This document shows positions 1 through 35,918 of a stretch of 35,918 nt of DNA, piece after piece. The first letter of the stretch is position 1; every line of letters begins with the position of its first letter. Location of the stretch: NCBI GenBank assembly GCA_949298875.1, contig CASFYI010000077.1, forward strand, positions 1 to 35,918. Direction: 5' to 3'. Source of the stretch: an uncultured Methanomassiliicoccales archaeon (GTDB lineage: Archaea > Thermoplasmatota > Thermoplasmata > Methanomassiliicoccales > Methanomethylophilaceae). A model generated the notes under the pieces. That model worked only from the letters and a program-made list of their open reading frames with translations. It did not search any database and was not told the origin of the DNA. The translations under genes and the position numbers were made by a program.

Positions 1-822
1 CTTGAACGACGCATCCCCGGGGGTGTAGTCCACCAGTCCGCCGGCGGCGGCCTTCTTGAGGGCGAGCTCGGTCTCGGCCATGGTGGGGACGCAGATCGGG
101 TTGATCTTCTCGATCTTCGCGAGGTTCTCCTTCGAGGCGAGGTCGGCCTTGTTCATGGCTGCGATCATCGGCTTGGAGCGTTCACGGATGGCTCCGCACA
201 GCCTCAGCAGAAGGTCGTCGTCCCACTTGGTGGGGTCGTCCGGAAGGGGGACCTCCCTCAGAGCCTCCTTGATCTGGGCCTCGGTGACCTTCAGGCCCTG
301 GAGCCTCTCCGCGAGGATCGCCTCGGGCTTGGAGCCCTGCATCTTGGCCTGCCTGGCTATCTTGGCGAAGCCGTTCTTGATGATCTCGCGCATCCAGCAC
401 TCGATCTCGGTCCTGAGGAACAGGATGTCCTCGGTCGGGTCATGGGTGCCGGTGTCCACAGGGTTACCCTCGATATCGGTGGATCCGCTGGCGTCCACGA
501 CGTTGATCAGAGCGTCCGCCTGCCTCAGGTCGTCCAGGAACTTGTTGCCCAGACCCTTGCCCTGCCACGCGTCGGGGACCAGTCCGGCGACGTCCAGGAG
601 CTCCACGGGGACCATCCTGGTCCCGTCGACGCAGATCGAGTTGTGCGGTGTGCATTTGACGCCGAGCTCCCTGCAGGGGCATGGCGTGCGCACGTATGCG
701 ACGCCCTTGTTGGGCTCGATGGTGGTGAAGGGATAGTTGGCGATCTCCACCGGCGCCATGGTGGCCGCTCCGAAGAAGGTCGACTTGCCGACGTTCGGCT
801 TCCCTACGATTCCTATCTGCAT
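1..822 (-). CDS. ychF: YchF/Obg-family GTPase, 3' end beyond window
   Basis: This is a redox- and translation-linked P-loop GTPase of the archaeal/eukaryotic YchF-like (Drg/Obg-related) group, expected to be cytosolic and ribosome-associated. The N-terminus carries a clean G1 motif (GKPNVGKST, residues 7-15), then YPFTTIEPN, the G3 region DVAGLVPDA, and NKAD as the G4 specificity motif. The start is the ATG at 820-822. An A/T-rich TATA-like element at 851-860 lies about 33 bases upstream, so the transcript is probably short-leadered. About 274 codons are visible and the C-terminal part lies outside the window. It is the last visible gene of the minus-strand run but seems to have its own promoter. 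No in-frame CGA was seen in the visible part. Confidence 0.93.
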   Translation of the reverse strand, partial: MQIGIVGKPNVGKSTFFGAATMAPVEIANYPFTTIEPNKGVAYVRTPCPCRELGVKCTPHNSICVDGTRMVPVELLDVAGLVPDAWQGKGLGNKFLDDLRQADALINVVDASGSTDIEGNPVDTGTHDPTEDILFLRTEIECWMREIIKNGFAKIARQAKMQGSKPEAILAERLQGLKVTEAQIKEALREVPLPDDPTKWDDDLLLRLCGAIRERSKPMIAAMNKADLASKENLAKIEKINPICVPTMAETELALKKAAAGGLVDYTPGDASFK

Positions 823-850
823 GTGATCCCGGGGCCGATGGGGATACTCG

Positions 851-860
851 CGTTAAATGA
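851..860 (-). promoter_or_regulatory. TATA-like element of ychF
   Basis: On the minus strand this reads TCATTTAACG, an A/T-rich island in GC-rich DNA about 33 bases before the ychF ATG. It sits between the CGA end of the acetyltransferase gene and ychF. Confidence 0.5.
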
Positions 861-898
861 TGTCGGGCGATTTCGCATCCGCATCGGAAGTGCCAGGA

Positions 899-1468
899 TC
901 GATCCAGGGACTTCACGACTCTCGCTGGCACACCGGCGACGACCGTGTTCGGCGGTACGTCCCTCGTCACCACCGCGCCCGCGGCGACGACGGCGCCGTC
1001 GCTTATCGTGACGTTCCGGAGGATCGTCGCATGGGCGCCGATCCAGACGTTCCTGCCGATGCGTATCGGACCCGGGAACATGTCTTGCCTGTGCGCGGGG
1101 TCCAGGTCGTGGTCGAGGGTGGCCATGACGACCTGCTGGCCGATCAGCGACCCGTCGCCTATCCAGATGCCTCCGTGGTCCTGGAAGCAGCACCCTTCGT
1201 TGATGAACACGTCCTTGCCGATGTGGATGTTCATGCCGAAGTCCGCATGGAACGGAGGGAACATCCTGAAACCCTCTCCCACGGGCTCGCATATCAGCTC
1301 GGACATGATGGAGCGGATCTCGTCCATCGTGTGGTATCTGGTGTTGAGGTCCATCGTGATGCGGCGGGACCTGTCGGCCGCCTCGTTCATGAAGGCGCCG
1401 ACATCCTCGGAGGGGAAGGCCATCCTCCCGCCCTTCGCCATCAGCTCCCTGAACTCCTCCAGCTCCAT
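899..1468 (-). CDS. Maltose/galactoside O-acetyltransferase family, ends at CGA
   Basis: This is a hexapeptide-repeat (left-handed beta-helix) acetyl-CoA O-acetyltransferase of the Maa/LacA/NodL family, expected to acetylate a sugar in the cytosol. The helical N-terminal domain is followed by repeats such as IHIGKDVFIN, IWIGDGSLIG and VWIGAHATIL. The TLDHDLDP segment matches the catalytic His region, and the C-terminal VVAGVPARVVK is the family's closing motif. The protein is expected to stop right after this motif. In frame the next codons are SLD and then CGA at 899-901, giving 189 residues, a normal family length. Under the standard code the frame stays open to 464, over 359 bases of ychF. 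The start is taken as the ATG at 1468 because a T-rich TATA-like element at 1493-1500 lies about 28 bases upstream. An alternative ATG is at 1492. Confidence 0.86.
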
Positions 1469-1472
1469 GGTT

Positions 1473-1491
1473 TGGTGACATAGTGTCACCA
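1473..1491. promoter_or_regulatory. 19-bp perfect palindrome, probable operator
   Basis: The sequence TGGTGACATAGTGTCACCA has 8-bp arms around a 3-bp centre. It lies between the putative TATA element (1493-1500) and the acetyltransferase start at 1468, just downstream of the MarR gene. That position and symmetry suit a repressor dimer. MarR proteins bind such dyads, so control by the neighbouring MarR is a reasonable inference. It has no U-run, so it is unlikely to be a terminator. Confidence 0.6.
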
Positions 1492-1503
1492 TAGAAAAAC
1501 AGA

Positions 1504-1947
1504 TCGGACAGTCCTCTCCAGACCGAGGAGCGCCATCAGCTTCTCCAAGGTGTCCCTGAGGTCCCTGACCTCGCCCTCGTCGAAGGATTCCCTGATGTTC
1601 CCGAAGGACTCAGCGCCCATGGCGAGGAACATGTCGTGCAGGAGGATCCCGCGGGGGGTTATCTCCAGGACCCTGGCGCGGGCGTCCCTGTCCGATACGG
1701 AGACCTCGACCAGCCCCCTCTCGCGCAGCCTCTCCACGAGGGTCCTGGCCGCCTGGTGTGAGGAGCCGGAATAGGCCCCGAGATCCGCTATCATGCATCC
1801 TGGGTGCTCGCGTATGAACGTGAGCGCATCAGCCTGGGACGATGTCAGCCCCAGGCTGGCGGCATGGGCGTCGCGGCGCCTCGTGACCTCGCGCCCCGCG
1901 ATGCGGAGCATGCGGGCCACCGCCAGGATGTCACTGTCCGCTGGCAC
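1504..1947 (-). CDS. MarR-family transcriptional regulator, ends at CGA
   Basis: This is a winged-helix DNA-binding regulator of about 147 residues. Its core is typical of MarR: an N-terminal dimerisation helix, LTSSQADALTFI, then the recognition region SSHQAARTLVERLRERGLVE and the wing VSVSDRDARARVLEITPRG. The start is a GTG at 1945-1947 with a strong ribosome binding site (GGAGGG) a few bases upstream. It overlaps the end of the upstream membrane-protein gene by 17 bases. A CGA at 1504-1506 falls six codons before the TGA at 1486-1488; by the rule proposed here the protein ends at CGA. The region after it is T-rich and looks like promoter DNA for the next gene. The ligand is unknown; the nearby palindrome at 1473-1491 may be its operator. 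Confidence 0.88.
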
Positions 1948-2647
1948 CGGATCCCTCCGCGGGTTCGGCGGAGACCATGGTCTCCCGAGCATCTTCCGGG
2001 AAGAGCCTGTCGGTGAGCCATTTCAGCTTGCTGAAGTAGACTCCCGCGATCGTGCCGATCAGGAGCGCGCAGATGACGGTGCCCTCGCGCACCCCTCCGG
2101 TCCCGCCCATGGCGATGAAACCGAGCAGGGCGGCGATGACGATCATCGTCACGTCTGAGCAGACGCGGACGACCCTGTAGGGCTTCCTCTTGATCCTCAC
2201 GGAGAGCGCGTAGGCGAAGCCGTCCCCGGGGACCATGGTGAAGTCGGCGATGATCTGCAGATAGACCCCCAGGGCGAGGCCGAAGCATCCGATCAGGACG
2301 CAGGCGATCTGCTCCCAGTACGCGTCGGGGGCGAAGTCGCCCAGCACCATGAGTCCGAAGTCGATGAAATACCCGAACACGAAGGATATGATGACCTGGA
2401 GGCCGAGGCTGAGCTTGTCCGCCTCCTTCCCGAGGATGACGAGCTGCAGGAACACGAGCAGCAGGCTGTAGATGATGGTGAAGTTGCCGAGCGTCAGCGA
2501 TGGGAAGATCAGTGACAGGCTGTAGGGGATGGAGGAGATCGGAGGTGTCCCGAGGGACGCCTTCGTGATGAATCCGATGCTCAGCGAGATCACCAGAAGG
2601 CCCATCGCGAAGACGAGGATGCGTCTGGCGATATGGTCGTGCCTCAT
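1931..2647 (-). CDS. YitT/YczE-type integral membrane protein (DUF6198-like)
   Basis: This polytopic membrane protein of about 238 residues has roughly five to six hydrophobic segments (for example around residues 10-28, 53-70, 80-105, 115-140, 165-180 and 190-205). It contains the family-like motifs TKASLGTPPISSIPYSLS and TMVPGDGFAYALS, seen in YczE/YyaS/YitT membrane proteins of unknown function. The ATG at 2645-2647 is preferred: a TATA-like GATATAC lies about 30 bases upstream (2674-2680), suggesting leaderless transcription. A TTG at 2659 is the alternative. It ends at TGA and overlaps marR by 17 bases, so the two are probably co-expressed and the MarR may control this putative transporter. 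Confidence 0.82.
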   Translation of the reverse strand: MRHDHIARRILVFAMGLLVISLSIGFITKASLGTPPISSIPYSLSLIFPSLTLGNFTIIYSLLLVFLQLVILGKEADKLSLGLQVIISFVFGYFIDFGLMVLGDFAPDAYWEQIACVLIGCFGLALGVYLQIIADFTMVPGDGFAYALSVRIKRKPYRVVRVCSDVTMIVIAALLGFIAMGGTGGVREGTVICALLIGTIAGVYFSKLKWLTDRLFPEDARETMVSAEPAEGSGASGQ

Positions 2648-2716
2648 GATGTCCCGCAATCAGACAAGATGTTGTATATCAACCTGCCCCTCCGCTCCGG
2701 AGACCGGACGAAGGGG

Positions 2717-3502
2717 TCATTGTCCGTTCGACCGGAACACCGCGTCCGCGATCTCGGCGATCTCCACCGGACGGAGGTCCTCGATGCGGTCGTCCCTGTA
2801 CGGGATGCCTTCCGAGGACTCCACCAGATGGTAGTTCCTGAGGGCGGTGCCGATCTTCTTCCTGCGCTGGTTGAAGCAGGCCTCGGTCACCTTGAAGAAC
2901 GTGCGCTCGTCGAGGACCTCGAATGGAGCGGGTCTCGGTGTTATGCCGACGACGGCGGAGTCCACCTTGGGCCTGGGGTCAAACCTGGACGCAGGGACGG
3001 GTTCGAGGATCTCGCACTCGGCGCGGTAGAACAGGTTGACGGTGAGTCTCGAGTACTCGGGGCTGCCGACGTCCGCGACCACGCGGTCGGCGAACTCCTT
3101 CTGGACCATGACGACGGCGCGTCTGAACGGGTGCTCCAGGAGCTTGAAGATGATCGGCGTCGAGACGCTGTATGGAAGGTTGCTGACGAGGACGTCGAAC
3201 TCCGGGAAGGGGACCTTGACCGCGTCGCCCTCGATGAGCGTGAGGCGGTCGCCGTAGGTCGACCTGATGTAGGATGCGAGCTTGGTGTCGAGCTCGATGC
3301 ATGTGAGGCTCGATCCCATGCCGGCGAGCCTGTCCGTGAGGACGCCGAACCCTGGGCCGATCTCGAGCACCCTGTCCGAGGGCGTGATGCCGGCGTAGCC
3401 GACGATGCGGTCCGCCACGCGGTCGTCTATCAGAAAATTCTGCCCCTTGCTCTTCTTCGGGATGACTCCCGCGGAGGCCATGAGCTCTCTGGCGGTGCTC
3501 AT
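2717..3502 (-). CDS. ksgA: 16S rRNA dimethyladenosine transferase KsgA/Dim1
   Basis: This enzyme dimethylates two adjacent adenines near the 3' end of 16S rRNA during small-subunit assembly. All landmarks of the Rossmann methyltransferase are present: KKSKGQNFL near the N-terminus, the SAM-binding motif LEIGPGFGVLT (about residues 46-56), CIELD, the catalytic motif NLPYSVSTP (about 109-117), and the C-terminal RFDPRPKVDSAVV followed by FNQRRKKIGTAL. The 261-residue length is normal. The ATG at 3500-3502 overlaps the stop of the DUF655 gene as ATGA, so translation is coupled. It ends at TGA. The gene belongs to the conserved archaeal L21e-rpoF-DUF655-ksgA string. Confidence 0.97.
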   Translation of the reverse strand: MSTARELMASAGVIPKKSKGQNFLIDDRVADRIVGYAGITPSDRVLEIGPGFGVLTDRLAGMGSSLTCIELDTKLASYIRSTYGDRLTLIEGDAVKVPFPEFDVLVSNLPYSVSTPIIFKLLEHPFRRAVVMVQKEFADRVVADVGSPEYSRLTVNLFYRAECEILEPVPASRFDPRPKVDSAVVGITPRPAPFEVLDERTFFKVTEACFNQRRKKIGTALRNYHLVESSEGIPYRDDRIEDLRPVEIAEIADAVFRSNGQ

Positions 3503-4050
3503 CTGGAGACGAAGATGTAGCGCTTCCTGTCGGAATCGGAGATCTCGAGCACGATGCGCGAAACGATGAACTTCTCGGGCGCCTTGATGCCGGTGCGCTC
3601 GGTGAGGTCCGCGAAGTCCTTGAACGGACCCTTCTTCCTCTCCTCGAGGATGGTGGCCATGGACTTCTTCCCGAGGCCGGGCAGCTCCTCAAGCATGTGC
3701 TTGCGGAGGCTGATGCCCTCGGCCTCGTTGAAGAACTTCACGAACCTGGCCTGGTCGGCCATGACTATGTCGGTGACAGCGTACTCCAGCTCGCTCTGGG
3801 CGTTGCTGGTGAGCTCGTTGTAGCCGATGCGCCGCTTGACGTGGTCGATAACGTCCCTCTTGACCTGGGGGGTGTCCTTCCCGATGTAGGTCCTGGTGCC
3901 TATGGTCACCTGCGCGGTAGCCTTCGGGACGAGCTCGAAGAGCTTGAACTCCTCTGCGCCGATGGCGTAGACGAGGGGCTCGCGCTTGGAGAATCCGCCG
4001 CCGGTGGCACCGGTCGGCAGCCAGTCGAGGATGTAGGCGTAGTCTTCCAC
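3499..4050 (-). CDS. DUF655 putative RNA-binding protein
   Basis: This conserved archaeal protein of 183 residues is almost always found beside ksgA and rpoF. The N-terminal half is beta-rich (LDWLPTG, LVYAIGAEEFKLFELVPK). The C-terminal half has helix-hairpin-helix-like segments around LEELPGLGKKSMATILEERKK and FADLTERTGIK, which suggest nucleic-acid binding. A precise function is not known; the context implies a role in ribosome biogenesis or transcription-translation coupling. The start is a GTG at 4048-4050, 9 bases after the rpoF stop. Its TGA overlaps the ksgA ATG. Confidence 0.92.
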   Translation of the reverse strand: MEDYAYILDWLPTGATGGGFSKREPLVYAIGAEEFKLFELVPKATAQVTIGTRTYIGKDTPQVKRDVIDHVKRRIGYNELTSNAQSELEYAVTDIVMADQARFVKFFNEAEGISLRKHMLEELPGLGKKSMATILEERKKGPFKDFADLTERTGIKAPEKFIVSRIVLEISDSDRKRYIFVSR

Positions 4051-4059
4051 TTGATCACG

Positions 4060-4386
4060 TCACGAGTTGTCGCTGACGATGTCGATGACGGCGTCTATCT
4101 GCTCCTTCTCGAGGACGACCCTCTCCTTGGCGAAGATGGCGCGCACGTCCTCGGGGGTGGAGGGGAGCAGGTCGGCGATCTTCACGGCCACGGGCTCGGT
4201 CACGAAGTCGAGCTGGAGGGCGGCGGCCACGATGGCGTCCGCCTGCTCCTTCGTGATCGCGCAGGTCTTCTGCGCGTGGTCGAGCGCCGCCTTCTGGGAG
4301 GCGAGCATGAAGTCGTATCCCCTGGCCTCGGATTCGGCCTGGAGGAGCGCCCCCACCTCGGCGACCGTGAGGTACCTCTGCTCCAT
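4060..4386 (-). CDS. rpoF: DNA-directed RNA polymerase subunit Rpo4/F
   Basis: This is the archaeal counterpart of Rpb4 (108 residues), which pairs with Rpo7/E to form the stalk of RNA polymerase. The fold is all-helical: the N-terminal YLTVAEVGALL segment, then the HRDC-like part with ALDHAQKTCAITKEQADAIV, KIADLLPSTPEDVRAIFAKE and the short C-terminal VLEKEQIDAVIDIV. The ATG at 4384-4386 is preceded by GGAGTGAGG; the TGA of L21e lies inside this ribosome binding site. It ends at TGA. The position directly after L21e is conserved across Euryarchaeota. Confidence 0.93.
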   Translation of the reverse strand: MEQRYLTVAEVGALLQAESEARGYDFMLASQKAALDHAQKTCAITKEQADAIVAAALQLDFVTEPVAVKIADLLPSTPEDVRAIFAKERVVLEKEQIDAVIDIVSDNS

Positions 4387-4392
4387 GGGACC

Positions 4393-4686
4393 TCACTCCA
4401 CGGTCCTGACGAGGTGCTCGGGGCGGGCGACGACGATCTTCGTCTTGTTGCCGTCCTTGACGCTGACCTCGTAGGCCTCTCCCCTGGAGTCGATGACGAC
4501 GCCGGTGAGACCGTGGAACCTGGAGAAGGGCATGCCCTTGTGGACGCTGGGGTCGATGATGATGTTGACCTTGTCGCCGGGCTCGAAGGTCTGGAGTCCC
4601 TTGGTGATGGGGGACAGGCCGCGTGCCCTCGGCTTCTTCTTCAGGAGGTTGCGGGTTTTGGTCCTTGTTCCTCTGGATGCCTGCAT
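4393..4686 (-). CDS. rpl21e: 50S ribosomal protein L21e
   Basis: This is a small, basic large-subunit protein (97 residues) with an SH3-like barrel. The N-terminus (MQASRGTRTKTRNLLKKK) and the later FEPGDKVNIIIDPSVHKGMPFSRFHGLTGVV are diagnostic. The start is the ATG at 4684-4686 with GAGGG upstream; in-frame codons further upstream are not needed. That GAGGG overlaps the CGA that I take as the stop of the preceding pus10 gene (CGAGGG), the same arrangement as TGAGG at other junctions of this operon. It ends at TGA. Confidence 0.96.
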   Translation of the reverse strand: MQASRGTRTKTRNLLKKKPRARGLSPITKGLQTFEPGDKVNIIIDPSVHKGMPFSRFHGLTGVVIDSRGEAYEVSVKDGNKTKIVVARPEHLVRTVE

Positions 4687-4696
4687 TGTGAATCCC

Positions 4697-5923
4697 TCGT
4701 GGTTCGTGATAGTCAATCGCCAATACGTCGAGGGCCTCGACGACGCACTGGATCCCTAGCCTCTCAGAGAAGTTGGGGTGAGTGCGGCCGTCGTCCCCGG
4801 ACACGAACTCCTTCACGTACGTGCCGGAGTCGGTCTCGAGTTCGAGGTCGAACCGGTCCCCGTCGAAGGAGTCCGCCGTCACCCAGTGGATCCTCCTCTT
4901 CCTGACCAGGTCGGCCCTTCTGTGCTCGACACGGCGTGGAGTCCTCTGTTCTATATCGGCGTCCTTGAACGATAAGGCGACGTCAACTACTGCCTCTTTA
5001 TTAACTTTGCCGTCTGCTTTAACGCGCACGCGATAGACCTTGTCGGACGCGGCGCCCTTGTACCTCTCGACGGCCTCGCGCTGGACGAAGTGCAGGGAGT
5101 TGAACGCGGCCATGTCGCCGGCGCTGGACCTCCTCTCGAGCTCGTCCAGGTCGATGAACCTCCTCTTGGGCTGGGAGATCTCCAGGACGAAGGGCCTGCC
5201 GTCGCCGAGCATGCGCGCGTCGATGTCCTCGCGGCCCATGCCGTGGAAGAAGTGCTCCCTCCCGTCGGCCATCTCCAGGGCGATGTCCCCGATGATCTCC
5301 TGCACGGAGGTCTCGTACATCTTGCCCTTGCCGTGGCAGTGGGGGCATCCCTTGCCGTGGCACTCCCTGCAGGGCCATATGGTCTGGGGGATCTCGCGGC
5401 TGTACTTGTTGTAGCGGCCGGCGATGAAGAGGGGGGCGATGTCCAGCTTGACCTCGCCGAAGCGGGTGTCCACCAGGGCGACGACCTGGGGGTTCTTGAA
5501 CTCCACCGGGCGGTGGATCATGGGGAGTGCCAGCTTGCCGATCTCGCGGTTGAGCTCGGATTTGATGGCCTCCGGGCTCTGGAGCTGATGCTTCTCCCAC
5601 AGGGCCTTCTCGCGCTCGGCGATCTCGGGTTCGACCTTGGTGCCGACGAGGAAGTTGTCGGACTCGATGGGGTTGACCGCCTCGGCCACGTTCTCGGCGA
5701 AGCGGGGGAGCAGGTCGAAGATGTCCTCGCACAGGGGGCAGGGTGACATCGCGGGAGGGCAGTCGCCCTCCTCCGCGAGCGCCTCGCGGACCATGCGTCC
5801 GCGCTCGTCGTTGGTCATGCCGGTGCCGACCTTGCCGAACATGCGGCCCAGGCACCTGTCGCACAGCCCCTCGGAGGCGAGGGCGCGGGCGGTCTCCAGA
5901 TTCTCGTAGATCCAGTCCTCCAT
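4697..5923 (-). CDS. pus10: tRNA pseudouridine synthase Pus10, ends at CGA
   Basis: Pus10 makes pseudouridine 54 and 55 in the T-loop of archaeal tRNAs. The N-terminal zinc module shows LCDRC and CPLC, followed by a THUMP-like region. A second CxxC pair lies in CRECHGKGCPHC. The catalytic motif REDIDARMLGDGRPFVLEI (about residues 228-246) contains the active-site Asp. The C-terminal part has the expected TYVKEFVSGDDGRTHPN and ends with GIQCVVEALDVLAIDYHEP. CGA at 4697-4699 follows immediately, giving 408 residues, as expected. With CGA as Arg the frame would continue to 4055, across all of L21e and rpoF. The start is the ATG at 5921-5923, with GAGG upstream overlapping the KH gene's TGA. Confidence 0.93.
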
Positions 5924-5932
5924 GGGGTCGCC

Positions 5933-6481
5933 TCACAGGTCGAATCCCATCTCCGCGATGCGGAGGCGGGGGCGCTGGCTCTCCAGATAGTGGTAAACGG
6001 TGGCGTGCTCGCTGCCCTGGAGGATGAGCTCCACGGCGTGCTTCGCCACCGGGAGTGTGACGGAGTTCCCGATCAGCCCGACGGTGTTGCCGTAGATCAC
6101 CATGTCGCAGCCGGTCAGGTCCTCGATGATCCTGCGGGTCTTGCCGTCCTTGCCGATGAGCCTCCCGCGGATCCTGGCGAGCTGGTTGGAGCGCTCGCCG
6201 ACGAACTCCTTGAGGTCTACGACCTCGAGGTACTCGTCGTCCTCGAACAGCCTCATGGCCTTCTCGGGGTTGAACCCCCTACCGACGGCCTTGACGACGT
6301 CCATGAGCTGGAGCGCCTTGAGGGGGTCCTCGAGCTCCACGTCGTCGTGGAGGATGACCTCCCCCTCCTCGGTGTCAACATCGATCTTGATCCCGGAGAT
6401 GTTCTGGAGGGTCTTCTTGACCTCCCCGTTCTTCCCTATGAGGGTGCCGACCCTGTCGGCGGGTATCCTGATGGACCTCAT
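5933..6481 (-). CDS. Dim2/Pno1-like two-KH-domain RNA-binding protein
   Basis: This archaeal relative of Pno1/Dim2/Krr1 has 182 residues and is thought to help mature the 3' end of 16S rRNA. The first KH domain has GTLIGKNGEVKK (about residues 12-23), the second GRLIGKDGKTRRII (about 106-119); both GxxG loops are intact. A linker contains the conserved VGRGFNPEKAMRLF. The start ATG overlaps the rio1 stop as ATGA. The codons for the acidic tail of Rio1 (GAGGAAGAGGAA) supply a purine-rich ribosome binding site. It ends at TGA. The aIF1A-rio1-KH order is conserved in Archaea. Confidence 0.93.
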   Translation of the reverse strand: MRSIRIPADRVGTLIGKNGEVKKTLQNISGIKIDVDTEEGEVILHDDVELEDPLKALQLMDVVKAVGRGFNPEKAMRLFEDDEYLEVVDLKEFVGERSNQLARIRGRLIGKDGKTRRIIEDLTGCDMVIYGNTVGLIGNSVTLPVAKHAVELILQGSEHATVYHYLESQRPRLRIAEMGFDL

Positions 6482-7275
6482 TCCTCTTCCTCCTCGTCGT
6501 CGCTGCCGCCGTTCAGTGTCTCGTCGAGGACGACGGCGTCCTCTATGACGTCCGCGCCCCTCTTCCGGAAGAAGGCGTTGACGTTGCGAATGTCCCTCTC
6601 CAGGAGCTCCTTCGCGTTGTAGTTGTCAGTGGTCATGGCCTGTCCGACGTCGATCATCACCGGCTGGCCGTCCCACATGAGGATGTTGTACTCGCTCAGG
6701 TCCCCGTGCACGAGGTGAGCCTCCTGCCATCCGTCAATGATGAACGAGATCACTTCGTCATAGGTCTCCGTGGGGTCCTCCAGGACGCACTCCCTGAGCT
6801 GGGGGGCGGGTCCGGTCTCGTCGCCGATGTACTCCATCAGGAGGCAGTTCTGGTTGAACGTTATGGGCTCCGGCACGGGTATCCCGGCCTCGGCGTACCT
6901 AGCGAGGTTCTTGAACTCCTTGTTGACCCAGGTGTAGATCATGCGCCACCTGTTGCCGGTGGCGCCCCTGAACCTGGGGTCCCCCTCGATGTACTTCGCC
7001 ACGCGCTTGAACGTCGAGGTGGAGGTCCTGAAGATCTTCAGGGCCATACCGTCGCCGTCCTCGTCGGTGGCGTAGAAGACGTTGCCCTCCTTGCCGGTCG
7101 ACACGGGGTAGTGAACCATGTCGATGTACCCGGCGGTCATCATGTCGTAGATCGTCAGGAGGGTCCTCCTGTCGAACACCTCCGCGTCGGTCTGACGCTC
7201 GTCGCCGGTGCGGTCCGTCTTTAGGGCGTCCACATGCCTCTCGAGGTACGCGTACGCCTCCTCGTAGGAGGTCAT
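6478..7275 (-). CDS. rio1: Rio1-type atypical protein kinase/ATPase
   Basis: This atypical Ser/Thr kinase-ATPase acts in late small-subunit maturation (265 residues). Visible motifs are STGKEGNVFYA (flexible P-loop), MALKIFRTSTSTFK with the ATP-anchoring Lys and the Rio1-specific STxxFK, WVNKEFKNLARY, LLMEYIG (hinge), LVHGDLSEYNIL (catalytic loop with Asp and Asn) and VMIDVGQAM (metal-binding Asp). The C-terminus is a short poly-Glu tail. The ATG at 7273-7275 has GAGAGG upstream, adjacent to the aIF1A TGA. It ends at TGA, overlapping the KH gene. Confidence 0.95.
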   Translation of the reverse strand: MTSYEEAYAYLERHVDALKTDRTGDERQTDAEVFDRRTLLTIYDMMTAGYIDMVHYPVSTGKEGNVFYATDEDGDGMALKIFRTSTSTFKRVAKYIEGDPRFRGATGNRWRMIYTWVNKEFKNLARYAEAGIPVPEPITFNQNCLLMEYIGDETGPAPQLRECVLEDPTETYDEVISFIIDGWQEAHLVHGDLSEYNILMWDGQPVMIDVGQAMTTDNYNAKELLERDIRNVNAFFRKRGADVIEDAVVLDETLNGGSDDEEEEE

Positions 7276-7283
7276 GGAACCTC

Positions 7284-7619
7284 TCAGAATATGTCGAGGT
7301 TCTTCGGGACCTTGCCCCTCTTGCTGAGGTTGACGGCCTGCGTGCGGGTGTACCTGAAGCGGACGTCGCACTTGTCCGGCTGGAAGTCCCAGACGGACAC
7401 GATGAGGAGGTCTCCCTCCCTTATCCACATCCTCTTCTTGATCTTCCCGGGGATGCGGCCGACGCGGGACACTCCGTCCTCGCACATGACCTTGATCTTG
7501 GATGCGCCCAGCAGCTGGTCGGCTATGCCGAACATCTCGTTCTCCTTGATGTTCGGAAGACGAACGCGGGTGACATCCGCATCGGGGCTCTCCAGCGGTT
7601 GGTTGTCTACCATGGTCAT
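7284..7619 (-). CDS. eif1A: Translation initiation factor aIF1A
   Basis: This factor binds the small-subunit A site during initiation (about 111 residues). The OB-fold is clear from VRLPNIKENEMFGIADQLLGASKIKVMCEDGVSRVGRIPGKIKKRMWIREGDLLIV, and the protein ends with KRGKVPKNLDIF. Two close ATGs (7619 and 7613) are possible. The first gene of the operon, it is served by the TATA element at 7649-7661. It ends at TGA. Confidence 0.95.
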   Translation of the reverse strand: MTMVDNQPLESPDADVTRVRLPNIKENEMFGIADQLLGASKIKVMCEDGVSRVGRIPGKIKKRMWIREGDLLIVSVWDFQPDKCDVRFRYTRTQAVNLSKRGKVPKNLDIF

Positions 7620-7648
7620 CACTTATAAGGGACCCATGAAGGGATTCT

Positions 7649-7661
7649 CTATTTAAATAAT
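7649..7661 (-). promoter_or_regulatory. TATA box of the translation operon
   Basis: The minus strand reads TTATTTAAATAGA, a strong archaeal TATA element about 35 bases before the aIF1A start. It is probably the main promoter for aIF1A through ksgA. Confidence 0.7.
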
Positions 7662-7727
7662 TTGATAGTTGCGAATGTTAATGTGCAATCGTGGCGGTCG
7701 GCGGATCCCGCGATGCGCACGGGGTCT

Positions 7728-7806
7728 GCCCGCCACTCCGGAGGGGTCGGGTGTGAACGGGTATTGAACCTGTTCCCGGCGGGCAACCGTTATCCGCCCG
7801 CCCGCC
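7728..7806 (+). other. Structured leader with mutually exclusive stems
   Basis: GCCCGCC at 7728-7734 can pair with GGCGGGC at 7778-7784 and enclose an inner hairpin in which GAACGGGT pairs with AACCTGTTC across a short loop. The same GGCGGGC can instead pair with a downstream GCCCGCC (7796-7802 or 7800-7806), which ends 12 bases before the start codon of the next gene. The two folds exclude each other, as in attenuators and riboswitches. Whether the region is transcribed is not shown by the sequence. Confidence 0.3.
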
Positions 7807-7818
7807 GATTCCGCATCC

Positions 7819-8190
7819 ATGTCCCAGGAATGCGGAGGAGACAAGTTCGGGCAGATGTGCAGTGGCATGGGCGGATTCGCGCCAGACACGCTGAAGGCGA
7901 TCAGGGAGCTGGATCCGTCCTTCATCGACACCCTACACACGATGGACAGGGTGATGGTCGAGGACGGTGCCCTCGACAGGAAGACCAAGAGGCTGATGGC
8001 GCTATCCTGCGTCGCGGTCAGGATGTGCGAGGACTGCGTCTACGCACAGGCGAGGGTGGCCAAGAACTACGGGGCCACCAAGGAGGAGATCCTGGAGGCC
8101 ATCAAGGTGGCCGTCCTCATAGGCGGGGTCCCCTGCTGGTCGGTGGCCAAGAAGGGCATAGCCAGGCTCTTCGCCGAGTGGGACGATTGA
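7819..8190 (+). CDS. Carboxymuconolactone decarboxylase/AhpD-like protein
   Basis: This is a small all-helical protein of 123 residues. The core MCEDCVYAQARVAKNYGATKEEILEAIKVAVLIGGVPCWSVAKKG matches the CMD/AhpD fold. The CEDC pair corresponds to the redox-active CxxC of AhpD, but the usual following His is replaced by Gln or Ala. The N-terminus adds a Cys-containing segment (ECGGDKFGQMCSG) that could bind metal or take part in redox chemistry. A peroxide-defence or thiol-oxidoreductase role is likely but not proven. It ends at TGA. The region just upstream (7728-7806) can form alternative RNA hairpins. Confidence 0.85.
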   Translation: MSQECGGDKFGQMCSGMGGFAPDTLKAIRELDPSFIDTLHTMDRVMVEDGALDRKTKRLMALSCVAVRMCEDCVYAQARVAKNYGATKEEILEAIKVAVLIGGVPCWSVAKKGIARLFAEWDD

Positions 8191-8205
8191 GTCCGTTATA
8201 TCGCC

Positions 8206-8224
8206 GGGGCGGGGCGTCCGCCCC
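8206..8224. terminator. Intergenic GC hairpin between convergent genes
   Basis: GGGGCGG and CCGCCCC form a 7-bp stem with a 5-base loop. It lies between the convergent CMD-like and Eis-like genes. A bidirectional transcription terminator is likely, though no long T-run follows. Confidence 0.45.
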
Positions 8225-8240
8225 ATCCCGGTGACGACCG

Positions 8241-9458
8241 TCACAGATAGTCCGAGATGTACGGGATCTCGTGGATCAGGATCTCGTCCAGGGCCTCCAC
8301 GGCCTCAGGATCGGCCCTCAACCTCTCCAGCCTGGCGAGCTGCGAGGCGGTCATGTACCCCATCAGCATGGTGGTCAGTGATCCGATGGACAGGCTCACC
8401 GTGTAGTCCGGCTCCATGTCCGTCACCTCGGCCCTCCCGCCGTGGAACAGCACGCAGAAGGTCCTGTTGTTCCACTCGAGGAACGAGTCCTCCACCTCGA
8501 ATGCGAACACCACGTCCGCCTCCGCCCCGTCGGTCCTGTAGTCGACGAAGAACTGCTCCACGTCCACGATGCGGGCCATCATGTACGGGCGGATGGTCTC
8601 CGTCACGTTGCCGTCCTCGAGGATGAACGCCATCAGCTCGCTCCTGTAGGTGTATCCTCTGACCTCCTCGATCATGGAGTAGTGGGCGCTGATGTAGTCC
8701 CACAGGCCCCTCTGGGCCTCCATGTTCAGGTAGACCATCTCCTTAACGTGCATGACATCCGCCTTGATCTGGTACACCATGTATCCCTCGGCCACGTCGT
8801 CCTCGCCGTAGTAGATGGCGACGATGGTGTCCTCCTCGTCCCATCTCCAGTACTCCTCCCAGGCCACCCTGTCCCTCAGGATGCATCCGTGGGTCTGGAG
8901 GGCGAACCTCGCGTGGAGGTCCATGAACTCCCTGTCGTCCCATGCCACCCTCCTGACGTATCCGGGGGCCTTCGGCTTCTTCCTGGAGGGGGCGATCTGG
9001 TAGTCCTTCACCTTGTAGGACATCTTGTTGGAGACGATCTCCCAGCCGAAGTGGCGGTAAAGCGGGATGGAGAACGGGTAGAGCAGGGCCAGGGACCTCC
9101 CGCTGGAGCGTATGTACTCGAGGCTGAGCCTCAGCAGCCTCTTCATGAGCCCGCGGCCGGAGTACTCGGGGTACGTGGAGACGCTGGTGACATGGCCGAT
9201 GTCGTACACCTCGCCGTGTATGTTCATCCTCAGGTGGTAGACGGCCACCTGGGACACGAGCTGATCCCCGTCCCAGCATCCGAGGACCTCGGCCCTCTCC
9301 AGCACCGGGAACTTGGACTGCAGGATGTCGTCGTCCCTCCATCCAGCCCTCTGGAGCTCCTCCTCCGTGACCTGGAACGCATAGCGCAGCAGCGAGTTGT
9401 ACTGGTCTATGTCGTCGGTCGTAAGGCTGCGAATCGAGAGCTCCTCGTTCCTGGGCAT
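8241..9458 (-). CDS. Eis-like GNAT N-acetyltransferase
   Basis: This 405-residue protein follows the Eis plan: two fused GNAT domains and a C-terminal sterol-carrier-like domain. The first GNAT has VTSVSTYPEYSGRGLMKRLL (acetyl-CoA loop, about residues 89-108) and YPFSIPLYRHFGWE. The C-terminal part (VEQFFVDYRTDG to LTTMLMGYMTASQLARLERL) fits the SCP2-like domain, and the extreme C-terminus is hydrophobic as in Eis. Eis enzymes acetylate amines on aminoglycosides or proteins; the natural substrate here is unknown. The ATG at 9456-9458 has GAGG upstream and a TATA element at 9478-9491. It is divergent from an MFS exporter, which hints at a shared detoxification role. It ends at TGA. Confidence 0.87.
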   Translation of the reverse strand: MPRNEELSIRSLTTDDIDQYNSLLRYAFQVTEEELQRAGWRDDDILQSKFPVLERAEVLGCWDGDQLVSQVAVYHLRMNIHGEVYDIGHVTSVSTYPEYSGRGLMKRLLRLSLEYIRSSGRSLALLYPFSIPLYRHFGWEIVSNKMSYKVKDYQIAPSRKKPKAPGYVRRVAWDDREFMDLHARFALQTHGCILRDRVAWEEYWRWDEEDTIVAIYYGEDDVAEGYMVYQIKADVMHVKEMVYLNMEAQRGLWDYISAHYSMIEEVRGYTYRSELMAFILEDGNVTETIRPYMMARIVDVEQFFVDYRTDGAEADVVFAFEVEDSFLEWNNRTFCVLFHGGRAEVTDMEPDYTVSLSIGSLTTMLMGYMTASQLARLERLRADPEAVEALDEILIHEIPYISDYL

Positions 9459-9477
9459 GGGTCATCCTCTGGTCGGC

Positions 9478-9491
9478 TTTAGATAAATAGT
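9478..9491 (-). promoter_or_regulatory. TATA box of the Eis-like gene
   Basis: The minus strand reads ACTATTTATCTAAA, about 28 bases upstream of the ATG. Confidence 0.55.
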
Positions 9492-9543
9492 CTGCGAACG
9501 GTCCATCGGAATCCTATTCCTATGCGAATGTCATCCGGATATC

Positions 9544-10941
9544 ATGGGAAGCGGGCGCGGAGGCACGGGTCTTGTCATCACGACGATGACGCTGGTGCTC
9601 CTGATCGACAGTCTGGACGCGTCCATCGTCCAGGTCGCGCTGCCCGAGATGTCCGTGGACCTGGGGATGAGCGTGACGGACGGGGCGTTCGTGGTCGTCG
9701 CGTATCTCTTCCCCCTTGCGGGACTGTGCATCCCGCTCTCCAGGCTGGCGTCCGACGGGAGGGTCCGTCCGATGCTCGTCCTCGGCACGGCCGTTTTCAC
9801 GGTCGCATCGGTGGGATGCGCCATGTCGGGCGACAGGGGCGTCCTGATAGCGTTCAGGTTCGTGCAGGGCCTGGGCGCGGCGATGATGGTGTCTGCCACG
9901 CCCGCGATGTGCACCTCGATGCTGCCGCCGGAGCGGCGCCATATGGGCATGGCCTACATGAACGCCGCCTGCTGCGTGGCGATCATCCTCGGGCCTGCGC
10001 TCGGCGGGCTGATAACCGGCCTGTCTGAGTGGCACTGGATCTTCCTCATCAACGTCCCGGTCGGGGTCATAGTGGTGGCGCTGGCACTGCGGATGCGGGA
10101 GGCATCCCCCAGCAGCATGTCCGGGATGCCGGAGCCGATGCGGGCGGCCGCGATGTTCGTCGCCGTGGCGACGGGCATGGTCGTCCTGGAGCTGTGGACC
10201 GGCGGGCTGTTCGCATGGTACACCGCCGTGCTTGCCGTGATCTGCGTCCTGTCGATTGCCGCATTCCTGGCACTCGGCCGCAGGGGAGCGGAGGGCGAGA
10301 GGCTGATGGACATCCCGCTCCGCGGGAACGGGAGGTATTACGCGATCACCGTCCTGTTCCTGGTCAACAGCATCATCGGATGCGGGGTGATGTATCTCCT
10401 GCCGTACTATCTCACGGGCTCGGCCGGTTATGACACGCTTGCCGCAGGGCTGCTCCTGTCGGTCGCCACGACGGTCTCCGCGGTGTTCTCCATACCTGCC
10501 GGACGTTGGTGCCGCAGATACGGGTGCGCCCTGCCGTCGAACGTCTCGCTCGTGATGAGGGTGGCCTTCTGCGCGATGCTCGCGGTCATAGAGCCGTCCA
10601 TGGGCCTGGCGTTCCTGCTGATGCAGCTGGTCCTGATGGGCGCGTCCTTCGGCATAGCCGGCACCGCGCTGCCGACCAGGATGCAGATCCACGTCGAGGA
10701 GGACCTGAGGCCGTCATCGGCCGCCGTGGTGCTCTTCACGAACTACATCGCCACCGCCCTGGGCGTGGCGGTCTTCGCGCTGCTATTCAAGGCGGCATCC
10801 CCGGGAGGGATGGCGTCGAGCGTCGACGTGATGGACGGGTCGGCCATCCTGGAGGGGACGCACTTCGCCTGCCTCGTCGGAACGGTCATGATGGTGATCT
10901 GTCTGATCGTATCGATGCGGGTCCGCGACCCCAAGGGATGA
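9544..10941 (+). CDS. MFS transporter, DHA2 (14-TM) drug-efflux type
   Basis: This proton-driven multidrug exporter of the major facilitator superfamily has 465 residues and about 14 hydrophobic segments. Family marks are LDASIVQVALPEM in TM1 (the DHA2 motif LDxTIVNVALP), RFVQGLGAAMM, and the motif C region ILGPALGGLITG followed by WHWIFLINVPVG, diagnostic for DHA2. The ATG at 9544 opens a transcript divergent from the Eis-like acetyltransferase with an 85-base shared upstream region. It ends at TGA, followed by a hairpin at 10971-10990. Substrates cannot be told from sequence. Confidence 0.92.
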   Translation: MGSGRGGTGLVITTMTLVLLIDSLDASIVQVALPEMSVDLGMSVTDGAFVVVAYLFPLAGLCIPLSRLASDGRVRPMLVLGTAVFTVASVGCAMSGDRGVLIAFRFVQGLGAAMMVSATPAMCTSMLPPERRHMGMAYMNAACCVAIILGPALGGLITGLSEWHWIFLINVPVGVIVVALALRMREASPSSMSGMPEPMRAAAMFVAVATGMVVLELWTGGLFAWYTAVLAVICVLSIAAFLALGRRGAEGERLMDIPLRGNGRYYAITVLFLVNSIIGCGVMYLLPYYLTGSAGYDTLAAGLLLSVATTVSAVFSIPAGRWCRRYGCALPSNVSLVMRVAFCAMLAVIEPSMGLAFLLMQLVLMGASFGIAGTALPTRMQIHVEEDLRPSSAAVVLFTNYIATALGVAVFALLFKAASPGGMASSVDVMDGSAILEGTHFACLVGTVMMVICLIVSMRVRDPKG

Positions 10942-10970
10942 TGTGCCAGAAATCGTGGAAGCGGTTTCGT

Positions 10971-10990
10971 GCCGGGGCGTGCGCCCCGGC
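10971..10990. terminator. Bidirectional GC hairpin terminator
   Basis: GCCGGGGC pairs with GCCCCGGC around a 4-base loop. It lies between the convergent MFS and AGCS genes and very likely ends both transcripts. Confidence 0.5.
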
Positions 10991-11001
10991 TGTTGTCATC
11001 G

Positions 11002-12417
11002 TCAGTCCCAGGACGAGATACCGGAGTCGTCGGACAGGCATTCCTTGCGGAACACGGGCTCCTCGATCCCGGCCTTCTTCTGGGCACGGTAATCTCTGTA
11101 CGCTTCCAGCCCGCGCTTGGCCAGACGCACCATGATGTACGTGTTGAACAGCGCGCACACCGCCAGCAGGATGTCCATGAAGATCGTCATCTCGTCGGAT
11201 GCGAAGAAGCAGGACAGGAAGACGACCGCCAGGAGGAACAGCTTCATCGCGATGGACGCGGCCTTGCTGTCCTTGATCAGCATCAGGTTCCCCTCCCCGA
11301 TGACGACATCGGAGATCAGGCAGGTGAACGCGAATATGAACATGAACACCGCCACCACGTAGGGCGCGATCGATCCGATGGTGTCGGAGAAGATGGCCTG
11401 GAGGACGGGGATGGAATCCTCGCCGGCGCCGATGTACATGCCGTGGAGGACGTCGAAGTCCGCATAGGACAGGACGACCAGGGCGGTCATGGTGCTCACG
11501 AGGGTGTCGATGAGGACGCCGAAGGACTGGGTGTAGGCCTGGGCGACGGGGTGCTTCACGTCGGCCATGGCGGACAGGTTGGTGATGGTACCGATACCGG
11601 ACTCGTTGGACCAGACCCCTCTCCTCATGCCGTTCATCAGGGCGACCCCGATGCCTCCTCCGACGAGGGCGGGGGCGTTGAGGGCGTACTCGAAGATGGT
11701 GCCGAAGGCGTGGATGACCCCTGCGGGAGCAAGGACCATGGATACGATGCAGATGATGAACCAGCAGATCGCCATCGCGGGGACGATCTTCACGGAGAGG
11801 TCGGCGACCCTGTAGACGCCGCCGATCAGGATGAGGCCGGTGACGAGGGTGAGGACTATGGCGAACACGAGGTGGGTCCACTCGTAGTCGAAGGCGCCCT
11901 GGACGGCCTCGGACATGCTGATGACCTCGCCGGACACGAATCCGAGGAGGTACATCATGATCATGACGAAGGCGGCGACCATGCCGAGCTTCTTCATGCC
12001 CAGTCCGTGGAACAGGGTGTACGCGGGACCTCCGCGGAATCCGCCGTTCTCCTTGGGGACCTTGTAGATCTGACCGATGATGGTCTCCAGGAAGCTGGTG
12101 GCCATACCGATCCCGGCGAAGACCCACATCCAGAGGATGGCTCCGGGGCCTCCGACGAGGAGAGCCATGATCGGTCCGGTGATGTTGCCCACGCCGATGC
12201 GTGAGCCCATGCTCATGCAGAATACCTGGAAGGACGAGAGCTTGTTCTCGCTGCTCGCCTTGTCACGTTTGAACGTGTTGCGTGCCATCTCGCCGAGCGA
12301 GGTGACCTGGAGGCCCCTGAGGGCGACGGTCGCGAACAGTCCGACCCCGATGATCAGGACGAACGCGATGTACCAGATGTACTCGTCGACGAAGTCGAGA
12401 ATTCCGATAAAATCCAA
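11002..12417 (-). CDS. agcS: Alanine/glycine:cation symporter (AGCS family)
   Basis: This sodium-coupled amino-acid importer has 471 residues and about 11 membrane helices. The signature region SRIGVGNITGPIMALLVGGPGAILWMWVFA (about residues 72-101) matches the AGCS core, as do FRGGPAYTL, GVWSNESGIGT and the late FAFTCLISD. The usual Ala/Gly substrates are assumed. The start is a TTG at 12415-12417; no ATG or GTG lies nearby in frame, and the TATA element at 12445-12452 is about 31 bases upstream, so this is probably a leaderless TTG start. It ends at TGA. The small winged-helix gene upstream may regulate it. Confidence 0.92.
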   Translation of the reverse strand: MDFIGILDFVDEYIWYIAFVLIIGVGLFATVALRGLQVTSLGEMARNTFKRDKASSENKLSSFQVFCMSMGSRIGVGNITGPIMALLVGGPGAILWMWVFAGIGMATSFLETIIGQIYKVPKENGGFRGGPAYTLFHGLGMKKLGMVAAFVMIMMYLLGFVSGEVISMSEAVQGAFDYEWTHLVFAIVLTLVTGLILIGGVYRVADLSVKIVPAMAICWFIICIVSMVLAPAGVIHAFGTIFEYALNAPALVGGGIGVALMNGMRRGVWSNESGIGTITNLSAMADVKHPVAQAYTQSFGVLIDTLVSTMTALVVLSYADFDVLHGMYIGAGEDSIPVLQAIFSDTIGSIAPYVVAVFMFIFAFTCLISDVVIGEGNLMLIKDSKAASIAMKLFLLAVVFLSCFFASDEMTIFMDILLAVCALFNTYIMVRLAKRGLEAYRDYRAQKKAGIEEPVFRKECLSDDSGISSWD

Positions 12418-12444
12418 ATGACCACTGATACGAGGACACTTTAT

Positions 12445-12452
12445 CCATATAA
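12445..12452 (-). promoter_or_regulatory. TATA box of agcS
   Basis: The minus strand reads TTATATGG within a longer A/T stretch (12439-12453), at the right distance for a leaderless TTG start. Confidence 0.6.
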
Positions 12453-12532
12453 GTGCCTATGGAACCCTTCGGAGTTTACGGAGGGTCTGGCACCGTGGCA
12501 ACGGGCGGTCTGACCCCGATCAGATAGTCCCC

Positions 12533-12862
12533 TCACTCCTCGTCAGTCGGCCAGAGCAGCAGGCGGATCTTCTGGCTTGGGGAGTTCGGGGATCCCGGCT
12601 GGGTGTATCCCACGAGACCGATGGCCATCATGAACTTGATTTCCCTGCGAAGGTAAGAAGGGGGTGATCTGTAACCCATGATATCGGAGATTTCTCTGAT
12701 ACTCATCTCTCCGTTCTCCTCCAGGATGGTTTTGACCCGTATCACGACCTCCTCACGTGTCGGTCTCCTGGCCTCCCCATGGTCAATGGGTTCCGATCTT
12801 GCGGTTCCGGTATCAGAGCGTGAGTGGGCTGGTTCCGAGCTCTTGTTCTTTTCGGATTCCAT
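12533..12862 (-). CDS. Small winged-helix DNA-binding protein
   Basis: This is a protein of 109 residues with a disordered, charged N-terminus (about 35 residues). A helix-turn-helix follows: EVVIRVKTILEENGEMSIREISDIMGYRSPPSYLRREIKFMMAIGLVGYTQPG. The order helix, turn, recognition helix and wing suggests a transcription regulator, but no named family can be assigned. Its ATG lies in A/T-rich DNA. Codon use looks less GC-biased than the neighbours. It ends at TGA and lies upstream of agcS on the same strand, separated by 115 bases, which makes control of agcS possible. Confidence 0.7.
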   Translation of the reverse strand: MESEKNKSSEPAHSRSDTGTARSEPIDHGEARRPTREEVVIRVKTILEENGEMSIREISDIMGYRSPPSYLRREIKFMMAIGLVGYTQPGSPNSPSQKIRLLLWPTDEE

Positions 12863-12952
12863 GCATTCGTTTTAAACTTCCATACTTAATTACTTTTCCA
12901 ATATCGAATGGCATTATCCCAGGATTCTTCTATCACGTCTAGTTGTTAGGCC

Positions 12953-13030
12953 CTACTCTTACTCTGACTCTTACTCTGACTACACGTATGACAAAGTAAG
13001 AGTACGAGTCAAAGTAGCGCAGAAGAGTAG
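12953..13030. repeat. Hexamer array forming an imperfect inverted repeat
   Basis: The left arm (12953-12983) is built from hexamers ACTCTT and ACTCTG; the 12-mer ACTCTTACTCTG occurs twice in tandem (12955-12966, 12967-12978). The right arm (12993-13016) holds AGT-headed hexamers on the same strand. Against the reverse complement of the left arm, about 18 of 22 positions match. A further AGTAGG follows near 13026. It lies between the winged-helix gene and the terminator of the hydrolase gene. It is not a CRISPR: units are 6 bp with no spacers. Confidence 0.7.
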
Positions 13031-13057
13031 GAATCGTGCAGAAGGGGAGATGTTTGC

Positions 13058-13086
13058 ACCGCCCCGCCTCTGACGGGCAGGGCGGC
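13058..13086 (-). terminator. Hairpin terminator of the hydrolase gene
   Basis: CCGCCC (13060-13065) pairs with GGGCGG (13080-13085), with an inner GCC/GGC stem. It lies just downstream of the hydrolase TGA. Confidence 0.45.
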
Positions 13087-13097
13087 GTGATAGGCGA

Positions 13098-14444
13098 TCA
13101 CTCACCGAGGATGAACCCGGCGATGTCCTCGATGACCTGCCCGTCCACGTGTCCGCGCTGGTTGTATTCTAGCGACGTTCCGGCGTAAGGTCCCTCGGAT
13201 GCGATGAACGGGTGGCCCAGGCCGTCGTAGAGGATGAACCCGGCGTCGGGGTCGTCCCCGAGGGCCTCCTCCCACATGGCGTAGTCGACATCGGCGTACA
13301 CCTGGAAGTCCGCCCCTCCCTGGAGGAACAGCATGGGCACGTCGAGGCCCTCGGCTATGGCGACCTCGTCGATCGAGTCCAGGCTCCAGATGTAGTATCC
13401 GCTCTGGTCGAAGACTGTGACGGACGCGCGCTGCTCGTCGGTCATGCCGGCGAGGGAATCGGCCACCGCCAGCTGGGAGTCTATGTACTGGCGGTAGACG
13501 TCCGCGTCCGACAGCTGGCTGTACTGCGCCCAGAGCTGGTCGGCCAGTATGTCGGTCAGATCCCTGGGGCTCCCTGCGAGGGAGACGAATCCGTCGCAGA
13601 GGCCGTCGCACCTGTCGACGATGTACGGGGCGAGCATCCCGCCCATGCTGTGTCCGATCAGGTACACCCTCTCGTACCCCATCCCCTTGAGCATGGCGAT
13701 GGCGGCGACCGCGTCGTCCACGGTCTCGTCGTCGATCGTGGCGTACGCCGGGTCCTCGCAGAACCCGGAGCCGTAGACGTAGGTCCTCTTGTCGTAGGTC
13801 AGTACGTCGATCCCGTGCGACGCTAGCCCGCGGGCGATGTCGCGGTACGGCTTGTTGACGGCGGTGGTACCGTCGCGGTCGTTGGGTCCGGAGCCGTGCA
13901 CTATGACGGCGGCCACATCATGTCCCGAGTCGGCGGAGCTGGTCACGGTCCCGGGGAGGGGGTATCCGGTTCCGGCGTCGACGACGGCGTCCGTCTCGAC
14001 GAGGCCCTCCGGGAGGGGATCGGCGCCTTCGGGCTCGTAGTAGCCGAGGAAGAGGCCGACGATACTGTCGTCGTTCGCGAAGGTCACGGTGAGCAGCAGG
14101 CCCCATTCGGAATGCCTGCAGTACGTCTGGGTTATGGTGTTGGCATCGGACGTGGACGCCTTGGACTCCTCTATCGTCTCGAAGTCCCCGATGCCGTAGG
14201 TGTACTGCGTCCAGATCGCTTCAAGCCCTGCGGCGCTCCCGAGGGTGGCCTGCAGGACGGGGTCGCACGAGTCGTAGAACGTCTCGAACTCGCCGTCCTC
14301 GAGCAGTCCGACTGCGACGGAGGCGCGGTCGTCGGCGTCCGGCCCATCCTCCTTTCCATCATCCAGGAGGAAGTGCGTTGCCGCCAGTGCGGCGATCACG
14401 ACTACGGCGACCAATGCTATGGTCACAAGGTTCCTGGTCTTCAT
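13098..14444 (-). CDS. Exported alpha/beta hydrolase with DUF3887-like domain
   Basis: This protein of 448 residues has one N-terminal hydrophobic segment (LVTIALVAVVVIAALAATHF), a signal or anchor, so the bulk is outside the cell. Residues of about 45-130 form a DUF3887-like domain (VGLLEDGEFETFYDSCDPVLQATL). The second half is a serine hydrolase: AAVIVHGSGPNDRDGT (oxyanion region), GHSMGGMLAP (nucleophile elbow), LQGGADFQV (acid region) and DGLGHPF (catalytic His). Family members act as esterases or peptidases; the substrate is unknown. The ATG at 14442-14444 opens the signal sequence. It ends at TGA and has a hairpin terminator. The pI-lowering excess of Asp and Glu in the mature part is notable. 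Confidence 0.83.
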   Translation of the reverse strand: MKTRNLVTIALVAVVVIAALAATHFLLDDGKEDGPDADDRASVAVGLLEDGEFETFYDSCDPVLQATLGSAAGLEAIWTQYTYGIGDFETIEESKASTSDANTITQTYCRHSEWGLLLTVTFANDDSIVGLFLGYYEPEGADPLPEGLVETDAVVDAGTGYPLPGTVTSSADSGHDVAAVIVHGSGPNDRDGTTAVNKPYRDIARGLASHGIDVLTYDKRTYVYGSGFCEDPAYATIDDETVDDAVAAIAMLKGMGYERVYLIGHSMGGMLAPYIVDRCDGLCDGFVSLAGSPRDLTDILADQLWAQYSQLSDADVYRQYIDSQLAVADSLAGMTDEQRASVTVFDQSGYYIWSLDSIDEVAIAEGLDVPMLFLQGGADFQVYADVDYAMWEEALGDDPDAGFILYDGLGHPFIASEGPYAGTSLEYNQRGHVDGQVIEDIAGFILGE

Positions 14445-14512
14445 CGGAGGATGGAATCGGGACACGGGCTTAGAACGATTCGGTGGACCTTCCAAAGCAT
14501 CGAACGGGTTTC

Positions 14513-14532
14513 CGCCCGCCCGCAGGCGGGCG
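14513..14532 (-). terminator. Hairpin terminator after the DUF1508 gene
   Basis: CGCCCGC (14513-14519) pairs with GCGGGCG (14526-14532) over a 6-base loop, just after the DUF1508 TGA. Confidence 0.45.
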
Positions 14533-14538
14533 CGATGT

Positions 14539-14916
14539 TCACTCCGGCTCCTGCACCACGATCTCCGCATCCGGCGCGTGGGCCCCGATACTCCTTATGC
14601 CCTTCAGACAGGACGCCTTGTCGGCGTACGCCTGGGACGCCGCGATGATCTCGCCGTTGCTCGCCTTCAGCCTGAATCTGATCTTGCCGGCCACGTCGGT
14701 GTACATCTCGTACTTGGGGCACTTCACCTGCTCGTATCCCTCGACGGTCTGGTCCTCGATGTCCACGGCGCAGTTGGTGCGGACGCTCTCGGCACCGGCC
14801 TTGCAGGTTGCCAGTGACTTGTACACCTGCGAGGTGCAGATGACCTGGCCGTTGTTCGCAATCAGGTTGAACATGTATCCGCCGTCGGCGGTGGGCTTGA
14901 TGCCGAACTTTCCCAT
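14539..14916 (-). CDS. DUF1508 (YegP-like) tandem-repeat protein
   Basis: This is a small protein of 125 residues made of two DUF1508 repeats. Repeat 1 is GYMFNLIANNGQVICTSQVYKSLATCKAGAESVRTN and repeat 2 is IRFRLKASNGEIIAASQAYADKASCLKGIRSI. Each has the F-x-L-x-A-x-N/S-G-x-I-I-x-x-S-x-x-Y pattern. Bacterial YegP-like proteins are cytosolic and of unclear function. The ATG at 14914-14916 has AAGGTGAT upstream; TATA elements lie at 14953-14972. It ends at TGA. Confidence 0.86.
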   Translation of the reverse strand: MGKFGIKPTADGGYMFNLIANNGQVICTSQVYKSLATCKAGAESVRTNCAVDIEDQTVEGYEQVKCPKYEMYTDVAGKIRFRLKASNGEIIAASQAYADKASCLKGIRSIGAHAPDAEIVVQEPE

Positions 14917-14952
14917 TCCAATCACCTTGGAAAAGGAATCGTTCGGTGGGTG

Positions 14953-14972
14953 TTTAAATACTGTTTAAATAT
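14953..14972 (-). promoter_or_regulatory. Double TATA element of the DUF1508 gene
   Basis: Two nearby TTTAAAT blocks (14953-14960 and 14964-14972). The nearer one is well placed for a start about 15 bases before the ribosome binding site. Confidence 0.55.
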
Positions 14973-15157
14973 GGTTAATAAAGGTGAGAGCCGGCATCGA
15001 ATCTCTCGCGGAATCGCGATAACATGGTGATTCCCAGGGTCCGAACGGGCCATCCGATCCCGGGGGCGGACGTGTCTTTAAATATCATGGGGACGGAGAC
15101 GAAACGGCAATCGGAGAACGACGCGAGAATCATCGTCAAGAGATGGGATGATGAAAA

Positions 15158-15269
15158 TGGTCCCCACCCCCTGATTTGAACAGGGGACCTGCTGATTTCA
15201 GCGGCTGTATCGGTTTCTTCCGAAGACACTCTACAGTCAGCCGCTCTAGCCAGTCTGAGCTAGGTGGGG
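15158..15269 (-). tRNA. tRNA-Tyr (GTA) with intron and encoded CCA
   Basis: The acceptor stem is CCCCACC/GGTGGGG (C1-G72, the archaeal Tyr identity pair), with A73 as discriminator and CCA encoded at 15160-15158. The D-arm is GCTC-10 bases-GAGC; the T-arm is CCCTG-TTCAAAT-CAGGG. The anticodon stem GCTGA/TCAGC carries the loop CTGTAGA with anticodon GTA. An intron of about 34 bases (about 15197-15230) follows position 37. Inside it TACAG can pair with CTGTA of the anticodon loop, as in a bulge-helix-bulge substrate for archaeal splicing endonuclease. The exact splice points may shift by one base. Confidence 0.93.
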
Positions 15270-15290
15270 ACGATTTTGGGATACCGCCCT

Positions 15291-15301
15291 CTTATTTAAA
15301 G
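15291..15301 (-). promoter_or_regulatory. TATA box of tRNA-Tyr
   Basis: The minus strand reads CTTTAAATAAG, about 27 bases before the mature 5' end. Confidence 0.65.
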
Positions 15302-15318
15302 TTAATCTGTCTCTCCCC

Positions 15319-15639
15319 TCACTCGAGGAAACCGTCGAAACCAGACATGTCGAACACGTCCCTGACGTTGGCCGAGGAGTTGACGATCCTCAGCCTCTCG
15401 GGGCATCCGGAGGACTTGTTCAGCGTGAGGATCGCCCTGAGGCCGGCGGAGGAGATGTACTCCAGCCTCTCGAGGTCGAGCACGATCCTCCTGCCGTCGC
15501 AGAGGGCCTGCGCCTTCTGCAGGAACTCGGGGGATGTGACGGTGTCCAGCCTGCCGGCGAGGGTTATGACGATGTTCCCGCCGTCCTCGCCGCTCGAGAC
15601 GGTCAACGGCTCATTCGATTGATTCTTCCTGCCGAACAT
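15319..15639 (-). CDS. STAS-domain protein, anti-anti-sigma-factor type
   Basis: This is a single STAS domain (106 residues) resembling SpoIIAA/RsbV: VITLAGRLDTVTSPEFLQKAQAL, then IVLDLERLEYISSAGLRAILTLNK. The Ser in YISSAGLR is the site that an anti-sigma kinase phosphorylates and a SpoIIE-type phosphatase restores in bacteria. Two such phosphatases are encoded at 24096-28119. No HATPase kinase is visible in this window. The ATG at 15637-15639 is chosen because the preceding codons show no STAS similarity; a TATA-like element lies at 15676-15686. It ends at TGA. Confidence 0.88.
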   Translation of the reverse strand: MFGRKNQSNEPLTVSSGEDGGNIVITLAGRLDTVTSPEFLQKAQALCDGRRIVLDLERLEYISSAGLRAILTLNKSSGCPERLRIVNSSANVRDVFDMSGFDGFLE

Positions 15640-15700
15640 CCTCTCAGCTCCGACGACGGTTGTAAGGACGTCATCAAGATAAAACCGATTCCCGTGGCCG

Positions 15701-16600
15701 TCACATGAGGTTCTTGAGGAACCTGGCAACGGAGCTCTTCGGCTGGTTGTATCCGGTCCCCTCGATGCCCACGCCGCCTTCGAAGCTTATGATCTCCATC
15801 ATCAGCCTCTGCTCGTACTTCCACTGGGTCTTGATGTGCCTGCTGGTCAGGTACGAGGTCAGCAGGAGCAGGATGCCTGAGTAGAGTCCGAGGGTCACGA
15901 GGAACAGCAGGATGTGGATCACCAGGTAGGACCTCCGGACGCTGCGGTCCATCGGCCCCATCGGGATACCAATCCCCTTCAGCTGTACGGACAGGGCCTC
16001 AGTGAACTCGCACTGGACCTTGTCATGCCTGACGGGGAACCTGATCGTGGTGCTCACGGTGAACACGAACTGGATCAGCAGCACTGCGTAACAGACCAGC
16101 AGCATCTGGAACGACCTGTCCGCGAGCATGCCGACGTCCAGGAACGCGGCGATGCCGATGGCCGCCATGATGGCCAGATCCACCAGGAGCATCGCGCCGG
16201 AGAACGCCTTCTTCGCGCTCCATCCGGCGGTGCGGACTCCCTTCCTGATCCTCTCCATGTCCGAGGTGTCCCCGCCCTTGGATCCGACATACCCTATGAG
16301 GGCGTCCATCCACTCGACGTCCCTGGCCTGATGGTCGCGGTCGGTGCGGGTGTACGAGTAGAGCAGGAACCCGGCTATGCAGCATTCGCCGACGAGGATG
16401 GTCGAGAACGCGATCTCGATGACATCCATCGAACCGAATATGTCCTGGTTCGTCTCGACGATGAAGAAGCTGAAGATGATGGCCAGGAGCATCGGGATGC
16501 ACAGGAGGAGGAACACTACGTAGACGCTCGTGCCGCTGTCGCGCTCGGTGCGTCTGACCACGTTGTCGGTGAACCTGTCGGCCCATTGGTTCCTCTCCAT
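15701..16600 (-). CDS. Unidentified multi-pass membrane protein
   Basis: I do not recognise this 299-residue protein. About six hydrophobic segments can be seen, around residues 26-46, 60-82, 135-155, 162-185, 226-245 and 240-255. The region after the last segment (SRHIKTQWKYEQRLMMEI) resembles motifs in small archaeal membrane proteins where a helix is followed by H-x-x-x-Q-W-x-Y-E. The N-terminus and the loop near residues 90-130 are cytosolic by charge. It is upstream of the STAS gene on the same strand (61 bases apart) and divergent from another membrane protein. It ends at TGA. Confidence 0.72.
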   Translation of the reverse strand: MERNQWADRFTDNVVRRTERDSGTSVYVVFLLLCIPMLLAIIFSFFIVETNQDIFGSMDVIEIAFSTILVGECCIAGFLLYSYTRTDRDHQARDVEWMDALIGYVGSKGGDTSDMERIRKGVRTAGWSAKKAFSGAMLLVDLAIMAAIGIAAFLDVGMLADRSFQMLLVCYAVLLIQFVFTVSTTIRFPVRHDKVQCEFTEALSVQLKGIGIPMGPMDRSVRRSYLVIHILLFLVTLGLYSGILLLLTSYLTSRHIKTQWKYEQRLMMEIISFEGGVGIEGTGYNQPKSSVARFLKNLM

Positions 16601-16611
16601 GGACCCTGGAA

Positions 16612-16636
16612 ATGATTAACCATAGAAAACCGATAC
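16612..16636. promoter_or_regulatory. Shared A/T-rich divergent promoter region
   Basis: This short A/T-rich stretch lies between the start codons of two divergent membrane-protein genes. If it is core promoter for both, the plus-strand gene must start at 16645 rather than at the ATG at 16612. Confidence 0.4.
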
Positions 16637-16644
16637 CATCGGAT

Positions 16645-17205
16645 ATGCCCAGATTCCGGGAGGATTCGAGCTGGTCACTGTCCAGGGTGGCGGGGGAGCT
16701 CTTCCACAGGGGAGCGCGTCCGTTCGTCCTCAAGGTGGCGCAGACTTTCCTCGTGATCATCGTCGCCATCTACCTGACCAAGCTGGCCGTCCTTGCCATG
16801 GGCATGAACGAGGGATACGGATACCAGTTCGTGTCGATCGCCACGTTCCTGGTGGACATGGCGATGATGCTCGTGACGATGGATTCTCTGCTCGCCGTGT
16901 CGTCCCGTAGGCCGAAGGCCTGGAAGAAGGCGGTCCGTGCCGCGATGCTCCTGGTGATCTTCAATCTGATCGCCTGGTACGGGAACGATCCGCTCTCGGC
17001 CTCGTCGCTGGTCGTCATGAATCCATTCCTGGTGACGCCCTTCGCGTTGGCTGTCATAGCCGTGATGTTCTGGGCGCCCATACGCAGGTTCTACATGCCC
17101 ATGATGGAGGAAGAGTTGTCCCTGTGGAGCTGGTTCAAGTACGCCTGGTTCTCGCCGCTGTACACCTCGTCGGAGTACAGGGTGATGTACGACGACAGGG
17201 AGCGA
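16645..17205 (+). CDS. Unidentified membrane protein, ends at CGA
   Basis: No family is recognised. The protein has about 186 residues and four likely membrane segments (FLVIIVAIYLTKLAVLAMG; FLVDMAMMLVTMDSLLAV; AMLLVIFNLIAWYG; FLVTPFALAVIAVMFWAP). The C-terminal cytosolic tail is SWFKYAWFSPLYTSSEYRVMYDDRE. It ends at CGA (17203-17205), directly abutting the CGA end of nop10 on the other strand; in the standard code it would run five codons further to TGA at 17221. The ATG at 16645 is preferred over 16612 because the A/T-rich shared promoter region (16612-16636) would otherwise be coding. Confidence 0.72.
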
Positions 17206-17376
17206 TCGCTCCCTCTTCCATGAATCGACGACCTGCTGGCGGCGGTACCTGCCGAGACGGTCGTCCGGAGAATACTTGGGTGGGATGGGGCAGGAGGTGG
17301 CCGCCCCGCATGCGGGGCAGACCGCCTCAAGAGAATAGCGCCCGCAGGATGCGCAGCGCCTCATGCGGGAGCTCAT
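17206..17376 (-). CDS. nop10: H/ACA RNP protein Nop10, ends at CGA
   Basis: Nop10 is a small zinc-binding partner of Cbf5 in archaeal H/ACA RNPs that guide pseudouridylation. MRRCASCGRYSLEAVCPACG provides four Cys for zinc, followed by PIPPKYSPDDRLGRYRR, the diagnostic linker. CGA at 17206-17208 gives 56 residues, the normal length. With the standard code the frame would stay open to 16675, all antisense to the membrane-protein gene. The ATG at 17374-17376 overlaps the aIF2-alpha TGA as ATGA; an internal ATG at 17364 is the alternative. The aIF2-alpha/Nop10 pairing is conserved in Archaea. Confidence 0.93.
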
Positions 17377-18155
17377 TTGCTCTCGCGCTTAAGGGCGGCG
17401 GTGCCGCCTTTGGAGGTCAGGTCGCCGATGGCGGCGTTAGAGACGTCCCTGAGGACCTCCTCGGCCTCCTTGTACTCGGGGGCCCTGACCAGGACCCTGT
17501 ACCTGGGGCATCCGACGCAGGTGATCTCCACGTCGGCTCCGTCGGCGGCCTCGATGCCCTTGAGCAGGGCGTCGCGGACGAGCTCCATGCCGTTGGGGGC
17601 GTAGGAGGTCATCTCGAGGATGCCGTCGATCTGGACGGACGGCGGGGCGACGTTCTCCCTGGCAACCTCCAGGAAGGTGTCGATCCACGCGCCCTCGTAG
17701 TCCTCCAGGAAGGCCTCGGTGTCCGCGACGGCGGACTCGAAGGCATCGTAGAGGGACTCGTAGTCCTCCAGCAGTTCGTTTCCGAACAGGTCGTAGGCCT
17801 TGTCGACGGAGATCTTCATCCTCTCGGCGACGATCTCCACCAGCTTCTCGGCCTTCTTCTCGTTCTTCCACTGCTGGATCTTCTCTCTCTTCTGATGGTC
17901 GTTGACCGCTTTCAGGGAAAGGTCGATGTGGCCCTTCGAGGAATCCACGCCCAGGACCTTGCAGACGACCTTCTGACCTTCCCTTACGTAGTCCCTGATG
18001 TACTTTACCCAGCCAGTGGCGACGTCCCGGACGTGGACGAATCCCTCCTTGTCGTCGTACTCGTCGAGTGAGACGAAGGCGCCGAAATTCTTGACGCTCT
18101 TGACGGTGCACACGACGAGCTCGCCGTTCTCCGGGAAGCCTCTGACCCTTGCCAT
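17373..18155 (-). CDS. eif2a: Translation initiation factor aIF2 alpha
   Basis: This is the alpha subunit of the aIF2 trimer that delivers initiator tRNA (260 residues). It opens with an S1 OB-fold (FPENGELVVCTVKSVKNFGAFVSLDEYDDKEGFVHVRDVATGWVKYIRDYVREGQKVVCKVLGVD), then a helical domain (RMKISVDKAYDLFGNEL) and an alpha-beta C-terminal domain (VQIDGILEMTSYAPNGMELVRDALLKGIEAA). The start ATG overlaps the S27e TGA. It ends at TGA. Confidence 0.96.
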   Translation of the reverse strand: MARVRGFPENGELVVCTVKSVKNFGAFVSLDEYDDKEGFVHVRDVATGWVKYIRDYVREGQKVVCKVLGVDSSKGHIDLSLKAVNDHQKREKIQQWKNEKKAEKLVEIVAERMKISVDKAYDLFGNELLEDYESLYDAFESAVADTEAFLEDYEGAWIDTFLEVARENVAPPSVQIDGILEMTSYAPNGMELVRDALLKGIEAADGADVEITCVGCPRYRVLVRAPEYKEAEEVLRDVSNAAIGDLTSKGGTAALKRESK

Positions 18156-18322
18156 CAGCCGACTACCTCGAGGATCTCGCCCTTGATGTCGCCGACGCCG
18201 CCCTTGGGGACGACGAGCGTGGAACCGCAGACGTGGCAGGTCACCTTGGTGGCGGCCTTTCTGAAAACGATCTGCTCAGCCTCGCAGTCGGGGCACTTGA
18301 CCTTGATGAAATCTCCAGTCAT
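18155..18322 (-). CDS. rps27e: 30S ribosomal protein S27e
   Basis: This zinc-ribbon ribosomal protein has 55 residues. [38 protein letters not shown] carries CPDC and CHVC as zinc ligands. The ATG at 18320-18322 has GGAGTGA upstream, overlapping the end of L44e. Its TGA overlaps the aIF2-alpha ATG. Confidence 0.96.
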
Positions 18323-18327
18323 CTGGA

Positions 18328-18606
18328 TCACTCCGTGAGCTCGAACTTCTTCGCGCGGATGCAGGGGGAGATGTTGGCCTTCTTGCACTGGGTGCACCTG
18401 TACCTGAGGTTGATCCTCTTGGTAGGCTTCTCCCTTCCCTCGGGCTTGGGCCTGGGGAAACCACCGTATCCGGCGGTGACCTTTCTGAATCTCCTCTGAC
18501 CCCACTTGAGCTCGCTGGCTTTCTTCTTCTTGACCCTCTCCACTTCCTGCTCGGTGTGGGCCTGGCAGTAGGGACAGTATCTCTTGACAGTCCTGGGCAT
18601 CTTCAT
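18328..18606 (-). CDS. rpl44e: 50S ribosomal protein L44e
   Basis: This zinc-binding large-subunit protein has 92 residues. [23 protein letters not shown] and [12 protein letters not shown] hold the two Cys pairs. The middle [29 protein letters not shown] is the family core. The ATG at 18604-18606 has GGTGAT upstream. It is the first gene of the L44e-S27e-aIF2alpha-Nop10 operon, with the TATA box at 18653-18661. It ends at TGA. Confidence 0.96.
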
Positions 18607-18645
18607 TGTGAATCACCTAGAATGTGAACGGGGACGTGCTAATAG

Positions 18646-18704
18646 GGGGGTCCTATATAAGGCTAATTATCTGGCCGGCGGACCCCTCCTATACGCGCGT
18701 ATAG
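18646..18704. promoter_or_regulatory. L44e operon promoter with flanking inverted repeats
   Basis: The TATA box CTTATATAG (minus strand, 18653-18661) is flanked by a 7-bp inverted repeat: GGGGTCC (18647-18653) and GGACCCC (18680-18686). A 16-bp perfect palindrome CTATACGCGCGTATAG follows at 18689-18704. The positions suit binding of a regulator at the promoter. The regulator is not identifiable here. Confidence 0.5.
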
Positions 18705-18716
18705 TAGTGACATGAA

Positions 18717-19421
18717 TCAGGCTTCCCTCTCGGACGCCTTGGAGACGTTGCCCTCGGGGTCGCAGACGACGGTGTCGAAGGCGGTGTTGAGGAACAGGCC
18801 GTTCTCGACGACGCCGGGGATGACGTCGATCCTGGACTCGATGAAGTACGGGTTGTCTATGCCGTTGGGGAATCTGCAGTCGTAGATGTAGTTCCCGCCG
18901 TCGGTCACGAAGGGCTCTCCGTCCCTCATGCGGAGGACGGGCTCGCAGCCCTGCCTCTTGAGGGCGAAGCTGGTGTGCTCGTGCCCGAACCTGAGGACCT
19001 CCACCGGGAGCGGGGCCTTGGTCCCCAGCTTCTCGACGAGCTTGGAGTTGTCGGCCACGATGATCTCCCTGACGGTGGCTGCGGCGACGATCTTCTCCCT
19101 GAGGAGGGCGCCCCCGAGGCCCTTGATGAGGTTGAGCTTGGGGTCGATCTCGTCGGCGCCGTCGATGGTGACGTCGAGCTTCCCCACGGAGTCGAGGTCC
19201 ACGACCTCGATGCCGAACCCCTTCGCGATCTCCTCGCTCTGCACCGACGTGGCGGCGCAGGTGAGCCTGTATCCGTTCTCCGTGACGAGCTGGCCTATCC
19301 TGCGGATGGCGTAGTACGCGGTGGAGCCGGTCCCGAGACCGACGTTCATTCCGTCCTTGACGTACGCATCGACCGCGGCCTCGGCCGCAATCCTCTTCAT
19401 CTCCGCTGCTTCGAGAGGCAT
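18717..19421 (-). CDS. rpiA: Ribose-5-phosphate isomerase A
   Basis: RpiA interconverts ribose 5-phosphate and ribulose 5-phosphate (234 residues). The substrate loops are intact: GLGTGSTAYYAI (about residues 28-39), DVTIDGADEID (about 81-91, with catalytic Asp), and LIKGLGGALLREK (about 97-109, with the catalytic Glu and Lys region). DGGNYIYDC is the late motif. The ATG at 19419-19421 is chosen for family fit. Between the TATA-like CTAAAA (19457-19462) and the start sits a 21-base inverted repeat (19434-19454). It ends at TGA. Confidence 0.95.
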   Translation of the reverse strand: MPLEAAEMKRIAAEAAVDAYVKDGMNVGLGTGSTAYYAIRRIGQLVTENGYRLTCAATSVQSEEIAKGFGIEVVDLDSVGKLDVTIDGADEIDPKLNLIKGLGGALLREKIVAAATVREIIVADNSKLVEKLGTKAPLPVEVLRFGHEHTSFALKRQGCEPVLRMRDGEPFVTDGGNYIYDCRFPNGIDNPYFIESRIDVIPGVVENGLFLNTAFDTVVCDPEGNVSKASEREA

Positions 19422-19433
19422 GGCTGTCACAAC

Positions 19434-19454
19434 CCGGACCTCCGATGGGTCCGG
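19434..19454 (-). promoter_or_regulatory. Inverted repeat in the rpiA leader
   Basis: CCGGACC and GGTCCGG form a perfect 7-bp dyad with a 7-base centre, 12 bases before the rpiA ATG and just downstream of its TATA-like element. It could be an operator at the transcription start or a leader hairpin. Confidence 0.4.
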
Positions 19455-19505
19455 CGCTTTTAGCCTTTGGGTTCTGTTAAATCCAATGTGCCCATTCCCG
19501 CAGTC

Positions 19506-20180
19506 ATGAGGCTGGCTTCGCTGTACTCCGGTGGCAAGGATTCCACATTCTCCCTGTATCTGGCCGAGCAGATGGGGCACGAGGTCCCGTACCTGGTCAA
19601 CGTGGTGCCGGAGGCGAGCGACTCGTGGATCTTCCACACGCCGAACCTGTCCGTCGTCCCGATCATGGCGGAGGCCATGGGGAAGGAGCTGGTGACGTCC
19701 ACCAGTTCGGGCACCGAGGAGGGCGACATGGAGGGTCTGCGCCGCGCGCTGGAGGGTCTGGACGTCGACGGCGTGGTTTCCGGGGCCATCTGGTCCGACT
19801 ACCAGTGGGACCGCATGGGGATGGTCTGCGGGGATCTCGGCCTCAGGCTGGTCACGCCCCTGTGGCGCAAGGACCAGGACCTCGTGATGGAGAGGTTCCT
19901 CGATTCGGGCATACGCGCGGTCATCGTCGGGTGCTACGCGGAGGGGCTCGGCCCCGAGTGGCTGGGCAGGGAGCTGGACCGCGAGGCCGTGGAGGAGCTG
20001 AAGACCATCCGCGCCAGGACGGGCATAAGCATCGCCGGGGAGGGAGGGGAGTACGAGTCCATGACGCTGGACTCGCCGCTCCACAGGTCCCCGGTGGAGA
20101 TCGTCTCGACCGAGCGGGAATGGTCCCGCACCGGGGGGATGCTCAGGGTGACGTCCGCCCGTCTAGGGCGGCGGGCCTGA
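19506..20180 (+). CDS. dph6: Dph6-type diphthine-ammonia ligase (ATP-PPase)
   Basis: This is an adenine-nucleotide alpha-hydrolase (PP-loop) protein of 224 residues. [17 protein letters not shown] is the PP-loop; [30 protein letters not shown] and [14 protein letters not shown] are the conserved Dph6/MJ0570 segments. The enzyme amidates diphthine on elongation factor 2. The ATG at 19506 is leaderless by inference: a TATA-like TGTTAAATCC lies about 28 bases upstream. It ends at TGA, overlapping the end of convergent copA by 38 bases. Confidence 0.9.
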
Positions 20181-22368
20181 AGCCCCTGAGCCTCATGGCG
20201 TTCGTGACGACGGATATCGAGGACAGCGACATGGCCGCCGCCGATATCATCGGCATCTGATCGACGAGTCCGTCGTAGCCGAGGAGCACCGGGAGGCCGG
20301 CGGCTATCGGGATGCAAACCGCGTTGTAGCAGAACGCGAAGAACAGGTTCTGCTTGATGTTGCGAAGCGTGGCGCAGCCGATCTCCAGTGAGGCCGGCAC
20401 GCTGCGGAGGTCGTCGTTCATCATTATGACGTCCGCGGATTCCATGGCGATGTCCGTCCCGGAGCCTACGGCGATGCCAAGGTCCGACTGGGTGAGCGCC
20501 GGCGCGTCGTTGATCCCGTCGCCGGTCATGGCGACCCTGCGCTGGGCGACCTGGAGCTCCTTGACTATCTCCAGCTTGTCGCCCGGCTTCGTCTCCGCCC
20601 TAACATCGTCGATGCCCAGCTCGCTGGCGATGTGCTCGGCGGTGCTCCTGCGGTCCCCGGTGACCATCATCACGCGGATGCCGTCGGCCCTGAGCGCGGC
20701 CACGGCGGAGGGGCTCTCCTCCCTGACGGGGTCCATGATCGAGATGGTCCCGCGGTACTCCCCGTCGATCGCCGCGAGGATGCAGGTGCGCCCCTCGGAT
20801 GCGCCGGCGTCCGCGCCTTCGGGGATGTCTATGCCCTCATCGGAGAGGAAGGACGCGCTTCCGACGACGATCCTGGAACCGTCCACGGTGCATCTGACCC
20901 CGCCTCCGGTGACGCTCTCGAACTCGGCGTGATCCGGCACCGCGATGTCCTCGGATGCGGCATATGCCACCACGGCCTCGCCGAGCGGATGCTCCGAGTC
21001 CGTCTCCGCTGCGGCGACGATGGACACGAACCTCTCCGTATCCATGGATGTGATGACGTCCACGACTTCCGGGCGGCCGACGGTGCAGGTGCCCGTCTTG
21101 TCCAGGACGACGGTGTCGATCCTGGCGGCGGATTCCAGAGCGGCCGCCGTCTTGTAGAGGATACCATGCTTGGAACCCAGCCCTGTGCCTACGACTATGG
21201 CCAGCGGCGTGGCCAGGCCGAGGGCGCACGGGCACGAGATGACGAGGACGGACACGGCGATCGTGAGCGCGAACTCGGAGTCCCTGCCGGCCAGCAGCCA
21301 GCCGATGCACGCGAGGACGGCTATGACGATCACCGCCGGCACGAACACGGCCGCCACGCGGTCGGCGATGTTGGCCACGGGGGCCTTGGTCCCCTGGGCC
21401 ATCTCCATCATGCGGGCTATCTGGAACAGGACGGTGTCCTCGCCGACCTTCTCCACCTTCGCCCTCAGGCTTCCGGATCCGTTCACGGTCGCTCCGTAGA
21501 CGACGTCGCCGGGGCCCTTGGTCACGGGGATGCTCTCTCCCGTGAGCATGGATTCGTTGACGGACGACTGTCCCTCGATGACGGTGGCGTCGGTCGGCAC
21601 CCTCTCCCCGGGCCTGATCAGGATGATGTCGCCCATCGCGAGTTCGGACGACGGTATCCTGGACTCGGCCCCGTCGCGGATGACGGTGGCCTCGTCGGGG
21701 GCCATCTCCAGGAGCTTCCTCAGCGAGTCGTTGGTCCTGTACTTGGAGCGGGCCTCCAGATACTTCCCGATGCTGACCAGCGCCAGGATCATGCCCGCCG
21801 AGTCGAAGCTCAGCGAGTGCACCGCCGACGCATCCCCGCTCCAGACCTCGTAGGTGGACCAGAGCCCCATCAGCACGGACGCCGTGCATCCGAGCGATAC
21901 GAGCGAGTCCATCGTGGGGCTCTTGGAGAGGAGCGCCGGGTATCCCTTCCTGAAGAAGCGCCTGCCGGCGTAGAGGATCGGTATCAGAAGGACGATCTGC
22001 AGTGCGCACAGGGCCAGAGGCTCAAGCCCTATGTCCAGGCCGAACATGTGGCCCATGGCCACCACGCTCAGCGGGATGGCGAACGCTATCGCCAGGATCA
22101 GGTCGCGCCTGCGTACCGCCAAGTCCCTAAGTTCCGCCCTGTCGGCTTCGGCACGGTCGTCGCTGATGACCTGGTAGCCGGCCCCGACTATCGCCTGCGC
22201 GATCCTGTCCTCCGTGACGGCGGAGTCGTCGTAGACCACGGTGGCCGTGTTGTTGCCTATGTTGGCGTTGCACGACTGGACGCCGTCGAGCGCCTCCACC
22301 GCCGTATTGATGCGGTTGGCGCAGGCGGCGCATGTCATGCCGCCCACGCGGAATATGCGGGTCCTCAT
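20143..22368 (-). CDS. copA: Copper-transporting P1B-type ATPase
   Basis: This Cu(+) exporter has 741 residues. It has an N-terminal heavy-metal domain with MTCAAC, eight expected membrane helices, the TGES actuator motif (LTGESIPV), the intramembrane metal site [14 protein letters not shown], the phosphorylation site DKTGT, the nucleotide-domain SEHPLGEAV, and the hinge [16 protein letters not shown]. All catalytic residues are present. The ATG at 22366-22368 overlaps the copZ end: the sequence CGATGA contains the copZ CGA, the copA ATG and a TGA. No CGA occurs inside the 742 codons. It ends at TGA. Confidence 0.96.
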
Positions 22369-22586
22369 CGGAAGAGCCCATGCTTCACGGTTCCGCGGAA
22401 GCCCGCGTCGACGACCGCCTTGATCAGTGCCTCGTCGGCCACGCCGTCCTGCTGGACGACCGCCGTGCCCTTCTTGAGGTTGACATCGACGCTCTTGACG
22501 CCGGGTACCTTCTCGAGAGACTCCCTGACGCTCTTCACGCAGCCCTCGCACATCATTCCCTCGATCTTGATCGTTGTCTTGGCCAT
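22368..22586 (-). CDS. copZ: CopZ-type copper chaperone, ends at CGA then TGA
   Basis: This is a single heavy-metal-associated domain of 72 residues with the Cu-binding site MMCEGC near the N-terminus and a normal ferredoxin-like pattern ([15 protein letters not shown]). It delivers Cu(+) to CopA. The last codons are CTC TTC CGA TGA. I take CGA (22368-22370) as the stop, backed up at once by TGA; the CGA overlaps the copA ATG by one base. The ATG at 22584-22586 is 55-65 bases downstream of a TATA-like TTTAAGATATCC (22640-22651). Confidence 0.93.
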
Positions 22587-22807
22587 ATCATTCACTTCCG
22601 GGTCCGTCTCGGCGGACCGATGACCTTCCAGGCATTTAGGATATCTTAAACATTGCCATCGCAGACTGGTTTCGGGACCGGCCCTCGATCTTTGCAGGCC
22701 GGCCCCGACGGAGGCTGTCTCGTAGCATGTCGATGGCGGACACCCGGAGGCATCTGGCTCCATGATGGCTATTTGTTTATTTATTTCATGTACAGTATAA
22801 ACTGACA

Positions 22808-22826
22808 TATACTATCCAAAAGTATA
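22808..22826. promoter_or_regulatory. TATACT-N7-AGTATA dyad, HxlR operator candidate
   Basis: A perfect 6-bp dyad ending 2 bases before the HxlR start codon. HxlR-type regulators bind similar A/T-rich dyads near their own promoters, so autoregulation is likely. Confidence 0.45.
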
Positions 22827-22828
22827 GT

Positions 22829-23218
22829 ATGAGTATGGACGAGGAGGAGGGCATGGCCGAATGCCCGGTGAGGGTGACCGTGAAGCTCATCGGGGGCAAG
22901 TACAAGTCCGTGATACTCTGGAACCTGAGGCTGGGGACGAAGAGGTTCAGTGAGATCCAGGCCCTGGTGCCGGAGGCCACAGGGAAGATGATAACGAAGC
23001 AGCTCAGGGAGCTGGAGGCGGACGGTCTGATCAGCCGCCGCGTCTATCCGGTGGTCCCTCCGAAGACAGAATACTCGCTGACGGAGCTGGGGCTGTCGCT
23101 GATGCCCGTCATCGAGCACATGTGCTCATGGGGCATATCGTACATGGACGCACACGGTATGGCCGTGGCCGATTGTGCCAGGGAGCGTCTGACCTCAGGC
23201 GCTGCTCGCGAACTCCGA
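22829..23218 (+). CDS. HxlR-family regulator with N-terminal Cys, ends at CGA
   Basis: This winged-helix regulator (129 residues) has AECPVRVTVKLIGGKYKSVILWNL at the N-terminus, where the Cys matches the redox-sensing position of HypR/HxlR members. It is followed by KRFSEIQALVPEATGKMITKQLRELEADGLISR (recognition helix) and PPKTEYSLTELG (wing). An in-frame CGA at 23216-23218 overlaps the nitroreductase 3' end by 24 bases; TGA would come nine codons later. The start ATG at 22829 is directly behind the dyad 22808-22826. The divergent copZ-copA and convergent nitroreductase genes are possible targets. Confidence 0.88.
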
Positions 23219-23698
23219 CATCGGCTTCCTGTTGCCGTGGTTGGATGAGGTCTCGTCGGCGCGGTGGCCGACCGCAAGGATGGCCGAAGCCTCCTCGGTC
23301 TCCCCGAGTCCGAAGGCCTCCTTGACCACGGCGGGGTCGAAGTACCCTATCCACACGCTCCCGAGCCCGAGCTCCTGGGCGCGATACATCATCTGGGTCG
23401 TGACGATCGAGGCGTCGATGTCTCCGAAGTTCTTGCCGTCATGGGGCCTGACCCAGGCCTTGGAGGTGTCGGCGACGACGATGAGCGCAAGGGTCGCCCC
23501 GTAGGGTCCGGCGGCCTTCCCGATCCTCGCGATGGATTCCGGCGTGTCCGCCACGATGACCCTCACGGGCTGTAGGTTCTTGGCGGTGGGCGCAATCCTT
23601 CCGGCCTCGAGGATGGACTCGATGTCCTCCTCGGAGACGGGCTCGTCCGTGTAGCTCCTCGATGAGTAGCGCTCCTTGGTCAGGTCGGCGAAAGTCAT
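23195..23698 (-). CDS. Nitroreductase-family flavoprotein
   Basis: This FMN-dependent NAD(P)H oxidoreductase has 167 residues. ERYSSRSYTDEPVSEEDIESILEAGRIAPTAKNLQPVRVIV is the typical FMN-binding N-terminus. MMYRAQELGLGSVWIGYFDPAVVKEAFGL and ILAVGHRA complete the fold. Such enzymes reduce nitroaromatics, quinones or flavin-like compounds; the true substrate is open. The ATG at 23696-23698 has a TATA element at 23715-23728, so it is probably leaderless. It is flanked by two HxlR genes, which often control nitroreductases. It ends at TGA. Confidence 0.9.
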   Translation of the reverse strand: MTFADLTKERYSSRSYTDEPVSEEDIESILEAGRIAPTAKNLQPVRVIVADTPESIARIGKAAGPYGATLALIVVADTSKAWVRPHDGKNFGDIDASIVTTQMMYRAQELGLGSVWIGYFDPAVVKEAFGLGETEEASAILAVGHRADETSSNHGNRKPMSEFASSA

Positions 23699-23714
23699 GC
23701 GTCCCGCATCGCCA

Positions 23715-23728
23715 TAGATATACAATAT
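23715..23728 (-). promoter_or_regulatory. TATA box of the nitroreductase gene
   Basis: A/T-rich TATTGTATATCTAT on the minus strand, about 25 bases before the ATG. The divergent HxlR gene has its own GTTAATTCC near 23743. Confidence 0.5.
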
Positions 23729-23771
23729 AGGTGGGAGGAACCGTTAATTCCCCTTCCTACGATGGGGGCGC

Positions 23772-24110
23772 ATGGACCCGATACCCGAGGGGGAGACCCC
23801 GTTTGCCACGACGATAAGGCTCCTCGGCGGCAAGCACAAGATCCTCGTCCTATGGATGCTGTCCTCCCACGGGCGGATGCGCTTCAACGAGCTCAAGCGG
23901 TTCACAGGGGAGGGGTCGTCGCGCATGCTCTCGATCACCCTGAGGGAGCTGGAGTCCGACGGCCTGATCAGCCGCACCGTGGTGTGCGATTCGCCCCAGC
24001 GTGTCGAATACTCTCTGACGAGCGTCGGCATGTCCGTCCTCCCGGTCCTGGAGGAGCTGGACCTCTGGGGCGCCGCCTATCAGGACATGGTCCGCTCGCG
24101 CCTGGTGCGA
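23772..24110 (+). CDS. HxlR-family regulator lacking the N-terminal Cys, ends at CGA
   Basis: This second HxlR protein has 112 residues. TTIRLLGGKHKILVLWMLSSHGRMRFNELKRFTGEGSSRMLSITLRELESDGLISRTVV carries the helix-turn-helix and QRVEYSLTSVG the wing. The sensor Cys of HxlR1 is replaced by Pro-Phe, so it probably responds differently. The domain ends with WGAAYQDMVRSRLV and CGA at 24108-24110, the expected length. In the standard code the frame would stay open for about 660 more codons, to 26096, antisense to the phosphatase gene. It is divergent from the nitroreductase gene. Confidence 0.9.
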
Positions 24111-26102
24111 CGGTCCGTCGTAGCGGGTCAGCAGCATGGTTATGTCGTCGAACTGCTCGGCACCGCCGACGAATGCCCTTATGTCCTCGCGGATGGCCGC
24201 GACCTGATCCCCGACATCGAGATCCGATGTGCGCTCAGCGCACGCGGCGAGGCGGTCGGACCCGTAGAACTCCTCGTACTCGACGTTCGCCTCGGTCACG
24301 CCGTCGGTGTAGAGGAGGATCCTGTCGCCCCCGGACAGCACCATGCGGTTCACCTTGTAGGAAGATCCCGGGAACACCCCGAGGGCCGGTCCGGGCTCCG
24401 TCCTGAGGAACTCGACCGAGCCGTCCGACGACCTCCACACGAGCGGGGGGCAGTGGCCGGCGTTGGCGAACTCCACGGAGCCGTCCGAAGGATCGATGAA
24501 TCCCAGCCAGGCGGTGACGAACATCATCTCGTTGTTGTTGCCGGAGAGGCTGTCGTTGACCTCAGAGAAGACCCTCCCCGGATCGGTGCCGGGCTGACCG
24601 GCGCGGCCCTCGGTCAGGATCTTCGTGATCGACATGAACAGCGCGGCGGGCACCCCCTTGCCGGAGACGTCGGCCACCGCTATCGCGACCTTCCCGTCAG
24701 GAAGGGGGAAGAAGTCGTAGAGGTCCCCGCCGACGAACTTGGCTGCATCCATGAGGCCGGCGACGGTGATGCCGCGCCCGGCTATGACGGAATCATCCTT
24801 GGGGACGAAGTCCTGCTGTATCCTTCTGGCGACCGACAGCTCGGCCTGCATCGCCTGGCGCTCCTCGTTCAGGTTGCGGATGTCCTCCACGTAGTCGACC
24901 ATGTCCGACGCCATCTTGTCGAGGGACCTGGCCAGGTTGCCAATCTCGCTGTTCCTGTTGACGTACGGCGAGCAGATCTCGGCCATGCGGTCGTCCGACA
25001 TCTCGGTGTCGGGGCTGACGAACTCCCTGGCGGCCTCGGACATCTCGCCTATGGGGGTGACGACGCTGTCCTCCATGTACTTCAGGAACACCAGCGCGGG
25101 GGCGAAGAACGCCAGGAGGGCGATTCCCATGTAGATGAGGAGGGAGACGTTGGTCACGATCTCATCGATGGTCTGGCCCGCCGTGGACGTGCTCTCCTCG
25201 ATGTGGGATTCGATCCCGGGGATCGCCGCCAGCAGGCCCACGTCGTACGCCGCGATGATTATCGCGGCCAGGAGGAGGCCGTATGTGACGAATATGATGG
25301 CGATGCGGTCGAACATGCTGGCGTCGAACCTGTTGACCTTGAATCCCTGGTCGGACGGGCACTCGATCCGCACGGCGGGGCGGACCGGCTTGAGGCAGAA
25401 GACGATCGCCATCGCATAGGCAATCACGGTGGCCGCGGTCAGGTGCTCCACGCCGGTGAGCTCGGTGATGGCGAACGGCACGATCAGCCCCAGGACCAGG
25501 CAGACGTCGAAGACGTGGCCGGGGATGCGGGCCAGCGGGGATGCACACCCTTCGGACGGTGTCCAGAAGCGTATGCCCAGGTACCTGCAGACGAGGATGC
25601 TCAGTATCCCCAGGATAAGGGAGAACGACACCATGTTCAGGAACATGGCCAGGTCCTGGATGTTCAGGGACACGAACCCGTCGATGTACCCGTACATCAG
25701 GTTGTACATGACCATGTAGAGCAGGCCGGACGCGACCATGACCCCGAAGAACTTGGCCATGTTGCGGGTGGAGTCCAGGACCGGCGGTCTCATGTCGCCG
25801 CCCAGAGAGGTGCTGTACCAGATCCTGTAAGGTATGTACGCGACCAGGAACGTCATGACCAGGTCCATGGCCAGGGTCGACGGCTCGGCATAGCTCACCG
25901 TCGTGTTCCTGATCAGGCTCACGAGGTCGACGCCGAGCGCGCCCCAGGGTCCGAACAGCATCCCCATGACGAACGTCATGGCGATGTACGGCTGGATGGA
26001 GCTGGGGACCCATCCGCTGACTATCACGACGACCTCGGTCAGGACCATGCATCCCAGGAGCACGGCCAGCGGCCTCACGAAGGCGCGGTCGCGTAGGCCC
26101 AT
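24096..26102 (-). CDS. Membrane SpoIIE/RsbU-type PP2C phosphatase 1, ends at CGA
   Basis: This protein has 668 residues: six or so N-terminal membrane helices resembling a MASE- or ECF-S-like sensor, two more helices around an extracytosolic loop, a HAMP-like linker with predicted coiled coil (LNEERQAMQAELSVARRIQQDFVPK), and a SpoIIE domain. Catalytic metal-site motifs are intact: GGDLYDFF, ADVSGKGVPAALFM, NAGHCPPLV, LLYTDGVTEA and FDDITMLL. It should dephosphorylate a STAS protein. CGA at 24096-24098 follows LLTRYDGPSHQA, the expected end, overlapping the HxlR2 end by 15 bases. The standard frame would run to 23850. The ATG at 26102 has GGTGAG upstream; a GTG at 26111 is the alternative. Confidence 0.9.
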
Positions 26103-26103
26103 C

Positions 26104-28119
26104 TCACTCACCCGGCGCCGCGCGGAGTCCGGTGGCGCTGCTGCGGCCCTGGAACTCGACTATGAGCATGGTTATGTCGTCGAACTGCTCGTTGCTCCCG
26201 ACGAAGCTCCTGACGTCGTCGCGTATGACCTTGAGCTGGTCCGCCGGTGTGAGCGACGCGGTGTCCTCGAGCACGCCCTTGAGCCTCTCGGCGCCGAAGA
26301 ACTCCTCGTATCCCGCGTTGGCCTCGGTAACGCCGTCGGTGTAAAGCAGGAGCCTGTCGCCCCTCTCCAGCTTGAGGGTCTCCACCTCGTAGTCGGTGTC
26401 GGGTATGACCCCCAGGACGGGGCACGGGTCCATCTGGACGAACTCGGCCTCCCCGGTGGCGGCCCTCAGGACCAGCGGTGGGCAGTGGCCCGCGTTGGCG
26501 AACTCGACCACGCCGGTGCGGGTGTCGATGATGCCGAGCCAGCACGACACGAAGAGCACCTGGGTGTTGTGCCTGGCGAGGGCGTTGTTGATCTCGTGGA
26601 AGGATGTGGCGGGGTCGGTGCCGTGGCCCGCGTGGTCCTCGATGAGCGTCTTGGTGCGGGACATGAACAGCGCGGCGGGAACCCCCTTGCCGGAGACGTC
26701 GCCTATGGTCACGGCGACCTTGTAGCGCTGGAGGGCCATGAAGTCGTACAGGTCCCCTCCGACGGACTTGGCGGTGTCCATCACCCCGCTGATCCTGACC
26801 CCGGTGCCGTCCATGGAGTCGAAGTCCCTGTTGACCAGCTCCATCTGGATCTGCCTGGCGATGGCCAGCTCGGCGCGGTACGCCTGTTTGTCCCTGGTGA
26901 GGGACTCGATGTCGTGGACGTAGTCGGCCACGTCCCTGGTGAGCTTCCCGAGGGACCTCGCCAGGTCGCCGATCTCGTTGTCCCTGTCGGCGTAGACGGC
27001 GCACCTGTCGGCGACCTCGTCCGCGCTGACCTCGGAATCGGAGATGATGAAGTCCCTGGCGACCCTGGACATGGCCCTGATGGGCGTGACGACGCTGTTC
27101 TCGATGAACCTCAGCAGGATCAGCACCACGGCCATGAGGATGAACATGGCGATCGTGATGTAGGTGAGGAGCGAGAGGGACTTGGCGAGCTCCGCCGGGT
27201 CTCCCGTCAGGATGCCGTCGTAGTCCTTCACGAGCTCCACCACCAGGGGCAGGTCGCCCAGCGGCCCGTAGATGTAGGTGAGCGCCACGAGCAGGATGGC
27301 GCCGAGGCCGATCATGCACAGCATGATGATGATGCGGTCGTTGACCTGGTTCTTGAAGGTGTTCGCACCCTTGCCCTTGGCGGGGAGCTCCCACTCGCGC
27401 ACCGCCATGGACGGCTTCAGGAGCGAGAACCCGACCAGCGCGCAGGCCGCGACGGTCGGCACCCACGCCAGGCCTCCAGCCAGCGACGACGACAGCGCCA
27501 CGGGTATGGAGAGCACCAGCGCGAGGTCGAACACCTTCGGGTCGAAGGAGGGCAGATAGCCCTTGATCGCCGCCGGCCTGGGGGTCCAGTGGGGTATCCT
27601 CAGGACGCCAGTCACGAAGATGGCGGCCATGGTCAGGATGATCGAGGGCGCGAGCACCAGCAGTATGGTGTTCACGTCGAGCAGCAGCATGCTGCTCTGC
27701 CCGTGTATCACTATGTAGCGCCCGTGGTCCAGGCATGCGTACACGATGGAGGAGCCGGCGGAGACCAGGAACACCTTCCCCATGTTGTGGGCGGTCCCCA
27801 GGATCGGCGTCTTCGGCCTGATCCATGTGAGCGTGGAGTACCAGAGGCGGTACGCCAGATAGGAGACCAGGAACATTATCGCGGTCTCGGTGACGGGCTC
27901 GGCCAGCGGCCTCCCGTCGGCTATCCCCGTGGTGAGGTAGCCGAGGGAGAACCCGGCCGCCCCCCAGGGGCCGGAGAGCAGCCCGAGGGCCACCCCCAGC
28001 GCGGCGGAGAAGTCTAGCGTCTCCGGGAGCCTCGTGAACACGACGGTGAACATCAGCGAGATGACGTAGCATAGCAGCAGGACGCGCACTCCCCTCCTGT
28101 CCACCTCGCCGACGTTCAT
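26104..28119 (-). CDS. Membrane SpoIIE/RsbU-type PP2C phosphatase 2
   Basis: This is a tandem paralogue of the next gene (671 residues) with the same layout: N-terminal membrane sensor, extracytosolic loop near residues 270-320, HAMP-like linker and coiled coil (RDKQAYRAELAIARQIQMELV), and a C-terminal phosphatase. Motifs are GGDLYDFM, GDVSGKGVPAALFM, NAGHCPPLV, LLLYTDGVTEANAGYEEF and FDDITMLI. The two phosphatases differ most in the membrane sensor, suggesting different signals. The ATG at 28117-28119 lies 15 bases after the helicase TGA. It ends at TGA, overlapping the start region of phosphatase 1. Confidence 0.9.
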   Translation of the reverse strand: MNVGEVDRRGVRVLLLCYVISLMFTVVFTRLPETLDFSAALGVALGLLSGPWGAAGFSLGYLTTGIADGRPLAEPVTETAIMFLVSYLAYRLWYSTLTWIRPKTPILGTAHNMGKVFLVSAGSSIVYACLDHGRYIVIHGQSSMLLLDVNTILLVLAPSIILTMAAIFVTGVLRIPHWTPRPAAIKGYLPSFDPKVFDLALVLSIPVALSSSLAGGLAWVPTVAACALVGFSLLKPSMAVREWELPAKGKGANTFKNQVNDRIIIMLCMIGLGAILLVALTYIYGPLGDLPLVVELVKDYDGILTGDPAELAKSLSLLTYITIAMFILMAVVLILLRFIENSVVTPIRAMSRVARDFIISDSEVSADEVADRCAVYADRDNEIGDLARSLGKLTRDVADYVHDIESLTRDKQAYRAELAIARQIQMELVNRDFDSMDGTGVRISGVMDTAKSVGGDLYDFMALQRYKVAVTIGDVSGKGVPAALFMSRTKTLIEDHAGHGTDPATSFHEINNALARHNTQVLFVSCWLGIIDTRTGVVEFANAGHCPPLVLRAATGEAEFVQMDPCPVLGVIPDTDYEVETLKLERGDRLLLYTDGVTEANAGYEEFFGAERLKGVLEDTASLTPADQLKVIRDDVRSFVGSNEQFDDITMLIVEFQGRSSATGLRAAPGE

Positions 28120-28134
28120 CCCCAGCAACCCCTC

Positions 28135-31100
28135 TCAGACCGTCCCGGTGCTCTTCTCGATGGCCTCTATTATCCTGGCGATCTCCCTCTCGGGGCTCTT
28201 CCACATCCCGGGGGTCCAGACCCTGTGGATCCTCCATCCCCTGGACTCCAGGTACTTCTGCCTGTGGTAGTCCCTCTCTCTGGTCGATGCCGGGAGGTTG
28301 TAGAGGTGGGTGTCGCACTCTATGCCGAGGATGTACCTGTCCCTCTGCCTGACGGCGAGGTCGATCTGGTACCCTCCGATGCCGACGTTGCGCTCGACGG
28401 TGTATCCCTTGCGGACCAGGGCGTTGTAGACCTTGTCCGCGATCTTGGACTCGCCGATCTCGTCGGGGACGGTCCAGCGCTCGTCGCCGAAGGACTTGAG
28501 GATGGAATCCGCCATGCCCTTGTCCCCGTCGCTGACCGCGCGGGCGTACTGCAGGTACTTCTTCAGGATCCTGGGGCCGTCGTTCTTGACGTTGTCCACC
28601 TGCAGGTCCTCCGGGTCGAAGGACGTGACGATGAAGATCTTCTTCTTGGCCCTGGAAATGGCGACGTTCAGACGGTTCTCCCCTCCGCGGTTGTTGAGCC
28701 ATCCGAACCTCTGCATGAGCTTGCCCTCGCTGTTCTTGGCGTATCCGACGGAGAACATGATGACGTCGCGCTCGTCCCCCTGGACGGACTCGATGTTCTT
28801 GATGAACAGTCCCACGTCCTCGCCGTTGTCGAACCTGCGCATCTCGTCGTTCACCGCCTTTCCGAATGACGGGTCGGAGGCGCACTCCTCGTCCAGGACG
28901 TCGCTTATCAGGTCCCTCTGGGACGAGTTGAACGTGATGATGCCGACGGTCTCGTTGTTCCTCCTGGTGGCGAAGAAGTCCTTCAGGAGGGAGACAATCT
29001 GCCTGGCCTCGGCCATGTTGGACTTGTCCTCCCACAGGCCGTCCACCCTCAGCACCTCTATCGGCGGGCGCTCGGGCTCCTCAACGTTGGGCGAGACGTA
29101 CAGCCTCCCGCCGTAGAACGCGTAGTTGGAGAACGCGATGAGCTCCTCGTACTTGGAGCGGTAGTGGAAGTTCAGCAGGATGGAGTCGTACCTGGCGCGG
29201 GCCAGGTCCAGCAGGCTCTCCTCCTCCAGGGCGGCGGACACGTCGTCCTCGGGGTCGTCCTCGTCGCTCTCGTACTCGATCCTCCCGACTCCGAGGGACG
29301 AGGGGCGCAGCTGCTTGTGGTCGCCGGCGACGATGACCTTCTTGGCGCGGTAGATGGACGGCACGCCCTTCTCCACGTACATCTGGGAGGCCTCGTCGAA
29401 GATCAGCACGTCGAATATGCCCATCTCCAGCGGGAGGATCTCGGACACGACCTCGGGGGTGAGCAGCCATACGCGCACGCCCTTGAACAGCTCGTAGCCG
29501 TAGCGGCCGATGAACTTGTTGAGGTTCCACTTCCTCTTGGACTCGACGATCCTGTTGATGTCGCCGCGGCGCTTGGACTCGGTGATGTACTTGAGGTTCT
29601 GCTGGAAGATCTCCTCGACCTTCTCCTTGCACAGCTCCCTCTTCTCGCCGATCTTCCTGTCCATGTCGGCGATGATCGATTCGAAGTCCCAGATCTCCTG
29701 CATGATGTCCTTGTGGGATGCGTCGAACATCTGGAGGTGCTCGTTGAGGATCCAGTCGAAGATGCGGTCGTTGCTCTCGCGGAAGGTCATCTTCGTCTCG
29801 CCGGAGACGGCGAGGATGTCGTCGCCGTAGTTCTTCTCGTCGTCGTTGAGCCTGCCGTAGACCGTGGCGCGGGACGAGTAGGTCTCGTACCCGTCCAGGG
29901 CGTCGAAGTAGGAGCGCGGGTTCTCGAGGACCCCGTTGACGGTGTGCTCGTTGTAGTTCGCGAAGTACTTGTCCACCATGGCGGTGGCCTCGCGGCTGAT
30001 CTTCCCCTTGGAGAACATCTTGCTCATGAAGCCCTTGGTCTTCCACTCCGCGAGCTGCTTGTCCAGGTCGAGGAGGTCGGCCTTCATCTCGCCGATGTTG
30101 TACTCGGAGAGGTCCGGCTTCATCTGGGTCATCCAGGGGTTGGCCTGGACCAGGCGCTTGTACTCGTCGAAGTTGCGCATCAGGGTCGGGTCGCCGAACT
30201 TCCTGTGGAGCTCCCTCACGGCCGGGTACTTGAGGTTGAGGAGCGAGGGCTCGATGTTGTCCTTCAGGACCTTGTACTCGTCGAACTGCCTGCGGTCGTC
30301 GAGGTTCAGCCAGCGGTCCATGGCGTACAGCTTGTAGGGCTCGATGCCGAAGTCGCCGGGCTTGTACATCACGTCGGCGATGTTGTCCAGCAGGAGCACG
30401 TCGTTGTCGATCTGGTCGGACACGGCGTCCACGTCCACGGGCCTCTTGGGCTGGCCGCACTCGAGCATCCTGGCGAGCTGCTTGTAGAAGCTCTCCTTGT
30501 TGGCGACGTCGTCGATCTGGAGGCAGTACTTGGACAGCGTCCCCAGCCTGGAGTAGACGACGTCCAGGGCGGTCTTCTTCTCGGACACCATCAGGACGGT
30601 CCTGCCCTTCATCACGGCGGACGTGATCAGGCCGGTGATGACCTGGGACTTACCGGTGCCCGGCGGCCCCTGGACCACGATCTCGTCGCCGCGGTCCATG
30701 GCGGCGATGATGTTCTCCTGGGAGCTGTTGAGCGAGTTGATGTAGATCAGGTCCCTCTCCGACGCCTCCAGGCCCTTGTCGGCGATCTCCTCCTCGGAGA
30801 GCGGCATGGGCAGGTCGGACAGGTAGTCCGTCTTGTTGAGGTCGACGATGAGATCGTTCAGGATGCCGTTGATCTCCCTGCCGGCCAGCATGCCGTCGAA
30901 GTCCTTCTGGATGGAGCTGGAGTACGTGGGGTACTTCCCGATGAGGATGTTCGGCACCAGCCTGGTCTCCCCGGGCTGGTACTTGGGGAACTCCCCCGCC
31001 CTGTACTCGGTGAACTGGACGGGCAGGCCGTACTGGTAGTCGAGGCGGATGCCGTTGGACTCGTAGAACTCGATCAGGTTGGACATGAACGACTCGCCGC

Positions 31101-31899
31101 TGTAGTCCTCCAGGATGTTGTCCGGGAGGGGGCGGTTCACGCCGCTCGCCTTGATGAAGCCGAGGATGAGCGTGTTGTTGTAGATGGCATCCCTGGAGTC
31201 GTCCATCTTCAGCGTGATGACCCTGGTGTCCTTCTCCAGGATCACCGGGAACAGCGCCAGCGGGGCGCGGATGTCGAGGTCTCCGTCGGGCATCTTGCCC
31301 TCGACGAACGGGTACGCGACGTAGAGGTCGTACTGACCCTTGTCCCTCTGCTCCCTGTTGACCTCGCGGATGATCTCGTTCAGGTGCCTGTAGGCCTTGG
31401 TGGCCTCGGGGCCCTTGGCGGTGTCCACGAGCTTGAGGGTGCGCTTGTTCCCGAACACGAGGCCCATGATGTCCACATCGGGCAGCGTCATGACGTCGAA
31501 GGCGTTCTTGCGCGAGATCTTCGGCTGGAACAGCAGCCTGTTGGCCTTGTTGATGTTGATGAGCTTCTTCTCCAGCTCGCGGAGGGTCTGAGCCGCCTCT
31601 GCGTCGATGTTGGAGCCGTTGGCGGCCGTGATGGCGTACTTCCTGGTGACCTCCAGGAAGTCCTCGCCGTACTGCTCGACGAATCTCTGGCCCACGCCGA
31701 CGATGGCCGAGAAGTCCGACGTCTTGGTCGGCACGCGCTGGGCCATCTCCCTCAGGGCCTCATCGGAGCAAATCTGCGGGATGCGTCCGTTCGACTGCCG
31801 GCGCTCGTCCCGGAGGTTCTCCCTGAGCTCGAAGAGCTCGTCGTAGAGGTCATCTTCCAATCCCATGTCACACGATAAGTGGTGCTCGTTTGTAAACAT
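28135..31899 (-). CDS. DUF4011-type SF1 helicase with C-terminal Vsr/MTES_1575-like nuclease
   Basis: This protein has 1,254 residues. The N-terminal part resembles DUF4011. The helicase core has Walker A GPPGTGKSQVITG (about residues 408-420), Walker B DVLIFDEASQM, motif III region VIVAGDHKQLRPSS, and later motifs GIITFNSSQRD, ESVQGDERDVIMFSVGYA and NVAISRAKKKIFIVTS. The C-terminus is a PD-(D/E)xK-like domain, VGIGGYQIDLAVRQRDRYILGIECDTHLY, followed by ESRGWRIHRVWTPGMW, as in MTES_1575/Vsr nucleases. The same domain order occurs in the Hhe anti-phage gene. The TATA box (31919-31928) supports leaderless initiation at ATG 31899; ATG 31866 is the alternative. No CGA occurs in its codons. It ends at TGA. 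Confidence 0.9.
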   Translation of the reverse strand: MFTNEHHLSCDMGLEDDLYDELFELRENLRDERRQSNGRIPQICSDEALREMAQRVPTKTSDFSAIVGVGQRFVEQYGEDFLEVTRKYAITAANGSNIDAEAAQTLRELEKKLININKANRLLFQPKISRKNAFDVMTLPDVDIMGLVFGNKRTLKLVDTAKGPEATKAYRHLNEIIREVNREQRDKGQYDLYVAYPFVEGKMPDGDLDIRAPLALFPVILEKDTRVITLKMDDSRDAIYNNTLILGFIKASGVNRPLPDNILEDYSGESFMSNLIEFYESNGIRLDYQYGLPVQFTEYRAGEFPKYQPGETRLVPNILIGKYPTYSSSIQKDFDGMLAGREINGILNDLIVDLNKTDYLSDLPMPLSEEEIADKGLEASERDLIYINSLNSSQENIIAAMDRGDEIVVQGPPGTGKSQVITGLITSAVMKGRTVLMVSEKKTALDVVYSRLGTLSKYCLQIDDVANKESFYKQLARMLECGQPKRPVDVDAVSDQIDNDVLLLDNIADVMYKPGDFGIEPYKLYAMDRWLNLDDRRQFDEYKVLKDNIEPSLLNLKYPAVRELHRKFGDPTLMRNFDEYKRLVQANPWMTQMKPDLSEYNIGEMKADLLDLDKQLAEWKTKGFMSKMFSKGKISREATAMVDKYFANYNEHTVNGVLENPRSYFDALDGYETYSSRATVYGRLNDDEKNYGDDILAVSGETKMTFRESNDRIFDWILNEHLQMFDASHKDIMQEIWDFESIIADMDRKIGEKRELCKEKVEEIFQQNLKYITESKRRGDINRIVESKRKWNLNKFIGRYGYELFKGVRVWLLTPEVVSEILPLEMGIFDVLIFDEASQMYVEKGVPSIYRAKKVIVAGDHKQLRPSSLGVGRIEYESDEDDPEDDVSAALEEESLLDLARARYDSILLNFHYRSKYEELIAFSNYAFYGGRLYVSPNVEEPERPPIEVLRVDGLWEDKSNMAEARQIVSLLKDFFATRRNNETVGIITFNSSQRDLISDVLDEECASDPSFGKAVNDEMRRFDNGEDVGLFIKNIESVQGDERDVIMFSVGYAKNSEGKLMQRFGWLNNRGGENRLNVAISRAKKKIFIVTSFDPEDLQVDNVKNDGPRILKKYLQYARAVSDGDKGMADSILKSFGDERWTVPDEIGESKIADKVYNALVRKGYTVERNVGIGGYQIDLAVRQRDRYILGIECDTHLYNLPASTRERDYHRQKYLESRGWRIHRVWTPGMWKSPEREIARIIEAIEKSTGTV

Positions 31900-31918
31900 A
31901 ATGGCGCGCGCCCGCGTC

Positions 31919-31928
31919 CTTTAAAGGG
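31919..31928 (-). promoter_or_regulatory. TATA box of the helicase-phosphatase operon
   Basis: CCTTTAAAGG on either strand, about 25 bases before the helicase ATG at 31899. It may also serve the divergent thioesterase gene. Confidence 0.55.
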
Positions 31929-31975
31929 AGGGATCGGACGGCACCGTTATCAACGATGCGGGACTGCCGCATCTC

Positions 31976-32362
31976 ATGATAGAAGCAGGCATCAGAGGGA
32001 CGAGGACCGTCTCCGTCACCCCCGAGAACACCGCCGAGGCCGTCGGCTCCGGCACACTCCCGGTCTTCGCCACCCCGGCCATGATCGCCCTCATCGAGGC
32101 CACCGCGAGCAACAGCGTCGCTCCGCACCTCGAGCCCGGGACCAGCACCGTCGGCACCCACCTGGACGTAGCCCACTCCGCGGCCACGCCGGTCGGCATG
32201 GACGTCACCTGCGAGACTGAGCTCGTCGAGGTGGACCGCAGGAGGCTCGTCTTCAGGGTCGTCGTCAGGGACGCCAAGGGCGAGATCGGCTCCGGCACCC
32301 ACGAGCGCTTCGTGGTCGACGACGCCAAGTTCATGTCCAAGGCGAGGTCGAAGCTCGAGCGA
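31976..32362 (+). CDS. FlK-like hotdog-fold thioesterase, ends at CGA
   Basis: This hotdog-fold protein has 128 residues. GSGTLPVFATPAMIALIEATASNSVAPHLEPGTSTVGTHLDVAHSAATPVGMDVTCETELVEV matches the fluoroacetyl-CoA thioesterase-like (FlK) family: the catalytic Thr, Glu and His are visible in FATPAMIALIE and AHSAATPVG. These enzymes hydrolyse small acyl-CoAs. The protein ends FMSKARSKLE followed by CGA (32360-32362), the usual length. In the standard code it would run to 32914. It meets the TctA-like gene tail to tail with no space. Confidence 0.9.
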
Positions 32363-33631
32363 TCGGGAGAGACCCAGCTTGAATGCGAGTACCGGGAGTA
32401 TCAGGCTTCCGCAGAGGATGACCCTCCCGGTGCCGCACATCCCGGGCAGCAGCCCGACGGCCGTGGCCGAGGCGAGCACCAGCAGGCTCGCCGGGCCGTT
32501 CAGGACGAACGTCAGCGCCGTAAGGAGAGCCAGCATCGCCCTGCTGAGCCTCAGCGGGTCGATCCTGCCCACGGCGCGGGACAGAAGTTTTCCGCTGGCT
32601 ATGGTGAGCCAGTATCCCGCGAGCGATGCCACCGCAGCGGACAGCAGCAGCATCAGGAACGGACCCGAGGCGAACCCGCCGAGGGACCTCTCCAATATGT
32701 CACCGATGACCAGGGCGGTCCCGGACCTGCCGTTCCCCGAGACGGACAGGGTGACAAGTGCCAGCACCGACGTGACGGTTCCTATCGAGGCCACCGTGGA
32801 GATGAATCTGGCGGGATCCCTCTCGGGTTGCACGGCGGCGGACATCGAAGCCCCGACGGTGGACGTGATCCCGGGGAACCATCCGGCGACGGTCCCCATC
32901 AGGACGCCGCGTAGCCCCGGGCGCACCCCCACGGGATCCGAGACGAGGTCCTTCTGCGGAGGTATCCCGGATGCCCTGCCGGTCTCCAGCAGCACGGGCA
33001 CCCCGAACAGCCCGGTTAGGAGAGGCATCATGACGCTCCCCTCCCCAAGCACGCCGTCCATGGGTATCGGCAGCACCATGCAGCCCAGCCCGAGGACTCC
33101 GGAGAGGAGCATCAGGGCGGGGCCCCACAGGCCGCTCCCCCTGTGCCATTCGGACGAGAGAAGGACCGCGCATGCCAGGATCAGCACGGCGGGCGTCAGG
33201 CGGTCCAGGAAGTCCTCCGCGCCATGCAGGAGGGCCCATTGGAGGGGCAGTGCCAGCAGCAGCGAGGCGGAGCATCCGACCAGGCTTCCGACGGCCGCCG
33301 CGCGGACGGCCTCCATGCCCCTCCCGGCGAGGAGCAGGCGGTGTCCGGGGAGCACCGAGACGGCGTCCTCCGCATCCGGCGCCCCTATGAAGACCGAGGG
33401 CACGAAGTCCACGAAGGAATGGACCACGGAGGCCGCCATCACGCAGCATCCCACGGCGACGGCCGCCTCCGTCTCCCCCAGCGGCAGCGCGGTCTCCAGA
33501 GCGGGATACGCCGCCAGCAGCATCGCCGCCAGCGTGTTGACGTGAATCCCGGGGACGAGGCCGCTGAACAGTCCGAGAGCGCATCCGACCGCGGACATCG
33601 CGAGGCATAGCGCCAGCAGGGAGGGGTCCAT
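32363..33631 (-). CDS. TctA/DUF112-type archaeal membrane protein, ends at CGA
   Basis: This polytopic membrane protein of 422 residues has about 10-12 hydrophobic segments. It opens with GLFSGLVPGIHVNTLAAML, the TctA-like motif G-x-x-P-G-x-x, and a second such motif is GTVAGWFPGITSTVGASMS. The archaeal TctA-like family is presumed to transport a small organic acid, partner unknown. The end is GRVILCGSLILPVLAFKLGLS followed by CGA (32363-32365), the expected place. In the standard code it would add 165 residues, to 31868. The ATG at 33629-33631 has GAGAGG upstream. A TATA-like element is near 33650-33660. Confidence 0.88.
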
Positions 33632-33708
33632 GGCGCCCTCTCGGGCTCCATGTAGAAAAAGCGGACCGACTGCGTCAGCACTTCATGCAAGGTCTTCGAT
33701 GTGTATCG

Positions 33709-34287
33709 TCGCTCCCTCACGACGGGCCTCCCGTCCTCGACTCCCACTCTCAGAAGCGCCCTGATGGGTACTCCGAGCTCGGCCGACAGGGCGTCCCTGT
33801 CGGGATTGCGGTCGAAGACGGCCACGATCTCGGTGACGACAATCCCCGCCCCGCGGAGCGCATCCACCGTGGCTCTCGCCGTCCCTCCGGTGTCCAGGAC
33901 GTCGTCCACGATCGCCACCCTCTCGCCCGGCCTCAGTGTCGAGACGTGCATCATCGACTCGGAGTACCCGGTGCGCTTCCCGAACGAGATCTCGCCGGGG
34001 AGCCCATACGGCCGTTTGCGTATCGCCAGATACGGGATGCCGGTCCTCAGCGTGATCCCGGCGGCTATCGGCAGGGCCATGGCCTCCGGGGCGAGGATCA
34101 CGTCGCAGTCCAGCTCCGCGACCTCCAGGATCCCGGACACCGCCTCGTCCAGCAGCTCCCTGTCCACGCGCGGGAGGCCGTCGGAGAGCGGGTTGACGAA
34201 GTATTCGTAGCCGCCGCGGTCGACGGACGGCCCCTCCAGGAAGCTCTCCCTGAGTCTGCGAAGCTCCATGTCCTCCCGTATCGACAT
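33709..34287 (-). CDS. gfcR: GfcR-like phosphoribosyltransferase regulator, ends at tandem CGA
   Basis: This phosphoribosyltransferase-fold protein has 192 residues. The PRPP motif VAIVDDVLDTGGTARATV (about residues 117-134) is intact; DVILAPEAMALPIAAGITLRTGIPYLAIRKR fits the PyrE-like family. In Haloarchaea the related GfcR controls sugar metabolism, but an enzymatic PRTase role cannot be ruled out. The last codons GRPVVRE are followed by CGA CGA (33711-33706), a tandem stop. The standard frame would continue to 33439, into the TctA gene. The start at 34287 or ATG 34269; the TATA region at 34292-34300 favours 34269. Confidence 0.85.
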
Positions 34288-34291
34288 CCAT

Positions 34292-34300
34292 TTTTATCTA
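34292..34300. promoter_or_regulatory. Divergent TATA region of tyrS and gfcR
   Basis: TTTTATCTA lies about 29 bases before the tyrS ATG and about 27 bases before the internal gfcR ATG at 34269. Confidence 0.5.
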
Positions 34301-34324
34301 ATCTGAGATTGGGCGCCGATTGAA

Positions 34325-35392
34325 ATGAACGCCGAGGAGAGACTGGCACTCGTCACGAGGAACGCCGTGGAGGTCGTCACTGACGAGGAGCTCGCGGCCC
34401 TCATCAGGGAGAAGGAGCACCCCACAGCATACATCGGATTCGAGCCCTCCGGAATCGTGCATCTCGGATGGGTCCTCGTCGCGCAGAAGATCAGGGATCT
34501 TGCCGACGCCGGATTCAAGGTGACCGTGTTCTGGGCCGACTGGCACGCCTACATCAACGACAAGATGGGCGGGGACCTGGAGAACATCCGCGCCTGCGCC
34601 AGGTACATGGAGGACTGCTTCGTCGCCCTGGGGGTCCCCAGGGAGAGCGTGGAGTTCAAGTACGCCAGCGAGGTGCTTTCGGACATCCAGTACTGGGAGA
34701 CCGTCATCAAGGTCGCCAAGGTCACGTCCCTGTCCAGGGTCAAGAGGGCCATGACGATCATGGGCCGCTCGGAGGACGAGGCCGAGGTCGACGCCTCCAA
34801 GCTGTTCTACCCGATCCTCCAGGCCACCGACATCTTCTGCATGGACGTGGACCTCGCCTACGCCGGACTGGACCAGCGCAGGGCCCACATGCTCGCCAGG
34901 GACGCCGCCGACAAGCTCGGATGGAAGAAGCCCGTCGCGCTCCACACGCCCCTGCTCCCCGGCCTCAAGGGCGGGAACAGGATGGATCCCGCCGAGTCCA
35001 AGATGTCCAAGAGCGACCCCAAGAGCGGCATCAGGATCCATGACTCCAAGGAGGACATCGCCGCCAAGATGAAGAAGGCGTACTGCCCGCCGGAGAAGGA
35101 GAACGAGGATGTCAACCCCGTCCTGATGCTGTGCAGGTACGTCATTTTCCCGAGGGAGGGCACGATGCACATCGAGCGTCCCGAGAAGTACGGCGGCCCC
35201 GTGGACTACTCGTCCTACGAGGAGCTGACCGAGGCCTACTTCGGCGGCCAGCTGTCCCCCGTGGACCTCAAGACCGGCGTGTCCGACGGCATCTGGAAGA
35301 CCCTCCAGCCCGTCAGGGACTACTTCGAGGAGCACCCCGAGAACTACGAGAGGCTCCAGGAGATCGTCGCCGGCCTCTCCAAGCTCAGATGA
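34325..35392 (+). CDS. tyrS: Tyrosyl-tRNA synthetase
   Basis: This class I enzyme (355 residues) charges tRNA-Tyr, whose gene is also in the window. The HIGH-like site is GIVHLGW in FEPSGIVHLGW (about residues 39-49); the KMSKS loop is SKMSKSDPKSG (about 226-236). TDIFCMDVDLAYAGLDQRRAHMLARD is the tyrosine-binding region of the archaeal-eukaryal type. No CGA is used. It starts at ATG 34325 and ends at TGA, followed by a hairpin at 35400-35418. Confidence 0.96.
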   Translation: MNAEERLALVTRNAVEVVTDEELAALIREKEHPTAYIGFEPSGIVHLGWVLVAQKIRDLADAGFKVTVFWADWHAYINDKMGGDLENIRACARYMEDCFVALGVPRESVEFKYASEVLSDIQYWETVIKVAKVTSLSRVKRAMTIMGRSEDEAEVDASKLFYPILQATDIFCMDVDLAYAGLDQRRAHMLARDAADKLGWKKPVALHTPLLPGLKGGNRMDPAESKMSKSDPKSGIRIHDSKEDIAAKMKKAYCPPEKENEDVNPVLMLCRYVIFPREGTMHIERPEKYGGPVDYSSYEELTEAYFGGQLSPVDLKTGVSDGIWKTLQPVRDYFEEHPENYERLQEIVAGLSKLR

Positions 35393-35399
35393 GCGCCGA

Positions 35400-35418
35400 G
35401 GGGCGGATCCACCGCCCC
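35400..35418. terminator. Bidirectional GC hairpin terminator
   Basis: GGGGCGG and CCGCCCC form a 7-bp stem with a 5-base loop between the convergent tyrS and DHH genes, with an A/T-rich stretch downstream. Confidence 0.5.
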
Positions 35419-35440
35419 CGGCATAAAATCCCGTTATGTT

Positions 35441-35918
35441 TCACTGCGGGAGGCGCTCAGCGTCCTCCCTGGTCTTGATGGCCCTCATGACGTCCATCGT
35501 GTTCTCCATGCAGATCATCAGCATGGCCTCGACGTCGCCTATCCCGTTTATGCCGGCGGCGCCTCCGTGGCCGCCGCCGTCGGAGTCGGTCTCTCCGCCG
35601 ACCTTCGCGACGATCTCGTCTAGATGGACGCCCTTGCGGACGGCGTCCTGGGTCGCCCTCCCGCTGATGCGGAAGGCGTTCTCCCTCTGGGACCCGACGA
35701 AGGCTATGTCCGCACCGCAGGACAGCAGCGCCCTGCAGGAGGATGCCTCGAAGCTTCCCGCGCTGGACGTGGCGACGATCATCTGGCCGACGCGCTCGAA
35801 CCTCACGCGCCCGACGGCCTTCAGCATGGCTATCCTCTCGGAAATGCTGGCCTCGGCCTGCACGAGCAGCATGGCCTCGTCCATGTCGATCCCGGCGCTC
35901 TCCATGAGGTCGGCGAAC
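35441..35918 (-). CDS. DHH-family phosphoesterase, 5' end beyond window
   Basis: This is the C-terminal part of a DHH/DHHA1 phosphoesterase: the GGETDSDGGGHGGAAGING segment carries the DHHA1 motif GGGHxxAAG. Family members are RecJ-like nucleases or cyclic-dinucleotide/nanoRNA phosphodiesterases; the DHH half that would tell them apart lies outside the window. The frame is open to the right edge, so the true start is beyond 35918. It ends at TGA (35441-35443). Confidence 0.85.
   Translation of the reverse strand, partial: FADLMESAGIDMDEAMLLVQAEASISERIAMLKAVGRVRFERVGQMIVATSSAGSFEASSCRALLSCGADIAFVGSQRENAFRISGRATQDAVRKGVHLDEIVAKVGGETDSDGGGHGGAAGINGIGDVEAMLMICMENTMDVMRAIKTREDAERLPQ

What the first reader, a model, noticed from the sequence alone, without database searches (positions are those of the whole stretch)
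32360..32365. A second convergent pair shares CGATCG as back-to-back stops
The thioesterase (32360-32362) and the TctA-like gene (32363-32365) abut in exactly the same way as the pair at 17203-17208. Both proteins then have normal lengths (128 and 422 residues). Two independent convergent pairs with this arrangement are hard to explain by chance if CGA is Arg.
Basis: seen in the sequence. Interest (0 to 1): 0.7.

Follow-up and report, generated by a model that had tools for sequence, protein, structure and literature searches.

The report
CGA used as stop codon in archaea
In a family of gut methane-producing archaea the codon CGA, which elsewhere means arginine, ends about a quarter of the genes in some species, and one conserved CGA sits inside the gene for the protein that reads stop codons, which looks like a built-in self-control loop.

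Summary
The window is from a Methanomethylophilaceae archaeon (Methanomassiliicoccales, PylS-positive). Across 681 kb of this genome, coding potential stops after an in-frame CGA as it does after TGA (10/157 vs 36/473 sites still coding; other Arg codons 76-92%). CGA ends 101 of 381 called genes. At the very pair in the finding, the abutting stops read TGATCA in a CGA=Arg relative, CGATCA in two relatives and CGATCG here and in three others: TGA-to-CGA exchange at fixed stop positions. CGA is stop-like in at least three separate lineages and sense in outgroups. tRNA-Arg(UCG) is present but altered (31:39 mismatch, or C33) in this clade. CGA is almost purged from inside genes; the exceptions include three conserved sites: codon 78 of the release-factor gene aRF1 (20/20 clade species; codon 25 in a second clade, 10/10), ribosomal protein L18e, and a GmhA|GmhB junction, where one species has TAG instead. 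Best reading: CGA has been captured as a fourth, leaky stop read by aRF1, and aRF1 tunes its own synthesis at its internal CGA, like bacterial RF2. Protein-level proof is missing. Sense-to-stop change was known to me only in mitochondria.

The parts
32360..32362 (+). CGA acting as stop codon of the FlK-type thioesterase gene
   Evidence: Pfam FlK ends 12 aa before it; orthologues end at the same residue with TGA or TAA (G001 99% id TGA; G002, G008 TGA; G035 TAA) or CGA (G003, G007, G024)
32363..32365 (-). CGA acting as stop codon of the TctA-family gene
   Evidence: TctA profile covered 1-419/423 up to residue 404 of 422; orthologues end within a few residues with TGA/TAA/CGA
31976..32362 (+). 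FlK/4HBT thioesterase gene, 128 aa when CGA is stop
32363..33631 (-). TctA-family gene, 422 aa when CGA is stop
17203..17205 (+). CGA stop of a 197-aa membrane-like ORF (16612-17205)
   Evidence: orthologue in G001 (97% id) ends at CGA at the same residue, in G002 at TAA at the same residue
17206..17208 (-). CGA stop of Nop10 (17376-17206)
   Evidence: Pfam Nop10p; G001 CGA at the same residue, G007 CGA and most others TGA six codons further
899..901 (-). CGA stop of hexapeptide acetyltransferase (1492-899)
   Evidence: natural C-terminus GVPARVVKSLDR; Pfam hexapeptide repeats
1504..1506 (-). CGA stop of MarR-family regulator (1992-1504)
4697..4699 (-). CGA stop of Pus10 (5923-4697)
   Evidence: Pus10_C covers residues 166-404 of 408, profile 1-232/232
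22368..22370 (-). CGA stop of HMA metal-binding protein (22577-22368)
   Evidence: HMA 1-61/62 matched
23216..23218 (+). CGA stop of a winged-helix (HxlR-like) regulator (22829-23218)
   Evidence: ends 24 bases into a convergent TGA-ended gene; best-frame call; family by eye
24096..24098 (-). CGA stop of SpoIIE phosphatase protein (26105-24096)
   Evidence: SpoIIE 469-662 of 669, profile 1-191/192
24108..24110 (+). CGA stop of a convergent + strand ORF overlapping the previous gene end by 15 bases
   Evidence: best-frame gene call
33709..33711 (-). CGA stop of phosphoribosyltransferase-domain protein (34287-33709)

Best explanation
In this archaeon and its relatives in Methanomethylophilaceae, CGA has largely lost its arginine meaning and been captured as an additional stop codon (shown by comparative sequence evidence). 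In this genome it ends about 26% of genes, next to TGA (70%); TAA is rare and TAG almost unused as a stop, TAG being a pyrrolysine codon (inferred from PylS and in-frame TAGs). Proposed mechanism: the single release factor aRF1 accepts CGA as well as UGA in the A site (inferred), while tRNA-Arg(UCG), the only tRNA that can read CGA by normal pairing, has been weakened but not lost (weakening inferred from a broken 31:39 pair or C33 in this clade). TGA-to-CGA transitions in a GC-rich genome then spread CGA among gene ends, preferentially with U as the following base. CGA was purged from inside genes except at a few conserved positions where leaky reading appears to be kept. The key one is codon 78 of aRF1 (codon 25 in a sister clade). 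Codon 78 lies between the NIKS motif and the GGQ motif, so working aRF1 needs an amino acid inserted there. With plenty of aRF1 the ribosome stops at CGA; with little aRF1, tRNA-Arg(UCG) wins and more aRF1 is made. That is a negative feedback loop, the in-frame counterpart of the RF2 (prfB) frameshift (inferred).
For: (1) Loss of coding signal after CGA equals that after TGA: 6/87 vs 18/246 still coding in 381 kb, all other sense codons 50-94%; 10/157 vs 36/473 in 681 kb. (2) The same method gives 57/63 still coding after CGA in pooled outgroups, so it does not create the effect. (3) Of own CGA-ended genes with a relative to compare, 23 of 32 have an orthologue with a TGA/TAA/TAG stop within 3 codons; 15 of 105 TGA-ended genes have an orthologue ending at CGA. 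(4) TE/TctA junction: TGATCA (G012) / CGATCA (G001, G002) / CGATCG (own, G003, G007, G024). (5) In 15 clade relatives 13 of 7,336 aligned Arg codons are CGA, and on inspection those lie in non-homologous N-terminal tails. (6) Readthrough extensions after CGA are as long as after TGA (median 20 vs 30 codons, p 0.32): no selection for back-up stops. (7) +4 U after CGA 115/226 vs 148/559 after TGA, p 1.4e-10, over six genomes. (8) tRNA-Arg(UCG) has 31:39 = A:A in own, G003, G004, G007, G024, G032; C:A in G002, G005, G023, G027, G035; C33 in the SIG clade; intact in outgroups. (9) aRF1 codon 78 is CGA in 20/20 clade-A species, with no other CGA in the gene; codon 25 in 10/10 of clade B. (10) The GmhA|GmhB junction is CGA in 11 genomes, displaced by one codon in 2, and TAG in one. 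(11) The high-CGA-stop genomes fall in three places of the aRF1 tree and come from different projects, which argues against an assembly artefact.
Against: No protein or RNA data. tRNA-Arg(UCG) is still encoded, and in COG_1, a strong CGA-stop genome, it looks intact. A ribosomal protein gene (L18e) keeps an internal CGA in 17 of 19 genomes, so CGA must be readable. carB in this genome has a CGA at a conserved Arg (CGT in G001), a possible unprogrammed sense CGA. No aRF1 residue separates CGA-stop from CGA-poor genomes. The L18e CGA is also present in four outgroup loci, so it may have an older cause.
Confidence: 0.85

Rival explanations
1. CGA is still ordinary arginine; the genes lost their TGA stops by mutation and carry C-terminal extensions that are tolerated.
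For: tRNA-Arg(UCG) is encoded. Some internal CGAs align with conserved Arg.
Against: About 100 genes in 381 kb would carry unconserved extensions as long as random frames, mean 81 codons, many antisense to a neighbour, without selection for an early back-up stop. CGA is absent from Arg positions inside genes while being the commonest trinucleotide of the window. Related species interchange TGA and CGA at the same codon.
Confidence: 0.02
2. C-to-U editing converts CGA to UGA in the mRNA, as in plant organelles, and aRF1 reads ordinary UGA.
For: Editing of CGA to a stop is known from plant mitochondria (general knowledge; such papers were the only hits). Terminal CGAs have a weak context bias: following U, little A before.
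Against: The context bias is far too weak for a site-specific editor. Editing every CGA would also alter the very common NCG-ANN codon pairs. Conserved internal CGAs would have to escape. The correlated change in tRNA-Arg(UCG) is unexplained.
Confidence: 0.06
3. CGA is unassigned rather than a stop: ribosomes stall there and are released by rescue factors (Pelota/ABCE1) instead of aRF1.
For: Altered tRNA-Arg(UCG). No aRF1 signature found. A second eRF1_1-domain protein, taken to be Pelota, is encoded (L031).
Against: A quarter of all genes ending in a stall would be very costly. +4 U preference is typical of release-factor termination. The conserved CGA in aRF1 makes sense if aRF1 competes for CGA.
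Confidence: 0.1
4. CGA is a stop, but the internal CGA in aRF1 is not a feedback device: it is a kept slow codon or a historical remnant.
For: Other internal CGAs exist (L18e, carB). Four other Arg codons of aRF1 are also invariant in the clade (AGG or CGT).
Against: It is the only CGA in the gene in 20 species and the codon is purged elsewhere. A second clade does the same at another codon (10/10). The base before it is a conserved T (GCT/TCT) in the core clade although GCT is 3.5% of Ala codons. Constitutive premature termination in an essential gene would be selected away if useless.
Confidence: 0.15

Closest known systems
Sense-to-stop codon reassignment in mitochondria (UCA in Scenedesmus obliquus; AGA/AGG in vertebrates)
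   Same: A former sense codon marks gene ends, with the cognate tRNA compromised; PMC4695839 Table 1 lists these as the sense-to-stop cases.
   Different: Those are organelles with few genes and the tRNA is lost. Here it is a cellular genome, the codon is CGA, the tRNA persists in altered form, and the codon stays leaky at conserved sites. That table shows no nuclear sense-to-stop case.
Arginine codon reassignments in bacteria (AGG, CGA, CGG) found by Codetta
   Same: CGN arginine codons change meaning after becoming rare.
   Different: Those become Met, Trp or Gln in bacteria. The authors state that their method cannot detect new stop codons (PMC8629427) and list no archaeal sense codon with another amino acid.
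RF2 (prfB) programmed frameshift autoregulation
   Same: A stop codon read by the release factor lies in frame inside its own gene and is conserved (PMC12421855).
   Different: Bacterial RF2, UGA and a +1 frameshift. Here archaeal aRF1, CGA and in-frame amino acid insertion.
Stop codons with dual meaning (Condylostoma, Blastocrithidia)
   Same: One codon serves as both termination and sense depending on position.
   Different: Those are stop codons that became sense; here a sense codon became stop.
Pyrrolysine (TAG) code of methanogens
   Same: PylS is present and TAG occurs in frame in conserved genes here.
   Different: Concerns TAG, not CGA; it may have relaxed aRF1 first (speculation).

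Membership tests
Sense-to-stop genetic code variant | Codon absent from homologous positions inside genes | tested here: met
   13 of 7,336 aligned Arg codons in 15 relatives, on inspection in non-homologous tails; four real exceptions in 681 kb of the own genome, three of them conserved
Sense-to-stop genetic code variant | Codon stands where orthologues have stop codons | tested here: met
Sense-to-stop genetic code variant | Cognate tRNA lost or compromised | tested here: inconclusive
   tRNA-Arg(UCG) kept; 31:39 mismatch or C33 in the clade, intact in COG_1
Sense-to-stop genetic code variant | Release factor acts at the codon | not testable with these tools
   No biochemical data; aRF1 NIKS and YxCxxxF motifs present, no separating residue
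prfB-type release factor autoregulation | In-frame stop inside the release factor gene, read by that factor, conserved | tested here: met
   Presence and conservation shown: CGA codon 78 in 20/20, codon 25 in 10/10. That aRF1 reads it is inferred.
prfB-type release factor autoregulation | +1 frameshift at the internal stop | tested here: not met
   The aRF1 frame is continuous across CGA; it would work like RF2 regulation but is not a member
prfB-type release factor autoregulation | Output depends on release factor level | not testable with these tools
   Needs an experiment
C-to-U edited stop codons (plant organelles) | Edited transcripts | not testable with these tools
   No RNA data

The most novel reading that the evidence does not exclude
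First cellular genome with a sense codon captured as a stop. CGA is a fourth, leaky stop codon in a whole archaeal family, expanded to 20-38% of sampled gene ends in at least three lineages, with the release factor controlling its own synthesis, and possibly ribosomal protein L18e and a bifunctional heptose enzyme, through conserved in-frame CGAs read by an altered tRNA-Arg(UCG).
Probability: 0.75. Interest if true: 0.97.

Novelty: new variant of a known kind. Interest (0 to 1): 0.95.

Why it matters
Known code changes in cellular genomes turn stops into sense or swap amino acids; turning a sense codon into a stop was known only in mitochondria, to my knowledge. Here all stages lie side by side in one family: CGA = Arg, CGA nearly purged, CGA as a major stop. 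That makes the order of events (codon depletion, tRNA alteration, capture by the release factor) directly testable. Gene calls for these gut methanogens, deposited in many MAGs, will be wrong at the 3' ends wherever CGA is a stop. A release-factor feedback loop in archaea would be new.

Tried and rejected
The first coding test without a best-of-six-frame filter made TAG look ambiguous because of shadow frames; fixed. A pattern search suggested that tRNA-Arg(UCG) was missing in the SIG clade; a covariance model found it with C33, so that claim was withdrawn. A search for aRF1 residues separating CGA-stop from CGA-poor genomes found none. carB was considered as a further programmed site but CGA is private to this genome. 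Literature searches for a CGA stop in archaea or for Methanomassiliicoccales found nothing apart from plant mitochondrial papers; preprints and most subscription papers were not searchable.

Full report
Observation. Both CGATCG sites exist. At 32360-32365 a 128-aa FlK-type thioesterase (+) and a 422-aa TctA-family protein (-) end back to back at CGA; the standard code makes each run through the other (312 and 587 aa). The Pfam matches end shortly before the CGA in both, and the same holds for Nop10, Pus10, SpoIIE and HMA proteins of the window. The hexamer is common (502 copies in the genome), so its mere presence proves nothing.

Genome-wide test. Codon scores were trained on CGA-free stretches, with CGA and the stops scored as neutral. 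For every codon whose upstream 30 codons are coding in the best of six frames, I asked whether the same frame is still coding downstream. In 381 kb: CGA 6/87, TGA 18/246, TAA 1/5, TAG 4/5; all sense codons 50-94%, including CGG 73%, CGT 80%, AGA 81%, CGC 91% and AGG 90%. In 681 kb, half the assembly: CGA 10/157, TGA 36/473. In pooled outgroup loci CGA stays coding in 57/63. Gene calls give TGA 267, CGA 101, TAA 10, TAG 3. In-frame extensions after CGA are as long as after TGA, so there is no selection for a nearby back-up stop.

Orthologues. The aRF1 search named the relatives: Methanomethylophilaceae MAGs, several from rumen and gut samples, plus Methanomassiliicoccaceae archaeon COG_1. Pooled tests put CGA as a major stop (21-38% of ends) in G000, G001, G003, G004, G007 and G013 (COG_1), as nearly absent in G002, G005, G006, G008, G025, G026, G034, G035 and others, and as sense in G012 and more distant relatives. 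At the finding's own junction the series is TGATCA (G012), CGATCA (G001, G002), CGATCG (own, G003, G007, G024). In the wider ortholog table, own CGA stops face TGA 100 times, TAA 11, TAG 4 and CGA 51 within five codons.

tRNA. Anticodons GCG, UCG, CCG, UCU and CCU are all present. tRNA-Arg(UCG) has a broken last anticodon-stem pair in this clade: A31:A39 in own, G003, G004, G007, G024 and G032; C31:A39 in G002, G005, G023, G027 and G035; a paired C31-G39 in outgroups and COG_1. The SIG subclade has C33 instead of U33. On the aRF1 tree the own lineage and the L059/L060/L067 group are separate, so A31 may have arisen twice together with high CGA-stop use (inference). Whether a 31:39 mismatch weakens or only tunes decoding is not known; bacterial work shows that four-pair anticodon stems can change codon reading (PMC13092985).

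Internal CGAs. In 681 kb only four in-frame CGAs lie inside genes that clearly continue: aRF1 codon 78, carB, L18e and the GmhA|GmhB junction. Across 20 clade-A species aRF1 has exactly one CGA, always codon 78, while most other invariant Arg positions vary between AGG, CGC, AGA and CGT; clade B has its single CGA at codon 25 in 10/10. NIKS lies before codon 78, and the YxCxxxF and GGQ motifs after it, so working aRF1 requires reading through CGA (from the sequence). In core clade A the base before the CGA is always T (GCT or TCT), although GCT is only 3.5% of Ala codons. L18e keeps CGA in 17 of 19 genomes, CGT in G003 and G004. The GmhA|GmhB junction has CGA in 11 genomes, CGA one codon earlier in two, TAG in G005, and AAG or AGA in G012, G016 and G023; replacement by TAG is what a leaky-stop site predicts. 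The carB CGA is private to this genome.

Interpretation. Shown by comparative sequence: CGA marks gene ends, interchanges with TGA, and is purged from inside genes apart from rare, mostly conserved sites. Inferred: aRF1 reads CGA; tRNA-Arg(UCG) competes weakly; the aRF1 internal CGA is a feedback loop. The preference for U after terminal CGA (51% vs 26%, p 1.4e-10) and the absence of U after the conserved internal CGAs suggest that context separates strong from leaky CGA stops. Not explained: why COG_1 has an intact tRNA-Arg(UCG), why L18e keeps CGA even in CGA=Arg outgroups, and which part of aRF1 allows CGA.

Prior knowledge. Codetta could not detect new stops by its authors' own statement. 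A review table lists sense-to-stop changes only in mitochondria. No paper in the searched library reports a CGA stop in archaea. The novelty claim is limited to what that library and my own knowledge cover.

Noticed in passing
L035:8329 (own genome C33; aRF1 codon 78): The only clear in-frame CGA inside the release-factor gene, conserved in 20/20 clade species; a sister clade has its single CGA at codon 25.
   Followed up: yes
L052:6253 (own genome C41; rpl18e): Conserved in-frame CGA (IW-CGA-D) in ribosomal protein L18e in 17 of 19 family genomes and in four outgroup loci; purpose unknown.
   Followed up: partly
L052:3940 (GmhA|GmhB junction): CGA at the junction of a SIS-domain protein and a HAD phosphatase (families by eye) in most clade members, TAG in G005, AAG or AGA in constitutive fusions: probable programmed readthrough.
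   Followed up: partly
L342, L343, L344, L357 (tRNA-Arg UCG of the SIG clade): tRNA-Arg(UCG) with C33 in place of the near-universal U33.
   Followed up: partly
L042 minus strand 2231 (carB): CGA at a conserved Arg of carbamoyl-phosphate synthase found only in this genome (CGT in G001): a recent mutation, an error, or a leaky site.
   Followed up: partly
L053 (C92) and L050 minus strand 12402, L039:11110, L033 minus strand 487: Pyrrolysyl-tRNA synthetase and in-frame TAG in continuing genes; TAG is almost unused as a stop, so TAG is probably pyrrolysine.
   Followed up: partly
whole genome G000: CGATCG occurs 502 times against 17 for the reversed control GCTAGC; not explained by stop pairs alone.
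   Followed up: no
L252 (G027) and L262 (G026): TctA orthologues reported with one in-frame TGA inside the match; could be a sequence error or recoding.
   Followed up: no
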